Source: Gemmatimonadaceae bacterium | GTDB taxonomy: Bacteria; Gemmatimonadota; Gemmatimonadetes; Gemmatimonadales; Gemmatimonadaceae | Reading direction: 5' to 3' | Assembly: GCA_025929535.1 (NCBI GenBank) | Contig: JAICLZ010000003.1 | Location: 1-64,000, forward strand | Length of the DNA: 64,000 nt | Shown: piece by piece, positions 1-64,000 of the stretch | How the letters are laid out: the number at the start of each line of letters is the position of its first letter | How positions within the stretch are numbered: the stretch's first letter is position 1 | Made by a program: the position numbers and the translations under genes | The notes under the pieces: model-generated | Told to the model about the DNA's origin: nothing | Database searches by the model: none | Seen by the model: the letters and a program-made list of their open reading frames with translations, nothing else

Positions 1-1
1 C

Positions 2-1882
2 GAGTCGCTGTACAATCAGATGCTCAACGCGCGGCTGCAGGAGATCGCACAGCGCCCAGGCGCTCCGTTCCTCGGCGCCTTCTCGAATCAGGGGCGGCTC
101 ATTCGCTCCAAGAACGTGTACGTGCTCACCGCGCTCGTCCCCGACACGGGAGTCGCGGAGGGGTTGCGCGCGGCGGTCACGGAAGGCGAGCGCGTGGCGC
201 AGCACGGATTCACGAGCACGGAGCTGGAGCGTGCGAAGGCGGAGATGCTGCGCGGAATAGAGAGCGCGTATGCGGAGCGAGAGAAGACGGCCTCGGCGGA
301 GTTCGTGTCCGAGTACGAGGGGGCGTTCCTCGAGCACACCGCCATTCCCAGCATCGCCCAGCAGTACCAGCTCTACCAGCAGCTCGTGCCCGGGATCCGG
401 TTGAGCGAGGTGAACGCGCTCGCGAACAAGTGGCTGAGCAATCGCAGTCGCGTGATCGTGGTGAACGCGCCGCAGAAGGCCGCCGCGAAATTGCCGAGTG
501 AGCAGACGCTGCGCGCGGTGCTGGACAGCGCCGCGCACGTGAGCGTCGCTGCGTACACGGATTCCGTGTCCAGCGCGCCACTCGTTCCCACTCCGCCGGA
601 GCGCGGCAGCATCGTCTCGTCCACGCAGATCGCGTCCGTAGGCGTCACGGAGTGGAAACTCTCGAACGGCGCCCGCGTGCTCATCAAGCCAACGGACTTC
701 AAGAACGATGAGTTGCTCTTTCGCGCCTACGCCCCGGGCGGCACATCGGTGGTGAGCGACTCGGACTATCTCGATGCGACCGTTGCGACTGCGGCCGTGG
801 ACGCGGGTGGCATCGGCACGTTCAGCGCGACGGCGCTGCAGAAGGCGCTCGCCGGCAAGGAGGTCTCGCTCAGCGAGTACATCGGTGCGATTCAACAGGG
901 ACTTTCGGGCGGCGGATCGCCGAAGGATCTCGAGACGCTGATGCAGCTCGTCTATCTCTCGTTCACCGCGCCTCGAGTGGACAGCGCCGCGTTCGAAGCC
1001 TATCGCAACAAGATCGAAGTGCTCCTGGCCAATCGAGCCGCCAGCCCGAACGCGGCGTTCGCGGACACCCTCGACTTGACTCTCGCGCAACACCACTTCC
1101 GTGCCAAGCCGCCCACGGCGCAGGACATGGAGTACGTCCGGCTCAGGCACGCGATCTCGCTCTACAAGCAGCGCTTCGCGGACGCGAGCAACTTCACATT
1201 CCTCTTCGTCGGCACGGTCGACACCACGAAGCTCAAGCCACTCGTCGAGCGGTACATCGCGAGCCTGCCGTCCACGCATGCCGGCGAGAACTGGAAGGAC
1301 GTCGGCATCACGTACCCAACCGGAGTGATCACGCGCGAGGTAAAGCGCGGCATCGAGCCCAAGGCGCAGACCGCGATCGTGTTCACGGGTCCGTTCGACT
1401 TCACGTGGGAAAACGTGCAGCAGATCAGCGCGCTCGCCGACCTGCTCGAGATCAAGCTGCGCGAGCGGCTGCGGCAGGATCTGGGCGGCACGTACGGGGT
1501 GGGGGTGAACGCGAGCCCGACACACTTCCCGCGCGAGAGCTACGCGATTCGAATCGACTTCGGATCGGCGCCGGAACGCGCCGCCGAGCTGCAGAAGGCG
1601 GTGTTCGCGGAGATCGACAGCGTGAAGGCTAACGGTGTGTCGGCCAAGGACCTGCAGAAGATCCGCGAGACCGATCTGCGCGAGCGTGAAACGAGTCTGC
1701 GTCAGAATCGTTACTGGTTGAGCCTCCTCGCCAGCTACGATATCAACGGCTGGGACCCAGCGCTCATTCTCAAGTACGACGATTCGGTTCGCGCGCTCAA
1801 TTCGGCGGGGCTGCAGGCTGCGGCGAAGCAGTATTTCGACAGCTCGCGCTACGTGGTCGTCCAGCTGATGCCGGCGCACTGA
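2..1882 (+). CDS. M16 family zinc peptidase, C-terminal part (5' end outside the window)
   Basis: The reading frame is already open at base 2, and the first ATG (20) falls inside a conserved M16 stretch, so the true start lies left of the window. The visible part is about 627 residues and ends at the TGA at 1880-1882. It contains the tail of one M16 half (helical stretch around residues 60-160), a Pro-rich linker near residue 195 and then a full second M16-like half beginning with the WKLSNGARVLIKPTDF core typical of PqqL/YmxG-type periplasmic zinc proteases. The HxxEH zinc motif belongs to the N-terminal half and is not in view, so activity cannot be judged. The role is probably periplasmic peptide or protein degradation. 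The next gene starts 30 bp downstream on the same strand and is probably co-transcribed. The family call is firm; the substrate is unknown. Confidence 0.9.
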   Translation, partial: ESLYNQMLNARLQEIAQRPGAPFLGAFSNQGRLIRSKNVYVLTALVPDTGVAEGLRAAVTEGERVAQHGFTSTELERAKAEMLRGIESAYAEREKTASAEFVSEYEGAFLEHTAIPSIAQQYQLYQQLVPGIRLSEVNALANKWLSNRSRVIVVNAPQKAAAKLPSEQTLRAVLDSAAHVSVAAYTDSVSSAPLVPTPPERGSIVSSTQIASVGVTEWKLSNGARVLIKPTDFKNDELLFRAYAPGGTSVVSDSDYLDATVATAAVDAGGIGTFSATALQKALAGKEVSLSEYIGAIQQGLSGGGSPKDLETLMQLVYLSFTAPRVDSAAFEAYRNKIEVLLANRAASPNAAFADTLDLTLAQHHFRAKPPTAQDMEYVRLRHAISLYKQRFADASNFTFLFVGTVDTTKLKPLVERYIASLPSTHAGENWKDVGITYPTGVITREVKRGIEPKAQTAIVFTGPFDFTWENVQQISALADLLEIKLRERLRQDLGGTYGVGVNASPTHFPRESYAIRIDFGSAPERAAELQKAVFAEIDSVKANGVSAKDLQKIRETDLRERETSLRQNRYWLSLLASYDINGWDPALILKYDDSVRALNSAGLQAAAKQYFDSSRYVVVQLMPAH

Positions 1883-1912
1883 TCGCGCACCTCTCCCTCA
1901 CCGAGATCCCGC

Positions 1913-3871
1913 ATGCCGCGCACGACGCTCTCTCTCGCGATCGCACTCGCCGCGCTCGGCGCCTCGAGCGCAGATGCGCAGGCCCCGCGCGTCACGCCGG
2001 CCGGCGATCCGTCCGTGAAGAGCGACTCGATCTACGCGCTCGCCGTGAAGCCGGCGGACTACGCCGATCAACCGTACGTCTATCTGCTCGATGATGGGAT
2101 CGTGACGCTCGAGGCGGACGGCACGGGCACGCGCACGTATCGGCAGATCGTGCAGATTCTCACGCCCGAGGCGGCCGAACAGTGGGGCGAGCGGTCGTTT
2201 GGGTACTCGACGGATCGCGAGAAGCTCACGCTCAACTGGGCGCGCGTGCTTCGTCCGGACGGGTCCGTGATTTCCGAGAAGCCGGTGCACGAGCAGGAAT
2301 CGCTCGCGCCGGTGGCGATGGAGGCGCCCGTGTATTCCGACGAGAAGCTGCATCGCATCTCGCTGGGCGGCATCGCGCCGGGAACGATCGTGGACTACAG
2401 CTACACGGTCCAGACGCTCAAGCCCATCATTCCGCGGGATTTTCTCACCTCGTGGAGTGTGGTCACGGGGAGGTTGACGCGCCGCTCGCGCCTGATCGTC
2501 GACGTTCCGGAGTCGCTGAAGCCGCGCATCGAGGAGCATCACCTGAGCTTCGCGCGCACGGAAGTGACGACGGGCGGGCGCCGCATCTACACGTGGGCGC
2601 GCACGGATGTCCCCAAGCCCGAGCTCGAGCCGCTCGCGCCCGATTCGAGTTACGGTGAGTCGCTCGTGATCGCGGCGCCGATCAAGTGGTCGGACATCGC
2701 GCAATGGTACGCCGGGCTCGCGCAGGGGCGCTACGCGCTGACGCCGCAGATCGAGCAGGCGCTGGCGAAGACGGTTGCCGGCTCGAAGACACTCGACGAC
2801 TCGATTCGAGCGGTACACCGCTGGGTCGCGCAGGATTTCCGGTACGTCTCGCTCTCACTGGGGATCGCGGGCTTCCAGCCGCATGCGCCGTCGGAAGTGT
2901 TCGCGAACAATTACGGCGACTGCAAGGACAAGGCGACGTTCTTCGTGGCGCTCATGAAGCGCATGGGCGTCACGGCGTATCCCGTGCTGCTGAGCAGCAG
3001 CGGCGGAGTGCTGCGCACGCTGCCGAGCGGACATCAGTTCGACCACATGATCGCGGCGGTGGATCGGAATGGACGCCGGACGTACGTGGATCTGACGGCA
3101 GACATCGTCCCCTTCGGAGCGCTTCCGCCTCAGGAGCAGGGCGAATTCGGACTCGTCGTGCATCCGGATGGGAAGAGTGAGGAGATCACCTTCCCGTCCG
3201 ATCCATCGGCCGCGAACAAGACGGAGATGCATCTCGTCGGCTCGCTGACGCCGGACGGATTGTTCGCGGGCAAGTGGACGCGAATGGCATCGGGAGCGCA
3301 GCAGTACTCGATGCGCGCCTCGATGTCGAAGTCGACGAAGCCGGACTCCACCGCGCGCGCGCGCACGACGCTGGCGATCGCGAACGCGATCTTCGAGGGG
3401 TCCGCGGGCGACAGCCTGCAGCTGTTCGATGGACGCGATCTCACGGCGGAGCCGAAGATCTCGGTGCTGATCAAGCACGGCAAGGCGGCGTCGGACGCCG
3501 GCGGGACCGAGATTCTGACGATCCCGCTCACGAGCTTCGCGGTGGCCAACTTCATTGCGTCGCTGGAGGCGCGCGGAGCACGGAAGGCTCCGATTGCGTC
3601 CGCGAAAGTGTGGGGACCGCGCACCGACATCCAGGAGCTCAGGCTGACGCTGCCCGCCGGATGGAAGGCGAAGCTGCCGCCGAACGACAGCACCACGAGC
3701 GTGTTCGGCACGTACGTCGCTTCGTATTCGCAGACCGGCCAGGAGCTGCACATCCAGCGCAGGCTCACGGGCACGGACGGAGTGGAGCCCGCCACGAAGT
3801 ACACGGAGCTGCTCGACTGGATGAAGCAGATGTCGAAGGACGACGCGAAGTACGTGATTCTGGAGCACTAG
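1913..3871 (+). CDS. DUF3857 / transglutaminase-like secreted protein
   Basis: 652 residues. A signal peptide (residues 1-23, ending SSADAQA) precedes a DUF3857 domain at about residues 60-215. A transglutaminase-like core follows, with its catalytic-type Cys at about residue 337 in the motif NNYGDCKDKA. His and Asp candidates follow in the GHQFDHMIAAVD and TYVDLTAD segments. The C-terminal third is a beta-rich region of unknown role. Proteins of this architecture are common in Bacteroidetes, Acidobacteria and Gemmatimonadota, where they are exported and often of unknown function; transglutaminase-fold members can be peptidases or amidases. The ATG at 1913 gives a good signal peptide and sits 30 bp after the M16 peptidase gene, which suggests a shared transcript and perhaps a joint role in protein turnover outside the cytoplasm. 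That functional link is inference. Confidence 0.88.
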   Translation: MPRTTLSLAIALAALGASSADAQAPRVTPAGDPSVKSDSIYALAVKPADYADQPYVYLLDDGIVTLEADGTGTRTYRQIVQILTPEAAEQWGERSFGYSTDREKLTLNWARVLRPDGSVISEKPVHEQESLAPVAMEAPVYSDEKLHRISLGGIAPGTIVDYSYTVQTLKPIIPRDFLTSWSVVTGRLTRRSRLIVDVPESLKPRIEEHHLSFARTEVTTGGRRIYTWARTDVPKPELEPLAPDSSYGESLVIAAPIKWSDIAQWYAGLAQGRYALTPQIEQALAKTVAGSKTLDDSIRAVHRWVAQDFRYVSLSLGIAGFQPHAPSEVFANNYGDCKDKATFFVALMKRMGVTAYPVLLSSSGGVLRTLPSGHQFDHMIAAVDRNGRRTYVDLTADIVPFGALPPQEQGEFGLVVHPDGKSEEITFPSDPSAANKTEMHLVGSLTPDGLFAGKWTRMASGAQQYSMRASMSKSTKPDSTARARTTLAIANAIFEGSAGDSLQLFDGRDLTAEPKISVLIKHGKAASDAGGTEILTIPLTSFAVANFIASLEARGARKAPIASAKVWGPRTDIQELRLTLPAGWKAKLPPNDSTTSVFGTYVASYSQTGQELHIQRRLTGTDGVEPATKYTELLDWMKQMSKDDAKYVILEH

Positions 3872-3886
3872 GGAATGGGGCGCGCG

Positions 3887-3913
3887 ACAACGGCTTGCCC
3901 GCGCGACCGTTGT
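3887..3913. terminator. Stem-loop between convergent genes
   Basis: Perfect 7-bp inverted repeat, ACAACGG (3887-3893) and CCGTTGT (3907-3913), with a 13-nt GC-rich loop. It lies in the 44-bp gap between two convergent genes, so it could end transcription in both directions. There is no T-tract. Confidence 0.4.
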
Positions 3914-3915
3914 AG

Positions 3916-4593
3916 CTACGCCGTGGGCACACCTTCGGCCGCCAGCCGACCAAGCACCTCGCGATCGATGCGGTGGCTGCCGTTGAAGCTCACGCGCTCG
4001 TAGGCAATTCCGTTCGTCGTGAGTCGCGCGTTCTGGGCGGCGAGCATGTCGGGGGTTGCGTGCTCATCAGCGGTGCCGGCGATCGCCGTGAGGCGAGTGG
4101 CGCGCAAGGCACGCGCGGCGGCGAGATCGACATCGGCCGGGATGGTGCTTCCCCAGAGCAGCGCGCGATCGACGTGCACGTTCGTGCGCTCGAGCCAGCG
4201 CGCGACGGTGGCGACGCCCTGCGAAAAACCGAGCGCGGTGAAGGTCGGGGACGCGCCGTCCAGCGAGGCGAGGACGTACGCGTAGAGTGCGTCGAGATAC
4301 TCGACGTTGTCCTCGATGTCGCTGAGCCTGTCCTCGCGGGTCATCCAGCTGGCGCCCACGTGCGTGTCCGCGTGCGTCTTGCCGGGCACCTCCACGTAGA
4401 AGCGCGAGAGCGCCTCGGGCGCGACGATCAGCCGCTCCGGGGTCGCGATCGATTCGAAGTGGCGAATGAAGCGGCCGGCGAGCTGACCGTAGCCGTGACA
4501 GACGAACCAGAGCTCGCGAACGCCCGCGTGCGGATCACCGGTGGTGAAGTACCGCGCGGTGCGTGACACGGGGAGATGATGTTCGCGTCGCAT
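3916..4593 (-). CDS. Phospholipase/carboxylesterase-type alpha/beta hydrolase
   Basis: 225 residues, cytoplasmic, with no signal peptide. The alpha/beta-hydrolase triad is visible: the nucleophile elbow GFSQG (Ser124), Asp176 in AGTADEH, and His207 in NGSHRID. The early CHGYGQ segment supplies the oxyanion-hole region. Length and motifs match the small carboxylesterase/lysophospholipase family (YpfH/EstB-like). The physiological ester is not predictable. The ATG at 4593 is 91 bp from the start of the divergently transcribed membrane glycosyltransferase gene, so both promoters must lie in that gap. The first residues (MRREHHLPVSRTARYF) are typical for a protein that begins directly with the fold. 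Confidence 0.85.
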   Translation of the reverse strand: MRREHHLPVSRTARYFTTGDPHAGVRELWFVCHGYGQLAGRFIRHFESIATPERLIVAPEALSRFYVEVPGKTHADTHVGASWMTREDRLSDIEDNVEYLDALYAYVLASLDGASPTFTALGFSQGVATVARWLERTNVHVDRALLWGSTIPADVDLAAARALRATRLTAIAGTADEHATPDMLAAQNARLTTNGIAYERVSFNGSHRIDREVLGRLAAEGVPTA

Positions 4594-4684
4594 GGGGAAG
4601 AGTGTCCGGTCGGGGAGTGCGCGTCAACCGCCGAGCCTCGATCGCCGGGCTTCCCGCACGCGGCGCGGATGGCGAGAATTCCCC

Positions 4685-5881
4685 ATGCGATCGAGCCGCA
4701 TCTCCGCGCGCAGCTGGCTGCTGGCGCTCTACGTAGCGACGATCATCGTGGTCGCGATCGGAAAGGCGTACGGACACCGCGGCCCCGACAATAATTTCCT
4801 GATCTTTCGCTGGTCGTTTCTGAATCTCGCGAGCGGCCACGACATGTACGCGGCCCAGCCGCAGCATCACGCGGATCTCTACAAGTACAGCCCGAGCTTC
4901 GCCGTGCTCTTCGCACCGTTCGCGCTGATCCCGTTCTCGATCTCGCTGGCGCTCTGGGCTGCGCTCAACGCGCTGCTGCTGTTCTACGCCGTGTACCGGC
5001 TGCTGCCGGGGCGTGAGGCGGCGCTCGCGTTGGCGCTGATCTACCTCGAGGTGCTGCGCTCGATGCAGCGGTCGCAGAGCAATTCGCTCGTCACCGCGCT
5101 CGTGATTCTCGCCTATCTCGCGCTCGAGCAGCGCAAACAGCTCGGCGCCGCGTTCTCGATCGCCATCGGCGCGGCGGTGAAGATCTTTCCGCTGGCGGCG
5201 CTCGCGCTCGCGATCTTTCATCCGCGCCGCGTGCGCTTCGCGCTCGTGACGGTGATCGCGATGGTCGTCGTGCTCGCACTTCCGCTGCTCGTGGTCCCCC
5301 CCGCCGAGCTCGCGGCGCAGTATCGGTCGTGGCGCGCGGTCGAGGCGCTGGATGCGTTGTCGGTTGGCGGCGGCGGCGGGGGCGGATTGTACGGCGGCGT
5401 GATGCAGCAGCTGCGTCTCATCTTCGGCGTGAGCTGGCCCAACTGGCCAGTGCAGCTCGCGGGCACCGTGCTCCTGATGCTGCCGCTGGCGCGATGGCGC
5501 AATTGGGCCGGCGAGCGCTTCCGGCTGCGCTTTCTCTGCGCGCTGCTCGTCTACATGGTGATCTTCAACCACCAGTCCGAGTCGCCATCGTTCGTGATCG
5601 CCGTGACGGGGATTGCGATCTGGTTCGTCACCACGCCGCGCACGTGGTGGCACACCACGGTTCTCGTGCTGACGATTCTGGTGGTGTCGATCTCGTCGAC
5701 GGACATCACGCCGAAGAGCTGGCAACGGGATTTCTTCGTGCACTACCGGCTCAAGACGATTCCGTGCACGATCGCGTGGCTCACGATGATCTGGGAGCTC
5801 CTGGCCTTCCCCCGGTCAGAGGGCGGCGAAGCTCGTGAGCTCCAAGTCTCCGCGCGCGAGCCGCTCGCGAATGCCGGGTGA
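4685..5881 (+). CDS. GT87-type (DUF2029) polyprenyl-phosphate mannosyltransferase-like membrane protein
   Basis: 398 residues with about ten hydrophobic segments from residue 10 onward. The profile, together with a first-loop acidic/aromatic stretch (GPDNNFLIFRWSF), a YKYSPSFAVLFAPFALIP segment and the RSMQRSQSNSLV region, matches DUF2029/glycosyltransferase 87 proteins. These are integral membrane enzymes that use polyprenyl-phosphate sugars to glycosylate lipids or glycans. I chose the ATG at 4685 because it starts directly before the first membrane helix; an upstream ATG at 4592 would add a basic, low-quality leader. The 3' end overlaps the 3' end of the convergent deacetylase gene by 66 bp. 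Sugar donor and acceptor are unknown. Confidence 0.8.
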   Translation: MRSSRISARSWLLALYVATIIVVAIGKAYGHRGPDNNFLIFRWSFLNLASGHDMYAAQPQHHADLYKYSPSFAVLFAPFALIPFSISLALWAALNALLLFYAVYRLLPGREAALALALIYLEVLRSMQRSQSNSLVTALVILAYLALEQRKQLGAAFSIAIGAAVKIFPLAALALAIFHPRRVRFALVTVIAMVVVLALPLLVVPPAELAAQYRSWRAVEALDALSVGGGGGGGLYGGVMQQLRLIFGVSWPNWPVQLAGTVLLMLPLARWRNWAGERFRLRFLCALLVYMVIFNHQSESPSFVIAVTGIAIWFVTTPRTWWHTTVLVLTILVVSISSTDITPKSWQRDFFVHYRLKTIPCTIAWLTMIWELLAFPRSEGGEARELQVSAREPLANAG

Positions 5882-6637
5882 GGTGAGCGCCGCGAGCTCG
5901 ATCGCGCGCGGCCGCGTGTAGGAGTCCTGCGCGACGAGTGCGTCGTCGACGTGCCCCGGATGCACCATGAGCTCCGTGCTCCCGGGCTCGAGCGAGTCGA
6001 GCGCGCGGCGCAGCCGCCCGGCGAAGCGCGTTCCGCCCTGCAGCGACACGCCGCGAAAGTGGTCCGTCGTCGCGAGCGCGGAGTCGAGCGGCAGCGCGCG
6101 GGACAGGCGCAGTGATGTCGCGAGCACGAGCTTCCGCGCGGTCGCGCCAGCGTACAGGGCGTTCACGCCGAGCGGCTCGCGTGGAATGCGCAGCACACGA
6201 ATCCCCGCCTCGATCGCCACGCGCCGCACCGCCGGAAAAATTCCCGGCAGCACGTGGGCGTGGCGGTGACTGTCGAGATGCGTGACCACAATACCCGCCT
6301 GGCGCACGCGCTCGATCTGCGCCCGAAGCTCGGCCGCGAGCTCGTCCCGGTCGATGCGCCTCGCGAGCGACCGCCGAGCGAGGGCGCCGAGCGGGAGGAG
6401 CTCGCCCGTGCGGGCATCGGTGAGCGACGGCACGCGCAACAGGGGACGGCCCTGCACGAGATTGAGGTGCACGCCAACGTCGAGCGTGCGCGTTGCACGC
6501 GCCAATCGCACGGCGCTCTCCCAATCGAGGCCGTTGGCCATCATCGAGGTCGATGTCACGCTTCCGGCCGCGTGCGCCTCGATGATGCCGCGCGTCACGC
6601 CGTCCGAGAGCCCGAAATCATCGGCATTGATGATCAG
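5816..6637 (-). CDS. hpnK: YdjC/ChbG-family carbohydrate deacetylase (HpnK-like), probable CTG start
   Basis: 273 residues from a CTG at 6637. The family's metal-binding N-terminal motif NADDFG lies upstream of the first GTG (6598). Between the nearest in-frame stop and that motif the only NTG codon is this CTG, which gives MIINADDFGLSDG, a classic family N-terminus. Other metal and active-site motifs are HLNLVQG and HLDSHRHAHV. Members remove N-acetyl groups from glycans or glycolipids; HpnK acts on hopanoid glycolipids, and the adjacent glycosyltransferase makes a glycolipid role plausible. The gene starts 10 bp after the stop of that glycosyltransferase, so translational coupling may support the rare start. 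The HpnK assignment is tentative; the YdjC family is firm. Confidence 0.82.
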   Translation of the reverse strand: MIINADDFGLSDGVTRGIIEAHAAGSVTSTSMMANGLDWESAVRLARATRTLDVGVHLNLVQGRPLLRVPSLTDARTGELLPLGALARRSLARRIDRDELAAELRAQIERVRQAGIVVTHLDSHRHAHVLPGIFPAVRRVAIEAGIRVLRIPREPLGVNALYAGATARKLVLATSLRLSRALPLDSALATTDHFRGVSLQGGTRFAGRLRRALDSLEPGSTELMVHPGHVDDALVAQDSYTRPRAIELAALTSPGIRERLARGDLELTSFAAL

Positions 6638-6647
6638 CCGCGGGCGA

Positions 6648-7406
6648 TCAGGCGTAGCGGCCCCGCAAGTCGTTGCGCCGAATGTGCAGCAGGTCGCGCA
6701 TCATCCGCACCGCGTCTTCCACGAACCGCACCGTGGTCGGCTCCTGGTTGTAGCGAAAGAACACGGGGGTCTGCGCGAGCGAGAGCGCGTGCTTCCTCGC
6801 GATGAACAGCGCTTCGACATCGAAGCCGAAGCGCGGGATGGTGATGCGCGGAAAGACGATCTCCGCCGCGTGCGCGGTGAAGCCCTTGAGCCCGGCCTGC
6901 GTATCGAGCACGCGCGGAATCAGGGTCCATCTCACCATCGCGTTGAACACGCGGCTCATCACGTGCCTCGTGTACAGATACGAGAAGAAGCTCGGACTCA
7001 TGAGATAGCGCGACTCGGCGAGCACCCTGCATGCGATCGCGACGTCCGCACCGCCTTCCAGATCGCCGAGGATCTTGCCCACTTCGGTGGCCGGGTACGC
7101 GAGATCGGCGTCCGTGAACACGCGGAACTTTCCCACCGCGGCACGCATGCCGCGGCTCACTGCGTTTCCCTTCCCGCGATTCTCTTCGTTTCTGAGGAGA
7201 CGCACCGCCGGATTCGGGGCGCTGAAGCGCTCGAGGATCGCCCGCGTCTCCGCGTTGCTGCAGTCGTCGACCAGAATGAGCTCCCACGAGTACGGCTGCG
7301 TGCACAGGAACGCGCGCACCTCCTCGAGACTCGCCGGCAGCCGATCGGCGCCATTGTACACGGGAATGATGAGCGACAGGTGCGGCACGTCGATGGGGGC
7401 GGTCAC
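6648..7406 (-). CDS. Family 2 glycosyltransferase (dolichyl-phosphate-sugar synthase-like)
   Basis: 252 residues. It has a GT-A fold with LSLIIPVYNGADR at the N-terminus, the first acidic pair LVDDCS (Asp47-Asp48), NRGKGNAVSRG, and the DxD-like FTDADLAYP (Asp99, Asp101) that binds the nucleotide-sugar metal. The pattern resembles ALG5/DPM1-type enzymes that put a sugar on polyprenyl phosphate. The GTG at 7406 forms a GTGA overlap with the stop of the upstream lipoprotein gene. An in-frame ATG at 7508 would lie deep inside that gene and adds only basic low-complexity sequence. The next gene, a deacetylase, starts 10 bp downstream, so the pair probably builds and trims the same glycan or glycolipid. 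Acceptor and sugar are unknown. Confidence 0.87.
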   Translation of the reverse strand: MTAPIDVPHLSLIIPVYNGADRLPASLEEVRAFLCTQPYSWELILVDDCSNAETRAILERFSAPNPAVRLLRNEENRGKGNAVSRGMRAAVGKFRVFTDADLAYPATEVGKILGDLEGGADVAIACRVLAESRYLMSPSFFSYLYTRHVMSRVFNAMVRWTLIPRVLDTQAGLKGFTAHAAEIVFPRITIPRFGFDVEALFIARKHALSLAQTPVFFRYNQEPTTVRFVEDAVRMMRDLLHIRRNDLRGRYA

Positions 7407-8488
7407 CGGGCGCGCAGGCACATAGTTGACAAAGTCAACAAATCGCGCCCGGCCGCCGGCAGCTCCGCGTGCTCGCCGTTGCGGAGCACGGAAAGCCCCG
7501 GCCGGCATCGATCCGGCAGCGCGGACACGGCCGCGCGCAGCGTGTCGACAGCCTCGCTCTCCCCGTCATCTCCCAGCTCGAATGTTCCCCAGTGAATCGG
7601 GATCACCATTGCGCTCCTCGTCTCGATCGCGACGCGCACGGCATCATCCGGGCTCAGATGCTTGCGCGCCATGTACCAGCGTGGCCGGAACGGCGCTACG
7701 GGAAGCAGCGCGAGCGTGAAGCGACTCCACCGCGCGTGCAGCTCACGATACATTCGCCCCCATCCGGTGTCGCCGGCAAAATAGACCGTGTCGCGCCTGC
7801 CCTCGATCACGAAGCCTTCCCACAGCCGCTCGTACCGGTCGCTGAGGGTCCGCCCCGACCAGTGGCGCGCAGGCACCGCTGTCAGCCGAACCCCCGGCGC
7901 CAGCGTCGCCGATTGCCACCAGTCGAGCTGCTCGGCGCCCTGAATTCCCTGCGTCGCGAGGTAGCCCGGATTTCCGAGTCCCGTAATGACGCGTGGATGA
8001 TAACGCTGCTGCAGCCTGCGAAGCGAGGGCAGGTCCATGTGGTCGTAGTGATCATGGCTGATCAGCACGATGTCGATGCGCGGCAGCGAATCGAACGGAA
8101 TTCCCGGCGGTCGATGGCGCCTCACACCGAACTGACCCTCGAGCCCCACCTTCGCCGACCACACCGGATCGGTGAGGATGTTGAGCGAATCCATCTGCAG
8201 CAGCACCGTGGCGTGATTCACCATCGTGACCCGCAGCGCGCCGCCGCCCACACGTGCCGGCGGTGCCGGCGCGGGGATGGCCGCGCTGTCGGGCCACTTG
8301 CCGCGATGCCGGTCGAGCTGCCAGCGGGCGAGCTCGGATGGCTGCTGCTCCTCGAACGGCTCCTCGTTGAAGAAGTGCCTGCCGTCGAAGTGATCGGTGC
8401 GCGGTCCGCGATAGTACGGGAGCACGGCCGCCGTACACGCGGCCATCAGCACCCCGCCGGCAATGATCGCGAGGCGACCGCCGCTCAC
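7403..8488 (-). CDS. NAPE-PLD-like metallo-beta-lactamase-fold lipoprotein
   Basis: 361 residues. The N-terminus is hydrophobic and ends in a lipobox-like LMAAC, suggesting a lipoprotein. The metal motif ISHDHYDHMD (HxHxDH) is followed by PARHWSGR, FAGDTGWG and IPIHWGTFEL. These together match the NAPE-PLD/UlaG-like branch of the metallo-beta-lactamase superfamily, which hydrolyses phosphodiester bonds, including N-acyl-phosphatidylethanolamine in characterised members. The GTG at 8488 overlaps the stop of the upstream quinone reductase gene (GTGA), and its own stop overlaps the start of the glycosyltransferase in the same way. An envelope phospholipid substrate is plausible but inferred. Confidence 0.85.
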   Translation of the reverse strand: MSGGRLAIIAGGVLMAACTAAVLPYYRGPRTDHFDGRHFFNEEPFEEQQPSELARWQLDRHRGKWPDSAAIPAPAPPARVGGGALRVTMVNHATVLLQMDSLNILTDPVWSAKVGLEGQFGVRRHRPPGIPFDSLPRIDIVLISHDHYDHMDLPSLRRLQQRYHPRVITGLGNPGYLATQGIQGAEQLDWWQSATLAPGVRLTAVPARHWSGRTLSDRYERLWEGFVIEGRRDTVYFAGDTGWGRMYRELHARWSRFTLALLPVAPFRPRWYMARKHLSPDDAVRVAIETRSAMVIPIHWGTFELGDDGESEAVDTLRAAVSALPDRCRPGLSVLRNGEHAELPAAGRDLLTLSTMCLRAR

Positions 8489-9474
8489 GAGACGCGCAGT
8501 ACGATTTTTCCGACGGACTCGTTCGACTCCATCCGCTCGTGCGCGGCGCGCACATCGGCGAGCGCAAACTCGCGATCGACCACCGCGCGGACGATGCCGC
8601 GCGCGAGCAGTGGCACGACCTGCTCCTCGAACGCCCGCGTGGCGGCGATCTTCTCCTCGATCGCGCGGCCGCGCAGCATCGTTCCGCGAATCGTGAGCCT
8701 TTGCGAGAGCACGCGGCCGAGCGGGATCGTGGCATCGCGGCCGGCCATCGTGCCGATGATCATGAGCCGGCCCAGAGGCGCCATGGCCTCGATGCTCGCA
8801 GGAAAGTACGCGCCGCCCACGAGATCGAGCACCACGTTCATCCCGCGTCCCCCGCTCCACTTCCTGGCGTGCTCCGCGAGCCGGCTCGGACTCTCCAGGG
8901 GCGCCCATCCATCTTCGAGCCCGTACTCCCGCGCGCGCTCGAGCTTCCCCTGCCCTCGCGCGGTGCCGAAGGGGACGGCGCCGAGCGCGCGCGTCAGCTG
9001 CACGGCCGCGAGGCCGACGCCGCTCGCCACCGCGTGGATGAGCACCGACTCGGATGCGCGCAGCTGCGCCTGCGTCACCAGCGCGTCGTGGGCGGTGATG
9101 AACGCCTCCGGCACCGCAGCCGCCTCCGTATAGCTCAGCGAATCCGGGATCTGCGCGAGCAGTCGCTCGTGCGTGACGAGATACTCAGCGTACGCGCCGC
9201 CGCCGACGATGCCGAACACGCGCTGACCCGCCTTCCATCTCGTCGCGCCAGGGCCGAGCTCCGCCACCTCGCCCGCGAGCTCCAGCCCCGGAATGTCCGC
9301 GGGCGAGTCTGCGGGCGCCGGGTAGTGTCCCTGCCGCTGCAGAACGTCGGCGCGGTTGAGCGCAGTCGCGTGCACGCGCACGAGCACCTGCGCGTGCGAT
9401 GGCGATGGCCGCGGCACCTCCCGAAGATCGAGCACCTCGATGCCACCGGGAGCGGTGATTACGATAGCGCGCAT
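8485..9474 (-). CDS. Zinc-independent NAD(P)H:quinone oxidoreductase (MDR superfamily)
   Basis: 329 residues, start MRAIVITAPGG. This is a medium-chain dehydrogenase/reductase of the zeta-crystallin/PIG3 type: GroES-like N-terminal part with TALNRADVLQRQGHYP, then a Rossmann part with SGVGLAAVQL as the dinucleotide-binding turn and LDLVGG. The catalytic-zinc cysteine pattern of alcohol dehydrogenases is absent, as expected for quinone reductases. The gene starts only 3 bp after the stop of the beta-barrel protein gene and overlaps the next gene by 4 bp, so it sits inside an operon. The likely reaction is NADPH-dependent reduction of quinones or enones in the cytoplasm. Its link to the surrounding envelope genes is unclear. 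Confidence 0.9.
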   Translation of the reverse strand: MRAIVITAPGGIEVLDLREVPRPSPSHAQVLVRVHATALNRADVLQRQGHYPAPADSPADIPGLELAGEVAELGPGATRWKAGQRVFGIVGGGAYAEYLVTHERLLAQIPDSLSYTEAAAVPEAFITAHDALVTQAQLRASESVLIHAVASGVGLAAVQLTRALGAVPFGTARGQGKLERAREYGLEDGWAPLESPSRLAEHARKWSGGRGMNVVLDLVGGAYFPASIEAMAPLGRLMIIGTMAGRDATIPLGRVLSQRLTIRGTMLRGRAIEEKIAATRAFEEQVVPLLARGIVRAVVDREFALADVRAAHERMESNESVGKIVLRVS

Positions 9475-9477
9475 CTC

Positions 9478-11805
9478 CTAAAACCTAGCCGACGTGTAGA
9501 GGTCCGCGCGCAGCGCATGGCTCGGATTCATCCCGTGCGCTACGTCGAAGCGCACGAGACCGTCGAACGCGGCCACACCGATGCCGGCGCCGGAGATCGG
9601 TTGCACGGAACGCGCGAAGTCCGCGCGCGCACCAGCCCATCCGATATCGTAGAAGATCGTGGGCCGGACGCCGGTGAACGTGCGCCCGAGCTCCACCCGG
9701 CCCAGCCAGTACGCGTCGCCCGCCTGCGTGCCGGGCTCCTGACCGCGCACGGTCGCAACGCCGCCGAGAAACCACAGCCGCTGCACCGGCAGCGATCCCA
9801 CGGAGCTGCCCACGCTGGCGGTGAGCGCACCATCGAGCCTGGAGCCGAGGCCGCGCGTCGCGGTCGCTTCGGCGGATGCGCGTGCGTAGTCGAAGGTTCC
9901 CGTTGCCCCCTCGCCTCTCAGTTCGATCACGGTGCGCAATTCTTTCGGATCGAGTCCGGAGGAGAGCCGGTATTGCGCACTCGCCCCGAGCTCCGATGCG
10001 CTCTGCGCACGGATGTTCGGGATGAATCCTGCGCCCCCGAGCAGATGCCACAGCGAGAGATTCGTGTGCTTCTCGGCATCATCTTGCCGTTCGGCGAACA
10101 GCCGCCACGTGAGCGCGTTGCTGCGCGGCGTAGCGGACGTGAGCTCCGCGCCCGCGCTCCGAAAATAGAATCCTTGGTCGTGCGACCAGAGGAGCGAGGA
10201 GATCGAGCTGCCGATGCTCAGCGGATCGCCCCGATCGTTCGCCGAATTCAGCCGCCTGTATGCGCCCAGCGAGTACGTGCGATCTCCGTTGCCTCGCAGC
10301 ACGTGCGCTTCGATGTTCGGCTGCCAGTCTGCAAGACCGATGCGTGCCGATGCGTTCGCCGTGTACCCTTTGCCCAGCGTGCTCTCCACGAGCACGCCCG
10401 CGGACAGAGCCTCGACGCGATTGTAGCGCAGCATCCCGCGATCCACGCCGTAGTGAATCGTCGGCCGCTGCGGATCCCACGCCGGTTGCAAACCGAGATC
10501 CAGCGATTTCTCGAGCTCCTTTCGTTCCTTCGTTCCGAAGAGCTCATCCCCGGCGTCGTAGATGGACGGAGAAAATTCCTTCGAGTGAACGAGGCTCGCC
10601 GTGTCGCACGGGATGCGAACGAGAATCGGCAGCGCGCCGCCGTAGCGCACGGAGTGTCGCGAGATCGTGTCGCCCGGAGTGCAGTCGAGCATGCCGAGCT
10701 CGCCCTCCTTCCGGCTTCTCCGCTCGTGCTCCGCTCTCACCCGTTCGCGGCCTGCATGCATCGCCGAATCCGAAGTCGAGCCGAAGATCGGTGGTAGCGA
10801 GTCGGTGCCGTTCACGCTCGCGTAGCGATAGCTCTCTTCCCGCGTGAAGGGAGCGCGCATGAAGCCGATGCGCATGCGCCCCGCGACGGTTTCCAGTCGC
10901 GGAAGCCACCAGCGCTGCTCGTGCAGCTCGTACTCCACGGTGAGCGCCGTCACCTCGAGCGACATCGGAAAGATCAGCGGCTTGACGAACTTCGGAACGT
11001 CCTCGAATGCGTCCTTCTCGGTGGCCTCGACGAACTCCACGATGTTCAGGGGAATCGTCGGCCGATATACAGCGCGGACCAGCCGGTGCGACTTCGTTTC
11101 GAACCACAACGATCCCACCATCAGGTCGGAGCGTGGCTGCCGCGCCTCCACCTTCACCTCGCGCAACCGGCCGCGCGTACCATCCGGAAGAAGAAACGAC
11201 ACCGAGTCGCCGCTCTGAAACCGGTAATACGCCTCGGCACCAGCCGCGAGCGGGTTGATGAGCTCGGGGCCGCTGTTCGAGCCTCCCACACTGTTCACAC
11301 CCGTGATGTGCAACAGGCTCTCACGCCCGGGATAGTAGGGTATGGCCTCGATGTGCAGCATGTCGGTCATCACGTGAACGCCCGGCGTGGTCATCGGCAG
11401 CGCCGAGCGCGCGCCGACCACGTCCACCACCGCGCCGCGGCCGCGCCGCCAGCGCACGCGTGCCGCAGTCTCGCTCCGCATGAACAGCTTCTCAGGCCCC
11501 GCGTTTCCGATCGCCAGTCCGATCGAAAGTCGCTCGTGCGACACCTCATCGTACGAGAGGAGCGTCGAATCCTGCTCGAGCCGGGCGCGCCGCGCGCCGA
11601 GCACCAGTTCCCGCGCGCTCGCATCGCGATACGCGCTGGCCTCGAGCTTCGGCGTGAGTGGAATCCTGCGCGCCTCCTTCCATCGCGCGAGGCGAACGGA
11701 GTCCTCATCCACGCGCGCGGTACTGCTGTCGCGCACACCGGTGTCGGCGCGCGCAGTTGGGGTCGGGACGCCTTGAAGCGCGACGAGAAGCGGAAGGAGG
11801 AGCAG
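9478..11805 (-). CDS. Outer-membrane beta-barrel protein with large periplasmic N-terminal region, probable CTG start
   Basis: Up to 775 residues. The C-terminal half has alternating short strands and ends in Phe (LYTSARF), the signature of an outer-membrane barrel. The end also resembles the Omp85/surface-antigen strand pattern (YDIGWAGARADF). The N-terminal half has a DUF5686-like look, with a beta-sandwich-type region followed by the barrel. The first GTG (11736) would remove the signal peptide. In the same frame, directly upstream, lies QILLLLPLLVALQG followed by PTPTARA, a convincing export signal, and the only NTG codon there is a CTG at 11805. A stop lies just before. Ligand and function are unknown; a role in surface attachment or transport is a guess. 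Confidence 0.75.
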   Translation of the reverse strand: MLLLPLLVALQGVPTPTARADTGVRDSSTARVDEDSVRLARWKEARRIPLTPKLEASAYRDASARELVLGARRARLEQDSTLLSYDEVSHERLSIGLAIGNAGPEKLFMRSETAARVRWRRGRGAVVDVVGARSALPMTTPGVHVMTDMLHIEAIPYYPGRESLLHITGVNSVGGSNSGPELINPLAAGAEAYYRFQSGDSVSFLLPDGTRGRLREVKVEARQPRSDLMVGSLWFETKSHRLVRAVYRPTIPLNIVEFVEATEKDAFEDVPKFVKPLIFPMSLEVTALTVEYELHEQRWWLPRLETVAGRMRIGFMRAPFTREESYRYASVNGTDSLPPIFGSTSDSAMHAGRERVRAEHERRSRKEGELGMLDCTPGDTISRHSVRYGGALPILVRIPCDTASLVHSKEFSPSIYDAGDELFGTKERKELEKSLDLGLQPAWDPQRPTIHYGVDRGMLRYNRVEALSAGVLVESTLGKGYTANASARIGLADWQPNIEAHVLRGNGDRTYSLGAYRRLNSANDRGDPLSIGSSISSLLWSHDQGFYFRSAGAELTSATPRSNALTWRLFAERQDDAEKHTNLSLWHLLGGAGFIPNIRAQSASELGASAQYRLSSGLDPKELRTVIELRGEGATGTFDYARASAEATATRGLGSRLDGALTASVGSSVGSLPVQRLWFLGGVATVRGQEPGTQAGDAYWLGRVELGRTFTGVRPTIFYDIGWAGARADFARSVQPISGAGIGVAAFDGLVRFDVAHGMNPSHALRADLYTSARF

Positions 11806-11820
11806 GATTTGGCGATATCT

Positions 11821-11839
11821 GGGTGGAGGACGTCCACCC
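11821..11839. terminator. Perfect 7-bp stem-loop ahead of the beta-barrel gene
   Basis: GGGTGGA (11821-11827) pairs perfectly with TCCACCC (11833-11839) across a 5-nt loop. It lies 35 nt past the stop of the Met/His-rich protein gene and just upstream of the probable CTG start of the beta-barrel gene (both minus strand). It may trim or terminate the upstream transcript, or fold in the leader and affect translation of the barrel gene. There is no T-tract. Confidence 0.35.
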
Positions 11840-11873
11840 TACGGCCGCCACACTCGCCGTGTTTCCAATCCCG

Positions 11874-13202
11874 CTACATGCCGGGCATGGCACCTTCCGT
11901 ATGCATGCGATCCGGGCGCAGGCGCAGGAATACCGCGTAGCCCTTCGGATTGCGGGTGCCGTACACCGCGGCCAGCGCGCCGGGCACCATGTCCAGCGTT
12001 CCGAGAATCGAAGCGCCAAGTGTGAGACCGTGCGCGCGCATGATCTCGCGACTGTAGCCGAGCGTGAGCGCGCCAATGTCGTATCGCTGCGATTCCGACT
12101 GATCGGCGACCGCGAGGTCCTGAGCACTCTTCTGCACGAGCTCCGCCCGACCAAAGAAGGTGTTCACGCCGTCGAGACTGATGTCCGTCTCGACCAACGC
12201 GCTGTTCGCGAGCGGCGCACCCAAGACTGCGTTCGCGCCGTAGATGAGTGAGCTGCTCCACTCTCCGCGCGCGCCGAGCAGACGCGTGTTCATGATCGAT
12301 GCCGCGTAGCGATGCATCGACTCTTCCGGGTGCAGCACCTCCGGGCTCGCGAGGTACGCGGCGGATGCACTGTAGCTCCAGTTCTCGTTCGGATTGTAGA
12401 AGATTCTCGCCGCGTACGAGTCGAGCTTCCGAGCTTCGATGTCGGTTCGATGCTCATCCGGCTCGCGACCGTTGAAGATCGATCCCTCCACCTTCCACGT
12501 GCGGCTGAACATCCCGAGCGTCAGCACGCCGAACGTGATGTGTGTGGCGTCCTGCCAGTGATGGCCCAACGGCGCGAGAGGATCGCTGGCCGCGGACGGA
12601 CGGTGCGGGAAGGCCACGGGACCGATCGCCGGCTCGCCCACCGGCGCCACATAGAGGGAGAGCGCGAGATCACGCGCGACCGGATGCTCGTAGAGCGCCG
12701 CAGCCTCCATGAAGAGGTCGTGCGGATGCTGGCGATCGTGCAACGGCAAACCGCGATAGCTCTCGCCGGACTGCAGCAGCAGCGGATAGCCCCGCGATCC
12801 GATGGTCGCGGGCTCGGCGCTGAGCATTCCGTGGAGATGCAACATCCCTCCCCACAGGGAGTGCATGGCCATCAGCATCCCCCAATTGATCGATCCGAGC
12901 TGATCGTCGCCCCGGGTGCCGAGCTGCCTGTCGTACTCGGCGTAGGCGACGCCGTGGACCATGAGCGTCCAGCTGCCGCGCACGAAATGCCAACCATAGT
13001 GGGGCGCCGTCTGCGGCTGCCAACTGGTGCCGGAACCGAGTCGCGTGTGCGGAATGCCGAGCACGCCGGCCATTCGGGCCTCCATGCCGGACATGGCGGA
13101 CATGCCCGGCATGTTCGGCATCGAGTCCTTCTGCGCGTGCGCCGCTGCGGGAGCAAGCGTCGCCGAGAGAGCGGCCGCCTGCATCCATCGGGAGATGATC
13201 AT
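11874..13202 (-). CDS. Secreted Met/His-rich outer-membrane-type protein, possibly metal related
   Basis: 442 residues. The signal peptide ends AAAHAQ (about residue 24). Directly after it comes a Met-rich segment (MPNMPGMSAMSGM), then a region with many Met, His and Trp residues (LMAMHSLWGGMLHLHGML, HDRQHPHDLF), and the protein ends MHTEGAMPGM. The rest alternates short amphipathic strands with aromatic residues, as expected for a beta-barrel. I do not recognise a named family. Met-rich MxxM patterns are known from copper-handling proteins such as CopB/PcoB and CusF, so copper binding is a reasonable hypothesis, not a conclusion. It is in the same orientation as its neighbours, with a 40-bp gap upstream. 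Confidence 0.7.
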   Translation of the reverse strand: MIISRWMQAAALSATLAPAAAHAQKDSMPNMPGMSAMSGMEARMAGVLGIPHTRLGSGTSWQPQTAPHYGWHFVRGSWTLMVHGVAYAEYDRQLGTRGDDQLGSINWGMLMAMHSLWGGMLHLHGMLSAEPATIGSRGYPLLLQSGESYRGLPLHDRQHPHDLFMEAAALYEHPVARDLALSLYVAPVGEPAIGPVAFPHRPSAASDPLAPLGHHWQDATHITFGVLTLGMFSRTWKVEGSIFNGREPDEHRTDIEARKLDSYAARIFYNPNENWSYSASAAYLASPEVLHPEESMHRYAASIMNTRLLGARGEWSSSLIYGANAVLGAPLANSALVETDISLDGVNTFFGRAELVQKSAQDLAVADQSESQRYDIGALTLGYSREIMRAHGLTLGASILGTLDMVPGALAAVYGTRNPKGYAVFLRLRPDRMHTEGAMPGM

Positions 13203-13242
13203 TCCGTGAAGGGTATGGTCGAAGGGTATCGCCAGGGGAGTG

Positions 13243-14310
13243 TCACGGAGCGGTCGGCGACGGCGCCGGGGAAGTCGCTCGTGAGGCGGCGTACGCCGAC
13301 GACATTTCCGCGCGCGTGCTCGCGAGCGTTGTGCGCATTGCCTCGCGGAGCTTCTTCACGGCCTTTCCCCGAATGTTGAACAGCCCGCCGCTCGGGAGGT
13401 CATCGAACTTCTGGCGGCGCAGGACGATCAGGTACGAGGCGGGGGTCTGGCCGGCGGTGGGGCTGGCATCGACAACCGTGATGTACTCGACCGCCGATTC
13501 GAAGTAGTGGGAAGCATAGAGAAGCTTGCTCGACATCCAGCTCTGGTCGGAGTGCACGACGGAGTTGAGAATCGAGCGCTCGACGACCTCGAGCGTCGGC
13601 TTGAGCCCGGGCATGCGATCCATCTCCCACGAGATGCGCGAAGCGACGTTTGGTGGCCGGGCATTGCGAGGCGCGAGCATCGACGTGAACGGCTCGTTCT
13701 CGATGCCCGGCGGCATCGGCTCGGCGAGAAGCACGCGGAACGCGTCGCTGCTGCGCACCGGACGCTTCGTGTCATCGTACACGACCGTTTCCTCCGCGCT
13801 GTCGGCGCGATAGGCGTTCACGTACGAAACGAGCCACTCGCGCATCAGGGAATCCGCGGACGGGAGCGGGTCGTGCGTTTTCTCGAGCGCGGTGCGGAAG
13901 CGCTCCATCTCGCGCGCGGGCAGCTTCACGTCGCACTTGAGGGGTTGGCACTTCGCGAGCGCCTTCGCGTCCGAGGCGTCGAGCGACAGCGAGGCAACGT
14001 CTTCGAGGCGCGCAGGCTCGCTGAACGGTCCGGATTGCGATTTCGCTCCAGCCAGAAATCCGGTGAGCTGCCTCACGTGGGCCACGTAAAACGACCGCGG
14101 TGCTTCGAGTCGCACGACGCCGAGCGTGGCGATCTCGGTTTTTTCCGGTGCGTCGATCGTGATGGCAAGAGCGTCGCCGCGCTCGATCGCGTCGAACTGC
14201 TTTGCGTCGAGCATCGTCAGGCGCTGCAGCGCGGGCGGGATTGCCTGCGCGCCGGCCGCGATCGAGCCGATCGCGCAAAACACCAGTGCCGTGCCCAAAT
14301 GGATGCTCAT
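13243..14310 (-). CDS. Secreted protein of unknown function
   Basis: 355 residues. The signal peptide is MSIHLGTALVFCAIGSIAAG with cleavage near AQA. The rest is mixed alpha/beta with one Cys pair (CQPLKC, around residues 120-125) that could form a disulfide in the periplasm. The C-terminal 25 residues are Ala/Ser/Pro-rich. I recognise no enzymatic motif. It is the first gene of the minus-strand run that continues to 5816, with a 40-bp gap to the next gene; the promoter should lie in the 380-bp gap before the plus-strand lipoprotein gene. Confidence 0.7.
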   Translation of the reverse strand: MSIHLGTALVFCAIGSIAAGAQAIPPALQRLTMLDAKQFDAIERGDALAITIDAPEKTEIATLGVVRLEAPRSFYVAHVRQLTGFLAGAKSQSGPFSEPARLEDVASLSLDASDAKALAKCQPLKCDVKLPAREMERFRTALEKTHDPLPSADSLMREWLVSYVNAYRADSAEETVVYDDTKRPVRSSDAFRVLLAEPMPPGIENEPFTSMLAPRNARPPNVASRISWEMDRMPGLKPTLEVVERSILNSVVHSDQSWMSSKLLYASHYFESAVEYITVVDASPTAGQTPASYLIVLRRQKFDDLPSGGLFNIRGKAVKKLREAMRTTLASTRAEMSSAYAASRATSPAPSPTAP

Positions 14311-14691
14311 GAAAGATCGCCAGCGCGCTGGAAGCCTGTCACGGCGTGAGGCGCGAAACGTCGAGTCCGGTACCTCCGAGCTTTGTGTACTTCATGCTAC
14401 GAATTGAGGGTAGCTCATGGCTGTGTGCGCTAGAGGAGATCGCGACTGATCGGCGTCAGGCGAGCTTCGATCCAATCTAGACGGCATGGTTACGACCGAC
14501 CGGCGACACTCTTGCGTAGGCCGAAGTCACAAAGATTCTTTACCGATTTTAATAGTAGGGGATCGCTCTCACGCGAGCACGAGGGCAACGGCGCCTCGCT
14601 CTTCGCTCACCGAGATCGCGTCGAGGTCGATCTCCGCACGGATGCCGCGCTCGCGCTGGCGTTCGCAGACTCGAAATGGCGTGAGGAGAAC
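14311..14691. promoter_or_regulatory. Divergent intergenic region (381 bp)
   Basis: Non-coding gap between the minus-strand secreted protein and the plus-strand lipoprotein. It is less GC-rich than the genes, with a clearly AT-rich patch at 14531-14565. A Shine-Dalgarno GAGGAG at 14683-14688 serves the ATG at 14692. An open frame runs back from that ATG to 14512, but it has no coding character. Promoters for both directions must lie here, but I cannot pick convincing -35/-10 pairs. Confidence 0.5.
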
Positions 14692-16662
14692 ATGAAACGC
14701 ATCGGACCGTTGGGTGTGGGGATGGTGCTGGTGATCGCCGCATGCAGCGAAGGAACGTCGCCCTCCAAGGTTGCGCCCGCGTCGAGAGCGAAGTCGCAGC
14801 GGCACCTGTCGGCGCAGGTCGTCAATCAGGCGGGCAACAGCTTCTACCAGGTGTTCGTGAACGCCGCTCAGGGACCCGGCATCGGCGAGTACACGATCAT
14901 GACGGGGCCGAATCACCCGGTCACGATCTCGACCGGCAGCCCGCAAAACGTGCTCTTCGGCGACGGTGAGCCGGGCACCTCGTACAACTCATTCATCTCG
15001 TACACCACCGGCACCACCTACGTGGCCACTAGTTTCGCGCCGGAGCCCGGACTCGTGGTGCTCGATCCCACCCAGCCGGGGATCACGGCAACGGTCACCG
15101 CACTCGGCACGACGGGTTACCGTACGACCTACACGCTCGCCGGTCCGCCCCAGACGCCGGACGAGCTCACGATCGTGCAGGACGTGAACACGCATGGTAC
15201 GACCTTTCAGAATTCGACGGTCGAGGTCACGACGACGATCACCAACAACGGCAGCGCGCCGGTCTCCATCGGGCTGCGCTACCTGTGGGACACGCAAATC
15301 GGGCAGGATGATGGACCCACGTTCCAGCCATTGAATCCGGATGCCGCCGTCCTCCTGACGGAAAAGAGTTTCGAGCCGCCTACCTTCGGCTTCTATCGCA
15401 TTCAGGACAACAACGGAAACCAGACAACGCCTCTGTTCAACGTCTTCGGCACGGTCACGCAGCCCACGTCGGTGACCCCGCCGCCCACTCCGCCGGACCG
15501 GCTCGTGAACGCATCGTGGCCCGCGGCAGTGAACCTTCCGTTCGCGTACACGGCAAATCCGTCGCTGGATGTGTCGTCGCCCACGGGCGGCGTGGACGAC
15601 AACGCGGTCCTCTACTACTGGGGTGCTACGCAGGCCACGGCGATCTCCATAGCGCCCGGCGCCTCGAAGACGTTCTCGGAGTCCGTCGTCTCGGGTGAGG
15701 CGAATGCCCCGCCCCCGTTCAATCAGGCGCCGGTGGCCCACATCACCGCGCCCGCGAACAACTCCTCGTTCGCGCAGGGTGCAACGGTGAGCTTTGCCGG
15801 CAATGCGACTGATCCCGAGGACGGCGCGTTGAGTGGCAGCTCGCTGGTGTGGACGAGCAGTCGGGATGGGCAGATCGGCACGGGCACGTCGTTCTCGACG
15901 ACGTTGCTCTCGGTTGGTACGCACACGATCACGCTCACGGCCACCGACGGGCAAGGTGCGACGGGAACGGCGACCATCACCGTGACGATCACGGGCGCCG
16001 GACAGAATCAGTCTCCGACGGCACAGATCACCTCGCCGGCGAACGGGGCGATCATCACCCCGAACACTGCCGTCACGCTCACCGGCACGGGAACGGATGC
16101 GGAGGACGGCGCGCTCACCGGCGCCTCGCTCGCATGGAGCGACAGCGTCTCCGGCGCGCTCGGCACCGGCGCCTCCGTCGCGCTCACGTCGTTGCCCGTG
16201 GGCCCGCACACGATCACGCTCACGGCAACCGACAGCAAGGGTGCGACCGGCACCGCGACCGTTCGCGTGATAGTCGGCTACAGTCAGCGCATCGGCACGG
16301 ACGGCGGATCGCTCTGCGTCGAGGCCTGCCATCTATCGCTGTTCGTTCCAGCCGGCGCGCTGTCGTCGCCGACGACACTGATCGAGTGGCCGGTCGCCAC
16401 ACCACCGTCGCCGCCCGCCGGGATCGTAGGCGGAGCCCACATGATCGCACCTCAGATCACCTTCGCCACCAACGGTGCGCTCGGCATCGGCTACGATCCG
16501 ACGACGCTTCCGAGCGGAGTGTCGGAGAGCTCGCTCCGGCTCTACATGTTCACGGGCGGCACGTGGGAGCTCATTTCGAACAGTAACGTCAACACCAGCT
16601 CGCACATCGTATATGCGCAGGTCGGCTCGACGGGGCTGTTCGCGATCGTCGCAACGCCGTAA
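14692..16662 (+). CDS. Surface lipoprotein with two Ig/PKD-like repeats and a ZU5-like C-terminal domain
   Basis: 656 residues. The N-terminus has a lipoprotein signal with lipobox IAAC. Residues about 60-340 form a beta-rich domain I do not recognise. Two tandem repeats of about 95 residues follow (from about 344 and 439), each starting N(Q)xPxAxITxPAN and ending VGxHTITLTATDxxGATGTAT, the pattern of bacterial Ig/PKD-like domains. A C-terminal domain (about 528-656) with GGSLCVEAC...VPAGAL resembles ZU5-like domains. The start was chosen for the lipoprotein signal and the GAGGAG ribosome-binding site 3 nt upstream of the ATG. The architecture suggests an adhesive or structural surface protein. 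Its stop faces a convergent operon across a 93-bp gap with two stem-loops. Confidence 0.85.
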   Translation: MKRIGPLGVGMVLVIAACSEGTSPSKVAPASRAKSQRHLSAQVVNQAGNSFYQVFVNAAQGPGIGEYTIMTGPNHPVTISTGSPQNVLFGDGEPGTSYNSFISYTTGTTYVATSFAPEPGLVVLDPTQPGITATVTALGTTGYRTTYTLAGPPQTPDELTIVQDVNTHGTTFQNSTVEVTTTITNNGSAPVSIGLRYLWDTQIGQDDGPTFQPLNPDAAVLLTEKSFEPPTFGFYRIQDNNGNQTTPLFNVFGTVTQPTSVTPPPTPPDRLVNASWPAAVNLPFAYTANPSLDVSSPTGGVDDNAVLYYWGATQATAISIAPGASKTFSESVVSGEANAPPPFNQAPVAHITAPANNSSFAQGATVSFAGNATDPEDGALSGSSLVWTSSRDGQIGTGTSFSTTLLSVGTHTITLTATDGQGATGTATITVTITGAGQNQSPTAQITSPANGAIITPNTAVTLTGTGTDAEDGALTGASLAWSDSVSGALGTGASVALTSLPVGPHTITLTATDSKGATGTATVRVIVGYSQRIGTDGGSLCVEACHLSLFVPAGALSSPTTLIEWPVATPPSPPAGIVGGAHMIAPQITFATNGALGIGYDPTTLPSGVSESSLRLYMFTGGTWELISNSNVNTSSHIVYAQVGSTGLFAIVATP

Positions 16663-16673
16663 CCGCTCTGCAT

Positions 16674-16698
16674 GCCCTCGCGCGAACGGCGCGAGGGC
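16674..16698. terminator. Strong 10-bp stem-loop
   Basis: GCCCTCGCGC (16674-16683) and GCGCGAGGGC (16689-16698) form a perfect stem with a 5-nt GAACG loop, 12 nt after the lipoprotein stop. It is the best terminator candidate for the plus strand. It has no T-tract. Confidence 0.55.
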
Positions 16699-16717
16699 GA
16701 TGAGGCGGAAGGGAAAT

Positions 16718-16741
16718 GCCGGAGGGCATCCACTCTCCGGC
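16718..16741. terminator. Second stem-loop in the convergent gap
   Basis: GCCGGAG (16718-16724) pairs perfectly with CTCCGGC (16735-16741) across a 10-nt loop, followed by CTTTG. It lies 15 bp past the end of the convergent histidine kinase gene and may terminate either transcript. Confidence 0.45.
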
Positions 16742-16755
16742 CTTTGCCGCATCGG

Positions 16756-18018
16756 TCACCCCGCTACGGGTGCCCTCGCATTTTCCACGGGCGCGGCGGG
16801 CGCCGAACGCGGGATGTCGATCACGAACGATGTGCCTTTGCCGTTCACGCCGGTCGACGTGGCGGTGATGTGCCCGCCGTGCGCCTCCACGATCTCCTTC
16901 GCGATCAGGAGTCCGAGCCCCGTGCCTGGCGCCGCACGCGTCGCCTCTCCGGTCAACCTGTGATACTTGGCGAAGAGCGTGGGAATGAGCTTCGGATCGA
17001 TGCCGGCTCCGGTATCCGCCACCGTGAGGCGCGCGCGCTCATTCCCGGCATGGAGCGAGAGCGTGATCGTTCCCGCTTCCGTGTACTTGATGGCATTCGA
17101 GAGCAGGTTCTCGAGCGCCTGCTCCAGCTTCGCGCCATCGGCAATCGCCACCACTCCTGCTGCCGGCACATCCACGCTCAATCTGAGATTCTTCACGCCA
17201 GCCTGCAGCGCCGCGGTCGAGGCCGCACGCCGCGCGACCTCCACCAGGTCGGTCGCCTCGCGGTCGAGGTGCAGGTAGCCCGCGTCGATCTTGGCATAAT
17301 CGAGATAGTCGTTGATCAGGCGCATCAACTTCTCGGCGGCATTCGACGCGATCTCCACGAACTGACGCTGCTTCGGCATCAGCGGCTCGGCCTTGCCCTC
17401 CAGCAGCATCTTCGTGGCGACGCGCACGTTCCCCGCCGGGTTGCGGAGATCGTGCGTGACGATGGAATAGAAGTCGGCCTTGGACTGCTGCAGGAGCTCG
17501 ATCTCTTCCATCGCGGCCTGCAACTCCGACACGCGCTCGGCGAGCGCCCGCTGGCTCGCACAGAGCGCCGCCGCGATCTGACTGCGGCGACGCTGGTTGA
17601 GACACGCGCCCGAGTGATAGCGCACGCGCGCGAGGAGCTCGATGCGATCCGGCAGCTTCACGATGTAGTCGCTCGCACCGTTCGCGAACGCTTCCTGCTT
17701 CACGCGCGCGTCTTCCTTGGTGGACAGCACGACGATCGGGGTCTCGGCGGTGGGCTCGTTCGCGCGAAGACGACGCAGAAGCTCGAGTCCGTCGGCATTC
17801 GGCATCACGAGATCGAGCAGGATGACCGTGGGAGCGATGTCGTTCGCGGTCTCGATCGCCTCGAGCGGATCGACACAAAAGTGAAATGCGAGGTCGCTCG
17901 CGTCGGCGAGCAGTCGGCGCATGGCCTCCCCAACGAATTGCTGATCGTCTATGAGGAGCACCATGCCGGTCACCGGCGTGGGCGCCGCGTTCGCATCGGA
18001 GAGTTGTCGAGTGCTCAT
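16756..18018 (-). CDS. Receiver-histidine kinase, output protein of the Wsp-like operon
   Basis: 420 residues. A receiver domain (about 18-135) is intact: IDD acidic pair, phospho-acceptor Asp69 in LLDLVMP, Ser/Thr in LSTKED, Lys121. A coiled-coil linker (150-180) leads to a HisKA dimerisation domain with His189 in VTHDLRNP and a HATPase_c domain with N-box Asn308 (LLSNAIKY), DTGAGID and GTGLGL. There is no membrane helix, so it is cytoplasmic. The ATG at 18018 forms an ATGA overlap with the stop of cheB. In Wsp operons this slot holds WspR, a receiver-GGDEF diguanylate cyclase; here the receiver is joined to a kinase, so the signal should pass to a further phosphorelay partner. No such partner is next door. 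Confidence 0.92.
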   Translation of the reverse strand: MSTRQLSDANAAPTPVTGMVLLIDDQQFVGEAMRRLLADASDLAFHFCVDPLEAIETANDIAPTVILLDLVMPNADGLELLRRLRANEPTAETPIVVLSTKEDARVKQEAFANGASDYIVKLPDRIELLARVRYHSGACLNQRRRSQIAAALCASQRALAERVSELQAAMEEIELLQQSKADFYSIVTHDLRNPAGNVRVATKMLLEGKAEPLMPKQRQFVEIASNAAEKLMRLINDYLDYAKIDAGYLHLDREATDLVEVARRAASTAALQAGVKNLRLSVDVPAAGVVAIADGAKLEQALENLLSNAIKYTEAGTITLSLHAGNERARLTVADTGAGIDPKLIPTLFAKYHRLTGEATRAAPGTGLGLLIAKEIVEAHGGHITATSTGVNGKGTSFVIDIPRSAPAAPVENARAPVAG

Positions 18019-19067
18019 GAAGTGTGGTGCTGGGGGAATGCGCGTGCCGGCGACGCGCGGCGGGAAGGTTCGAGAAGCTCGCAAATCAGCGGGCCGACAC
18101 GCGCCAGTGGCACGACGTCGGTCGCGGCTTTCAGCTCGGCTGCCGCCCCCGGCATTCCGTAGACGGCGGACGTTGCCTTGTCCTGCGCGATGGTGCACGC
18201 GCCCGACGCGCGAAGCTCGTGAAGTCCCACAGCGCCGTCGCGCCCCATGCCCGACAGCACGACGCCGACAGCGATGCCTCGCCAATTCTTCGCGATGCTC
18301 GAGAACAACACGTCTGCAGACGGCCGGTAGGGCACGTCGAGCGGCTCGGCCTGATGCCCGAGTCGCCCGTCCGGACGCACGATGAGATGCGTATCGCCAG
18401 CGGCCAGATACACGAATCCCGGAAGCGGCTTCAATCCATCCGTGGCCACGCGAACCGTGAGCGCGCACTGACTGTCGAACCATTCGGCCATCGAGTCCAC
18501 GAACTCGGCGTCCACGTGTTGCACGACGAGCACTGCCGCTGGAAGGTTGGCCGAGAGATCGCGCAACACGTGTGCGACGGCGGGAGGGCCGCCCGCGGAT
18601 GCGCCGATGGCGATGAGCGCCGTCGCGGGTGCTCCGTCAGAGGGCGCCGCGGTGTGCGTGAGCGGTGAGTAGGCGACGCCGAGCTGTCCGATCAGCCGAA
18701 TCTTCGCGAGGAGCGCACTCGCGGACGTATCGCGAGTACCCGAGGACAGCGTGGGCGTGCTGACCACATCCAGCGCCCCGGCACCCATTGCAGCAAACAC
18801 CTTGCTCGTGTTGCGTGTGACGTCACCGGTCACGACGAGGATGGCGCAGGGCGTGGCGGCCATGATTCGCCTCGTGGCCTCCACGCCATCCATCACGGGC
18901 ATGATGAGATCCATGAGGACGACATCCGGGCGCTCGGCGGCGCACCGCCGCACGGCTTCCGCTCCGTCTCTCGCCACCCATGCAACGGTGTACGCCGGAA
19001 CTGAGAGCAGCGCGCGGCGCAGCGCCTCGACCGCGAGCGGCTCGTCGTTGACGATTGCGACCCTCAC
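18015..19067 (-). CDS. cheB: Chemotaxis methylesterase CheB (WspF-like)
   Basis: 350 residues. The receiver domain has Asp53 in LMDLIMP; the usual conserved receiver Lys is replaced in GALDVVSTPT, a feature I associate with WspF proteins. The CheB catalytic domain shows Ser157 in IGASAGGP, His184 in VVQHVD and Asp277 in SGMGRDG, so it should be an active protein-glutamate methylesterase that resets the receptor. The GTG at 19067 forms a GTGA overlap with the stop of the CheA gene, and its own stop overlaps the kinase start. Position and sequence fit the adaptation enzyme of a Wsp-type pathway. Confidence 0.95.
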   Translation of the reverse strand: MRVAIVNDEPLAVEALRRALLSVPAYTVAWVARDGAEAVRRCAAERPDVVLMDLIMPVMDGVEATRRIMAATPCAILVVTGDVTRNTSKVFAAMGAGALDVVSTPTLSSGTRDTSASALLAKIRLIGQLGVAYSPLTHTAAPSDGAPATALIAIGASAGGPPAVAHVLRDLSANLPAAVLVVQHVDAEFVDSMAEWFDSQCALTVRVATDGLKPLPGFVYLAAGDTHLIVRPDGRLGHQAEPLDVPYRPSADVLFSSIAKNWRGIAVGVVLSGMGRDGAVGLHELRASGACTIAQDKATSAVYGMPGAAAELKAATDVVPLARVGPLICELLEPSRRASPARAFPQHHTS

Positions 19068-21244
19068 GCGCTTCCGCCGATGAAATCCTCGATGGCGCGA
19101 AGCATGGTCTCGTCGTAGAAGCTGCCCTTGGTGAGGTAGTAGTCCGCGCCCGCGTCGAGGCCGCGGCGCCGATCCTCATCGCGGTCCTTGTACGATACGA
19201 TCATCACCGGAATCGTCTTCAGCGCGGCATCGCGCTTGATGAGCGTGACGAGCTCGATCCCATCCATCCGCGGCATGTCGACGTCGGTCACCACGAGATC
19301 GTAGTGGCCGCCGCGCATGGCGTTCCAGCCATCCATCCCATCCACTGCCACGTCCACCGCATAGCCCAGGCTCTCGATCATCTTGCGCTCGAGCTCGCGA
19401 ACGGTGAGGGAATCGTCGACCACCAGCACCCGCTTCCTGGTCTTCGCCGGAGCGGACTCCTTGCGCATGGGATCCAGTCGCCCACCGGCGGCCAGCGTCG
19501 ATGCCGTGCGCATGACGTCATCCACATCGAGCACGAGCAGCGGCGATCCGTCGGGGAGCAGCGATGCTCCGCCAACGTCCTGCACCTTCTGCAATCGCGC
19601 ATCGAGTCCGCGCAGCACGATCTCCTGCTCGCCCATGAAGCGATCGACGACGATGCCCCACGTTGCCTCGTGGTCACCGATCACGACCACGCTCATGCTG
19701 TCCTTTGGCTCCGCAGCGCCGATGTCGAGCAGCTGGTGTCCCCACACGACACCCACCTGACGACCGTCCAGCGTGAAGTGCTGGCGCCCCTCCACGGACG
19801 AGAGCTCGGAGCTCTCCACGCGCACGATCCGATGCACGCGCGCGAGCGGGAACGCGTACGGCTCGTTGCCGATGAGAACCACGAGCGCGCGAATCACCGA
19901 AAGCGTGAGCGGCAGCTGCATGTCGAAGCGCATGCCGCCGGATGGCGGATGCACGAGGCGAACATCGCCGCCGATCTCGCGCACGCTCATCTGCACCGCA
20001 TCGAGCCCGACACCGCGGCCGGAGATCGGAGTCACCTCATCCCGCATCGTGAAGCCCGGAAGGAAGAGGAAATGCGAGAGCTCCGCATCGCTCATCTCCG
20101 CCACCGCCTGCGGCTCGGCGAGTCCGCGGCCGATCACTCGTGCGCGCACCGCCGCGAAGTCGAGCCCGCGCCCGTCATCCTGCACGCTCACGAGGAGGCG
20201 CCCGCCACCGTGCCGGGCTTCGACGCGAATCGTTCCGCGCGCCGACTTACCTCGTGCCAGCCGCTCATCACTCGCCTCGATGCCGTGGTCCACGGCATTG
20301 CGGATGAGATGGCCGAGCGGCGCGTCGAGTCGTCGCAGCACTTCGCGATCCACCGGTGTCGTCTCGCCGGAAGTGACGAGCGTGACCTCGCGGCCGAGCG
20401 TTCGCGCGGTGTCACGCACCAGGCGAGGCAGTCCGACGATTCCGTCGCCGAAGGGAAGCATGCGGGCGTCGAGCACACCCTCATAGAGATGCGAGACCGC
20501 GCTCGACACGCGCAGGCTCACCGTGTCGAGCGCGATTGCGCGCTCGCGCCGAGCGGTGAGAACCGATGCGACCGCCGCGTGCAGCGCCTCGAGGGCGGGC
20601 TGCGTGTCTGCGCGGGAGCCGCGCAGAGCCGCGCCAAGGGTCTCGAGCGCGCGCTCGATCTCCTGCTCGCTGCGCTGATGCCCTCCGTCGCCCTCGACGG
20701 TCGACACCAGTGCGCGAGTCGCCACGAGCGCTTCACTCGCGAGCGTGAGCAGTCGCTCCGTGTCGTAGGACCCACCCTCGAGTCGCGCTTTCTGCGGAGA
20801 CTTGCCATTTCCGCTTGCATGGGCGACTTCGCCGGCGGGCGTGTTCGCCGGGCCGCCGCGCTCGATCGACCGCAGCGCCACCAGCATGGCCTCGCGCGCA
20901 CGCGCGGCATCGCCCGTGAGCGTGCCCGAAGGGTCGGCCAGTGCCGTCTCGCCCATGAGGTCGACGCCCTGCAGGAGCACGTCGATCTGCGATCCCGAGA
21001 TCTCGAGCTTCCCTGCCTGTGCAGCGACGAAGCACTCCTCGAGCTCGTGCGCGATCGCCGCCACCCCTTCGTGTCCCACGATGCGCGCCGCACCCTTGAG
21101 TGAGTGTGCCGCGCGCATCAGCTCGCCGAGCGCGAGAGGCGAGCGCTCGGATTCCAGTGCTATGAGTCCATCGCTGAGCTTGAGCGCCTGCGTCTTCGCC
21201 TCGAGCTGAAAGAGCGACAGGAGCGAGGAGTCATCGAAGCTCAT
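19064..21244 (-). CDS. cheA: CheA-type hybrid histidine kinase with C-terminal receiver (WspE-like)
   Basis: 726 residues. The Hpt domain has His47 in RAAHSLKG. After a variable linker come the dimerisation region (about 235-300), a HATPase domain with N-box HLIRNAVDHG (312-321), QDDGRGLD and GRGVGLD, and a CheW-like domain (about 448-590). The C-terminal receiver (604-720) has VVDDS, phospho-acceptor Asp654 in VVTDVDMP and Lys706. The receiver segment IVSYKDRDED is typical of WspE. The protein autophosphorylates at the Hpt histidine when the receptor signals. The ATG at 21244 overlaps the upstream CheW-like gene by ATGA and its stop overlaps cheB by GTGA, which implies tightly balanced expression. 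Confidence 0.95.
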   Translation of the reverse strand: MSFDDSSLLSLFQLEAKTQALKLSDGLIALESERSPLALGELMRAAHSLKGAARIVGHEGVAAIAHELEECFVAAQAGKLEISGSQIDVLLQGVDLMGETALADPSGTLTGDAARAREAMLVALRSIERGGPANTPAGEVAHASGNGKSPQKARLEGGSYDTERLLTLASEALVATRALVSTVEGDGGHQRSEQEIERALETLGAALRGSRADTQPALEALHAAVASVLTARRERAIALDTVSLRVSSAVSHLYEGVLDARMLPFGDGIVGLPRLVRDTARTLGREVTLVTSGETTPVDREVLRRLDAPLGHLIRNAVDHGIEASDERLARGKSARGTIRVEARHGGGRLLVSVQDDGRGLDFAAVRARVIGRGLAEPQAVAEMSDAELSHFLFLPGFTMRDEVTPISGRGVGLDAVQMSVREIGGDVRLVHPPSGGMRFDMQLPLTLSVIRALVVLIGNEPYAFPLARVHRIVRVESSELSSVEGRQHFTLDGRQVGVVWGHQLLDIGAAEPKDSMSVVVIGDHEATWGIVVDRFMGEQEIVLRGLDARLQKVQDVGGASLLPDGSPLLVLDVDDVMRTASTLAAGGRLDPMRKESAPAKTRKRVLVVDDSLTVRELERKMIESLGYAVDVAVDGMDGWNAMRGGHYDLVVTDVDMPRMDGIELVTLIKRDAALKTIPVMIVSYKDRDEDRRRGLDAGADYYLTKGSFYDETMLRAIEDFIGGSA

Positions 21245-21909
21245 GAGAGTGCGTGTGAAAGCGAGGCCAGCACCCGCCCGCCATCGAGCACACCCACGAT
21301 GCGATCGCCTATCGCGAGGAGCGCGCTCGCGTAGGAGATCATCGACTGGCCAAGCGTGGCCGGAACGGGGCGGAGCACGACTGGATCGTAGCGATGAATG
21401 CCCATCACCTCGTCCACCGAGATGGCGAGGCGCGCGCGGCCATCGGCGAGCACTACGACGCGCGGCGCGCTGCGACGATGACCGTTCGCGCCGGCGGGAG
21501 CCACCCCGTCATCGGGAATGCCGAGCAGCCCCGCGAGCGATACGTGGACGAGGATGTCGCCGCGCACGCTCAGCACCCCGATCTTCACCGCGCCGCGGCG
21601 ATGCGGCAGCGAATGCGTGGGCCTCGCGGAAACGACCTCGTCGAGGAGAGCCATTGGCAGAGCGAGCCACTCCAGGCCAAGTCGAAAGACGAAGCAGGAT
21701 GCGGTTGCGGCATCCTCCACCTCTCGCGGTGCGGCATAGTACGCAGTTGCCATCTCGATGGCGTCGTCTGCAATCGGTCGATCGAGACGCGTGGCCGCGG
21801 CGGCCGCGTAGGTGGGGCAGTTGCGGCAGTGGATGTGCGCGGACAACTCCGCACAACTTCTGTCGCCCGCCACGCCGATCACGTTCCAGCAATCCCTGCG
21901 TTCGGTCAT
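21241..21909 (-). CDS. wspD: CheW-like adaptor with N-terminal Cys/His cluster (WspD-like)
   Basis: 222 residues. The N-terminal 31 residues carry a Cys/His cluster: Cys7-Trp, Cys19, His25, His27, Cys28 and Cys31 (DCWNVIGVAGDRSC, HCRNCPTYA). This pattern is a hallmark of WspD-type adaptors and could bind metal. A CheW domain follows from about residue 70 (CFVFRLGLEWLALP, VLSVRGDILVHVSL). CheW proteins link receptor and CheA in the signalling array; the second adaptor in Wsp operons is thought to have a distinct scaffold role. The ATG at 21909 shares ATGA with the stop of cheR, and the 3' end shares ATGA with the CheA gene. Confidence 0.9.
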   Translation of the reverse strand: MTERRDCWNVIGVAGDRSCAELSAHIHCRNCPTYAAAAATRLDRPIADDAIEMATAYYAAPREVEDAATASCFVFRLGLEWLALPMALLDEVVSARPTHSLPHRRGAVKIGVLSVRGDILVHVSLAGLLGIPDDGVAPAGANGHRRSAPRVVVLADGRARLAISVDEVMGIHRYDPVVLRPVPATLGQSMISYASALLAIGDRIVGVLDGGRVLASLSHALS

Positions 21910-23183
21910 GGACCTGCGAACGTGTGGAAGCTGAGCGCGCGCCGTGCCCGGCTCCGGAGCTTGCTCGCGAGCGCCGACTCACCTCGCTTCTCGAGGAGGA
22001 GCGCGAGATGCAGCAGCGCGTGCTCGTGCGACGGCTCCAGAAAGAGCGCCTTCCGATAGCACGCCTCCGCGCGATCGGGTTGCGTCGTTGCCGCGTGCAG
22101 CGTACCGATCAGCGAAAACAGCTCCGCAGAGACGGCGCCCTCGCGAATGGCGCGCTCCCCCGCATCGATGGCCGTTGCAAGCTGTCCCTCGTCCGCGAGC
22201 CGGGCGACGTCGATCAACACGGACGCGGAGTCCCGCCCGGCGCTCGTCGCCGGCACCGGTTGCCGTGCGCCCGGAACCGCAGTGCGACGCCTGGGCGCAG
22301 CATCCCTCACGATCCGATTCCGTGCGGGCGGGGTGGCGATCGCACGTGGCCGCACCCGGCGCGCGACCGCGGCCGACGGCTCGGATGGGGCCGCGCTGCC
22401 CCCGCGACGAAACAGAAACGACCGCTCGCAGCCGGAGGAAGGAGCGAAGCCCGCTCTCCGCGCGGCGAACGAATCCGCGGATCCCACGGCGAGCACTCCC
22501 TCCGGCGCGAGCAGCGAAGAGATTTTCTCGAGCGCCCGTGCCTGGGCACTCTCATCGAAGTAGATGAGCAGGTTGCGGCAGAAGATCACATCGTACTGTT
22601 CGCGGGGCGGAGAGAACGTCTCCGACAGCAGGTTCCCGTGCGCCACCTGCACGACGGCTCGGACGCTCTCGTCGATCCGCCAACCCTGCGCGGTTTCGGC
22701 GAAGTACTTTCTCCACACGCTGAAATCACCGCGGAAGGAACCGGTGCGGTACACACCCTCTCGAGCCCGGCGCACGGCCTCGATGCTGATGTCGACGGCA
22801 TCGATGGACATCGACGACGCAGGCAATCCGGCGGCCAGAAGCGAGAGCGCGATCGAGTACGGCTCTTCCCCCGACGAACATGGCACGCTCAGAATGCGGA
22901 GCGGTGCGCCGCTCGAGAGCGCATGAGCATCGAGGGCGAGGCGAGTGATGTCGGCGATCGCATCGGGCTCGCGAAAGAAATACGTCTCGGGGATCACCAC
23001 CTCTTCGATGAGCTCCTGCAGCTCGTGCTCATCATCGGCCAGCAGCTTCACGTACGCATCGACGCTGACGATTGCGCGCTTCGACATGCGGCGCTGCGCG
23101 GCGCGCGCGATGAGCGAGCCCCCGACGGTGGATGCATCGAGCCCGATCTCGTCGCGAAGGATGCGCTCGATCTCGTCACTCAC
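21906..23183 (-). CDS. cheR: CheR methyltransferase with C-terminal TPR region (WspC-like)
   Basis: 425 residues. The all-alpha CheR N-terminal domain contains the ETYFFREPDA motif. The SAM-binding Rossmann domain starts at about residue 96 (ILSVPCSSGEEPYS) and includes DISIEAVRRAR and IFCRNLLIYF. After a basic Pro/Ala-rich linker there is a TPR-like C-terminus (about 330-415: ACYRKALFLEPSHEHALLHLALLLE), as in WspC. It should methylate glutamates of the neighbouring receptor. The GTG at 23183 makes a GTGA overlap with the stop of cheW; upstream extensions in this frame run through cheW and are not real. Its stop overlaps the next gene (ATGA). Confidence 0.93.
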   Translation of the reverse strand: MSDEIERILRDEIGLDASTVGGSLIARAAQRRMSKRAIVSVDAYVKLLADDEHELQELIEEVVIPETYFFREPDAIADITRLALDAHALSSGAPLRILSVPCSSGEEPYSIALSLLAAGLPASSMSIDAVDISIEAVRRAREGVYRTGSFRGDFSVWRKYFAETAQGWRIDESVRAVVQVAHGNLLSETFSPPREQYDVIFCRNLLIYFDESAQARALEKISSLLAPEGVLAVGSADSFAARRAGFAPSSGCERSFLFRRGGSAAPSEPSAAVARRVRPRAIATPPARNRIVRDAAPRRRTAVPGARQPVPATSAGRDSASVLIDVARLADEGQLATAIDAGERAIREGAVSAELFSLIGTLHAATTQPDRAEACYRKALFLEPSHEHALLHLALLLEKRGESALASKLRSRARRALSFHTFAGP

Positions 23184-23659
23184 GCCGCGAGCACCGTTCG
23201 AAAGAGCGCGCTTCGCAGCTCTTCGTTCAGGAGCGCCGGGAGCAAGAGCTGCTGAAGGACGCCATCCCCGGTCGTGAGCACCTCGCCCAGATATTGCGCG
23301 CGCTCGTTCCGGATTCCCACCGGCTCGAAGCGGCCGGTGTCGAAATGCGCGGTCTCCATCACCTCCGGCACGATCAGCCCCAGCATTCCGGAGCCCTCCC
23401 CGCCTGCTGCCGGCTCGTAACGCACGACGACGATCCGTGTCATCATGCGCGGCGGCGTGGCGGCGCCGAACGCGATGATTCCGAGATCGACGACCGGAAT
23501 CGCACTGCCCCGAAAGCTCATCATTCCCACCACGCCCGCGGGCGCGCACGGGATGTTCTTGAGACGAACGACCGGAAGTACCTCGATCACGCAGCCGGCG
23601 TCGATGGCATAGCGGTCCGCACCCAGGCGCAGCAGCAGGAAGAGCGACCGAGCGGACAT
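23180..23659 (-). CDS. cheW: CheW adaptor (WspB-like)
   Basis: 159 residues, essentially a single CheW domain (LFLLLRLGADRYAID, VVGMMSFRGSAIPVVDL, GLIVPEVMET). It joins the receptor tip to the kinase. It lies between the MCP gene (3-bp gap) and cheR (4-bp GTGA overlap), which is exactly the WspB position. Nothing unusual is seen in the sequence. Confidence 0.92.
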   Translation of the reverse strand: MSARSLFLLLRLGADRYAIDAGCVIEVLPVVRLKNIPCAPAGVVGMMSFRGSAIPVVDLGIIAFGAATPPRMMTRIVVVRYEPAAGGEGSGMLGLIVPEVMETAHFDTGRFEPVGIRNERAQYLGEVLTTGDGVLQQLLLPALLNEELRSALFRTVLAA

Positions 23660-23662
23660 CGG

Positions 23663-25273
23663 TCAGGCCGCCAGTGTGAAGCGCGAGACGCCACTCTGGA
23701 GTCCGCGTGAGGCATCGTTGAGCTGGTCGATCGCCATGCTCGACTGCCGCAGCGAGTCCGCCGTCTGCTGCGAGGCCACGCTCAGCTGCGCCAGCGCCTC
23801 ACTGATCTGCGCCGCGCTGATCGACTGCGACTGCACCCCCTCGTTCACACTCTCGAAAGACGGCGGCAGCGTCTGCACCTGCGAGATGATCTCCGTCAGC
23901 TGCGTCGTCACCGCGCCGATCGCCTCCCGCCCCCGCCGCACCTCGTCCGCGAACTTGTCGATCCCCATCACCCCCGCGCTCACCGCGCTCTGCATCTCCT
24001 TGACGATCTGCTCGATGTCGAACGTCGCCACCGCCGTCTGATCCGCCAGCCGCCGGATCTCGCGCGCCACCACGGCAAAGCCCCGCCCGTGCTCCCCTGC
24101 CTTCTCCGCCTCGATCGCCGCGTTCAGCGACAACAGGTTCGTCTGGTCGGCCACCTTGCTGATCGTCGTCACCACCATGCCGATGTTCGTCGCCTTCTCG
24201 CTCAACAGCGCGAGCCGCGAGTTGATGAGATCCGAGGCCGCCCCGATCTGCCCCATCGTCGACTCCATCCGCTGGAGCCCGCCCTGGCCGCCCTGCGCCA
24301 GCGTCGAGGTCTGGTCCGCCACCTCCGAGAGCTCGGCCATCGTGCGCGCGAGCTCCTTGGAGGTGGCCGAGATGCGCGAGGCGGTCGCGCCCACTTCGGC
24401 CGTGGTGGCCGCGATCTCGGTCACGGTCGCCTGCTGCTGCTTGGACGTGGCCGCGATCTCCGTGGCCGAGCTGTTCACCTGCACCCCCGACTTCTGTACC
24501 TGCCCGATGAGATTCGTGAGATCGTCGGCCATGCGGTTGATTCCCTCGCCGAGCATCCCGAGCTCATCGCGGCGAACGATCTCGACGCGCTGGCGAAAGT
24601 CGCCAGCGCTCATCACCGCGGTGACGGACATGAGTCTCGCGAACGCGCTCTGAATGAGACGCACGAGCAGCCACGAGCAGACCACTGCGACGAGCGTTGC
24701 GAACAGAAGTGCGGGTCCGAGCGTCCACAGCGATTTGTTCGCCGACGAGGTGATGTCGGTCGTCGCTCCAACGCCCTGCGCTCGATTGAGATCGAACAGC
24801 GAGTCGCCGAGCTTGACGTATTCCTCCAGCGGCGGCTGCAGCCGGCCGGTGAGCTCTTCGGGGCTGATCGTTTCGTCGGCCCTCGCGAGCTCGTACTCCT
24901 TCGCGAATCGATCGCGCGCGTCCTTCATCGCGACGAAGAGCTGCCGATCGCTCTCGTCGATGATCGTCGCCTGGTACGCCTCGTCGATCTGCAGCGCGAC
25001 CTGCAGCAGCTGCTCGACCTTGTCCGCCGAGAGCTGCTTGTCGCGTGCGGTAACGGCGGCCGAGTGCTTGGTCACCGCCAGCAGCAGCTCGCGCGCGAGC
25101 GTCTGGGATTTCGCGGAGACTACGACGCCCGGGAGCACATCCTTTTCAATCTGGCGCGCCTGTGCGCGAATCGTCTGCAGCCCGGCATAGCTCACGGCGC
25201 CGAGCGCAACCATGATGGTGATCACCGCGGCAAAGGCGCCGATGATCCGCGTGCGGACGGTCCAGTTGCTCAT
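23663..25273 (-). CDS. Methyl-accepting chemotaxis receptor (WspA-like), first gene of the operon
   Basis: 536 residues. TM1 is at about 10-31 and TM2 at about 183-205. Between them lies a periplasmic four-helix-bundle sensor of about 150 residues. A HAMP domain (206-255) and a long cytoplasmic coiled coil follow, with the conserved hairpin tip around residue 385 (EAEKAGEHGRGFAVVA, EIRRLADQ). There is no C-terminal CheR-docking pentapeptide. In the Wsp system the receptor senses surface contact or envelope stress rather than a diffusible attractant; whether that holds here is not known. The ATG at 25273 leads straight into TM1. The 120-bp gap upstream should hold the operon promoter. Confidence 0.93.
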   Translation of the reverse strand: MSNWTVRTRIIGAFAAVITIMVALGAVSYAGLQTIRAQARQIEKDVLPGVVVSAKSQTLARELLLAVTKHSAAVTARDKQLSADKVEQLLQVALQIDEAYQATIIDESDRQLFVAMKDARDRFAKEYELARADETISPEELTGRLQPPLEEYVKLGDSLFDLNRAQGVGATTDITSSANKSLWTLGPALLFATLVAVVCSWLLVRLIQSAFARLMSVTAVMSAGDFRQRVEIVRRDELGMLGEGINRMADDLTNLIGQVQKSGVQVNSSATEIAATSKQQQATVTEIAATTAEVGATASRISATSKELARTMAELSEVADQTSTLAQGGQGGLQRMESTMGQIGAASDLINSRLALLSEKATNIGMVVTTISKVADQTNLLSLNAAIEAEKAGEHGRGFAVVAREIRRLADQTAVATFDIEQIVKEMQSAVSAGVMGIDKFADEVRRGREAIGAVTTQLTEIISQVQTLPPSFESVNEGVQSQSISAAQISEALAQLSVASQQTADSLRQSSMAIDQLNDASRGLQSGVSRFTLAA

Positions 25274-25346
25274 TTGTTCGGCGGAAGGGTGGCGCGGAGA
25301 TGCAACTCACCTATGGGACGCGCGCCAACCGAGCCGGTAATGTTTC

Positions 25347-25360
25347 TTAGACGCGCCTAA
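25347..25360. promoter_or_regulatory. Imperfect palindrome upstream of the chemosensory operon
   Basis: A 14-bp near-palindrome, TTAG(A/G)CGCG(C/T)CTAA with one mismatched pair, in the 120-bp gap between the serine hydrolase stop and the MCP start. It could be an operator or a weak terminator of the upstream gene. Function is not shown by the sequence. Confidence 0.3.
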
Positions 25361-25393
25361 TGCGCAGGGCGACCGAGCTCGCTGGGGCCGCCG

Positions 25394-26803
25394 TCAGCCT
25401 GCAGGCGACAGCTGGTACTGCTCGAGCTTTCCGTCCGGCATCTCGTAGGTCCACACTCGGAGCGTGCGACCGCCCGCCACCACCCGGTACGAACGCTCGA
25501 GCATCCCCCCGCGCTCGTGCTGCCCGATTTGCACGAACACCGTGGGCGCGCCGAGCGGCGACAGTGTGGATTCAAAATCGCTGAGGGCCTGCGTGCTGAA
25601 GTAGGCGCTCGCGTCCGGCGTGAGCAGCGACCGGTCGATCGTGCCATGCTGCAGCCCCTCGAAGATCGCACGCGCACGAGCCGTGCGGCTCTGCGTGCTC
25701 GCGTCTTCCGTGCTGAAGAGCGTGCGCCCGATACTCTGCCCGATGAGCGTCGATGCCGGAGCGGCGTCCTGGTTGGTCAGCACGATCACCGCCGCGCTGT
25801 CATCTGGATACACGATGTTCTCCGCCGTGAATCCGGCAACCTCGCCGCTGTGCTCGATCGTGCGGTGGCCCGAGGACATGGCGACGTCCACACCCAGGCC
25901 GTAATCGGTGCTCACGCCATTCTCGAGCAGCACCGCGGTCTCCATCGCGCGATACGATTCCGGTTTGAGCAACGACTGGTCGATCATCGCGATGTCCCAG
26001 CGCGCGAGATCGCGCGCGGTCATGGCGAGCTCGCCAGCACCGTACATCCACCCGGGCCCCGTCGATATCGCCGGACGCAGCGGACCGAGCCCGTAGCGCA
26101 TGTAGCCCACCGGCTCGATGGCCGAAGGTCCCTTGCGGTCGAAGTCGACGGCGGAGGTGATGTGCAGCGGGTCCAGAATGCGCGTGCGTACGAATTGATA
26201 GAACGGCTTCCCGCTCGCCTTCTCGACGATGAGCGCCGCGATCTCGTAGTTGGTATTGCTGTACTGCCACCGTGTTCCGGGATCGAAATCCAGCGGCTGC
26301 CTCGCCCAGTGATCCAGAATTCCCTGTGGTGTGATCGCCTTCTCCATCGCGGGAGGCACGTAGTCCTGCGGCCAGAAGTCCTGGTAGCCCGAGGTGTGCG
26401 AGAGCAGCTCGCGGATGGTCACCTCGTTTCCGCGCGTGAGACCCGGGATGTACTTCGCCACGCGATCATCCAGCGACAGCTTCCCCTCCTGCTGCAGCAG
26501 GAGCACGCACGCGGCCGTGAACTGCTTGCTGATCGAGCCGATACCGTAGCGCATGTCCGGAGTGGCGGCCACGCGCGGCTCGAGCTTCGCAGTGCCGTAC
26601 GCCTGCGCATACGCGAGCTGCCCGTGCGTGACTACCGCGACCGTCGCGCTCGGCACTCCGGTGCTCGCGAGCACCGCCGAGGCGATCGAGTCCACGCGAG
26701 CCGAAAGTGCGACGTTGTCGGTGCTTTGTGCCTGCACTCGCGCGGAGAGCACGAGAACGGCGAATACGAGCCAGCAGGAGCGCGCCTGATCCCGGAATGT
26801 CAT
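25394..26803 (-). CDS. Secreted serine hydrolase, class C beta-lactamase/DD-peptidase fold
   Basis: 469 residues. The signal peptide ends SARVQAQ (about residue 26). The active-site motif SxxK is Ser90-Ile-Ser-Lys93 in GIGSISKQF, and the YxN motif is Tyr181-Ser-Asn183. A His-x-Gly-like segment occurs later (EHSGEVAGF). The C-terminal ~110 residues form an extra small domain. This is the broad 'serine hydrolase/beta-lactamase' family that includes esterases, D-aminopeptidases and peptidoglycan-active enzymes; antibiotic hydrolysis should not be assumed. The ATG at 26803 was chosen over one at 26887 because it begins the signal peptide. The gene is followed by the chemosensory operon on the same strand but separated by 120 bp. 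Confidence 0.88.
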   Translation of the reverse strand: MTFRDQARSCWLVFAVLVLSARVQAQSTDNVALSARVDSIASAVLASTGVPSATVAVVTHGQLAYAQAYGTAKLEPRVAATPDMRYGIGSISKQFTAACVLLLQQEGKLSLDDRVAKYIPGLTRGNEVTIRELLSHTSGYQDFWPQDYVPPAMEKAITPQGILDHWARQPLDFDPGTRWQYSNTNYEIAALIVEKASGKPFYQFVRTRILDPLHITSAVDFDRKGPSAIEPVGYMRYGLGPLRPAISTGPGWMYGAGELAMTARDLARWDIAMIDQSLLKPESYRAMETAVLLENGVSTDYGLGVDVAMSSGHRTIEHSGEVAGFTAENIVYPDDSAAVIVLTNQDAAPASTLIGQSIGRTLFSTEDASTQSRTARARAIFEGLQHGTIDRSLLTPDASAYFSTQALSDFESTLSPLGAPTVFVQIGQHERGGMLERSYRVVAGGRTLRVWTYEMPDGKLEQYQLSPAG

Positions 26804-27018
26804 GAGTCTCTGGCGAAAGTGACAAAGTGACGCCCGCGACCAGGAGACATCGAGGCGTTGAGCGCCGAAAGGTATACGACTTGCCAAAAATCTTCATGTT
26901 CCGCGCGATTCTCCCATCGGACAACTCCCCTCGGTTTGCATCGCAACTCCCGTCCGTGCTTCGCGACTCCAACGACACGGATTGCACGCCCACTTCCAAC
27001 GATCAACAGAGGTATCTC

Positions 27019-27219
27019 GTGGCTGAAATTCCAATTACGCGCAAGGAGAGACGCAACATCTGGCCTGCCCTCATCGGCCTCCTTGCCCTCGTCATCGTGC
27101 TCGGCTTCCTCTTTGGCCGCAGGCACGTCACACGGCCCGGTCTCGCCACCGACACGACGAGCTCGACCACATCCGCAACGTCAACCGGCTCCGTCGCAGA
27201 CACGAGTCATCATCCGTGA
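27019..27219 (+). CDS. Small single-pass membrane protein
   Basis: 66 residues from a GTG at 27019 with AGAGG 6 nt upstream. A basic N-terminus (VAEIPITRKERRN) precedes one strong membrane helix (WPALIGLLALVIVLGFLFG) and a Ser/Thr-rich tail that is probably periplasmic. The frame is open further upstream but without coding character. No family is recognised. It stands 97 bp before the PRC-barrel gene in the same direction and may belong to the same stress-related transcript. Confidence 0.6.
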   Translation: MAEIPITRKERRNIWPALIGLLALVIVLGFLFGRRHVTRPGLATDTTSSTTSATSTGSVADTSHHP

Positions 27220-27316
27220 CGCAGTCACAGACGCAGCCACAGCCCGACCGGCACCCGATTCAAAGATATCCCATCGCTACGAGTAACCGCATTCGATTCC
27301 AATTCCGAGGTATTGC

Positions 27317-28393
27317 ATGACACACTCATCCCGGCACGACGACGACGGCTTCGGCGATCGCGGACGCCGAGGCGACGACGGGCAGTACACGCCGCGAGTC
27401 GCTCCACTCAGCAAGATCGATGATGATTTCGACGTTGCCGAGGGAACACCGGACCCGCGCGGCTGGACCGTGCGGGACGCATCCGGAACCGACATCGGGA
27501 AGGTGCACGATCTGATCGTGGACACGGTCGCGATGCGCACGCGGTATCTGGACATCCAGCTCGACAAGAAGGCGCTGCACCTGGACAAGGACCGGGACGT
27601 TCTCATTCCGGTGGGCCAGGCTCGGCTGGACGACGACGACGACCGGGTGATACTCGCCTCCCTCGCGGCGACCCGGATCGCCTTGCTTCCCGAGTACACC
27701 CACGGGGAGATCGACAGGAACTATGAAAACTCATTGCTGCCCAACTTCGACGAGGGCGCGATCGACGCCACGAACGGCGGCGATGCGGGGGCGGCGATCG
27801 GGGCAATGTCGGGCGACAGATCGACTGCGCGATCGAGCGTGATCGCCGACGCGCCGGAGAGCGATTTCTACGACAACCGCCATTTCGACGAGGATCGCTT
27901 TTTCGGCAATCGCCGAGCCCAGCGGCAGGAGGAGCAAGAGCAGCAGAAGCAGCAACAGCAACAACAGCAGCAGCGATCAGAGCAGCAGCAGCAGCAAAAG
28001 GGCAACGAGCAGCATCTCACCAGATCCGAGGAAGAGCTCGCGATCGGAAAGCGCCGCGTGCCGGCGGGCTCGATGAGCATTCGCAAGCGCGTCGAAACGC
28101 GACACGTGGCGGAGCCCGTCTCCACCACGCACGAAGAAGTCACCATCGAGCGCCGTCCGGTCGCCAACGCCGACTCGGCCGCACGCGCGGACATCGGGGA
28201 GGGCGAAATTCGCATTCCCGTCTACGAGGACGAGATCGTCGTCGACAAGCGTCGCGTGGTCAAGGAAGAGATCGTCGTGAAAAAGAACGAAGTGCAGGAC
28301 ACGCAGACCGTCGAAGCGGATCTTCGAAAGGAAAAGGTTGACGTGGATCAGTCAGGGCTACGCAACCAGAGGCCGCCTGAAAACCGGCGATAG
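27317..28393 (+). CDS. PRC-barrel and DUF2382 (YsnF/AvaK) stress-type protein with Gln-rich linker
   Basis: 358 residues, very acidic and hydrophilic, with no signal peptide. The PRC-barrel domain is at about residues 40-125 (WTVRDASGTDIGKVHDLIVD). A low-complexity linker contains 19 Gln in 31 residues (202-232). DUF2382 at about 235-350 (LTRSEEELAIGKRRVPAG, VVKEEIVVKKNEV) is the YsnF/AvaK C-terminal domain, found in general stress proteins. The next gene repeats the DUF2382 domain. The ATG at 27317 follows a GAGG at 27307-27310. Function is unknown in detail; PRC barrels commonly act in protein or RNA assembly, and DUF2382 proteins are often induced by desiccation or oxidative stress. Confidence 0.87.
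   Translation: MTHSSRHDDDGFGDRGRRGDDGQYTPRVAPLSKIDDDFDVAEGTPDPRGWTVRDASGTDIGKVHDLIVDTVAMRTRYLDIQLDKKALHLDKDRDVLIPVGQARLDDDDDRVILASLAATRIALLPEYTHGEIDRNYENSLLPNFDEGAIDATNGGDAGAAIGAMSGDRSTARSSVIADAPESDFYDNRHFDEDRFFGNRRAQRQEEQEQQKQQQQQQQQRSEQQQQQKGNEQHLTRSEEELAIGKRRVPAGSMSIRKRVETRHVAEPVSTTHEEVTIERRPVANADSAARADIGEGEIRIPVYEDEIVVDKRRVVKEEIVVKKNEVQDTQTVEADLRKEKVDVDQSGLRNQRPPENRR
27920..28012 (+). repeat. CAG/CAA-rich stretch encoding a Gln-rich tract
   Basis: 31 codons of which 19 are Gln, including runs of 8 and 5, encoded by a mix of CAG and CAA. It sits exactly between the PRC-barrel and DUF2382 domains of the gene at 27317-28393. Codon mixing suggests the amino-acid tract is conserved rather than a recent slippage product. 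Confidence 0.85.
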
Positions 28394-28421
28394 TTCCGAT
28401 AGTTCAATGGTGGAGGATTCG

Positions 28422-28991
28422 ATGACGCAGGATGATGGACGGCAGGAGGAGGGCGTCGGCGAGAAGATGAGGGACGCTGCTCGCAACATGATGGACAAGC
28501 TCGAGGGCAGGTCACATCACGATTCGCTCCGCGACGACTCACTCGATGACGATGCCGATCGGCGTCTCACACGTTCCGAGGAAGAGCTGGAGATTGGCAA
28601 GCGCCGCGTACCGGCGGGGGAGGTTCGCGTCTCGAAGAGCGTAGAGACGGAGCGCGTGCGCGAGGATGTGCCCGTGATACGCGAAGAGGTGACGGTCGAG
28701 CGCCACCCCGTCGCGAACGGCGTGCGCGCCGACTCCGCGGATATCGGCGAAGACGAGATCACGATCCCGGTGACCGAGGAGGAAGTGGTCGTCGAGAAGC
28801 ATGTGGTTGTGAAGGAAGAGATCGTGGCCCGGAAGCGCGAAGTGGAGGAGAACAGAACGGTCGAAGCCGACCTGCGTCAGGAAACGGTCGACATCGATGA
28901 TCAGACGCGCACCAAAGGCTTGAAACGATCCAAATCCAAATCCGCGCGAGCCGAAAAGCGCAGCGATGAGCGTGGACCCCCGGGTCGGTAG
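28422..28991 (+). CDS. DUF2382 (YsnF/AvaK) domain protein, paralogue of the preceding gene
   Basis: 189 residues, highly charged. An N-terminal amphipathic helix region (EGVGEKMRDAARNMMDKLEG) precedes a DUF2382 domain (about 48-158) that matches the upstream protein nearly motif for motif (LTRSEEELEIGKRRVPAG, VKEEIVARKREVE, VEADLRQE). The tail is basic (KRSKSKSARAEKRS). The ATG at 28422 has GGAGG 5 nt upstream; an ATG at 28407 lies before that site and is less likely. It follows the PRC-barrel gene by 28 bp, so the two are probably co-expressed after a tandem duplication. It is presumably a cytoplasmic stress protein; no activity is known. Confidence 0.82.
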   Translation: MTQDDGRQEEGVGEKMRDAARNMMDKLEGRSHHDSLRDDSLDDDADRRLTRSEEELEIGKRRVPAGEVRVSKSVETERVREDVPVIREEVTVERHPVANGVRADSADIGEDEITIPVTEEEVVVEKHVVVKEEIVARKREVEENRTVEADLRQETVDIDDQTRTKGLKRSKSKSARAEKRSDERGPPGR

Positions 28992-29015
28992 CAGCATCGC
29001 GGCGAAGGAGACGGA

Positions 29016-29040
29016 GAGCTTGGCCGCTGTGGCCGAGCTC
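29016..29040 (+). terminator. Intrinsic-type terminator after the DUF2382 pair
   Basis: GAGCT-T-GGCC (29016-29025) pairs with GGCC-G-AGCTC (29031-29040) with one U-G wobble and a 5-nt GCTGT loop, followed by CCCGTTTG. It lies 24 bp past the stop of the second DUF2382 gene and in front of a convergent gene. Confidence 0.5.
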
Positions 29041-29066
29041 CCCGTTTGCATCCACTTGGCGTTGCG

Positions 29067-29600
29067 TCACGAGCTCGGCAATCGCACACTCAAGCCTGAG
29101 TTCGGCCTGCCCAGCCGCGGCGCGGCCTGCGACAGTGGTGTGGCCGTGCGAAGATCGGCGAGCAGCTGCTCCGCCGGAATGTGCGCGCCCTCCAGCACCG
29201 ACGATTCGGGACGCGGCTCCATCGACAGCCTGGCGCGATACACTTCCACATCGTGCTTCCCCTCCGCGATCGCGCGACGCGCAATCCCGCGCATGTAGTA
29301 GAGATTGAAATCGCGCTCTGCCATCACCCGCGCCGCGCCTTCGGGAAGGCGGGCCGCGACGACTTCACCCTTGGGCGTGTGCCGCGTCTCGAAATCCACG
29401 AGCAGCGGCACAATCCGCTCCTCGAGCCAGAGATCATCGTAGTAGCGAAGAGCATCGCGGAGCAGACGCTGATATTCCCCGACTGCGGTGGGCTGCAAAC
29501 GCGGCGAGATGTGCATCGTGCCGTTCGCGATGTCTTCGTCCAGCTCCTCGACCATCGCGCGCCGGGTGATGTGATCGAGATTCGCGTATTGTAGCGGCAT
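29067..29600 (-). CDS. Conserved-looking cytoplasmic protein of unknown function
   Basis: 177 residues from the ATG at 29600 (MPLQYANLDHITR). An upstream ATG at 29798 lies inside the divergently transcribed amidohydrolase gene and adds low-quality sequence. The protein is mainly helical and charged, with two acidic stretches (VEELDEDIANGTMHISP, RYYDDLWLEER) and no signal peptide or membrane segment. The C-terminal 40 residues look disordered. No family recognised. The 112 bp between its start and the amidohydrolase start should hold divergent promoters. Confidence 0.6.
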   Translation of the reverse strand: MPLQYANLDHITRRAMVEELDEDIANGTMHISPRLQPTAVGEYQRLLRDALRYYDDLWLEERIVPLLVDFETRHTPKGEVVAARLPEGAARVMAERDFNLYYMRGIARRAIAEGKHDVEVYRARLSMEPRPESSVLEGAHIPAEQLLADLRTATPLSQAAPRLGRPNSGLSVRLPSS

Positions 29601-29712
29601 GCGTTGCCTGCTCGCATAACGCGCGCCGTCATTCGCATCACGCGCGGAATGACCTTGCCTGCGAGACCGAGCGCGAATAACGTTGCCACCTGCACTACAA
29701 CCCGGAGCTGCG

Positions 29713-31722
29713 GTGAAATCCATGCGCTCATGCAGCGCCCTCGTGGCGCTCGTCCTGCTTCCTTTCACGAGTGTGCGCGCGCAGCACTCCGCGGACACCG
29801 CGCGCTACGTGGTCCTCTTTTCGGGACGACCGGCCGGCGAGTATCGCGAGTGGTGGTCCGGCAACGCTCTTCATTCCGTCTACGACTACAACGATCGTGG
29901 GCGCGGGCCGCACGAGGAATCGGTGCTCGAGATCGGCGACGGCGGTGTGCCGACCTCGCTCTCGATCATCGGGCACGGCTATCTCAAGGACAGCGTAAAC
30001 GAGCAGCTCGCGAGCAGCGCCGGCACGGCCACGTGGAAGACGTCGAGCGAGCACGGAACGCGCGCGAATGCGGCGCACGCGTACTACATCCCCAATGCGG
30101 AATCCCCCGTCGGCTCGCAGCTGCTCGTGAAGGCGGCGCTGGCGAACAACGGTCGCGTTCCGTTGTTGCCGAGCGGAGAGGCGACTGTGGAAAAGTCCGG
30201 CGAGATGACGATCACTGCGAACGGAAAGCCGTTGCACGTCATTCGCTACGATGTCGGCGGACTCGGCTTCTCTCCCTTCCCGATCTGGACCGATGACAGC
30301 GGTGAGCACTTCGCGACGGTCTCCGGGTGGTCGAGCATCGTGCCCGCGGGATGGGAGAGTGGAGTGCCGTCCATGGTTGCGGAGCAGGAGAAGGCGCGCG
30401 GCGAGCGGTACGTGCGTCTCGCACGCGAGCTGTCGCACAAGCCGAATGGTGCGCTCGTGATCCGGGGTGCGCGGCTGTTCGTAGCCGAGCAGGCGACCAT
30501 GCAGCCGGGGATGACGGTGGTGATGACCGGTGATCGCATCTCGGCGCTGGGCAAGGACGGCAGCGTGAAAATTCCCGCCGGTGCCACCGTGATCGATGCC
30601 GCCGGCAAGACGCTGCTGCCCGGACTCTGGGACATGCACGTGCACATCGGCGCTGGTGATGACGGGCTGCTCCACATCGCGGCAGGCGTGACGAACGCGC
30701 GCGACATGGGGAACGACACGATCTCCGTGCTCGAGCTCAAGCGGAAGTTCGCGGACGGCTCCCTCATCGGTCCGCGCCTGATGCTCGCGGGACTCATCGA
30801 TGGCTCGGGCCCCTATCAGGTGCCCACCGGGCTTCTCGCCGATGACGAGGCGAGCGTGCTGCGCGATGTCGACTGGTACGCGGCGCACGGCTACGAGCAG
30901 ATCAAGGTGTACAGCTCGATGAAGCCGGAGCTGGTGCCGGCGATCATCGCCGAGGCGCATGCGAAGGGGCTGCGCGTGAGCGGGCACGTGCCGGCGTACA
31001 TGACCGCGAGCCAGGTGGTGAAGCTCGGCTTCGACGAGGTGCAGCACGCGAACATGCTGCTGCTCAACTTCATGGACACGGTGAAGGACACGCGAACGAT
31101 GGCGCGCTTCAAGGCAGTCGGCGCTGCGGGAAAAGATCTCGATCTGCAGTCGCCGCAAGTGCGCGCGTTCGTGCAGCTCTTCAAGGATCGCGGCACCGAC
31201 ATCGACCCCACGCTCACGACGTTCGAGGGAATGTTCACGGCTCGTCCGGGCGAGCTCGATCCGAATCAGGCGCCGATCGCGGATCGGATGCCGCCGCAGG
31301 TGCAGCGCAGCTTCTACGCGGGCGGGCTGCCGGTGCCGGAAGGAATGGACCAGCGCTACCGCGATTCGTTCACGGAGATGAAGGGCATCGTCAAGGCGAT
31401 GTACGACGCGGGCGTGCCGATCGTGGCGGGGACGGACAACGGTCCGGTGGGATTCCAGCTGCTGCGCGAGCTCGAGCTATACGTGCAGGCGGGAATTCCG
31501 GCACCACAGGTGCTCAGGATCGCGACGATCGGCGCGGCGACGGTGATGCATCACGAGAAGGACCGCGGCTCGATTGCGGTTGGGAAAGTCGCCGACGCGG
31601 TGCTCGTGGATGGCGATCCGAGCGCGAACATCAGCGACGTGCGGAAGACGGTGATGGTGGTGAAGGACGGCGTGCGGTTCGATCCGAAGGAGATCTACGC
31701 GAAGGTTGGAGTGCGGCCGTAG
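29713..31722 (+). CDS. Secreted amidohydrolase with a large extra N-terminal domain
   Basis: 669 residues from a GTG at 29713 with GGAG 5 nt upstream (an ATG at 29722 is also possible). The signal peptide ends SVRAQ (about residue 24). Residues 25-245 form a beta-rich domain I do not recognise (RYVVLFSGRPAGEYREWW). From about 255 comes an imidazolonepropionase-like amidohydrolase: composite beta-sandwich, then the metal motif DMHVHIG (about residues 306-312), GHVPAYM and AGTDNG (Asp near 573). Metal-binding residues therefore appear complete. Secreted relatives are annotated as prolidase- or dipeptidase-like hydrolases, but substrates vary. The 3' end faces the antiporter fusion gene with an 8-bp gap. 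Confidence 0.88.
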   Translation: MKSMRSCSALVALVLLPFTSVRAQHSADTARYVVLFSGRPAGEYREWWSGNALHSVYDYNDRGRGPHEESVLEIGDGGVPTSLSIIGHGYLKDSVNEQLASSAGTATWKTSSEHGTRANAAHAYYIPNAESPVGSQLLVKAALANNGRVPLLPSGEATVEKSGEMTITANGKPLHVIRYDVGGLGFSPFPIWTDDSGEHFATVSGWSSIVPAGWESGVPSMVAEQEKARGERYVRLARELSHKPNGALVIRGARLFVAEQATMQPGMTVVMTGDRISALGKDGSVKIPAGATVIDAAGKTLLPGLWDMHVHIGAGDDGLLHIAAGVTNARDMGNDTISVLELKRKFADGSLIGPRLMLAGLIDGSGPYQVPTGLLADDEASVLRDVDWYAAHGYEQIKVYSSMKPELVPAIIAEAHAKGLRVSGHVPAYMTASQVVKLGFDEVQHANMLLLNFMDTVKDTRTMARFKAVGAAGKDLDLQSPQVRAFVQLFKDRGTDIDPTLTTFEGMFTARPGELDPNQAPIADRMPPQVQRSFYAGGLPVPEGMDQRYRDSFTEMKGIVKAMYDAGVPIVAGTDNGPVGFQLLRELELYVQAGIPAPQVLRIATIGAATVMHHEKDRGSIAVGKVADAVLVDGDPSANISDVRKTVMVVKDGVRFDPKEIYAKVGVRP

Positions 31723-31730
31723 GGGCAATC

Positions 31731-34223
31731 TCACCGGCTGATCGCCGTCACCTCTTCATTGCTGGCGATCTCGAGGTCGCCCTGCACATCCTCGAATTCC
31801 GGCGGAGCGGACCGAAGCACGAACGCGGGCAACAGCGTGTTCAGCACCGTATAGAGCACCAGGGCGCCCGCCATGTCGTTGGAGAGGTCGAAGCGCTCGT
31901 GAAGAATGCTGACGATCACGAGCGTGAACACCAGCGTGGGCACCAGCGCCGTTCCCACTCGGCGCGCGCTCGCGAAGCGCTCCTTCAGTGCGAGCCGGCG
32001 GTGCAGGCCGATCACCGCGACGCGAATCGGCAGCATGAATGTCAGCAGCAGCACGCCGTACAACAGCGCCCTGCCCGTGAGCTGATCGCGCGAGATTTCG
32101 GTGCCCGCGTAAAAGAAGTAGAACGGAATGAACACGGACCCGAACGACTCGAGCGCATCGACCATCCGCTCGGAGGACATCGCCGGATGCTCACCGCGAA
32201 AGCGCTGGGCCGCAACACCGACGAGGAACGCGCCGACGAGATAGTACACCCCGAGTCGCCGCGTCGCATACGCGCTCACCACCGCCACCATGAGGAGGAA
32301 CGCGAACTCCGAGCGCGGCGCATAGGGCGCGAGCACTGCCGAGAAGAAGCGAAAGGCGAGCGGAATGAAGAGCACCACGGCGATCATCGCCGCGATCGCA
32401 ATCGCCAGGTGTGTGGGCGACGTGGATTGCAGAACGAAAAACAGACCGGTGAGCGCGAGGAGCTCCGACCCGATCGCGTACGTCTTGACCGTTCGCTGCT
32501 CGGTCGCGGACAGGCCAAAGCCGCCGAGTGAGGAGAGGATGAAACCGGTGGAAGGAGTGACGACGGCGAGCGATAGAAGCGCGGCCGCGCGATGGCCAAC
32601 GCCCAGCGCCAGCGCGGCGACTGCTGCGCAGACGATGGCGAGCGCCGCCCAGATCGCCGCGTGCAGAACGAGTGGCGACAAGTTCCGGCGCAGCTCCGGC
32701 CCGTCTATTTCCAGCCCCGCAAACAGGAAGAGCGCCACGATTCCGAGCGTCGCGAGCAGATGCAGCGTGGGATTGTCGGTGAACAGGCCGAACCCGCTGG
32801 CCACGGCTCCCATCACGAGGCTGGTGATTGCGCTCGGAATCCTGTAGCGCTGCAGCGCCTTGGGAACGATGAAGAGCGCGAAGAGCAGCGCGATGAAGCT
32901 GAGCTCACGCGGCACGGTGTCCTGCGCGGGCACGGGCGGCAGCTCGGGCGTGTACGAGATTGTCGGGAGCACGGGCGGCGGCGGGCGAATCACGAAGCGC
33001 GCGGTCATCGTTCCAAAGTCGAGTGCCAAAGCATCTGCCTGTCTCATCGCGGCGCCCGCGGTGTCGGCCGTCAGGCCGCGAGCGAGCGCCGAGTCGAGCA
33101 CCGGGCTAAGCGAGTCCGGTGCGTGCGCGAGAGCCACGCGTCGCGCGCTGTTCCTCGCGTCGATGACTGGCACCACGGCTTCCATCGGCTCGTCGCGCAG
33201 CGCGAGCCTAGCGGCCGCCGTGGTGTCGGCCAGCGGAGCGCCGGGAGACGAGACTACGACGTGACCGTCGCCGGTGAATGCCACGCGACCGATAATGCGC
33301 AACACGGGAAATCCGATCACTCCATGAAGCCGCGCGCCCGAGTCAGGCGCAGCCAGCATGTCCTGGTCGCGAAAAACGAGCGCGACGACGTTGGTCACCG
33401 TCACGGGTCCGATCTGGAGCGAAGGGATCACGCCGATGCGCGCCACGCCTGCAACGCCGGCAGGTGATCGTGCGATGACTTCGCCGCCGAGCAGTCGAAG
33501 CTGGTACCTGGAGGCTGTGGTCGAGTCCAGGCTGGTGAATGGAGCGGACGCTTTCACCAATAACGGCTCGGTCGTCGTGCTTTCGTTGATGCGAGCGCCG
33601 ACTGTGAACCGCTTGCCGTCGTTCGCGACGGTGTCACGCAATGCGGGCTGAGCCCAGGAGATGGCCGAGGGCAGCACACCGCCGAGCGCCGATCCGAGCA
33701 TTGCGGCACTTCGGAATCGGGTGCGCGTTGCGGAGTCGACCGTGCGGCTCGACAGATGCAGCGCGGCAGCGTAGACCTCTGCCGATTCGCGATAGCGCTG
33801 CACGCGAAGGTAGCTCTGCCCGAGCGCGACGACAGCGCGGGTCAGCTCCGGTGCGGCGAGTGCTCGGGCTCCGCTGTCCACGAGTGGCTCGAGCAGGGCG
33901 ACTGCTTCATCGGGCTGGTTGAACGCGTGCGCCAGCAACCCCCGCATGTAGCGCAGCGAGAGCGCGAGCGAATCGTGCGTGCCGATCGCGGAATCGCCGG
34001 GCAAGTGATCGAGCGAATCGCGGAGCGCGAAGTAGGCGCCCTCATCGTACAGCGAGTCCCAAACGGCGACTCGTGGCGAAACGACGGGTGGCGCATGCGG
34101 CGAGGCGGCGGGCGGACGGCGGCGTGGGCGCGCGTGCGCCTGCGCGTCGAGCGATTGCTGCAGGCAGCAGACGAGCAAAAGCAGCGGCAGCAGTGCGCGA
34201 ACGGCGCCACGAACGAGGGGCAT
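31731..34223 (-). CDS. Fusion protein: TPR-like plus degenerate retropepsin-like N-terminus joined to CPA2 cation/proton antiporter
   Basis: 830 residues in one uninterrupted frame. The signal peptide is residues 1-27 (LLPLLLLVCCLQ). Residues about 55-170 are helical and TPR-like (LAHAFNQPDEAVALLEPL, LGQSYLRVQRYRESAEVYAAAL). About 205-330 resembles an aspartyl-protease (retropepsin) fold: the second-lobe signature GVIGFPVLR is clear, but the catalytic DTG is replaced (LVKASAPF), so it should be inactive. From about 440 to 815 there are roughly 12 membrane helices of a KefB/NapA-type exchanger (VALFLFAGLEIDGPELRRN, TPSTGFILSSLGG), normally a stand-alone protein. The N-terminus would be periplasmic. 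The protein probably moves Na+ or K+ against protons; the added domain may sense or bind something outside the cytoplasm, which is inference. Confidence 0.85.
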   Translation of the reverse strand: MPLVRGAVRALLPLLLLVCCLQQSLDAQAHARPRRRPPAASPHAPPVVSPRVAVWDSLYDEGAYFALRDSLDHLPGDSAIGTHDSLALSLRYMRGLLAHAFNQPDEAVALLEPLVDSGARALAAPELTRAVVALGQSYLRVQRYRESAEVYAAALHLSSRTVDSATRTRFRSAAMLGSALGGVLPSAISWAQPALRDTVANDGKRFTVGARINESTTTEPLLVKASAPFTSLDSTTASRYQLRLLGGEVIARSPAGVAGVARIGVIPSLQIGPVTVTNVVALVFRDQDMLAAPDSGARLHGVIGFPVLRIIGRVAFTGDGHVVVSSPGAPLADTTAAARLALRDEPMEAVVPVIDARNSARRVALAHAPDSLSPVLDSALARGLTADTAGAAMRQADALALDFGTMTARFVIRPPPPVLPTISYTPELPPVPAQDTVPRELSFIALLFALFIVPKALQRYRIPSAITSLVMGAVASGFGLFTDNPTLHLLATLGIVALFLFAGLEIDGPELRRNLSPLVLHAAIWAALAIVCAAVAALALGVGHRAAALLSLAVVTPSTGFILSSLGGFGLSATEQRTVKTYAIGSELLALTGLFFVLQSTSPTHLAIAIAAMIAVVLFIPLAFRFFSAVLAPYAPRSEFAFLLMVAVVSAYATRRLGVYYLVGAFLVGVAAQRFRGEHPAMSSERMVDALESFGSVFIPFYFFYAGTEISRDQLTGRALLYGVLLLTFMLPIRVAVIGLHRRLALKERFASARRVGTALVPTLVFTLVIVSILHERFDLSNDMAGALVLYTVLNTLLPAFVLRSAPPEFEDVQGDLEIASNEEVTAISR

Positions 34224-34301
34224 GCGCGAACAGTACCCGGCGCCGTTGCAGGGCGGAAGCTTGCGGCCGAGGTGCTTCGATTTTCCAGCGCGGTCGGTAC
34301 G

Positions 34302-34556
34302 CTACAAGCTGTGCCCGCGATTTCCCGAGAAGAAATGCTCGAGCCACACCAGAATCATCGCGCCGAGCACCGCAACGAACACCGTGTAGAAGAAGCCACC
34401 CGAGCCCGAGAATCCGACGGCGCGCATGACGAACCCGCCGACGATCGCGCCGAGGATGCCGATGACGATGTCCGCGAGCGCACCGTAGCCGCTTCCCTTG
34501 AGAATCTTCCCTGTCGCCCAGCCGGCGACCAGCCCAACACAGATCCACCAGATCAT
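34302..34556 (-). CDS. GlsB/YeaQ/YmgE-family stress response membrane protein
   Basis: 84 residues, three hydrophobic helices, with the family core GLVAGWATGKIL, GYGALADIVIGILGAIVGGFVMRAVG. These transglycosylase-associated inner-membrane proteins are common in general stress regulons; their molecular job is unsettled. The ATG at 34556 has a strong GGGGAGG upstream. It lies 78 bp upstream of the antiporter fusion gene on the same strand, so the two may be expressed together under stress. Confidence 0.92.
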   Translation of the reverse strand: MIWWICVGLVAGWATGKILKGSGYGALADIVIGILGAIVGGFVMRAVGFSGSGGFFYTVFVAVLGAMILVWLEHFFSGNRGHSL

Positions 34557-34906
34557 GATGCCTCCCCGCGAGCGTGGGCAGCGTGATGCTGCGTGGGAGA
34601 CAGTACGAGAGGAGGTGTGCGCGGGTTTCTGCTGGTTGCGCTTGCTTCACCGGCGTCGCGGCTCCGGGGCGAGTCACGTTGGGCACGACTATCCGATTGC
34701 GGCGCCGACCGTCGGTATACTCCTGAGATGAAGGAAAATTCCGGCGAGCACGCACGCGTCGACAGCATCCCGGCGGGCGCCCGGAGCTGCGCTAGAGAGG
34801 AAAAGAGGAATCCAGATCCCGGGAAGCACATATTGGCGACGAAGGTTCCGCTGGAAGAAAGCTCGCGCTCCATGCTCCATCTCCCGCCACGCCCATAGTT
34901 GCGACA
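34557..34906. other. Gap without a convincing gene
   Basis: 350 bp between the GlsB gene and the pil operon terminator. A plus-strand frame (34593-34898) is open but Arg/Ser/Pro-rich, without a good ribosome-binding site or recognisable domain. A TATACT box at 34716-34721 stands 7 nt before an ATG (34728) but lacks a matching -35 element. The promoter for the minus-strand GlsB gene should be here. Confidence 0.5.
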
Positions 34907-34940
34907 CCGCCCCGGGAACCACTCATGGCTCCCGGGGCGG
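34907..34940 (-). terminator. Strong stem-loop past the pilB-pilT-pilC operon
   Basis: CCGCCCCGGGA (34907-34917) pairs perfectly over 11 bp with TCCCGGGGCGG (34930-34940), with a 12-nt loop. It lies 44 bp past the pilC stop. It has no T-tract, so it may work with Rho or as an RNA 3'-end stabiliser. Confidence 0.55.
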
Positions 34941-34984
34941 ATCGAATATCTCCTTCACATTCCGTGCTCTAAGCCGCTCCTCCC

Positions 34985-36175
34985 CTACTGCACCGCGTTG
35001 ATCATGTCGAAGATCGGCAGATACATCGCGACCACCATGCCACCCACGATCACGCCCAGGAACACGATCATCACCGGCTCCATCAAGCTCAGAAGCCCGC
35101 TGACCGCGGTGTCGACCTCGGTATCGTAAAAGTCCGCGATCTTGGTCAGCATCTCGTCCAGACCACCCGTCTGCTCGCCGACCGCGATCATCGAGATCAC
35201 CATCGGCGGGAACACGTTCGACTTCTGCAGCGGGGCCGAGATCGTGTCGCCGCCGGCGATGCTCGCGCGCGACTCCATGATCGCATCGTGAATGACGCGG
35301 TTGCCCGCCGTCTTCGCCGTGATCTCGAGGCCGTCGAGAATGCTCACGCCGGACGAGATCAGCGTGCCCAGCGTGCGCGTGAAGCGCGACACCGCCGACT
35401 TGCGGAGCATGTCGCCCAGCACCGGGACCTTGAGCAGCAGCTTGTCGATGTTGAGCTGCCCGTTCGCCGTCTTGTAGTAGCGCTTGAGCGAGAACACGGT
35501 GAACCACGCGCCGCCGCCAACCGCCCACCAGAAGTGCTTGAGGAAGCTCGAGAGCATGATCACGATGCGCGTCGGCAGCGGGAGCGCCAAGTTCACGCTC
35601 GCGAACATGTTCTCGAACACCGGAATGACGAAGATCAGGAGCGTCACGATCGCGATGAAGGCCACGCTCATGATGACGGCCGGGTAGATCATCGCACTCT
35701 TCACCTTGCCCACCAGCGCGTCGTTCTTTTCGAGGAACGTCGCCAGTCGCATCAGAATCGTGTCGAGAATACCACCCGCCTCACCGGCGGCCACCATGTT
35801 CACGTACAGGTCCGTGAACGCCTGAGGATGGCGGCGCAGCGCGTCGGCCACCGTGTGCCCCGACTCGACGTCGTACACCACCTGGTGCGTCACATCCTGC
35901 AGCGCCTTGTTCTCGCTCTGCCGCGAGAGAATGTCGAGCGCCTGCACGAGCGGCAGACCGGAGTTGATCATCGTCGAGAACTGACGCGTGAAGATGACGA
36001 TGTCGCGCGTCTTGACCTTCCCGCCCTTCTTCTTCTTCGTCTCCTCGTCCACCTTGACGACGACGAGCTTCTGTCGCCGCAGGTTCGCGACGACCTCGTC
36101 GCGGTTCGCGGCTTCCATCGTGGCGTTCTTGAGCTCACCGCCCAGCGTGCGCGCCGTATAGGCAAATGTTGGCAT
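34985..36175 (-). CDS. pilC: Type IV pilus inner-membrane platform protein PilC
   Basis: 396 residues. Two GspF/T2SSF domains (about 68-190 and 270-392) each have the conserved aromatic-rich stretch (IVIFTRQFSTMINSGLPLVQALDIL; VSRFTRTLGTLISSGVSILDGLEI) and three membrane helices overall, ending YLPIFDMINAVQ. The start MPTFAYTARTLGGEL is the usual PilC N-terminus. It forms the platform on which the PilB and PilT motors extend and retract the pilus. It lies 23 bp after pilT in the same operon and is followed by a strong stem-loop. Confidence 0.96.
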   Translation of the reverse strand: MPTFAYTARTLGGELKNATMEAANRDEVVANLRRQKLVVVKVDEETKKKKGGKVKTRDIVIFTRQFSTMINSGLPLVQALDILSRQSENKALQDVTHQVVYDVESGHTVADALRRHPQAFTDLYVNMVAAGEAGGILDTILMRLATFLEKNDALVGKVKSAMIYPAVIMSVAFIAIVTLLIFVIPVFENMFASVNLALPLPTRIVIMLSSFLKHFWWAVGGGAWFTVFSLKRYYKTANGQLNIDKLLLKVPVLGDMLRKSAVSRFTRTLGTLISSGVSILDGLEITAKTAGNRVIHDAIMESRASIAGGDTISAPLQKSNVFPPMVISMIAVGEQTGGLDEMLTKIADFYDTEVDTAVSGLLSLMEPVMIVFLGVIVGGMVVAMYLPIFDMINAVQ

Positions 36176-36198
36176 GTATGCTCCTCAGACGATTCCGA

Positions 36199-37362
36199 TT
36201 ACCGCTTGCCCGCGGCGGCGTACTTGGCGTGCTGTCCAGCGAGCTTCGGTGCGTCGCCGTTGGCGACATCGTCCATCGGCGACTCGCCGATCATGCGCAG
36301 GAACTCGTTCTGGTCGCCCGACACACGCAGGCACTCGTCGAGCACCACTTCGCGCGACATGTACAGGTTGTACAGCGCGTCGTTGAGCGTCTGCATGCCG
36401 AACTTCTTTCCCGACTGCATGGACGAGTTGATCTGGTGGATCTTGTTGTCGCGGATCAGCGCCCGAATCGCCGGCGTCACCACCAGGATCTCCGCGGCCA
36501 TCGCGCGGCCGCGTCCCTTCGAACGCGGCAGGAGCGTCTGCGTCACGATCCCCTCGAGCACGAACGCGAGCTGCGCGCGCACCTGCCCCTGCTGGTGACT
36601 CGGAAACACGTCGATCATGCGGTTGATCGCTTCTGCCGCCGAATTCGTGTGCAGCGTCGCGAAGCAGAGGTGTCCCGTTTCGGCGATCGTCAGCGCGGCC
36701 TGCATCGTCTCCAGATCGCGCATTTCGCCCACGAGGATCACGTCCGGATCTTCACGCAGCGAATACTTGAGCGCGTTGGAGAAGCTCTTCGTGTCCGTGC
36801 CGACCTCGCGCTGGTTGACGATGCAGCTCTGGTGACGGTGGATGAACTCGATCGGATCTTCCACCGTGATGATGTGGCCGCGACGCTCGCGATTGATCTT
36901 GTCGATCATCGCCGCCAGCGTCGTGCTCTTTCCCGATCCCGTCGGTCCCGTCACCAGCACGAGCCCGCGCGGACGCTCGGCCATCTTCGCCACGGCATTA
37001 GGCAGCCCCAGCTCCTCGAACGTACGGATGTTGAACGGGATCTGTCGAATCACGAGCGAGACGCAGCCGCGCTGCTTGAAGCAGTTGCCTCGAAAGCGAG
37101 CGAGGTTCTGAATGCCGAACGAGAAGTCGAGCTCGTCCTCGGTCTCGAACCGCTTCTTCTGGTTCTCCGTGAGAATCGAGTAGGCGAGCTGCAACGTGTC
37201 CTTCGGGGTCAGCACCACCTCGACGTTCGCGTCGGTGATGTCGCCGTCGATGCGCAATTTCGGCTTGTCACCCGCGGTGATGTGCAAATCGGACGCGTCC
37301 CGCTCGATCATTTCCTCGAGCAACGCGCGCAGGTTGACGGTGTTGGCGACAGGGGCAGTCAA
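36199..37362 (-). CDS. pilT: Type IV pilus retraction ATPase PilT
   Basis: 387 residues. The PAS-like N-terminal domain starts LRALLEEMIERDASDLHITAG. Walker A is GPTGSGKST, the Asp box is ITVEDPIEF, and Walker B is DPDVILVGEMRD. A His box follows. The AIRxLIR-type motif (AIRALIRDNKIHQI) is specific to PilT retraction motors. The C-terminal tail (after about residue 355) is slightly longer than usual. It powers pilus retraction for twitching and DNA uptake. It sits 93 bp after pilB and 23 bp before pilC. Confidence 0.96.
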   Translation of the reverse strand: MTAPVANTVNLRALLEEMIERDASDLHITAGDKPKLRIDGDITDANVEVVLTPKDTLQLAYSILTENQKKRFETEDELDFSFGIQNLARFRGNCFKQRGCVSLVIRQIPFNIRTFEELGLPNAVAKMAERPRGLVLVTGPTGSGKSTTLAAMIDKINRERRGHIITVEDPIEFIHRHQSCIVNQREVGTDTKSFSNALKYSLREDPDVILVGEMRDLETMQAALTIAETGHLCFATLHTNSAAEAINRMIDVFPSHQQGQVRAQLAFVLEGIVTQTLLPRSKGRGRAMAAEILVVTPAIRALIRDNKIHQINSSMQSGKKFGMQTLNDALYNLYMSREVVLDECLRVSGDQNEFLRMIGESPMDDVANGDAPKLAGQHAKYAAAGKR

Positions 37363-37455
37363 TGTGACTCCTGTGAGGTAACGATCCCGGGGAGCGGGAT
37401 ACCCCCTATAGACGAGGGAATGGGACGAGCGTTGCAGGGAGGCGCCGACGCCCCT

Positions 37456-39291
37456 TTACGCCGCAGTCTCGCGGATGACCTGATCCAGCGTGCAGATCCC
37501 CTTCATCACCTTGAGCAGTCCGTCCATGCGGAGCGTCAGCATTCCATCCTCGACCGCTCCCTTCTGAATCTCGGCCGCGCCCACGCTCTGCATCACGAGC
37601 TTGCGCACCTTCGGGGTCATGAGCATGACCTCGTACAGCCCCTGGCGCCCCTTCATTCCGCTGCCGGCACAGGCGTCGCAACCGCGCCCGCGGAAGAACG
37701 GCATCTCCGCGATGGTCGTGTCGAGATTGAAGTCCTTCACGATGGGAGCCGCATCCTTCGTCGCCATCCGTTTCATGTTCTGGATGGCCTCATCCGTGTA
37801 CATCAGGCTCCGGAAGGTCATGTCCGGCTTGAGCTTGGCCGCGTTCAGCTCCAGAGCATCGGGCTCGTACCGCGCGCGGCACGTATTGCAGATCTTGCGC
37901 ACGAGCCGCTGTGCCAGAACGAGATTGAGCGCGGACGCGACGTTGAACGGCTCGAGCCCCATGTCCATGAGGCGCGTCACCGTTTCCGGCGCCGAGTTCG
38001 TGTGCAGCGTGGACATCACGAGGTGGCCCGTGAGCGCCGCCTTGATGGCGATGCCGCCCGTCTCCAGATCTCGAATCTCTCCGATCATGATGATGTTCGG
38101 ATCCTGGCGCAAAAACGCCTTCAGCGCCGCCGCGAACGTCAGCCCGATGTCGGTGCGCACGAGCACCTGGTTGATCCCGAAGATGTTGTACTCGACGGGA
38201 TCTTCCGCCGTCATGATGTTGACGTCGATGTTGTTGACCTTCGACAGCGCCGAGTAGAGCGTGGTGGTCTTTCCGGATCCCGTTGGACCGGTGACGAGCA
38301 CCATGCCGTACGGGTTGGCCACCGCCTCCATCAGATCCGACTCGGCGCGCGGCTCGATGCCGAACTTCTCGAGGTCGAGCGTCAGATTCCCCTTGTCGAG
38401 AATTCGGAGCACGACCTTCTCGCCGAACAGCGTGGGCAGCGTCGACACGCGATAGTCGATGACCTTCTTGCCGATCTTCAGCTTGATGCGCCCGTCCTGC
38501 GGCACGCGGCGCTCGGCGATGTTCAGATTCGACATGATCTTGAAGCGCGAGATGAGCGCCGCCTTCAGCTTCATGGGCGGCTTCATCACTTCCTGCAGTG
38601 CGCCATCGATGCGGTAGCGCACGCGCATCTCGTGCTCGTAGCACTCGAAGTGAATGTCCGAGGCGCCCTTCTTCACGGCATCCGTCAGGATTCCGTTGAT
38701 CAGCTTCACGACCGGTGCGTCATCGATCGCGGCCGCGAGCACCGAGGCGCTGACTTCCTCATCCCGTTCCTCGACGACCTCGACATCTCCGTCGTCGTCG
38801 TCGATGTCATCGAGGATGTTCTGCAGCGCGTCGTCGGTATTCTCGCCGTAGTGCTTGTCGACGGCGTTCCGGAGCGTGTATTCCCCGGCGATGACGGGGA
38901 AGATGTCGTAGCGCGTGATGAACTTGAGATCGTCTATGACGCCAAGGTCGGACGGATCGGCCATCGCGACCGTGAGCGTGCGCCCTTCGCGCTTGAGCGG
39001 GAGCACCAGATGGCGCTGAGCCAGCTCGGAGGGAATGAGCTTCGCAATGCGCGCATCGACCTCGAAGTTCGTGAGGTCGACCGCCGGCATCCGGAACTGG
39101 CGCGCGAGCATGCGGGTGAGCTCGACCTCGTTGATGAAGCCGAGCTTCACGAGGTTGTAGCCGATCCGCATGCCGCTGGTTTTCTGCTCCTGAAGCGCGC
39201 GATCCATCGCCTCGCGCGTGATGAGCCCCTCGCGCAGGAGGAGATCACCGAGACGTTCACCCGCGGCTACGGCTGCTGGTGCGACGGCCAT
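37456..39291 (-). CDS. pilB: Type IV pilus extension ATPase PilB
   Basis: 611 residues. The N-terminal MshEN/GspE_N domain (about 10-160; GERLGDLLLREGLIT) is a known c-di-GMP-binding module in some relatives. The ATPase core has Walker A GPTGSGKTT, Asp box MTAEDPVEY, Walker B DPNIIMIGEIRD and the tetracysteine zinc site CNTC...CDAC. The lengthened acidic stretch around residues 155-175 (ILDDIDDDDGDVEVVEERDEE) is unusual. It polymerises the pilus on the PilC platform. The ATG at 39291 follows a 77-bp gap containing a stem-loop, so it may have its own promoter or leader. Confidence 0.96.
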   Translation of the reverse strand: MAVAPAAVAAGERLGDLLLREGLITREAMDRALQEQKTSGMRIGYNLVKLGFINEVELTRMLARQFRMPAVDLTNFEVDARIAKLIPSELAQRHLVLPLKREGRTLTVAMADPSDLGVIDDLKFITRYDIFPVIAGEYTLRNAVDKHYGENTDDALQNILDDIDDDDGDVEVVEERDEEVSASVLAAAIDDAPVVKLINGILTDAVKKGASDIHFECYEHEMRVRYRIDGALQEVMKPPMKLKAALISRFKIMSNLNIAERRVPQDGRIKLKIGKKVIDYRVSTLPTLFGEKVVLRILDKGNLTLDLEKFGIEPRAESDLMEAVANPYGMVLVTGPTGSGKTTTLYSALSKVNNIDVNIMTAEDPVEYNIFGINQVLVRTDIGLTFAAALKAFLRQDPNIIMIGEIRDLETGGIAIKAALTGHLVMSTLHTNSAPETVTRLMDMGLEPFNVASALNLVLAQRLVRKICNTCRARYEPDALELNAAKLKPDMTFRSLMYTDEAIQNMKRMATKDAAPIVKDFNLDTTIAEMPFFRGRGCDACAGSGMKGRQGLYEVMLMTPKVRKLVMQSVGAAEIQKGAVEDGMLTLRMDGLLKVMKGICTLDQVIRETAA

Positions 39292-39311
39292 GTTTCTCGG
39301 AGGGGGAACAG

Positions 39312-39343
39312 CGCCCGGGAGCGTCAGCGACGCCGCCCGGGCG
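39312..39343 (-). terminator. Stem-loop between the ComEA-like gene and pilB
   Basis: CGCCCGGG (39312-39319) pairs with CCCGGGCG (39336-39343), and inside it GCGTC (39321-39325) pairs with GACGC (39329-39333), giving a long bulged hairpin. It lies 26 bp past the ComEA-like stop and 20 bp upstream of the pilB start, so it is either a terminator or part of the pilB leader. Confidence 0.4.
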
Positions 39344-39368
39344 AGGGGTCGAGTTAACGGCGGGGCTA

Positions 39369-40010
39369 CTATTGTGATGGAGGCGGCCGCTTACGGCGCT
39401 TATCAGTGCGTCGCGGTGCCATCCCGTCACGTTCTTTCTCACGGGATTGACGCGGTGAGAGTGAGAAGGTCACGTAGGGCGTGATGGCGCTCACTACCCC
39501 GTCGCCGACGCCTTTTACGCGCCGCAACTCATCCAGCGAGCCGAATGGTCCGAGCGAATCCCGATCGGCCAGAATGCGGTGCGCGAGAGCCGGTCCGACC
39601 TTTGGAAGCGAGAGAATCTCCCACTCCTGAGCCCGGTCCAGATCTATCGGGCCGCCGGGAGTTGCACCCAGGTCACGTGGCTGGCCCGATGTCGGGAGGA
39701 GAAGCTTCGTGGGCTTCCGTCGCCTGGCACCGGACGCCGAATCCGAGCGTGCGGCAGCGTCAGAGCCGTCCGAGGTGGAGATCCCGATGGCTTTCGGTCG
39801 CTTCGACCGACGATGCTTGCCGCCGCCGGAGATTCTCTGCACGGAGTCCGCGGAATCCACGGCCACGATCTGGCGGTGCAGCTCTGCGCGCGCCGCGGCA
39901 CTCGGCGGCGGCGGTTGGGCGCTGAGCGCCCTGGTCGCGCGCACTCCGGCGCCGAGCGTGAGCACGGCGGAGAGAAAGACGAGGGCGCGCTTTTCGGCTG
40001 GAGTAGGCAT
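39369..40010 (-). CDS. ComEA-like helix-hairpin-helix protein
   Basis: 213 residues from the ATG at 40010. The N-terminal signal anchor is ALVFLSAVLTLGAGVRA. It is followed by a disordered, basic region (about 60-130) and a C-terminal double helix-hairpin-helix domain (about 135-190: LDRAQEWEILSLPKVGPALAHRIL, LDELRRVKGVGDGVVSAI). ComEA proteins bind incoming DNA at the outer face of the inner membrane during natural transformation. Position just upstream of pilB-pilT-pilC supports a role in DNA uptake, but some HhH proteins of this type have other roles and no comEC is in the window. An ATG at 40091 would place 27 extra residues before the membrane anchor and is less likely. Confidence 0.82.
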   Translation of the reverse strand: MPTPAEKRALVFLSAVLTLGAGVRATRALSAQPPPPSAAARAELHRQIVAVDSADSVQRISGGGKHRRSKRPKAIGISTSDGSDAAARSDSASGARRRKPTKLLLPTSGQPRDLGATPGGPIDLDRAQEWEILSLPKVGPALAHRILADRDSLGPFGSLDELRRVKGVGDGVVSAITPYVTFSLSPRQSREKERDGMAPRRTDKRRKRPPPSQ

Positions 40011-40155
40011 GCGCCAAGATCGCGCGAGGAGGACGCGGTCCGGCATCGATCGGATGCGAGCGCACACGAAAGCAAGCGCCGTCTGGCGCATCGCGAGCGA
40101 CTACGGCAATGTCTCGTCCCAGCCGTGCCGTCGCGCACTCATCGAGGAGAGAACG

Positions 40156-41136
40156 ATGCATCGACACTCTGCTTTCCGCCGCGCCGTCGTTTCCGCGGTC
40201 GCGCTGCTGCTTTCGTCGGTCAGCCTTGCACCCATGGCGCACGCGCAAACACCCGCGCTCCCATCCGGCGAGATCCGCGTCACGCTGCTGGGCACCGGCA
40301 CGCCGCGACCGTTGATGGACAGATTCGGCCCGAGCATTCTCGTGGAGGCGGGACACGAAAAGCTGATCTTCGACGTGGGCCGGGGCGCCATGCAACGGCT
40401 CTTTCAGCTCGGTGTTTCGTACGCCGACATCACCGGCGTGCTGCTCACGCATCTCCACTCGGATCACACCGTGGGATTGCCGGACCTCTGGCTCACCGGG
40501 TGGCTCATCTCGAACAGAGCGACGCCGCTCGAGATGTGGGGCCCTGCCGGCACGCGGAAGATGGCCGCGGCGCTGCAATCCGCGTACAGCTTCGATCTCG
40601 ACATCCGTGTGCGCGACGACAAAGTGCCCGCGGCGGGCGGACGCATCGTCGCCCACGACATCTCCGAGCAGGTGATATTCGATCGCGGCGGAGTGAAGGT
40701 CACCGCGTTTCTGGTGGATCACGGCCTCGTGCGTCCCGCGCTCGGTTACCGCGTGGACGCCGGCAAGCACTCCGTCGTGCTCTCGGGAGACACGAGATAT
40801 TCACCCAATCTCATCTCACACGCGAAGGGTACCGACCTGTTGATCCACGAGGTGGGAGCGGCGTCGGCCGAGCAGATGAGCCGCGACGCGCACACGCGCA
40901 CGATCATCGCGCACCACACGACTCCGGAGGACGCGGCGCGCATCTTCAACCAGGTGCGGCCGAAGCTCGCCGTGTTCTCGCACATCGTCCTTCGCGGCGC
41001 GACGGCCGACGACGCGCTGCGCACCACCCGTCTCACCTATGCGGGGCCGCTTCAACTCGGCGAGGATCTCATGCGCTTCCACGTCGGCAACGAGGTCACG
41101 ATCGAGCGATTCGTCCCCCCGCCCAACGTGCACTGA
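40156..41136 (+). CDS. Secreted metallo-beta-lactamase-fold hydrolase (RNase Z-like branch)
   Basis: 326 residues. The signal peptide ends MAHAQ (about residue 31). The fold begins IRVTLLGTGTPRPL, then has THLHSDHTVGLPDL (HxHxDH), further metal ligands near LSGDTRYS and HIVLRG, and IIAHHTTPEDAARI. The sequence is closest in style to the RNase Z/ElaC/arylsulfatase branch, but the export signal rules out tRNA processing; secreted relatives are often annotated as arylsulfatase-like or unknown MBL hydrolases. The ATG at 40156 has AGGAGA 5 nt upstream. It is divergent from the ComEA-like gene (145-bp gap). Confidence 0.87.
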   Translation: MHRHSAFRRAVVSAVALLLSSVSLAPMAHAQTPALPSGEIRVTLLGTGTPRPLMDRFGPSILVEAGHEKLIFDVGRGAMQRLFQLGVSYADITGVLLTHLHSDHTVGLPDLWLTGWLISNRATPLEMWGPAGTRKMAAALQSAYSFDLDIRVRDDKVPAAGGRIVAHDISEQVIFDRGGVKVTAFLVDHGLVRPALGYRVDAGKHSVVLSGDTRYSPNLISHAKGTDLLIHEVGAASAEQMSRDAHTRTIIAHHTTPEDAARIFNQVRPKLAVFSHIVLRGATADDALRTTRLTYAGPLQLGEDLMRFHVGNEVTIERFVPPPNVH

Positions 41137-41151
41137 GCACGCGAGCGACCG

Positions 41152-42066
41152 CTACTTCGACGTCACGAGCGCCGTGGCCACATCGCCCACCACCTGCAGC
41201 GAGTGCGCGGAGATCTTGTCGATCGTGTCGTCGGGTGTGTGGTGCCACGCGTAGTCGAAGTCGATCACGTCGATCGCGTGGATGCCCGCGTCGAGCAGCG
41301 GAACGTGATCGTCCGTCACGCCGGAGTTCATTGGGCTGCCGATGAAGTAGCGCGAGTAGCCGAGCGTCTCGGCCTCGTTCCAGACGAGCGAAACGACCTC
41401 GGGTGCGCGCTGCATCGAGATCGGCTCCTGGTAAATGTCGAGATCCTTGTCGCCGATCATGTCCCAGAGCACGGCGTACAGCGGCTTGTAATCGGGGGAC
41501 GGCAGATGCGAGGCGAAATAGGTCGAGCCGAGGAGCACATCCTTCATCGTACCGAAATCGCCATAGTCCTCCCCGTCGACGAAGAGCAGATCCACGCCGA
41601 CCGTGGCGGGCGTCTTTTTCAGTGCGTCGCCGAGGGCGACGAAGAGCGCGACGCCGGAGGCGCCGTCGTTCGCGCCGGGCATCGGCATGTTGCGCTGCGC
41701 CGGATCCTTTGCGCCGTCGGAAGTGGGCCGGGTGTCCCAGTGCGTGAGATAGAGCACGCGTTGCGTGGCCGCCGGATGGATGCGCGCGAGGATGTTTCTG
41801 AGATGCAGCGTGTCGCCTTTCACGGTGACGTGGTCGAACTTCTGCTCGATCACCGTGTCCGCGCGGCTCTTCATCTGGGAGACGATCCAGTCCCCCGCGC
41901 GCTGGGCGCCCAGCGAGTTCGGAACGCGGGTGCCGAAGTCAAGCTGCGCCTTGGCGTACGTCAGGGCCGTGGCGCCGTTGAACGAGGTCTGCGGGCGGTC
42001 CAAGTGGCACGCGCAAGCCAGCAGCGCAGCGGCGAGCAGTGCGGGGAGCGAGTGGAACTTGCGCAC
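41152..42066 (-). CDS. M28-family metallopeptidase / glutaminyl-cyclase-like lipoprotein
   Basis: 304 residues from a GTG at 42066. The N-terminal lipoprotein-like signal has a Cys near residue 18 (LLACAC). Zinc-site motifs of the M28/glutaminyl cyclase fold are in order: THWDTRP, GANDGASG, LLFVDGEDYG, Asp in LWDMIGDKDLD and the final His in WHHTPDD. The DDHVPLLDAG and WHHTPDD segments are closer to glutaminyl-peptide cyclotransferases than to classical aminopeptidases. It may therefore form N-terminal pyroglutamate on exported proteins or act as an aminopeptidase. It overlaps nothing; 142 bp separate it from divergent lptF. Confidence 0.85.
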   Translation of the reverse strand: MRKFHSLPALLAAALLACACHLDRPQTSFNGATALTYAKAQLDFGTRVPNSLGAQRAGDWIVSQMKSRADTVIEQKFDHVTVKGDTLHLRNILARIHPAATQRVLYLTHWDTRPTSDGAKDPAQRNMPMPGANDGASGVALFVALGDALKKTPATVGVDLLFVDGEDYGDFGTMKDVLLGSTYFASHLPSPDYKPLYAVLWDMIGDKDLDIYQEPISMQRAPEVVSLVWNEAETLGYSRYFIGSPMNSGVTDDHVPLLDAGIHAIDVIDFDYAWHHTPDDTIDKISAHSLQVVGDVATALVTSK

Positions 42067-42208
42067 GGGCTATCGAGTAGCGGGTTGAGGTCGTCGTAAG
42101 ATAGTCGCCGCCCCATCGGCCGGCTCTGGCGCCCAGGGCCGCTTGCGCGCTTAGATTTCCCCATCCGGGCGCCGCGCGCTCTTCTGTCACCCCCTTGTCT
42201 GCGAGCCC

Positions 42209-44026
42209 TTGAAGCTCCTCACCCGCTACATCCTTCGCGAGCTGATCGGCCCGCTGATCTTCGCACTGTCCACGCTCACCGCGTTGCTGCTCCTGCAACA
42301 GGTCGCGAAGCAGTTCGGAAATCTCGTGGGCAAGGGACTCGGCTGGGGTGTGATCGGAGAGTTCTTCCTTCTCTCGATCCCCTTCATCATCGCGATGACG
42401 ATGCCGATGGGCGTGCTGGTGGCGGTGCTCTATGCCTTCAGCCGGCTCACGGCGGAGAACGAGGTCACGGCGCTGCGCGCGAGCGGCATCTCGGTGATGC
42501 GCCTCGTGCGTCCCGCGATCCTCTTTGGCGCCACGCTCGGGCTCGCGATGCTCGTGTTCAACGATCAGGTGCTGCCGCGCAGCAATCACCGGCTGCGCAC
42601 GCTGCAGACTGACATCGCGCGCAAGAAGCCGACGTTCGCGCTGCGCGAGCAGGTGATCAACGAGGTGATGCCCGGGAAGCTCTTCCTGCGCACGAGTCAC
42701 ATCGACGAGGCGACCGATCGCATGCGCGAGGTCACGATCTACAACTTCGATGACCCGGAGCGCCGCAAAACGATCTATTCCGACTCCGGCGTGATGGGGA
42801 TGACGCCGGATCAGAAGGATCTGCAGATGACGCTGCACGACGGGTACATGCAGCAGATTCCCCGCGACAACCTGGGCGAGCTCACGCGGCTGTACTTCCG
42901 CACGGATCTCGTGCGCGTGCGCGGCGTGGGCAATCGCTTCGAGCAGACGGAGAAGGACGACTACAAGTCCGAGCGCGAGATGTCCGTGTGCGAGATGTCG
43001 AAGGGGCTCCAGGACGGGAACGAGGATCTCGACCAGGCGCGCACGACACTCGGCAACACGCTGGCCGCGGCGACCCACTATCTGGCGACGGGTGAGCAGC
43101 TCCCGCCGGCCAAGCCCGTGAAGTCGAAGCCGCGTCGCACGGCCGGCAGTCTGTACTGCCAGCTCACCACGCCGATCTTCGGCAATGCTGCCATCGCGGA
43201 CAGCGACTCGGCGGCGAGCGCGAAGTCGCCGGAATCGACGAAGGTGGCGACTGTGGCGCCTGTCGTGCCCCCGGCTGCCGGTCAGGGCGCGCCGCCATCA
43301 TCGGGAGCGCCGAGCAGCGGCTTCCGCCCGCCGCCGCCGAGCGGTGTGGCGAATCGGGGGCTCGAGACGCGGGGGCGGTCGCTCGCGCAGGGGGGGAAGA
43401 GCGCGAAAGGCGCGAAGAGCGCGAAAGGCGCGAAGAGGGCGAAGCTCGCTCCGCGCACCAACATCGCCATGCCGCGGCCCCCCGGATCGAGTGTCGTCGG
43501 ACTGGGACGCACGTTTCAGCCTCCGATGCAGGCTCCCAATCAGCTCGCGAATCCTGCCTACCTGCTCAGCTCCGCGGCGCAGATCGAGGTGATGAAGGCG
43601 CGCGTGCACGACTCGGAGGTCACGATGAGCCGGTACGAGACCGAGATTCAGAAGAAGTTCGCGCTCGCCGCCGCGTGCATCGTATTCGTGCTCCTGGGTG
43701 CGCCCATAGGGATTCGCTTTCCGCGCGGGGGAGTCGGGCTCGTCATCGGCGTGAGCATTCTGGTGTTCGCGCTCTACTATGTCGGGCTCATCGTCGGCGA
43801 GGATCTCGCGGACAAGCTGATACTCAATCCCGTCGTCGCGATGTGGATGGCGAATGCGCTCTTCACCGTCGTTGGCGTGCTTCTGCTGATCCGCGTCCAG
43901 CGCGTGGGCGGCTCGGCGCGCGGGGGCGATACGAGCGAGCTGTTCGACACCGTGCGCACGTGGTTCGCGCGGCACGCGCACCGCTTCGGCGTTCGCGCGG
44001 ATCGGCGCAGGCGAGTGACCGCGTGA
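42209..44026 (+). CDS. lptF: LptF-type permease of the lipopolysaccharide exporter, with a large insertion
   Basis: 605 residues from a TTG at 42209. The YjgP/YjgQ fold has three N-terminal helices (with ENEVTALRASGIS in the coupling region), a periplasmic jellyroll (about 110-265) and three C-terminal helices (from about 478: KFALAAACIVFVLLGAPIGIRFPRGG). Between jellyroll and the last helices lies an insertion of roughly 200 residues, Pro/Ser/Ala-rich and ending in a Lys/Ala/Gly repeat, which normal LptF (about 360-390 residues) lacks. With LptG it forms the inner-membrane part that feeds LPS to the periplasmic bridge, driven by LptB, not encoded nearby. Its stop overlaps lptG (GTGA). Confidence 0.9.
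   Translation: MKLLTRYILRELIGPLIFALSTLTALLLLQQVAKQFGNLVGKGLGWGVIGEFFLLSIPFIIAMTMPMGVLVAVLYAFSRLTAENEVTALRASGISVMRLVRPAILFGATLGLAMLVFNDQVLPRSNHRLRTLQTDIARKKPTFALREQVINEVMPGKLFLRTSHIDEATDRMREVTIYNFDDPERRKTIYSDSGVMGMTPDQKDLQMTLHDGYMQQIPRDNLGELTRLYFRTDLVRVRGVGNRFEQTEKDDYKSEREMSVCEMSKGLQDGNEDLDQARTTLGNTLAAATHYLATGEQLPPAKPVKSKPRRTAGSLYCQLTTPIFGNAAIADSDSAASAKSPESTKVATVAPVVPPAAGQGAPPSSGAPSSGFRPPPPSGVANRGLETRGRSLAQGGKSAKGAKSAKGAKRAKLAPRTNIAMPRPPGSSVVGLGRTFQPPMQAPNQLANPAYLLSSAAQIEVMKARVHDSEVTMSRYETEIQKKFALAAACIVFVLLGAPIGIRFPRGGVGLVIGVSILVFALYYVGLIVGEDLADKLILNPVVAMWMANALFTVVGVLLLIRVQRVGGSARGGDTSELFDTVRTWFARHAHRFGVRADRRRRVTA
43397..43432 (+). repeat. Two tandem copies of an 18-bp unit inside lptF
   Basis: The unit AAGAGCGCGAAAGGCGCG (43397-43414) is repeated perfectly at 43415-43432 and followed by a decayed third start. 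It encodes KSAKGAKSAKGAKRAK and stays in frame, so copy changes would add or remove six residues without a frameshift. Confidence 0.85.
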
Positions 44027-45114
44027 AGCTGCCCTTCCTGCGGCCGCTCGATCGATACGTCGCGTCCGAGTTCATCAAGATCTTCATCACCACGGCGCTG
44101 GGCTTTCCGCTGCTGGTGATCGTGATCGATCTGACGGACCGCCTCGGGAAATATCTGAACCGGCATCTCACGCCGGAGCAGATCGCGATGGCGTACGTGT
44201 ACTGGTTTCCCGAGTCGATCTACATGGTGCTCCCGGCCGCGGTGCTGTTCGCGACGGTGTTCACGATCGGATCGCTCACGCGACATTCGGAGCTCACGGC
44301 GGCCAAGGCGTCCGGGATCAGCTTCTATCGATTGCTCGTGCCGATCTTTGGCGGCGCCGCGATCGTGATGCTCCTCGCCTTCGCGCTCGGCGAGCTTGTT
44401 CCGATCTCGGACATCAAGCGCAACGATCTGCTCGAGGAGGGGCGCTACAAGCCCGGAAACGAGCGGTACAACTTTGCGTACAGCGCGCCGCACGGCCGCG
44501 TGTACAAGATCGCCGCGCTGAACGTGGAGCGGCGGCTGATCGACAACCTCGAGATCGAGCGGCGCGGGCGCGGGCCGGACTACCCCACCTATCTGCTCGC
44601 GGCACGCACGGCGAACTACGACACCACACACAAGGCGTGGACGCTCAAGTCCGGCGACCTGCACATTCTCTCGGACTCGACGCGCAACGTCGCGATCGCG
44701 TTCGACAGCGTGCGTGATGCGGACCTTCTGGAAGCGCCGATCGATCTCACCTCGGCACCCAAGAGTCCCGAGCAGATGGGCTTTCGCGAGCTGAGGCGAT
44801 TCATCAGGTCGCTCGAACGATCGGGAGCGGACGACAACGAGATCAAGGTGGAGCTCTCGCTCAAGATCGCGATCCCGGTAGCCTGCGTGATCATCGTGTT
44901 CTTCGGCGCGCCCCTTGCCACGAGCACGCAGCGGGGAGGCACGGCTTTCGGCATCGGCATCAGCCTCGCCACCACCATCATCTATCTCATGCTCATCCAG
45001 CTCACCAAAGCAGTCGGCGAGGGTGGTGCCATACCACCGTATCTGGCGGCGTGGATTCCCAACATGATTTTCGGAGCGATCGGGATCGTGCTCATGGCAC
45101 GGGTGCGAACGTGA
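44023..45114 (+). CDS. lptG: LptG-type permease of the lipopolysaccharide exporter
   Basis: 363 residues from a GTG at 44023 that shares GTGA with the lptF stop. It has the typical six-helix YjgP/YjgQ layout: N-terminal helices with LDRYVASEFIKIFI and TAAKASGISFYRLL, jellyroll (about 115-255) and C-terminal helices (VACVIIVFFGAPLAT to the end). Unlike the lptF product it has normal length. It acts with LptF in LPS extraction from the inner membrane. Naming F versus G follows gene order, so the two symbols could be swapped. Confidence 0.9.
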   Translation: MKLPFLRPLDRYVASEFIKIFITTALGFPLLVIVIDLTDRLGKYLNRHLTPEQIAMAYVYWFPESIYMVLPAAVLFATVFTIGSLTRHSELTAAKASGISFYRLLVPIFGGAAIVMLLAFALGELVPISDIKRNDLLEEGRYKPGNERYNFAYSAPHGRVYKIAALNVERRLIDNLEIERRGRGPDYPTYLLAARTANYDTTHKAWTLKSGDLHILSDSTRNVAIAFDSVRDADLLEAPIDLTSAPKSPEQMGFRELRRFIRSLERSGADDNEIKVELSLKIAIPVACVIIVFFGAPLATSTQRGGTAFGIGISLATTIIYLMLIQLTKAVGEGGAIPPYLAAWIPNMIFGAIGIVLMARVRT

Positions 45115-45130
45115 CGCCGGAGGCGCGCGC

Positions 45131-45970
45131 ATGAGCGCGACGCTCTTCGAGGAGGACACGACTGCGGCACCCACGGGCTACTGGATCTTCGGCCGGCTCT
45201 TTCGTGCGGTCGGCCGCATCACCATGAGCGTGTTCGGCGAGCTTGGCGAGCGCGTGCTCTTCCACCGGGATTTCTTCCGGGCGCTGCTCGAGCCGAAAAC
45301 GTATCTGCCATTGACGATCGCGCAGATGCGACAGATTGGCGTCGACTCGATTCCGCTCGTCGCGACCGTCTCCGCATTCATCGGCGCCGTCACTGCGTAC
45401 CAGACCACGTACCAGCTCTTTCCGGGCGTGCAGTTCTCCGTGGTCGGCTGGATCACGCGCCAGAGCATCGTGCTCGAGCTGGGACCGTTGCTCACGGCGC
45501 TCGTGCTGGCTGGGCGCATCGGCGCGAAGATGACGGCCGAGATCGGGACGATGCGGGTGACGGAACAGATCGATGCGCTGGAGACGCTCGCGTACGATCC
45601 GGTGGCGTATCTGATGGTGCCGCGGGTGATCGCGGGCGTGACGATGGTGCCGATGCTCACGATCGTCGCGATCGCGGTGGGAATCTGTGCGGGCGGGCTC
45701 GCGGTGATCGGCGCGACGGACGTGCGGCTGGACGACTACGCCGCGGGGCTGCATCTCACGTTCAACACCTTTCAGGTCTGGTACGCGCTCATCAAGGCCA
45801 CGCTGTTTGGCGGTGCGATCGCCATGACGTGCTCGTACGAGGGATTCATCACCGGCGCTGGCGCGGAGGGCGTTGGCCGTTCGACGGCGCGCGCCGTCGT
45901 CATCTCGTCTGTGGTGATCCTGCTGCTCGATGCGCTCACCGCTCTCTATCTCGCCAAAGAGATTCAATGA
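45131..45970 (+). CDS. mlaE: MlaE-type phospholipid ABC transporter permease
   Basis: 279 residues. This is an MlaE/YrbE permease with the conserved core ATVSAFIGAVTAYQ, QFSVVGWITRQSIVLELGPLLTALVLAGRIGAKMTAEIGTMRVTEQIDALE and YDPVAYLMVPR. It forms the inner-membrane part of a retrograde or anterograde phospholipid transporter. The ATG at 45131 has GGAGG 7 nt upstream. The stop overlaps the mlaD start (ATGA). The usual neighbouring ATPase gene (mlaF) is missing between them, so the ATPase must be elsewhere or shared. Confidence 0.93.
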   Translation: MSATLFEEDTTAAPTGYWIFGRLFRAVGRITMSVFGELGERVLFHRDFFRALLEPKTYLPLTIAQMRQIGVDSIPLVATVSAFIGAVTAYQTTYQLFPGVQFSVVGWITRQSIVLELGPLLTALVLAGRIGAKMTAEIGTMRVTEQIDALETLAYDPVAYLMVPRVIAGVTMVPMLTIVAIAVGICAGGLAVIGATDVRLDDYAAGLHLTFNTFQVWYALIKATLFGGAIAMTCSYEGFITGAGAEGVGRSTARAVVISSVVILLLDALTALYLAKEIQ

Positions 45971-46920
45971 CCAACAAACGTGATGAAGTCGTCGTCGGCA
46001 TCTTCACCTTGATCTGCGTGGTGGTGGCGATTGCGGGCACGCTGTGGCTTGCGCGGCGGGGCTTCAGCAAGTCGTATCCGGCGTACACGCGCTTCAGCTG
46101 GGGGCAGAACGTGAAGCCGGGACAGCCCGTGAATCTCGCGGGGGTGCAGGTGGGCTACGTGGACGCGGTGGACCTGGACGAGACCGGCTACCTCAACGTG
46201 CGGCTCAGCATCGATCGCGACCGGAAGATTCCGCAGGGCACGACGGCTACCGTCGCGAACGAAGGATTCTTCGGTGACAAGTCGATCGCCCTGACGCCGT
46301 GCACCGCCGCGCCCGCGCCCATCTCCGCGGACACGTCCGCGCCCGCCACCTCGCGCCCGCTCACGTCCACTTGCCGCTTCAACGGCTTTCTTTCGGCGGG
46401 CGACACGATCCCGGCGGGACGGGCCGCGCCTTCCATGGACGCGCTGCTGCTGCGCGTGGACAGCGTGAGCGGCGCGCTCTCCGATGTCGCGAAGACGGTG
46501 AAGATCGAGTTCGTGCAGCAGGGCGGCATCCAGGATTTGCGAAAGACGATCGCGTCGACGAACGCGCTCGTGCAGCAGCTCAACACCGTTGCGGCGGAGC
46601 AGTCGCGCGGGCTCACGCTCACGATGAATGCCGTCAGGAGCCGCGTGACCGCGATCGATTCGATGGCGCTCGACTCCACCGTGCGCAACATGCAGTCGAC
46701 CACGCACAACCTCGCGACGCTCACGAGCAATCTCGATTCCACCACGAGAAAGCTCGACATGGTGATGACGCAGCTGCAGACCGGGAACGGAACGGCCGCC
46801 AAGTTCCTGAACGATCCCGGCGTCTACAACAATCTGCACGAGCTGCTCGGGCGCATGGACTCGCTCGTCACGGACATCAAGGCGAATCCGAAGCGGTACA
46901 TCAACGTGAAGGTGTTCTAG
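45967..46920 (+). CDS. mlaD: MlaD-type MCE-domain lipid-binding protein
   Basis: 317 residues from an ATG at 45967. It has one N-terminal membrane helix (VGIFTLICVVVAIAGTLWLA), then an MCE domain (about 38-115: VKPGQPVNLAGVQVGYVDAVDLD, GTTATVANEGFFGDKSIAL), and a long helical/Gln-Thr-rich C-terminal part (150-317) typical of MCE proteins that form a channel or reach across the periplasm. It binds lipid and delivers it to or from MlaE. The gene overlaps mlaE by 4 bp. A Crp/Fnr gene follows after 8 bp and may be in the same transcript. Confidence 0.92.
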   Translation: MTNKRDEVVVGIFTLICVVVAIAGTLWLARRGFSKSYPAYTRFSWGQNVKPGQPVNLAGVQVGYVDAVDLDETGYLNVRLSIDRDRKIPQGTTATVANEGFFGDKSIALTPCTAAPAPISADTSAPATSRPLTSTCRFNGFLSAGDTIPAGRAAPSMDALLLRVDSVSGALSDVAKTVKIEFVQQGGIQDLRKTIASTNALVQQLNTVAAEQSRGLTLTMNAVRSRVTAIDSMALDSTVRNMQSTTHNLATLTSNLDSTTRKLDMVMTQLQTGNGTAAKFLNDPGVYNNLHELLGRMDSLVTDIKANPKRYINVKVF

Positions 46921-46928
46921 GACCACTC

Positions 46929-47603
46929 GTGTCGATCGCCGCGGGTGAGCTTCGGTCGCTCCAGGGATTTCACTCACTCACGGAGCCGGCGGCGAGGGCG
47001 CTCGTGAGCTGCGCCCGGCGCCGATCATTCGATAAGCGGGAGGCGCTGTTCCGCGAAGGCGAGGAAGCGCACGGGATCTTGGTGGTGCTCGAGGGGAGGG
47101 TTCGCGTGGTGCGCTCCTCGCGCGGACGACGGCACGTGCTGCACACCGAGCAACGCGGCGGCACGCTCGGCGAAGCGCCCTTCTTCGATCACGATCCCTA
47201 TCCGGTCTCCGCGATCGCGTGGACGCCGGTGCTCGCGCTCTATCTGGACCGCGGCTGCGTGGAGCGCGCCGTGCGAAGCTGTCCCGAGCTCGCGCTGTTC
47301 TTTCTCTCCCGGCTCGCGAGGCGCGTGCGGCTGCTGCTCGATCGGGTGGACCGCCTGGCGACGGCGAGCGTTGCCACGCGCATGTGCGTCTATCTCCTCG
47401 AGCAGTCGGAGCGCTCCGATGGCTCGATCGTGGCGATCACGCAGGAGTCGCTGGCGGAGGAGCTGGGCACCGTGCGCGAGGTCGTGATGCGTGCGCTGCG
47501 CGCGCTGCGCAAGCGACGCATCATCGCGAGCGCAGGGCGCGGAAAGATCGAGATCGTGGACCGCTCGGCGCTTTGCGAAGTGGCATCGGGACAGGAGACA
47601 TAA
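46929..47603 (+). CDS. Crp/Fnr-family transcription regulator
   Basis: 224 residues from a GTG at 46929 with AGGA 6 nt upstream. The cyclic-nucleotide-binding-type N-terminal beta barrel (about 15-125: LFREGEEAHGILVVLEGRVRVVRSS, GGTLGEAPFFD) precedes a dimer helix and a C-terminal winged helix (about 145-215) with the recognition part ITQESLAEELGTVREVVMRALRAL. There is no Cys cluster for an iron-sulfur site, so it is not a classical Fnr; the GEAPFF segment departs from the GELAxx cAMP-binding pattern, so the ligand is uncertain. It lies 8 bp downstream of mlaD, which suggests it may regulate or be expressed with the envelope transport genes. Confidence 0.9.
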   Translation: MSIAAGELRSLQGFHSLTEPAARALVSCARRRSFDKREALFREGEEAHGILVVLEGRVRVVRSSRGRRHVLHTEQRGGTLGEAPFFDHDPYPVSAIAWTPVLALYLDRGCVERAVRSCPELALFFLSRLARRVRLLLDRVDRLATASVATRMCVYLLEQSERSDGSIVAITQESLAEELGTVREVVMRALRALRKRRIIASAGRGKIEIVDRSALCEVASGQET

Positions 47604-47690
47604 GTTCCAGAGGCCGGCGCGGGCGAGGTGTAGGCTGGAAGATCGTGCGAGGGATCGCGCTCGCAATGACAACCCGAATCCCGGACTTCC

Positions 47691-48176
47691 ATGTGCACAG
47701 TACTCCGCTCCATGCTCGCTGCGGCTATCGTGCTCACATCAGGCGCCTGCTCGCGCACGGACTCATCCTTTGACGCGATGCAGAAACGCGGCGGGATGGC
47801 CATGGGCGTTGACCAGACCACATCGACGCACGGCTTCGACGCACTGCCGAACGGCGGCCGCATCGCGCTCCTGCGGGATCTGGACGACTCCCTTGGCATC
47901 GCGCAGATTCGTGCACATCTTCGTCTCATCCAGCACGCTTTTCAGGCTGGCGACTTCTCCACCCCGCAGTTCGTGCACATGCGGGCTATGCCGGGCACGG
48001 CGGTGATGGCGAAGAAGCGGGATGTGATCGCGTACAGCTATCACGATCTCCCGCGCGGCGGCGAGGTGGTCATCACCACTACGGACGCCGATGCGCTGGC
48101 CGCGATTCACGCGTTCATGGGTGCTCAGCGAATGGAGCATCACGCGAGCGGGGCTGGGTTGGTGAGCAGTCCCTAA
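47691..48176 (+). CDS. Small lipoprotein of unknown function
   Basis: 161 residues. The N-terminal signal has a lipobox-like SGAC (about residue 20; an ATG at 47712 would also give a signal). The mature part is mixed alpha/beta with a Met-rich GMAMG near residue 37 and VVITTTDADALAAIHAFMG near the C-terminus. The last stretch resembles the end of some ferredoxin-like folds, but I do not assign a family. A weak ribosome-binding region leaves the start uncertain. It is followed 14 bp later by a membrane protein gene in the same direction, so the two may be a unit. Confidence 0.6.
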   Translation: MCTVLRSMLAAAIVLTSGACSRTDSSFDAMQKRGGMAMGVDQTTSTHGFDALPNGGRIALLRDLDDSLGIAQIRAHLRLIQHAFQAGDFSTPQFVHMRAMPGTAVMAKKRDVIAYSYHDLPRGGEVVITTTDADALAAIHAFMGAQRMEHHASGAGLVSSP

Positions 48177-48190
48177 CGGAGGGGGTATTC

Positions 48191-48757
48191 ATGCATCTGT
48201 ATTCGATCATTCTGTTCATTCACGTCCTCGCGGCGATGGGGGTGGCAGCGGCGATCTCGCTGTTGATATATGGCGAAGTCATGGCGCAGAAAGCGCAGTC
48301 TCCCGCCGAGCTGCGGAGCGTAGCGGAGAAGGAGGCGCGCACGGCGAGCGCGCTCAAGGCGCTCGTCCCGGTGCTGGCGTTGACCGGTCTGTACATGGCA
48401 TGGGCCGCCTGGAGCCTGCTCGCCCCGTGGGTGATCCTTGCCTTGGCCACGCTCGCCTATCTCGCCATCAGCGGCCCGCTCCTCTTTGGCCGGCGCACGC
48501 AACGTGCGGTCGATGCGGCGACGGCGGCGGGCTCGATCACCCCTGCGGTTCGCGACATGCTCGACAATCCGATGTTCACGGTGCTGAAGGACACGCGGAT
48601 CGCGCTGCTCGTGATGCTGATCTATCTCATGACCGTGAAGCCGGGGCTCGTTGGAACGCTCGCCGCGCTCGCGGCCGCGCTCGTGCTCGGCGCCGTGAGC
48701 GCACGAATGCGCACCGGCATGCGCATCGACTCAGCGAGTGTGGCGCCGGAGTCGTGA
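48191..48757 (+). CDS. Four-helix membrane protein (DUF2269-like)
   Basis: 188 residues with about four to five membrane helices (SIILFIHVLAAMGVAAAISLL, ALVPVLALTGLYMAWAAW, WVILALATLAYLAISGPLLF, LVMLIYLMTVKPGLVGTLAAL). It matches the general shape of the DUF2269/predicted integral membrane family, whose members carry a His in the first helix (here FIHVLAA). Function is unknown. The ATG at 48191 has a very strong GGAGGGGG upstream. It is convergent with the TetR gene (11-bp gap). Confidence 0.7.
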   Translation: MHLYSIILFIHVLAAMGVAAAISLLIYGEVMAQKAQSPAELRSVAEKEARTASALKALVPVLALTGLYMAWAAWSLLAPWVILALATLAYLAISGPLLFGRRTQRAVDAATAAGSITPAVRDMLDNPMFTVLKDTRIALLVMLIYLMTVKPGLVGTLAALAAALVLGAVSARMRTGMRIDSASVAPES

Positions 48758-48768
48758 GTCGATCTCGG

Positions 48769-49452
48769 TCACGGTAACGATCTCGACGGTACGCGCGCTG
48801 CCCTTCGCTCGAGTACGCCCGTCGTGATTTCGGCGATCCGCTCGGCAATCGCGTCGACGCGCTCTTCACAGTTCACTGGACGGAAGCTCCGCTGCTTGAA
48901 CGCCTGCCTCGCCGCGGCGAAGCTCAGCGCCGCTCCCATGAGCGCGTGTGCGTCGATGATCGCGCCTTGGTCGCGATTGTAGCGGGCAGTCGCACGGGCC
49001 AGAAGCGACGTCACTTCCACGTGTACGTCGCGGATGAATCCTTGGTAGATCGTCGCGTATCCGGAGTCGGGATGCGCCAGCTCCCGCGCCATGAAGGAGG
49101 CAGCCGCACCACCATCGGAGTAACTGCACAGATGTCGCGCGAATGCACGAAGGATCTCGACGAGCGAAGCTCGCGTACTCGCCACGCCCACGGCCTGTGC
49201 GCGCGCTTTCTGGAGGAGTGGTTGCAATGCGGCACGGGCATCGGACGTCACGCGGTCTGCGACCGTCTGATATAACTGCCGCTTGCCACCGAAGTGATAC
49301 CGGATCGATGCCTGATTTGCGCGCGCTTCACGCGCGATCGCGAGTGTCGTCACCGCCTTGAAGCTGTGAGCGCCGAACAACTTCAGCGCCGCCAGAATCA
49401 GGCGCTCCCGCGTGCGTCTTCCGCGTTGCCGACGCAGATCGACGTGTGGCAT
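48769..49452 (-). CDS. TetR/AcrR-family regulator with CerR-type C-terminal domain
   Basis: 227 residues from the ATG at 49452 with GGAG 9 nt upstream. The N-terminal helix-turn-helix is clear (RERLILAALKLFGAHSFKAVTTLAIAREARANQASIRYHFGGKRQLYQTV), and the remaining helical domain resembles the CerR/DUF1956 type. An ATG at 49482 would be inside a perfect 12-bp palindrome and adds ten residues before the HTH, so I prefer the inner start. It likely represses transcription until a small ligand binds; the palindrome at its own start suggests autoregulation. The neighbouring TonB receptor is transcribed toward it from the same strand and is another possible target. Confidence 0.88.
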   Translation of the reverse strand: MPHVDLRRQRGRRTRERLILAALKLFGAHSFKAVTTLAIAREARANQASIRYHFGGKRQLYQTVADRVTSDARAALQPLLQKARAQAVGVASTRASLVEILRAFARHLCSYSDGGAAASFMARELAHPDSGYATIYQGFIRDVHVEVTSLLARATARYNRDQGAIIDAHALMGAALSFAAARQAFKQRSFRPVNCEERVDAIAERIAEITTGVLERRAARVPSRSLP

Positions 49453-49480
49453 TGAGGGGGTCTCCACGAAGAATGTATTC

Positions 49481-49492
49481 ATTCAATTGAAT
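49481..49492. promoter_or_regulatory. Palindrome, likely TetR operator
   Basis: ATTCAATTGAAT is a perfect 12-bp palindrome, unusually AT-rich for this window, within a longer GTATTC...GAATAC repeat (49475-49494). It lies 28 bp upstream of the TetR start in the 91-bp gap next to the TonB receptor 3' end. Position and symmetry fit an autoregulatory operator; binding is inferred. Confidence 0.5.
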
Positions 49493-49573
49493 ACCTTCCC
49501 GTTTTGGACACCCATCCTCTCCCCGCCGCCCGGGAGAATATCCCGCACCACGCACGACACCATTCCCTGCGCC

Positions 49574-52500
49574 CTAGAACCCCAGCCGCGCCGAGAGCTG
49601 GATCTGGTAGTACGACGGAATCACCGTCGACGTCCATCGCACCGAGTTCGCCGGCACGAAATTGAAGATCGGCTGCGTATTCAGCACGTTGTTCGTCACC
49701 GTGTCCTGCGTCTGCCCGACCACGCTCAGCAGCGACTGGTCATTGAAGCTCGGGCTGTTCGACGGGAGCTTGATCTTGCCCCAGTCGTGGTTGATCAGGT
49801 TCAGGAAGTTGAACACGTCGAGTCGCACCGAGAGCGTCTTGCCCATCACCGTGGGCAACGACTGCTCGATCGTCACGTTCATGTTGTTCTGCCACGGCGA
49901 GCGGCAGCCGTTGCGCTGGAGAATGCTTCCGCGGCTCTCGTTCAGGCAGGACTGACCGTTGATGAATTGCTCGAACAGCTGCGCCTGCGTCTCCGCCGTG
50001 ATCACCTGCCCGTTCACGACCTCGTTCGCGAAGAGCATCTCGTTCGGATCGCGTGCGTTTTTCGGCACGTAGACCAGATCGTTGCCGACCACGCCGTCGC
50101 CGTTCAGGTCGCCCACTGCGCCGCGTCCCGTGCTGACGTAGTCGAACGGAATTCCGGAAATGCCCACGTAGATCATCGAGACGTTCGTCTGCCACGTCTT
50201 CCAGGGCGCCGTGTACGTTCCCGCGATCAGCACCTTGTTCGGAATGTCGAACTGCGAGATTCCGGTGTTCTCGCTGAGCAGATTTCCCGAGAGCTCGCGG
50301 CCGAACCGGAAGTTCGACGCCGCCGTGCTGCTCGTGATGTCCTGCACCGAGTACGAGTGCCCGTGCGTGTACGCGACGCTCGCCTCGAGCGCATTCGAGA
50401 AGCGCTTCTTGAGCTGCGCCGTCAGCTGGTACGAGTAATCCTTCGACTGATTCTTGACGTCGTAGATACCGCCCGCCTTGAACTGCGTGCTCACGAGATT
50501 CGTGGTGGGCGTGCCGTTCGCCGCGAACGCCGTAGCGTAGATGGTGCGGCCGAAACGATCCTCGCCCGTGGGTGCACCGATGTTCAGGTTCTGGTAGAAG
50601 AAGCTGTTCAGCCCGCGCGTGTAGATCCCCTCGAGCGTTCCCACGAAGCCGTTGCCGAACTGGTGGTCGTAACCCAGCGTCGCGCGAAGCGTCTGCGGGT
50701 ACTTGAGATTCTTGTTGAGCAGATCGACTTCGCTGTACGCGCCGGCGCCGATCGGAGCGCCGGTCGAATCAATGCAGGTCTGCGGCTGGTTGTTGATGTC
50801 CGGATTGAACGCCGGAGCGCGTCCCAGCCCGCCCGCGCCGCAGCTGAGCAACCCGAGACCAAAGCCCGAGTTCGCAATCGTGTTCTCCAGCCAGACGAAC
50901 GCCGGCCGGCCCTGGAACACGCCCACGCCGCCGCGAAGCTGGTCCGTCTGCTGGCCGGTGATGTCGTAGTTGAAGCCCACTCGCGGTGAGAACTGCACGT
51001 TCCCGGTCGGGATCTCGTGCGTGTCACGCCCGTACAGCGTCTGGATGAGCGGATTCGTGGCCGGCCGCGAGCTGATCGTCGGAAGGTCGAGCCGCAACCC
51101 GTAGAGCACGTTGAAGCGATCGTTGATCGTCCACTGATCCTCGGCGTACACCGAGTAGTTCGCCGCGTTGAACTTCGAGTGGAAGCCCTGGCCGAGATTC
51201 AGGCCGATCGTGTACGAGTTCGGATTGCCGGCCGCGAGAGAATCGAGGCTCGCGAACGTGTAGCTGCCCTGGGAATTTCGCGCGAACAGATTGTCGATCT
51301 TGAAGAACTCGTTGTGCGTGCCGATGCTCAAGCGGTGCTTCGCGCCGATCGGAATCGTGAAGTTGTCGGTGACCTCGAAGATGTCCTGGTCCAGCGAATT
51401 GCCCTGCGAGTTCGACTCGGCACCCGCGATCAGCGTTCCGGTGATGCCCGTGTTCACCGTGATCGACGGGAAGTCCGCGTTGGGTGGACGGAAATCGCGA
51501 ATCGTGGTGTAGCCGAGAAAGAGCTCGTTGTTCGCGCCGTTGTTCCAGTTCGTGAACAGCTGCGCGACCGCCGCGTTCTTCTTGTTGTTGAAGCTGTACG
51601 CGTTGGAGCCGAAACGAAATTGCGTCGACGTGCGGAACAATGTATCGAGCTCCGCCTTGCCGTAGTTGTCGCGCAGCACGAGCCGGCTGTTGTAGGGCAG
51701 CACGAAATCGAGGCGCCCGAAGATGTTCGTGAGCGGATTGGTGTTGGACACCGACCCCGCGGCTCCGGCATCGAGCCCGTACGTGCCCTGGAGGATGTCC
51801 GCCATGCGCTGCACGGTCGCGGCATCGGCGGCGGACGTCGGACCCGTACCGGTGAACCCCGGAAACGGTCCCGGTGCCGGATACGCCTCGCGCTGCCACT
51901 CGGGCGCGACGAAGAAGTGGATCTTGTCCTTCACGATCGGGCCGCCAAGCGAGAATCCGAACTGCTTCTGCTCGAAATCGCTCGCACGCAGCAGCGGCAC
52001 GTCGGCGGCGAGATCCTGATTGCGGAAGTAGTAGTACGCCGAGCCGTGGAATTCATTGGTGCCGCTCTTCGTGACGGCGTTGATCAGCGCGCCCGTGAAG
52101 TTCCCCTGGCGCACATCGAACGGCGACAGCAGCACCTGGTACTCCTGCACCGCTTCAAGCGAGATCGATCGCCCGCGCGCCTGCCCGCCCGGCTGGCCGG
52201 TGGTGCCGAGGCCGAACATGTCGCTCTCGCTCGCGCCGTCGATCTGAATGTTGTTGAAGCGATTGTTCTGGCCGCCCGCGGACAGGCCGGCGTTCTGCGC
52301 CTGCATCACCTGTGGCGTGAGCGACAGGAAATCCGTGAAGCTGCGGTTCAGCGTGGGCAGGCGACGGAGCGCCGTGTCCGAGATGTCGGTCTGCACGCCG
52401 CGGCGCGACGGAGAGATCTGATTGCTCAGCGTATCCGACGTGGCGCGCACGGTGACCACCGCGAGCTGCGTCGCCTGCGCGTGCAACTTGAAGCTCGCGC

Positions 52501-52828
52501 GAAAGTTCTGGCCGAGCGAGAGTCGGACGCCGGTGACGCTATCCGGCGCGAAGCCAATGCGCCGCACACTGATCACGTATGGTCCGCCAACCTCGACGCC
52601 CTGCACGTAATAGTTGCCGTTCGTGCGCGTGACGGCGTAGCTCTTCACGCCCGTCGCCTGATTCGCGACCTGTATCTGGGCCGATTCGATCGGCTGGCCC
52701 ACCGAGTCGGTCACGACGCCGCTCACCGCGGCGGTCGTGATGCCCTGCGCGGCGAGCGGGGAAAAGCCAGCAGCCCCCGACGCCGCGAGCGCCAGGAGAG
52801 CGAATCGGAGCTTGCAACTCATCTGCAT
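49574..52828 (-). CDS. Oar-like TonB-dependent outer-membrane receptor
   Basis: 1084 residues. A signal peptide (to about residue 29, LAAQG) is followed by a carboxypeptidase-regulatory-like beta domain (about 32-115: AVSGVVTDSVGQPIESAQIQV), a plug domain (about 120-245, with IQIDGASESDMFG and NAVTKSGTNEFHGSAYYYF) and a large beta barrel ending in Phe (IQLSARLGF). The plug-barrel architecture with a regulatory-like N-terminus is the Oar/CarboxypepD_reg type typical of Gemmatimonadota, Acidobacteria and Bacteroidetes. It should import or export a large ligand using TonB energy; the ligand is unknown. AAGGA 10 nt before the ATG at 52828 supports that start. Confidence 0.94.
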   Translation of the reverse strand: MQMSCKLRFALLALAASGAAGFSPLAAQGITTAAVSGVVTDSVGQPIESAQIQVANQATGVKSYAVTRTNGNYYVQGVEVGGPYVISVRRIGFAPDSVTGVRLSLGQNFRASFKLHAQATQLAVVTVRATSDTLSNQISPSRRGVQTDISDTALRRLPTLNRSFTDFLSLTPQVMQAQNAGLSAGGQNNRFNNIQIDGASESDMFGLGTTGQPGGQARGRSISLEAVQEYQVLLSPFDVRQGNFTGALINAVTKSGTNEFHGSAYYYFRNQDLAADVPLLRASDFEQKQFGFSLGGPIVKDKIHFFVAPEWQREAYPAPGPFPGFTGTGPTSAADAATVQRMADILQGTYGLDAGAAGSVSNTNPLTNIFGRLDFVLPYNSRLVLRDNYGKAELDTLFRTSTQFRFGSNAYSFNNKKNAAVAQLFTNWNNGANNELFLGYTTIRDFRPPNADFPSITVNTGITGTLIAGAESNSQGNSLDQDIFEVTDNFTIPIGAKHRLSIGTHNEFFKIDNLFARNSQGSYTFASLDSLAAGNPNSYTIGLNLGQGFHSKFNAANYSVYAEDQWTINDRFNVLYGLRLDLPTISSRPATNPLIQTLYGRDTHEIPTGNVQFSPRVGFNYDITGQQTDQLRGGVGVFQGRPAFVWLENTIANSGFGLGLLSCGAGGLGRAPAFNPDINNQPQTCIDSTGAPIGAGAYSEVDLLNKNLKYPQTLRATLGYDHQFGNGFVGTLEGIYTRGLNSFFYQNLNIGAPTGEDRFGRTIYATAFAANGTPTTNLVSTQFKAGGIYDVKNQSKDYSYQLTAQLKKRFSNALEASVAYTHGHSYSVQDITSSTAASNFRFGRELSGNLLSENTGISQFDIPNKVLIAGTYTAPWKTWQTNVSMIYVGISGIPFDYVSTGRGAVGDLNGDGVVGNDLVYVPKNARDPNEMLFANEVVNGQVITAETQAQLFEQFINGQSCLNESRGSILQRNGCRSPWQNNMNVTIEQSLPTVMGKTLSVRLDVFNFLNLINHDWGKIKLPSNSPSFNDQSLLSVVGQTQDTVTNNVLNTQPIFNFVPANSVRWTSTVIPSYYQIQLSARLGF

Positions 52829-52897
52829 GAGCGGGGATTCCTTGTAATGGAGAGAACGAGTCCGGCCGGAAAAAAGGTAGGGTGCGACGATCGCGAG

Positions 52898-54307
52898 TCA
52901 AGAATTGACGGCAACGGATTCGTCACGACTCGATCCTCCCGACGAGCCCATGCGTCGCGTGATGAACGCGTAGACCGGAACGCCGAGGAGGATTCCGAGG
53001 AACACGCCGAGCGTTGCGGCGCGACTCGATTTGTCGATGAGCGCGTTCAGGAGCAGCGCGACCGTGGACGCGATGAAGATGAGCGGCACGACGGGATAGC
53101 CCGGCACACGGAACGACGTGTCGTAGCCCGCGCGCCGCCGAAGGACGAACACGGCACCCACCGCGAGCGCGAGAAAGGGCACGATCGCGATCACGAACTG
53201 ATCCGCGAGCTGCTCGAACCCTCGCGTGAGCACGAACGCGACCCCGATCGCCGCGTTGAGCACGATCGCCACGTACGGCGTCTGGTAGCGCGGGTGCACG
53301 GCCGCGATCTGCCTGAAGAGCATCCGGTCATCGGCCATCGCGAAGAAAATGCGCGGCGCGGTCATGATCGATCCGTTGAGCGTGCCGAACGTCGACAGCA
53401 TGACCGTCACCGCGACGAACACCACACCCGGCGAGCCGATCACCTTGAACGCCACGTCCGCGGCGACGAGCCGCGAGTGGCGAATCGTCTCGACATCGAG
53501 CACCGAGAGATAGGCGAGATTCGCGAGCGCATAGATCGCGATCACCGCCACCGTGCCGATGATGATCGCGCGCGGGAGCGTGCGCCGTCCATCCTTCACC
53601 TCGCCACCCACCAGGCTCACGTCCTCCCAGCCGTCGTACGCCCAGAGCACGGAGATCAGCGCGAGGCCGAACGGGGCGAGCGAGAAGCTGCCCGGCGGAA
53701 CGGCGGGCGTGAAATGGCCGCCGGTGTGCGGAAGGCCGAGCGCCATTGCGACGATCACGATGAACAAGAGGCCGCCGTACTTCGCGACGGTGGTGAGATT
53801 CTGAACGAGCGAGCCCCACTTGAGCCCGACGTAGTTGAACGTCGCCGTCAGCGCGATCGCGAGCGCCGCCACCCAGTGCACGTACGTCGCATACGGCTCC
53901 GCGCTCGGCTCGTGCCCCAGCACGCGAAAGAGATACTCGGCGAAGGTGGTCGAGATCGCGCCGAGCGATGCGGCGCGGATGAGGAGGAGCTCGGACCAGC
54001 CGAAGAGGAAGGCCGCGCGCCGGCCCCAGGCTTCGCGGATGAAGACGTACAGTCCGCCCGTGGCGGGGAACGCGCTCGCGACTTCGGCGAGCGTGAGCGC
54101 GCCGCAGAGCACGAAGATGCCGCCGAAGAGCCACACCGAGAGCAGTGGCAGCGGGCCCGGAAGCTTGTCGGCGATGCCTGCCGGCGAGCGGAAGATCCCG
54201 GAGCCGATGGTGGATCCAATGAGAACCGCGACGGCGCTGAAAAGGCCGAGCCGGCGCGGGAGCCGCGAAGGAACAGCGGCGGAGGGCTGGATGGTGCGAG
54301 CTTCCAT
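52898..54307 (-). CDS. APC-family amino acid permease
   Basis: 469 residues with 12 membrane helices. The first helix carries the family motif GSTIGSGIFRSP, used for substrate amino-group binding, and later segments include PATGGLYVFIREAWG and FNYVGLKWG. It is most like LAT/SLC7-type exchangers and APC permeases. The amino acid is not predictable from sequence alone. The ATG at 54307 precedes a short polar leader and helix 1; an upstream ATG at 54394 adds a basic stretch. It is divergent from the COX2-TM-like gene, 73 bp apart. Confidence 0.9.
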   Translation of the reverse strand: MEARTIQPSAAVPSRLPRRLGLFSAVAVLIGSTIGSGIFRSPAGIADKLPGPLPLLSVWLFGGIFVLCGALTLAEVASAFPATGGLYVFIREAWGRRAAFLFGWSELLLIRAASLGAISTTFAEYLFRVLGHEPSAEPYATYVHWVAALAIALTATFNYVGLKWGSLVQNLTTVAKYGGLLFIVIVAMALGLPHTGGHFTPAVPPGSFSLAPFGLALISVLWAYDGWEDVSLVGGEVKDGRRTLPRAIIIGTVAVIAIYALANLAYLSVLDVETIRHSRLVAADVAFKVIGSPGVVFVAVTVMLSTFGTLNGSIMTAPRIFFAMADDRMLFRQIAAVHPRYQTPYVAIVLNAAIGVAFVLTRGFEQLADQFVIAIVPFLALAVGAVFVLRRRAGYDTSFRVPGYPVVPLIFIASTVALLLNALIDKSSRAATLGVFLGILLGVPVYAFITRRMGSSGGSSRDESVAVNS

Positions 54308-54380
54308 TGCCCATAATACAGCCGCGGCGGCTGGGCGGCACCCTGCGCGCCGTTCTGCCTTTCGTCTTGCCGCACTTCGA

Positions 54381-54644
54381 GTGCGCCGACACATTTCTCA
54401 CACTATTCCGAGATTCCTTTCCGACGCCATCTTTTGGCTCGCCGCGGCGTGCTGCGTGTTCGCGCAGGTCGCCATCGTCCGGTCAGCTCTTCGCGCGCGC
54501 GCGCAGCGGCCGGATGGCAGTGCATCCCCATCGCGCCCGATCGAAGTCGCGTGGACGATCCTCCCCGCGATCATGCTGGCGCTCGTGCTCGTGCTGACGT
54601 GGCGTGCGCTGCACCCGTCGGCGGCGATCACGATCGTACCGTAA
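54381..54644 (+). CDS. Small two-helix protein resembling the transmembrane part of cytochrome oxidase subunit II
   Basis: 87 residues from a GTG at 54381. Helix 1 is about 15-35 (AIFWLAAACCVFAQVAIV) and helix 2 about 55-75. The segment IEVAWTILPAIMLALVLVL closely follows the COX2 second-helix signature (E-x-x-WT-x-x-P). There is no CuA-binding domain; the protein stops soon after helix 2 (HPSAAITIVP). It ends 10 bp before ctaA and carries the ctaA ribosome-binding site (AAGGAG 54643-54648) at its stop. It may assist oxidase assembly or heme handling. The GTG start is the best available but not certain. Confidence 0.65.
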   Translation: MRRHISHTIPRFLSDAIFWLAAACCVFAQVAIVRSALRARAQRPDGSASPSRPIEVAWTILPAIMLALVLVLTWRALHPSAAITIVP

Positions 54645-54654
54645 GGAGCTGTCA

Positions 54655-55584
54655 TTGAAGGCGTTGCGTCGACTCGCGTATTCGACACTCGGATTGGCGT
54701 ACGCGCTCATCGTCTTCGGCGCGATCGTTCGAATCTCCGGCTCGGGGATGGGCTGCGGCGATCACTGGCCGCGATGCTTCGGGCGGTGGTTTCCGTCGCT
54801 GGATCAACCCACCGTCGTGATCGAGTGGACGCATCGCCTCATCGCCGCGATCACCGTGGCCATGGTCGCGTTGCTCGTGCTGGTGGCGTTCAGCAAACGC
54901 GGAGAGCCGGGTGTCTCGGGGCCGCGCGGGGTGCTGCGAGCGGCACTCCTGGCGGCCGCGCTGGTCGTTCTTCAGGCGCTGCTGGGAATGGTCACCGTGC
55001 GCATGGGCAATACGGCGTGGGCCACGGTCGCGCATCTGCTCAACGGCGCGCTGCTGCTCGCGGCGCTCGCGGCCACCGTGCTTCGTGCCGGCGGGCTCGG
55101 CGGTCGCATCGCCGTGGGCTCGACTGCAGCGCGAACGCGCGCGGCGCGCGGGTCCGCAGCGGCCGCGGCAATCGCACTGGTCACGGTGCTGTTCGGCGGG
55201 CTCACGGCAAAGATTCCGGGCGCGAACACCGCCTGCCAGGGATTCCCGCTCTGCCGGGGATCGCTGCTTCCCGCGCTCCCGGCGCAGCACGTGCAGTTCA
55301 CACACAGGATCCTCGCCTTTCTTCTGTTCTTTCACGTACTTGGCCTCATGATCGGATTTGCCCGTCGTAGAGAAGCGCCGGCAGTGCTCGCGCTGGTGCG
55401 AGTCGCGTTCGTGCTCATCTGTCTGCAGCTCGTGATCGCTGCGGGCATGGTCGAGATGCATCTCCCGCCCGCCATGCGCTCGCTGCACGAAGCCGACGGT
55501 ATCGCGATCTGGCTGACGCTCTTCACGCTTGCGTGGGTGTCGCGCTTCTCGAATGCGAGCGCCCCGGGCAGGGCAGCCACGTGA
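54655..55584 (+). CDS. ctaA: Heme A synthase CtaA
   Basis: 309 residues from a TTG at 54655 with AAGGAG 6 nt upstream. It has eight membrane helices. Heme-ligand histidines appear in IEWTHRLIA, VAHLLNG, QFTHRILAF and LHEADG, and a periplasmic cysteine pair in NTACQGFPLCRG is the disulfide common in CtaA. The loop GMGCGDHWPRCFG is also typical. It oxidises heme O to heme A for cytochrome oxidase. Its stop overlaps the ctaB start (GTGA), so heme O and heme A synthesis are coupled. Confidence 0.95.
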   Translation: MKALRRLAYSTLGLAYALIVFGAIVRISGSGMGCGDHWPRCFGRWFPSLDQPTVVIEWTHRLIAAITVAMVALLVLVAFSKRGEPGVSGPRGVLRAALLAAALVVLQALLGMVTVRMGNTAWATVAHLLNGALLLAALAATVLRAGGLGGRIAVGSTAARTRAARGSAAAAAIALVTVLFGGLTAKIPGANTACQGFPLCRGSLLPALPAQHVQFTHRILAFLLFFHVLGLMIGFARRREAPAVLALVRVAFVLICLQLVIAAGMVEMHLPPAMRSLHEADGIAIWLTLFTLAWVSRFSNASAPGRAAT

Positions 55585-56471
55585 CCACCGCCGCGGTCTC
55601 GGAGCGCAGCAGCTCCTTCGCACGCGATCTGGTGATGCTCACCAAGCCGCGGATCATCTCGCTCCTCCTCGTCACCACGATCGCACCGATGTACATCGCC
55701 GGCAGCCCGAGCCTCGCGCTCGTGCTCTGGGTGCTCGTGGGCGGCTACCTCATGGCGGGCGGCGCGAATGCGGTGAACATGTTCATCGACAGCGACATCG
55801 ACCAGCAGATGGCGCGCACGCGGCTGCGCCCGATTCCGAGCGGGCGCATGGACCGCCGCGCCGTGCTCGCGTTCGGCATTCTGCTCGCCACGAGCGCAAC
55901 CGCGGTGTTCGCGGTCGAGGTGAATCTGGCGAGCGCGGCGCTCGCGCTGGCCGGATTCTACTTCTACGTGTTCATCTACACGCGGTGGCTGAAGCGCCGC
56001 ACGCCGCAGAACATCGTCATCGGCGGGGCTGCCGGAGCGTTCCCGCCGCTGGTCGGCTGGGCATCGGTCACGGGGCACGTCGATCTGGCGGCCGTCTATC
56101 TCTTTCTCATCGTGTTCTACTGGACGCCGCCGCACTTCTGGGCGCTCGCGCTCAACAAGCAGGTGGACTACAAGCGCGCTGGCGTGCCGATGGCGCCGCT
56201 CGTGTGGGGCGAGCGCGAGACCATGTGGAACATGCTCTGGTACACGATCATTCTGGTGGCGCTCACGCTGCTCCCCGCCCTGTTCGGCGCGTTCGGCGCA
56301 TTCTACGTGGTCTCGGCCATCGCGCTCGACGCGGTGCTGCTCGGCGGTGTGATCCAGGTTCTGCGCAAGCCGGTGTGGAACGCGCCGGCATGGTGGCTCT
56401 ACAAGTTCTCGCTGCTCTATCTTGCGCTTCTCTTCGCAGCGATGATGATCGACCGCGTCCTCGCCCGCTGA
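55581..56471 (+). CDS. ctaB: Protoheme IX farnesyltransferase (heme O synthase) CtaB
   Basis: 296 residues from a GTG at 55581 in a GTGA overlap with ctaA. UbiA-family prenyltransferase with the first Asp motif NMFIDSDIDQQMARTRLRP and a second Asp-containing motif near DYKRAGVPMAP, plus nine hydrophobic segments. It attaches the farnesyl group to heme B. The stop TGA shares its final A with the ATG of the next small gene. Together with ctaA it supplies an aa3-type oxidase whose structural genes are not in the window. Confidence 0.95.
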   Translation: MTTAAVSERSSSFARDLVMLTKPRIISLLLVTTIAPMYIAGSPSLALVLWVLVGGYLMAGGANAVNMFIDSDIDQQMARTRLRPIPSGRMDRRAVLAFGILLATSATAVFAVEVNLASAALALAGFYFYVFIYTRWLKRRTPQNIVIGGAAGAFPPLVGWASVTGHVDLAAVYLFLIVFYWTPPHFWALALNKQVDYKRAGVPMAPLVWGERETMWNMLWYTIILVALTLLPALFGAFGAFYVVSAIALDAVLLGGVIQVLRKPVWNAPAWWLYKFSLLYLALLFAAMMIDRVLAR

Positions 56472-56752
56472 TGGCGCGTGGGCGCGTGCCGGACGAGATG
56501 GAGACCGGCGAGCTCGCCGTGCACATCGTGAGCGACAAGGGTGCGAACGACCACGTGCTGCTGCTCGCCCACCATCCCGCGGGCGTGCGCGTGCGTGAAT
56601 GGCATTCCGGAAACTGGTCGACCGGGCCGGAGGAGAGCGTGGTGAGCGCGAATGCGCTGCTCACGCGCCTCGAGGACGTGGTGCGCAGCCGGCAGCGGCT
56701 GGAGCCCGACGTGCGCGTGGTACGCAGTTGGCTGATAGCGACGCCGCGCTGA
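56471..56752 (+). CDS. Small protein of unknown function
   Basis: 93 residues from an ATG at 56471 overlapping the ctaB stop by one base (TGATG). Soluble, mixed alpha/beta, no signal peptide, with HIVSDKGANDHVLLLAHHPAGVRVREWHSGNWS near the start and a C-terminal helix (LLTRLEDVVRSRQ). No family recognised. Its end overlaps the start of the ABC exporter gene, so it belongs to the same transcript as ctaA-ctaB. Confidence 0.65.
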   Translation: MARGRVPDEMETGELAVHIVSDKGANDHVLLLAHHPAGVRVREWHSGNWSTGPEESVVSANALLTRLEDVVRSRQRLEPDVRVVRSWLIATPR

Positions 56753-58533
56753 GGGCAGCAGCCGCGCCGGAGCTCGCGCGGAGAACGCTCCCGTCTCCCA
56801 CGCCCCTTCGTCCGCTCCTGCGGCGGCTCAAACCGTACACGGCCCCGCTGATCTTCGGGGCGATCGCGCTGCTGCTGAGCTCCGCGATCGGACTCGCGTT
56901 CCCGCTGATCGTTCGCGAGCTGCTCGATGCCGCGTTCGTGAAGGGCAACGGCGGGCTGCTCAACGAGCTCGCGCTCCTGCTCGTGGGGATCTTCGCCGTA
57001 CAGGGTGTGCTGAGTTTCGTGCAGGTGTGGCTCATCACATCGGTTGCGGAGAAGGTGATCGCGAAGCTGCGCAGCGAGCTGTTCGCGCATCTCGTGCGCC
57101 TGTCGCCGGGCTTCTTCGCGGAGCAGCGCACGGGCGAGCTGACGAGCCGGTTGAGCACCGATCTCACGCTGCTGCAGAGCGTGATGACCTATCAGTCGAC
57201 GGAGCTGCTGCGACAGCTCGTCTATCTCATCGGCGGTCTCGTGATGCTGACGATCACGCATCCGCGCCTCACCGTCACGACGCTCGCCGTCGTTCCGGTG
57301 GTGGTGGGCGCCGCCTTCATTTTCGGCCGTTTGATGCGCAAGGCGAGCACGGTCGTGCAGGACCGCATCGCCGACGCGATGGGCACGGCCGAGGAGGCGT
57401 TCTCGCAGATCCGCATCGTGCAGAGCTTCACGCGCGAGCGCGCGGAGAGCGCACGCTACGACGCGCAGCTGAGCGATGTGGTGGATGCGGCGATCCACAG
57501 GGCGCTCGTGCGCGGCGTGTTCTTCGGCGTCATCACGTTCGCGGGCTTCGCGGGCGTTGCGGCGGTGCTCTGGCAGGGCGGACGTCTCGTGCTCGCTCAC
57601 CAGCTCACGGGCGGAGCACTGGTCGAGTTCCTGTTTTATGCCTTCTTCGTTGCGGCGGCGGTCGGCGCGCTGGGTCAGCTCTTCGGCGCGTACCAGGAGG
57701 CGATCGGTGCCGCGCGCCGCGTCTTTGACCTGCTCGAGACGAAACCGACGATCGCGGATCCGCCCGTTGTCACGCCGCTTCCCAAGCCGGTGCGCGGCGA
57801 TGTGCGTCTCACGCACGTGACCTTTCGCTACGGAAGCGAGCTCCCGGACGTGCTCCACGACGTGACCTTCGGCATCGGGCCCGGTGAAGTGGTCGCTCTG
57901 GTCGGCCCGTCGGGCGCGGGGAAGACGACCATCGCGTCGCTGATCCCGCGCTTCTGGGACGTGCAGCACGGCGCGGTCACGCTCGACGGCGTGGACGTGC
58001 GCGCGCTCGCGTTGGGCGACCTGCGCGGCGCGATCGGCATCGTGCCCCAGGAGCCCGCGCTCTTCAGCGGCACGGTGCGCGACAACATCGCGTACGCGCG
58101 CGCCGAGGCGACGGATGCCGAGGTGGAATCAGCCGCGCGCGCCGCGCACGCGATGGAGTTCATCGAGCGGCTCCCGGATCGCATGAACACGCGCGTGGGC
58201 GAGCGCGGTGTGAAGCTCTCCGGCGGCCAGCGCCAGCGGATCGCGCTCGCGCGTGTGTTCCTGAAGAATCCGGCACTGGTGATTCTCGACGAGGCCACAT
58301 CCAGCCTCGACACGGAGAGCGAGCGGCTCGTCGAGCAGGCGATGGAGGAGCTGCTCCGCGGCCGATCCACGCTGATCATCGCGCACCGGCTCAGCACCGT
58401 GCGCCGCGCGGACCGCGTGATCGTGCTCGAGGGCGGCGTGATCGTGGAGGAGGGGCGTCACGAGGCGCTAATCGCGAGCGGCGGGCTGTACTCGCGGCTG
58501 CACGCGGCGGCGGGGTTGAGTCTTACGGCGTAG
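56728..58533 (+). CDS. MsbA-like ABC exporter (membrane domain fused to ATPase)
   Basis: 601 residues from a TTG at 56728 (a CTG at 56749, overlapping the stop of the small gene, is possible). Six membrane helices (about 35-320) and a C-terminal ATPase with Walker A GPSGAGKTT, signature LSGGQRQRIALARVF, Walker B LVILDEATSSLD and the His switch AHRLSTV. Half-transporter, expected to work as a homodimer. The overall type is MsbA/LmrA; lipid A, lipids or drugs are the usual substrates. Overlap with the upstream small gene ties it to the heme A cluster, though a direct link to oxidase assembly is not shown. Confidence 0.9.
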   Translation: MADSDAALRAAAAPELARRTLPSPTPLRPLLRRLKPYTAPLIFGAIALLLSSAIGLAFPLIVRELLDAAFVKGNGGLLNELALLLVGIFAVQGVLSFVQVWLITSVAEKVIAKLRSELFAHLVRLSPGFFAEQRTGELTSRLSTDLTLLQSVMTYQSTELLRQLVYLIGGLVMLTITHPRLTVTTLAVVPVVVGAAFIFGRLMRKASTVVQDRIADAMGTAEEAFSQIRIVQSFTRERAESARYDAQLSDVVDAAIHRALVRGVFFGVITFAGFAGVAAVLWQGGRLVLAHQLTGGALVEFLFYAFFVAAAVGALGQLFGAYQEAIGAARRVFDLLETKPTIADPPVVTPLPKPVRGDVRLTHVTFRYGSELPDVLHDVTFGIGPGEVVALVGPSGAGKTTIASLIPRFWDVQHGAVTLDGVDVRALALGDLRGAIGIVPQEPALFSGTVRDNIAYARAEATDAEVESAARAAHAMEFIERLPDRMNTRVGERGVKLSGGQRQRIALARVFLKNPALVILDEATSSLDTESERLVEQAMEELLRGRSTLIIAHRLSTVRRADRVIVLEGGVIVEEGRHEALIASGGLYSRLHAAAGLSLTA

Positions 58534-58578
58534 TACGGCTTCGCCCTGCCCACCATCTAGGCAGAAAATGACCTCCCG

Positions 58579-59436
58579 TCAGCCTGTGCGGTACACGTAC
58601 CAGTCCGGCGCCACGCGCTCCATGTACATCACATCCTCCCTGCCCACCACCGGCTTCGTGCACGAAGCACCGAAGTGCATGTACCCGACCGTCGTCTCAT
58701 CCACGCCGCCGATCTTGTAGCGCACGCATTGAGGTGCATCGAGCTTCCGCAGCGCGGCCCCGATGTCCAGCGCGTGCATCGCCGCGCTCAGCGCCTTTCC
58801 GTCGCGTTCCGGGAGCGCATTCGCGGGAATCGTTGCTCCGCTCTCGTCGAAGCCGGTGATCGCGGCGTGCGACTCGAACATCGAGGCCAGCTTCAGAATC
58901 GCCGCCTTGTGCGCCGCGAAATGCGCCTTCAGTGCCGCGTTGCTCGACGCCGAGAGCCGCATCCGGTCGCGCACGAACGCAATCGAGTCGGGAAGATTCT
59001 TCTTCACCTCGAGTGAGTCGAGGATGAGATAGTGCGCAGGCGGCAGCTCGAACACGCGCAGATTGTCGATCTTCCACCTGCCGGCCTCGCGAACGAGGTA
59101 CGTGTACCAGTCCGCGAAGCGCGTCGCGGGCCCGGTCTCCGTCTCGAATACCGCGTTCGCCGAGTCGCGCGAGATCTCGCGGATGACGACCCTCCCTCCG
59201 CGAGGGAGAATCGCCCCGGGCGGTGGCGTGGTGTCCATCAGCTTGTCGAAGCGCGGCGTGAGCATGCTGCCGCGATCCGGCAACACCGAATCGGCGAAGA
59301 AGTGATGCACGATCGCGCTGATCGACTGCGTTTCGGCTGAGGGCGTTGCCGACTTGCCCTGCGCCCCAGCCTCACTCGCGCAGGCCATCGCAACGATCGC
59401 GATGGCGAGCTTCGCTTCCCTCCTTGGGCTTCTCAT
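58579..59436 (-). CDS. Secreted protein of unknown function
   Basis: 285 residues from the ATG at 59436 (a GTG at 59439 gives one extra residue and a GTGA overlap). The signal peptide ends ASEAGAQ (about residue 26). The mature protein is mainly helical with a central region (FETETGPATRFADWYTYLVREAGRW) and a C-terminal Cys pair (CVRYKIGG, GASCTKP) that may form a disulfide. No catalytic motif recognised. It is translationally coupled to the M24 aminopeptidase gene upstream, suggesting a joint function that I cannot name. It is convergent with the ABC exporter gene. Confidence 0.7.
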   Translation of the reverse strand: MRSPRREAKLAIAIVAMACASEAGAQGKSATPSAETQSISAIVHHFFADSVLPDRGSMLTPRFDKLMDTTPPPGAILPRGGRVVIREISRDSANAVFETETGPATRFADWYTYLVREAGRWKIDNLRVFELPPAHYLILDSLEVKKNLPDSIAFVRDRMRLSASSNAALKAHFAAHKAAILKLASMFESHAAITGFDESGATIPANALPERDGKALSAAMHALDIGAALRKLDAPQCVRYKIGGVDETTVGYMHFGASCTKPVVGREDVMYMERVAPDWYVYRTG

Positions 59437-60614
59437 CACACCACGATCAGGTCGTGCTGGTAATCCTCCGGCGTGATGATCACCTCGCCCGGCGCGATGA
59501 ACGCATTCACCTCGGCTCGCACCCCGAGCTCGCCGCTCAGGTACGCGCCCGGCTCGATCGAGAATCCGAGCCCCGGAATCAGCTCGCGTACTTCCCGCGA
59601 CTCGAAGTTGTCGATGTGCGGCCCCGAGCCGTGCAGCTGGCGCGAGTCGATCGAGTGGCCGGTGCGATGCACGAACTGCTCGCCGAAGCCGCGTGCCGTG
59701 AGCACGTTGCGCGCAGCATCGTCCACCTCGGCGCCGCGCACAGTGGCACCGGTCGGGATCTTCTCGCGTAGCAGCGCGATCGCCGCGTCGCGCGCATCGC
59801 GCACCGCGGTCCACACCTCGACCATACGCGGCGTGGGCTCGCCGATCGATCCCATCCACGTCTGATCGGCGTAGATCCCCTCGTGCTCTCGCGCCCAGAG
59901 ATCGATGAGCAGGAGATCGCCGCGACGAATCGAACGCGGGTTGTCCTTCGAGGGCTCGTAGTGCGGGTTCGCCGCGTGCTCGTTCACCGCCACGATCGGT
60001 TCGTGCTCGAACTCGAGCCCCGCATCCCCGAAGCGTTTCACGATCCACTGCTGCAGCTCGTACTCGGTGATCGGATCGTTGGCGCGGCTACGCTTCCCCG
60101 CCTCCTCGAACGCCGCGCGCGCGGTCGCCGCGACTACTCTCGCCGCCCGCTTGTGCGACGCGAGCTGGACGTCCGTCCACATCGCGTAGAAGCGCGAGAC
60201 CAGCGTGCCCGACGAGACGATCTCCGCGCCTGCCGCACGGACCATCTCCAGCACTCCGCCCGGCACGCGGTCGAGGTACGGCACCGCGTCGCCCGGCGAG
60301 TACTCCATGGCGACGCGCTTGCCCTTCACGATCGACGCGAGCGTCCGCTCGAGCACCTTCCAGCTGCTGTAGCGCTCGCGCTTCCACTGCTTCGGCCAGC
60401 GGTGCCAGGGCCCTTGCTCGATGTCGTGCGTCACGGCCACGGGCACGCCCTCCCGGGGAATCCAGGCGAAGACCCGGCGCGTGACGAAGCCCTCGAGCGC
60501 CAGCGCACCCGACGCGATCGGGTTCACGCCCTGAAAATCGAAGAGGAGCCAGCCGTCGATGTTTGCGGCGGCGAGTGCGCGCTGCAGCTCGGGAAGTGTT
60601 TCCGGTGTCAGCAT
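59436..60614 (-). CDS. M24-family Xaa-Pro aminopeptidase-like protein
   Basis: 392 residues from the ATG at 60614. An N-terminal creatinase-like domain (about 1-160) is followed by the pita-bread domain with candidate metal ligands in LLLIDLWAREH, GIYADQTW, the His of HRTGHSID, the Glu of SIEPGAYL and a late Glu of AEVNAFI. The protein likely removes N-terminal residues before Pro, as a cytoplasmic dimer. An ATG-like start at 60680 would add 22 basic residues and overlap the neighbour. Its stop overlaps the start of the downstream secreted protein gene. It is 26 bp downstream of the V4R-like gene. Confidence 0.88.
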   Translation of the reverse strand: MLTPETLPELQRALAAANIDGWLLFDFQGVNPIASGALALEGFVTRRVFAWIPREGVPVAVTHDIEQGPWHRWPKQWKRERYSSWKVLERTLASIVKGKRVAMEYSPGDAVPYLDRVPGGVLEMVRAAGAEIVSSGTLVSRFYAMWTDVQLASHKRAARVVAATARAAFEEAGKRSRANDPITEYELQQWIVKRFGDAGLEFEHEPIVAVNEHAANPHYEPSKDNPRSIRRGDLLLIDLWAREHEGIYADQTWMGSIGEPTPRMVEVWTAVRDARDAAIALLREKIPTGATVRGAEVDDAARNVLTARGFGEQFVHRTGHSIDSRQLHGSGPHIDNFESREVRELIPGLGFSIEPGAYLSGELGVRAEVNAFIAPGEVIITPEDYQHDLIVV

Positions 60615-60629
60615 TGATCTTGGTTGAGC

Positions 60630-60649
60630 TTCAGTGACCTTCAGTGACC
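60630..60649. repeat. Tandem 10-bp duplication at a stop codon
   Basis: TTCAGTGACC occurs twice back to back (60630-60639 and 60640-60649). The stop codon of the V4R-like gene lies in the second copy (60641-60643 on the minus strand); the first copy lies in the gap before the aminopeptidase start. Confidence 0.7.
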
Positions 60650-61264
60650 TATCGAGCGCCACTCGGCGCGCCACTCGCACATCCCCTCGCCCTTCCCCGC
60701 GCAGCGCACGTGATCCACGGCGCCGCCGCTCGCGCCGAGCAGGCGCAGGAGCTCCTGAAGCACGGCTTCGTAATAGGCACAGCCGGCCCCGCGCGGAGCG
60801 CTGTCCAGCGTGGCGGAGCGCGTGACCTCGAGGGTGAGATACGAGCCGCTGCGACGAACCTTTCCGTTCAGAAAGCGCGAGGCGATCCGCTGAACGTGAC
60901 GGAGGGCGATGGGCCGCGACAGGATCGACGGCAAAACCGTGATCATCTGCCGGGTGGCCGCTGGAATGCTCAGATACGTCTGCATCGCCAGATAGCGTCC
61001 GGCCGCCCGAAACACGGCTTCGGCGTCCGGACGGCGGCCGATCAGACGGGCCAGGCCAACCGCTTCGTCGAAGACCGGACGTTCCTTGCGGCGCGCGGCA
61101 TCCGTGTAGCGCCTGATCTGCGCGTAGACGGTATCGCTCAGGCCGAGGCGTTTGTTGCGGAGCTCGGGAACGAACTCCGCGTCTAGATCGCCATCGGGGC
61201 TATCGACATTGCGCACCGCCTCGAGAAAGCTTAGCGGGAGGAGCGCGTCGACGGTCGTTGACAT
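60641..61264 (-). CDS. V4R/heme-NO-binding-like protein (tentative)
   Basis: 207 residues, no signal peptide. Helical N-terminal two-thirds, then a C-terminal part with paired Cys (GAGCAYYEAVLQELLRLLG, HVRCAGKGEGMCEWRAEW) that has the Cys/Gly pattern of 4-vinyl-reductase (V4R)-type domains, which bind small molecules or metals and act as sensors or adaptors. The N-terminal half also resembles proteins annotated TIGR02265 in Myxococcales. I therefore call the domain only tentatively. It is on the minus strand, divergent from the anti-sigma-like gene across a 191-bp gap. Confidence 0.6.
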   Translation of the reverse strand: MSTTVDALLPLSFLEAVRNVDSPDGDLDAEFVPELRNKRLGLSDTVYAQIRRYTDAARRKERPVFDEAVGLARLIGRRPDAEAVFRAAGRYLAMQTYLSIPAATRQMITVLPSILSRPIALRHVQRIASRFLNGKVRRSGSYLTLEVTRSATLDSAPRGAGCAYYEAVLQELLRLLGASGGAVDHVRCAGKGEGMCEWRAEWRSIGH

Positions 61265-61455
61265 GTGTTGGGAAGGGGCGACGGAGGGCTGGCAAGAAGC
61301 TAATGTCCGGGCGGGGTCCCTTCAAGAAGCCAGCGGGAACCGGCGGACCTTGCCGAGGCTTCATTCCGTAGCAGCCGGAGGCGCTTCCGCAACCGGGATT
61401 TGCTCCGCGACTTGATACGCGCGACGCGCGCACCCGTATTCTGCACGAGCCGTCC

Positions 61456-61728
61456 ATGACGAATTGTTCCTCAGGCGACCAGTCGCCCTGTCAACGCACC
61501 ATGGAGAAGCTCTACGAGTTTCTCGACGGTGAGCTCACCCCAGACGTGGATGAGCAGATTCGCGCGCACCTGGCCGAGTGCCGCGGGTGCTTTCCGCACT
61601 TCGAGTACGAGCGGGTATTTCTCCGGTTCATGGAGAAGCGGGTCGCGATCGAGAAGGCGCCGCCGTCGCTCCGGCGGAAGATTCTGGCGGCGCTGATGAA
61701 CGAAGAGGTCGCTCGCTCGGAGGAGTGA
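61456..61728 (+). CDS. Orphan zinc-binding anti-sigma-like protein
   Basis: 90 residues. The ZAS-type zinc motif is complete: Cys13, then LYEFLDGEL, His38 in RAHLAECRGC and the CxxC Cys42/Cys45. No membrane segment, so it is the soluble RsrA-like kind. Proteins of this type bind and silence a group IV (ECF) sigma factor and release it on oxidation. No sigma factor gene is adjacent on either side, which is unusual. The stop overlaps the DUF92 gene start (GTGA). Confidence 0.8.
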   Translation: MTNCSSGDQSPCQRTMEKLYEFLDGELTPDVDEQIRAHLAECRGCFPHFEYERVFLRFMEKRVAIEKAPPSLRRKILAALMNEEVARSEE

Positions 61729-62516
61729 TCGGTCGAGCCGCGGCCGGCGCGCTGGTCGCGGCAGCGATCGCCGCAGCCGCGTGGCGCGCCGGGTCGCTGC
61801 GCCGCTCCGGCGCCGCAACGGCCTTTCTTGTCGGCACGATCGCCATCGCGGCCGGCTGGTCGTGGGGTGCGCTGCTCATTCTCTATTTCGTTTCGTCGTC
61901 GCTGCTGAGCCGAGTGGGCGCCGCGCTCAAGGCGCAGCGCAGCGGGAGCGTCGTCGAGAAGGCGGGTGCGCGCGACGCGACGCAGGTGCTGGCCAATGGT
62001 GCCGTGTTCGCGCTGGCCGCGCTCCTCCAGCTGCTCCAGCCCTCCGAGCTGTGGCTCGCCGCGGGCGCGGGAGCGTTGGCATCGTCCGCGGCGGACACGT
62101 GGGGCACCGAGATCGGCATGCTCTCGAAAATTTCTCCGCGCATGATCACGACGTGGAGAACCGTGCCCACGGGCACATCCGGCGGGGTGAGCGCCATGGG
62201 ACTCGGGGCGACCGTCGCCGGGGCGCTGTTCATCTCGGTTGCGGCGTGGTTGGTGCATCGGAACGTGCACGTCGCTCTCGCAGTATCACTCGGCGGACTC
62301 GCTGGCGCGCTCGTCGATTCGTTCGGCGGAGCGCTCTGGCAATCGCGTCGCTACTGCGCGCAGTGCCAACGCGCGACGGAGCGGCTCGTACACGACTGCG
62401 GCACGCGAACCGAGCGCGCCGGGGGAATTGCATGGTTGAACAACGACGGCGTGAACGCCGCGTGCACACTCGTCGGGTCGCTGGCGGCGGCCGGCGCGTA
62501 CGAGCTGCTCGCATGA
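61725..62516 (+). CDS. DUF92 (TMEM19/VTE6-like) membrane protein
   Basis: 263 residues from a GTG at 61725 in a GTGA overlap with the anti-sigma-like gene. About six membrane helices; the conserved stretch SSAADTWGTEIGMLS is the DUF92 signature, followed by TGTSGGVSAMG and an Asp in GGLAGALVDSFGGALWQ. It also has a Cys-rich loop (CAQCQRATERLVHDCG). Relatives include plant phytyl-phosphate kinase VTE6, and the family is related to CDP-alcohol cytidylyl/polyprenol kinases, so an isoprenoid kinase role is possible. Confidence 0.87.
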   Translation: MIGRAAAGALVAAAIAAAAWRAGSLRRSGAATAFLVGTIAIAAGWSWGALLILYFVSSSLLSRVGAALKAQRSGSVVEKAGARDATQVLANGAVFALAALLQLLQPSELWLAAGAGALASSAADTWGTEIGMLSKISPRMITTWRTVPTGTSGGVSAMGLGATVAGALFISVAAWLVHRNVHVALAVSLGGLAGALVDSFGGALWQSRRYCAQCQRATERLVHDCGTRTERAGGIAWLNNDGVNAACTLVGSLAAAGAYELLA

Positions 62517-62538
62517 TGCACATCGGGATGCGCATCTC

Positions 62539-63972
62539 GTGAGCACGCGCCCGCGCGTGCTGCTCGTGAGCGCGAATCGCGAGCGGCAGCCCATGCCGGT
62601 GGTGCCGAATGGCGTGGCGTGCGTGGCCGCGGCGCTCGAGCACGCAGGACACGACGTGCGCGTGCTCGATCTGTGCTTCGCGCGCGATCCGCACCGCCTG
62701 GCGCGCGAGAGCGCGAAGGCGTTCGCGCCCGACGTGATCGGTCTCTCCGTTCGCAACATCGACAACAGCGATCTCGTGGCGCTCGAGCACTACACTCCCG
62801 CGGCGGCATCGCTGCTCGACACGCTGCGCGCGAGCGCACCGCAGGCGCAGGTGATCGCCGGCGGCGCGGCGTTCGGCGTGGCGCCGGAGGCGCTGTCGGA
62901 GGAGTTGGGCGTGGAGCACGCGGTGGCTGGCGACGGCGAGCGTGCGACGCCCGCGCTGATCGCCGAGCTCGCGGCGGGGCGTGTGCCCGGCCCGATCCCG
63001 GGCGTGGTGCGCCGCATGGATGGACGCCGCGTGCTCACGCCGCCGGGCGGCGACGGCGCGCTCGACTCGCTGCCGCCCGTGCACATGCATCGCTGGCTCG
63101 ATCTGAAGCGCTACGAGCGCCGAGGCGGCACCGTGCCGATCCAGACGAAGCGCGGCTGCGTGTTCAAGTGCATCTACTGCACGTATCTCAACGTGGAGGG
63201 CTGGGGCTACCGGCTGCGCGAGCCCGAGCTCGTGGCGGACGAGATCGCGGAGCTCGCGGCCGACGCGCGCATCCGGCACTTCGAGTTCGTCGACTCCACC
63301 TTCAACGCACCGCCGCGGCACGCGCTTGCCGTGTGCGAGGCGATCGCGCGTCGCAACCTGCGCGTGCATCTCGACACCACGAACTTCACCCCTGCCACCG
63401 CCCAGCCCGAGCTCCTCTCGGCCATGCATCACGCGGGATTCAAGTGGCTCGGGATCACGGCGGAGAGTGCGAGCGATCCGGTGCTGGAGAAGCTGCAGAA
63501 GGGGTTCGACGTCGTGCAGCTTCGGAAGGTGGCCGAGAACGTGGAGCGCGCGGGGATGGGCGTGCTCTGGATCTTCCTGATCGGCGGCCCGGGCGAGACG
63601 CCGGCCACACTCGAGGAGACATTGAAGTTCGCGGCGTGGCGGATGGATCAGGGCGACGCCGTCTATCTGACCGTGGGACTTCGCGTGTATCCCGGAACGA
63701 CGCTGCACAACATCGCCATGGACGAAGGCGTGGTGCCGAGCGGCGACCCGCTGCTCGTGCCGAAGTTCTATTTCTCGGAGCAGCTGCAGATGGAGGCGAC
63801 GCTCGCGCGTCTCCGCGACTTCGCGGCGCGCTATCCGCGCTTCATGTTCTCGGCGGACTCGCGCTCGCCGTTGCTGCCCTATCTCACGCGGCTCGCATCG
63901 GCGCTCAGACTGCCGCGGCCGCATTGGCGCTACATGGGCGTGTTCCAGCGGCTGAGCCGCTCGCTCTCGTGA
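62539..63972 (+). CDS. B12-binding-domain radical SAM enzyme
   Basis: 477 residues from a GTG at 62539. An N-terminal cobalamin-binding Rossmann domain (about 1-150; RVLLVSANRERQPMPVVPNG, DVIGLSVRNID) precedes a radical SAM domain (about 200-400) with the iron-sulfur motif RGCVFKCIYCTY (CxxxCxxC). Members act in hopanoid, lipid, cofactor and peptide modification (HpnJ, BchE and many unknowns). The substrate is unclear. A further gene starts in a GTGA overlap at the stop, so the enzyme is part of an operon continuing right of the window. Confidence 0.9.
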   Translation: MSTRPRVLLVSANRERQPMPVVPNGVACVAAALEHAGHDVRVLDLCFARDPHRLARESAKAFAPDVIGLSVRNIDNSDLVALEHYTPAAASLLDTLRASAPQAQVIAGGAAFGVAPEALSEELGVEHAVAGDGERATPALIAELAAGRVPGPIPGVVRRMDGRRVLTPPGGDGALDSLPPVHMHRWLDLKRYERRGGTVPIQTKRGCVFKCIYCTYLNVEGWGYRLREPELVADEIAELAADARIRHFEFVDSTFNAPPRHALAVCEAIARRNLRVHLDTTNFTPATAQPELLSAMHHAGFKWLGITAESASDPVLEKLQKGFDVVQLRKVAENVERAGMGVLWIFLIGGPGETPATLEETLKFAAWRMDQGDAVYLTVGLRVYPGTTLHNIAMDEGVVPSGDPLLVPKFYFSEQLQMEATLARLRDFAARYPRFMFSADSRSPLLPYLTRLASALRLPRPHWRYMGVFQRLSRSLS

Positions 63973-64000
63973 GCGCGGTATCGGTGAGCGCTGACATCGA
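63969..64000 (+). CDS. 5' end of a further gene, cut by the window edge
   Basis: A GTG at 63969 overlaps the stop of the radical SAM gene (GTGA), the same coupling seen at many junctions here, and the frame is open to the end of the window (first residues MSAVSVSAD if GTG is read as Met). Only ten codons are visible, so nothing can be said of its product. Confidence 0.45.
   Translation, partial: MSAVSVSADI

What the first reader, a model, noticed from the sequence alone, without database searches (positions are those of the whole stretch)
16756..25273. Wsp-type surface-signalling operon whose output is a receiver-histidine kinase rather than a diguanylate cyclase
Seven genes in the exact Wsp order (MCP, CheW, CheR-TPR, WspD-type CheW with N-terminal Cys/His cluster, CheA-REC, CheB) end with a soluble REC-HisKA-HATPase protein in the slot of WspR. 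Six consecutive junctions are joined by gaps of 3 bp or 4-bp ATGA/GTGA overlaps, so the output protein belongs to the unit. The receiver and kinase residues are intact. In the known Wsp pathway the receiver controls c-di-GMP synthesis; here the signal should go into a new phosphorelay whose target is unknown.
Basis: partly seen in the sequence, partly recalled or inferred. Interest (0 to 1): 0.72.

Follow-up and report, generated by a model that had tools for sequence, protein, structure and literature searches.

The report
Wsp operon wired to histidine kinase
A bacterium, probably a gemmatimonad, carries a Wsp-type (surface-sensing) chemosensory operon whose last gene joins the usual Wsp receiver to a histidine kinase instead of a c-di-GMP-making enzyme; this has a known precedent in Burkholderia, but it turns out to be one of several output swaps spread over several bacterial phyla where Wsp was thought to be absent.

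Summary
Seven co-directional genes (window 16756-25273, minus strand) lie in Wsp order and end in a soluble REC-HisKA-HATPase protein. All junctions are 3-bp gaps or 4-bp overlaps, and all signalling residues are intact. The core is truly Wsp-type: CheA is 45-50% identical full length to Wsp CheAs, and the closest solved structures to the output receiver plus stalk are the two WspR structures.

The claim of novelty is only partly right. Burkholderia WspH is a published Wsp output of the same architecture, and REC-kinase regulators are common in CheR-TPR clusters. What is new is range and repetition. Wsp operons or Wsp-class receivers occur in Gemmatimonadota (inferred taxon, 2 of about 395 genomes), Verrucomicrobiota, Acidobacteriota, Planctomycetota, Cyanobacteriota and alphaproteobacteria, against the published "only beta/gamma; WspH only in Burkholderia; never 3'". 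On this receiver the effector is GGDEF, histidine kinase, SpoIIE-type phosphatase or nucleotide cyclase. Kinase fusions keep one helical register (52, 45, 17 residues, all 3 modulo 7). No WspR-class receiver exists elsewhere in the genome.

Most likely mechanism: CheA phosphorylates Asp69; the receiver-stalk helix switches the kinase at His189, which controls an unlinked response regulator. The target is unidentified; indirect c-di-GMP control is not excluded.

The parts
23663..25273 (-). WspA-type chemoreceptor (MCP): 4HB_MCP_1 sensor region, HAMP, MCP signalling domain, 536 aa
   Evidence: Pfam PF12729, PF00672, PF00015 above cut-off; first in Wsp order
23180..23659 (-). WspB-type CheW, 159 aa
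   Evidence: Pfam PF01584; 3-bp gap after MCP
21906..23183 (-). WspC-type CheR methyltransferase with C-terminal TPR, 425 aa, GTG start overlapping the CheW stop
   Evidence: Pfam PF01739, weak TPR_16; NCBIfam CheR/TPR matches; start codon
21241..21909 (-). WspD-type CheW with N-terminal CWNxIGxxGDxSC...HCRNCP cluster, 222 aa
   Evidence: Pfam PF01584; cluster conserved in WspD proteins
19064..21244 (-). WspE-type CheA with C-terminal receiver (Hpt-HATPase-CheW-REC), 726 aa; H47, D654
   Evidence: Pfam; 45-50% identity full length to Wsp CheAs; CheA tree
18015..19067 (-). WspF-type CheB methylesterase with receiver, 350 aa, GTG start; D53
   Evidence: Pfam PF01339, PF00072; NCBIfam NF009206 above cut-off
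16756..18018 (-). Output protein: WspR-class receiver + helical stalk + HisKA-HATPase kinase, 420 aa
   Evidence: Pfam; 4-bp overlap with CheB; same gene at same place in G214
17617..17964 (-). WspR-class receiver domain (aa 19-134), acceptor D69 (codon 17812-17814)
   Evidence: PDB 3BRE WspR 158 bits and 3I5A WspR 154 bits, next PleD 57 bits; profile A2
17455..17616 (-). Stalk helix joining receiver to kinase (aa 135-188), predicted continuous with receiver alpha-5 and DHp helix 1 (aa 125-206)
   Evidence: AlphaFold2 model, single helix 125-206; heptad register 52/45/17
16807..17487 (-). HisKA-HATPase kinase module (aa 178-404), phospho-acceptor H189 (codon 17452-17454)
   Evidence: Pfam PF00512, PF02518; residues

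Best explanation
This is a genuine Wsp-type chemosensory operon in which the effector of the output protein is a histidine kinase. Shown from sequence: a Wsp core (receptor, two CheWs, CheR-TPR, CheA-REC, CheB) translationally coupled to a protein made of the WspR-class receiver and stalk fused to a HisKA-HATPase kinase. Inferred: receptor clusters control CheA; CheA~P (H47) phosphorylates D69 of the output receiver and D53 of CheB, CheB giving the adaptation/off signal through receptor demethylation and the CheA receiver acting as a sink or modulator. Phosphorylation of D69 changes receiver pairing and is passed along one continuous, heptad-phased helix to the kinase dimerisation helix, setting autophosphorylation (or phosphatase activity) at H189. 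The kinase then controls a response regulator encoded elsewhere, as proposed for WspH-RowR in Burkholderia and shown for CheA3-CheS3-CheY3 in Rhodospirillum centenum. The Wsp receiver-stalk acts as a common adaptor onto which different effectors have been fused repeatedly; this operon is one such variant.
For: Gene order, coupling and residues. Conserved in a second genome at 62-64% CheA identity, with the same 3' gene. Receiver plus stalk (aa 12-163) matches P. aeruginosa WspR at 158 bits against 57 bits for the best non-WspR structure. No other WspR-class receiver in the genome. Of about 390 genomes of the phylum, only this one and G214 carry the Wsp-type CheA or the receiver, so core and output co-occur. 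Kinase fusions on Wsp receivers in Burkholderia, Verrucomicrobiota, one genome of the Planctomycetota search (L248) and here have stalk lengths of 17, 52, 45 and 52, all 3 modulo 7. AlphaFold2 predicts one helix from 125 to 206 through H189. Published precedents: CheA3 phosphorylates REC1 of the kinase CheS3 (PMC3868531); WspH suppressors and RowR (PMC4324302).
Against: No biochemistry. No response regulator or Hpt is linked in this genome or in G214; 24 REC stretches lack a HATPase within 3.5 kb, so the target cannot be named. Direction of control (kinase on or off) is unknown; in CheS3 receiver phosphorylation inhibits. The register argument was noticed after the fact, and linkers before HisKA are often heptad-phased anyway. 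The AlphaFold2 model is a monomer from a 9-row alignment (mean pLDDT 78, pTM 0.50) and gives no dimer or complex. Operon expression is inferred from overlaps only; no sigma-70-like promoter was found.
Confidence: 0.72

Rival explanations
1. The final outcome is still c-di-GMP: the kinase phosphorylates an unlinked REC-GGDEF (or REC-HD-GYP) response regulator, so the Wsp signal reaches c-di-GMP by one extra step.
For: The genome has nine GGDEF matches, several fused to receivers, including one with an intact GGEEF motif and no HATPase within 3.5 kb (L265, C135), and two REC-HD proteins without a nearby kinase (L263, L264).
Against: None of these receivers is WspR-class and none is linked. In Burkholderia the H-system did not alter c-di-GMP (PMC8552884).
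Confidence: 0.2
2. The last protein is an inverted hybrid kinase: its own H189 feeds D69, and the receiver is a phosphate sink or relay, with CheA acting only on CheB.
For: Receiver and kinase are in one chain; CheA3 of R. centenum uses its attached receiver as a sink (PMC3868531).
Against: The receiver is the WspR class, i.e. the class WspE phosphorylates in Pseudomonas, and is kept at 50-63% identity to WspR-class receivers with quite different effectors; the CheS3 kinase did not phosphorylate its own REC1.
Confidence: 0.1
3. The last gene is an orthologue of Burkholderia WspH: one ancient REC-HK gene, kept 3' here and moved or transferred to the 5' side in Burkholderia.
For: WspH is among the better full-length single-piece tblastn matches in the plasmid collection (33-34%). 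The receiver trees (AU p 0.23 and 0.68) and the kinase tree (p 0.23) do not reject a common clade.
Against: The CheA cores do not group (AU p 0.006) and Burkholderia's core is nested among WspR-bearing relatives. Kinase modules are no more alike than unrelated kinases (the best hits of the Burkholderia WspH kinase outside Burkholderia are unrelated kinases at 83 bits or less; the window kinase is not among its top 22). Stalks differ by 35 residues. No HisKA match for WspH at E 0.001.
Confidence: 0.12
4. The arrangement is an assembly artefact or a chance neighbour, with the kinase not part of the Wsp system.
For: The window comes from a draft genome of 145 contigs.
Against: 4-bp overlap with cheB, a WspR-class receiver, and the same arrangement in G214 and similar ones in other phyla.
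Confidence: 0.02

Closest known systems
Burkholderia cenocepacia Wsp H-system (WspH / WspHRR)
   Same: Wsp core whose output is a WspR-class receiver fused to a histidine kinase without GGDEF; the target is thought to be an unlinked response regulator (RowR)
   Different: wspH lies 5' of the operon as a separate unit; short stalk (17 against 52 residues); kinase module unrelated at the level of close homology; CheA core nested among WspR systems of Burkholderiales
Pseudomonas Wsp R-system (WspA-F, WspR)
   Same: Gene order, CheR-TPR, WspD Cys cluster, CheA-REC, receiver and stalk class of the output protein, 3' position of the output gene
   Different: Effector is a histidine kinase, not a diguanylate cyclase
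Rhodospirillum centenum Che3 (CheA3-CheS3-CheY3)
   Same: A CheA-REC hybrid phosphorylates the receiver of a second histidine kinase, which feeds a response regulator
   Different: CheS3 is REC-REC-PAS-HWE kinase, with CheY3 in the cluster; here the kinase is a single REC with HisKA and no linked regulator
REC-HK regulators of CheR-TPR / ACF clusters (survey PMC3447774)
   Same: REC fused to HisKA-HATPase in a CheR-TPR cluster; about 40% of such regulators
   Different: In the passages read, the survey does not separate Wsp-class receivers from others nor trace effector exchange on one receiver
Verrucomicrobiota Wsp operons with REC-HK-REC(-REC)(-Hpt) (L090, L096, L098, L100, L101, L114, L144)
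   Same: 3' Wsp-class receiver fused to a HisKA kinase with an identical 52-residue stalk distance
   Different: Hybrid kinases with extra receivers and, in some, Hpt; the kinase module belongs to another branch (AU p 0.010 against one clade)

Membership tests
Wsp chemosensory system | wspA-B-C-D-E-F gene order in one unit | tested here: met
Wsp chemosensory system | CheA (WspE) with C-terminal receiver falling in the Wsp clade | tested here: met
   45-50% identity full length; falls with Wsp CheAs, apart from other CheAs of the phylum (100*)
Wsp chemosensory system | CheR with TPR (WspC) | tested here: met
   PF01739; TPR_16 E 8e-4, below its cut-off; other TPR-model matches at the C terminus
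Wsp chemosensory system | Output protein carries a WspR-class receiver | tested here: met
   3BRE and 3I5A best, 154-158 bits against 57; profile A2
Wsp chemosensory system | Responds to surface contact | not testable with these tools
   needs experiments
Wsp R-system (WspR) | Output is a REC-GGDEF diguanylate cyclase | tested here: not met
   REC-HisKA-HATPase; no WspR-class REC-GGDEF in the genome
Burkholderia Wsp H-system (WspH) | REC fused to a histidine kinase, no GGDEF | tested here: met
Burkholderia Wsp H-system (WspH) | Output gene 5' of the operon, separate unit | tested here: not met
   3' gene overlapping cheB by 4 bp
Burkholderia Wsp H-system (WspH) | Common ancestry of the REC-HK gene with WspH | tested here: inconclusive
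   CheA core: one clade rejected, p 0.006; receiver and kinase trees do not reject it
Burkholderia Wsp H-system (WspH) | RowR-type (REC-wHTH) target | not testable with these tools
   an unlinked OmpR-type regulator exists (L267), but no test of pairing was possible
R. centenum Che3-type CheA-to-kinase relay | CheA phosphorylates the receiver of the second kinase | not testable with these tools
   needs purified proteins
R. centenum Che3-type CheA-to-kinase relay | HWE kinase with PAS and tandem REC, CheY in the cluster | tested here: not met
   HisKA kinase, single REC, no CheY gene in the operon

The most novel reading that the evidence does not exclude
The Wsp core with its receiver-stalk is a phylum-spanning sensory module with exchangeable outputs: on one conserved receiver the effector has been replaced several times by GGDEF, histidine kinase (at least three separate recruitments), SpoIIE-type phosphatase or class III cyclase, kinase fusions keeping one heptad phase. 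c-di-GMP would then be only the proteobacterial output of Wsp, and this REC-HK form, on the earliest CheA branch in the present tree, may even precede WspR.
Probability: 0.6. Interest if true: 0.68.

Novelty: new variant of a known kind. Interest (0 to 1): 0.52.

Why it matters
Wsp is a standard model for how bacteria turn surface contact into biofilm through c-di-GMP, and a 2021 survey states that it exists only in beta- and gammaproteobacteria, with only WspR or WspH as outputs. The sequences here contradict that: Wsp cores or Wsp-class receivers occur in several other phyla, with at least four effector types on the same receiver. This makes a general question directly testable: whether one receiver-stalk conformational switch drives unrelated enzymes, which can be addressed with chimeras of laboratory WspR and with phosphotransfer assays on this REC-HK.

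Tried and rejected
Displaced WspR elsewhere in the genome: rejected. One of the searches for this used a wrong reading frame and is not relied on. Linked Hpt or regulator partner: none in the operon; Hpt matches lie on other contigs (C31, C98) beside receivers. Target prediction from distance between REC and HATPase genes: leaves 24 REC stretches, no way to choose. Conserved downstream partner in G214: downstream genes look like trmFO, a recombinase and hslV (my reading of the translations), unrelated. Kinase families in NCBIfam: no equivalog above cut-off. Receiver tree to decide whether WspH arose from the native WspR or was imported: 132-134 columns do not resolve it. Intrinsic terminator after the last gene: a GCCGGAG/CTCCGGC hairpin is visible, but it is not listed by the scan and its fold is no better than shuffles. 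Control for the heptad register on non-Wsp REC-HKs: only 3 cases, uninformative. No paper on Wsp in Gemmatimonadota was found in the searches made. A Pfam call failed on wrong coordinates and was repeated.
Full report
1. What is there. Seven genes run on the minus strand from 25273 to 16756: MCP, CheW, CheR-TPR, CheW with an N-terminal Cys/His cluster, CheA-REC, CheB, and a 420-aa soluble REC-HisKA-HATPase protein. The MCP/CheW junction is a 3-bp gap; the other five junctions are 4-bp overlaps. The receiver (D24, D25, D69, T100, K121), kinase (H189, N308, D335, GTGLGL at 365), CheA (H47, D654) and CheB (D53, S157, H184, D277) residues are intact. There is no GGDEF in the unit.

2. It is a real Wsp system, not merely a lookalike. 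The CheA is 45-49% identical over 98% of its length to CheAs encoded in Wsp order in Burkholderia, Variovorax, Novosphingobium, Cupriavidus, Azoarcus and Mesorhizobium. In the CheA tree it falls with them, away from the other CheAs of its own phylum. The N-terminal 163 residues of the last protein match the two WspR structures, 3BRE (158 bits) and 3I5A (154 bits); the best other structure, PleD, scores 57 bits, and the match runs into the WspR stalk. WspD's CWNxIG...C...HCRNC cluster is present in 79 of 84 WspD proteins (my count from the listing).

3. Whose genome. A neighbouring serine hydrolase is 68% identical to one of Gemmatirosa kalamazoonensis, the next organism being at 50%; single-contig relatives of 4.6-5.2 Mb in the same family also fit Gemmatimonadaceae (this reading of sizes is from my own knowledge). 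I therefore write Gemmatimonadota as an inference.

4. Distribution. In about 390 genomes of the phylum the Wsp-type CheA and the WspR-class receiver each occur in only two, this one and G214 of the same family. G214 has CheW2-CheA-CheB-REC-HK in the same order, with REC 78% and kinase 66% identical, so the arrangement is neither an assembly fault nor a private accident. A scan of genome contigs with the CheA alignment gave 80 loci. Besides Proteobacteria they include Verrucomicrobiota, Planctomycetota, Acidobacteriota and Cyanobacteriota. A profile of the Wsp receiver found it in 23 of 338, 9 of 347 and 16 of 343 genomes of the phyla of L096, L108 and L122. Matches taken as members score about 145-237 bits; the next best receivers in five test genomes score 85 or less.

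5. Outputs on this receiver. In operons or in fused form: REC-GGDEF in Proteobacteria; REC-HK 5' of the operon in Burkholderia (WspH); REC-HK 3' here and in G214; REC-HK-REC(-REC)(-Hpt) 3' in Verrucomicrobiota; REC-SpoIIE phosphatase in several phyla; REC-Guanylate_cyc in cyanobacteria; a short form with a possible zinc ribbon in L090 and L108. One genome (L248) has CheB followed by REC-HK-REC although its receiver lies inside the phosphatase group. Parsimony needs at least six changes of output on the CheA tree and ten on the less resolved receiver tree. Loci whose terminal protein escaped my motif filter (48) are not in the receiver-based counts.

6. Where this variant stands. Window and G214 are sister to all other Wsp CheAs, but the outgroup branch is long (1.94), so this may be a rooting effect. 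Holding their CheAs together with Burkholderia's H-system is rejected (p 0.006); holding them with the Verrucomicrobiota kinase systems is not (p 0.43). For the kinase module the result is the reverse: with Verrucomicrobiota rejected (p 0.010), with Burkholderia not rejected (p 0.23). The simplest reading is separate recruitment of kinase modules; common origin with WspH is not excluded because the receiver tree is too short to tell.

7. How it most likely works. CheA~P should phosphorylate D69, since the receiver is of the class that WspE phosphorylates in Pseudomonas. The receiver's last helix, the stalk and the first kinase helix are predicted as one helix, 125-206, with H189 in it (monomer, mean pLDDT 78, pTM 0.50). 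The distance from the conserved His-Ser at the receiver end to the kinase histidine is 52 here, in G214 and in the Verrucomicrobiota fusions, 45 in L248 and 17 in Burkholderia: all 3 modulo 7. This fits transmission through a coiled coil. It was noticed afterwards, and heptad phasing before HisKA is common, so I treat it as support only. The kinase would then act on an unlinked regulator: 24 REC stretches in the genome have no HATPase within 3.5 kb, including an OmpR-type regulator (L267) and REC-GGDEF and REC-HD proteins, so a return to c-di-GMP by one more step is possible.

8. What was known. WspH/WspHRR of B. cenocepacia is a Wsp output with REC and kinase; its wsp mutants change colony form without changing c-di-GMP, and RowR is the proposed target (PMC8552884, PMC4324302). 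That 2021 study states that Wsp is exclusive to beta- and gammaproteobacteria, that the H-system is restricted to Burkholderia and that no 3' H-system was found. The loci here contradict the first statement directly; they contradict the other two if 'H-system' is taken to mean any Wsp core with a REC-kinase output. A 2012 survey reported that about 40% of regulators in CheR-TPR clusters carry a kinase module and proposed that receiver phosphorylation modulates it (PMC3447774). In R. centenum CheA3 phosphorylates the receiver of the kinase CheS3, inhibiting it, and CheS3 feeds CheY3 (PMC3868531). A freshwater Planctomycetes study already mentions Wsp genes in that phylum (PMC6461901).

9. Verdict. 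I file it as a new variant of the Wsp system: a 3' REC-HK form in a new phylum, and one example of repeated effector exchange on a conserved Wsp receiver.

Noticed in passing
window 21241-21909 (WspD) and loci L043-L169: WspD proteins carry a conserved N-terminal CWNxIG-x(8-10)-C-x(about 8)-HCxxC cluster (79 of 84 examined, absent in G214 and four others); it looks like a metal site, and a search of the paper library gave no paper evidently about it.
   Followed up: partly
L205, L211-L257 (Verrucomicrobiota, Acidobacteriota, Planctomycetota searches): Many Wsp-class receivers are fused to SpoIIE-type phosphatases (24 of 67), the commonest output outside Proteobacteria in this sample.
   Followed up: partly
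L127, L128, L130 (cyanobacteria): Wsp operons with altered order (CheW-CheR-MCP-CheW-CheA-CheB) end in REC fused to a class III adenylate/guanylate cyclase domain.
   Followed up: partly
L090 11180-12013 and L108 4977-5876: Wsp receivers with a short C-terminal CxxCK...CPxCY module, possibly a zinc ribbon; in L090 it sits between CheB and a second Wsp REC-HK.
   Followed up: no
window 34985-39291: Genes that read like pilC, pilT and pilB (type IV pilus or type II secretion) lie about 10 kb from the Wsp operon; type IV pili are a usual surface organelle.
   Followed up: no
G000:C4:126131-126814 (L007, L261): An orphan receiver fused to a degenerate GGDEF domain; its receiver is the nearest to WspR's among those compared in this genome (40%) but not of the Wsp class.
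   Followed up: no
L046, L045, L110, L113, L115, L118, L132, L140: Complete Wsp R-systems in alphaproteobacteria (Mesorhizobium, Novosphingobium, Bosea, Kaistia and others), some on plasmids, although the 2021 survey places Wsp only in beta- and gammaproteobacteria.
   Followed up: partly
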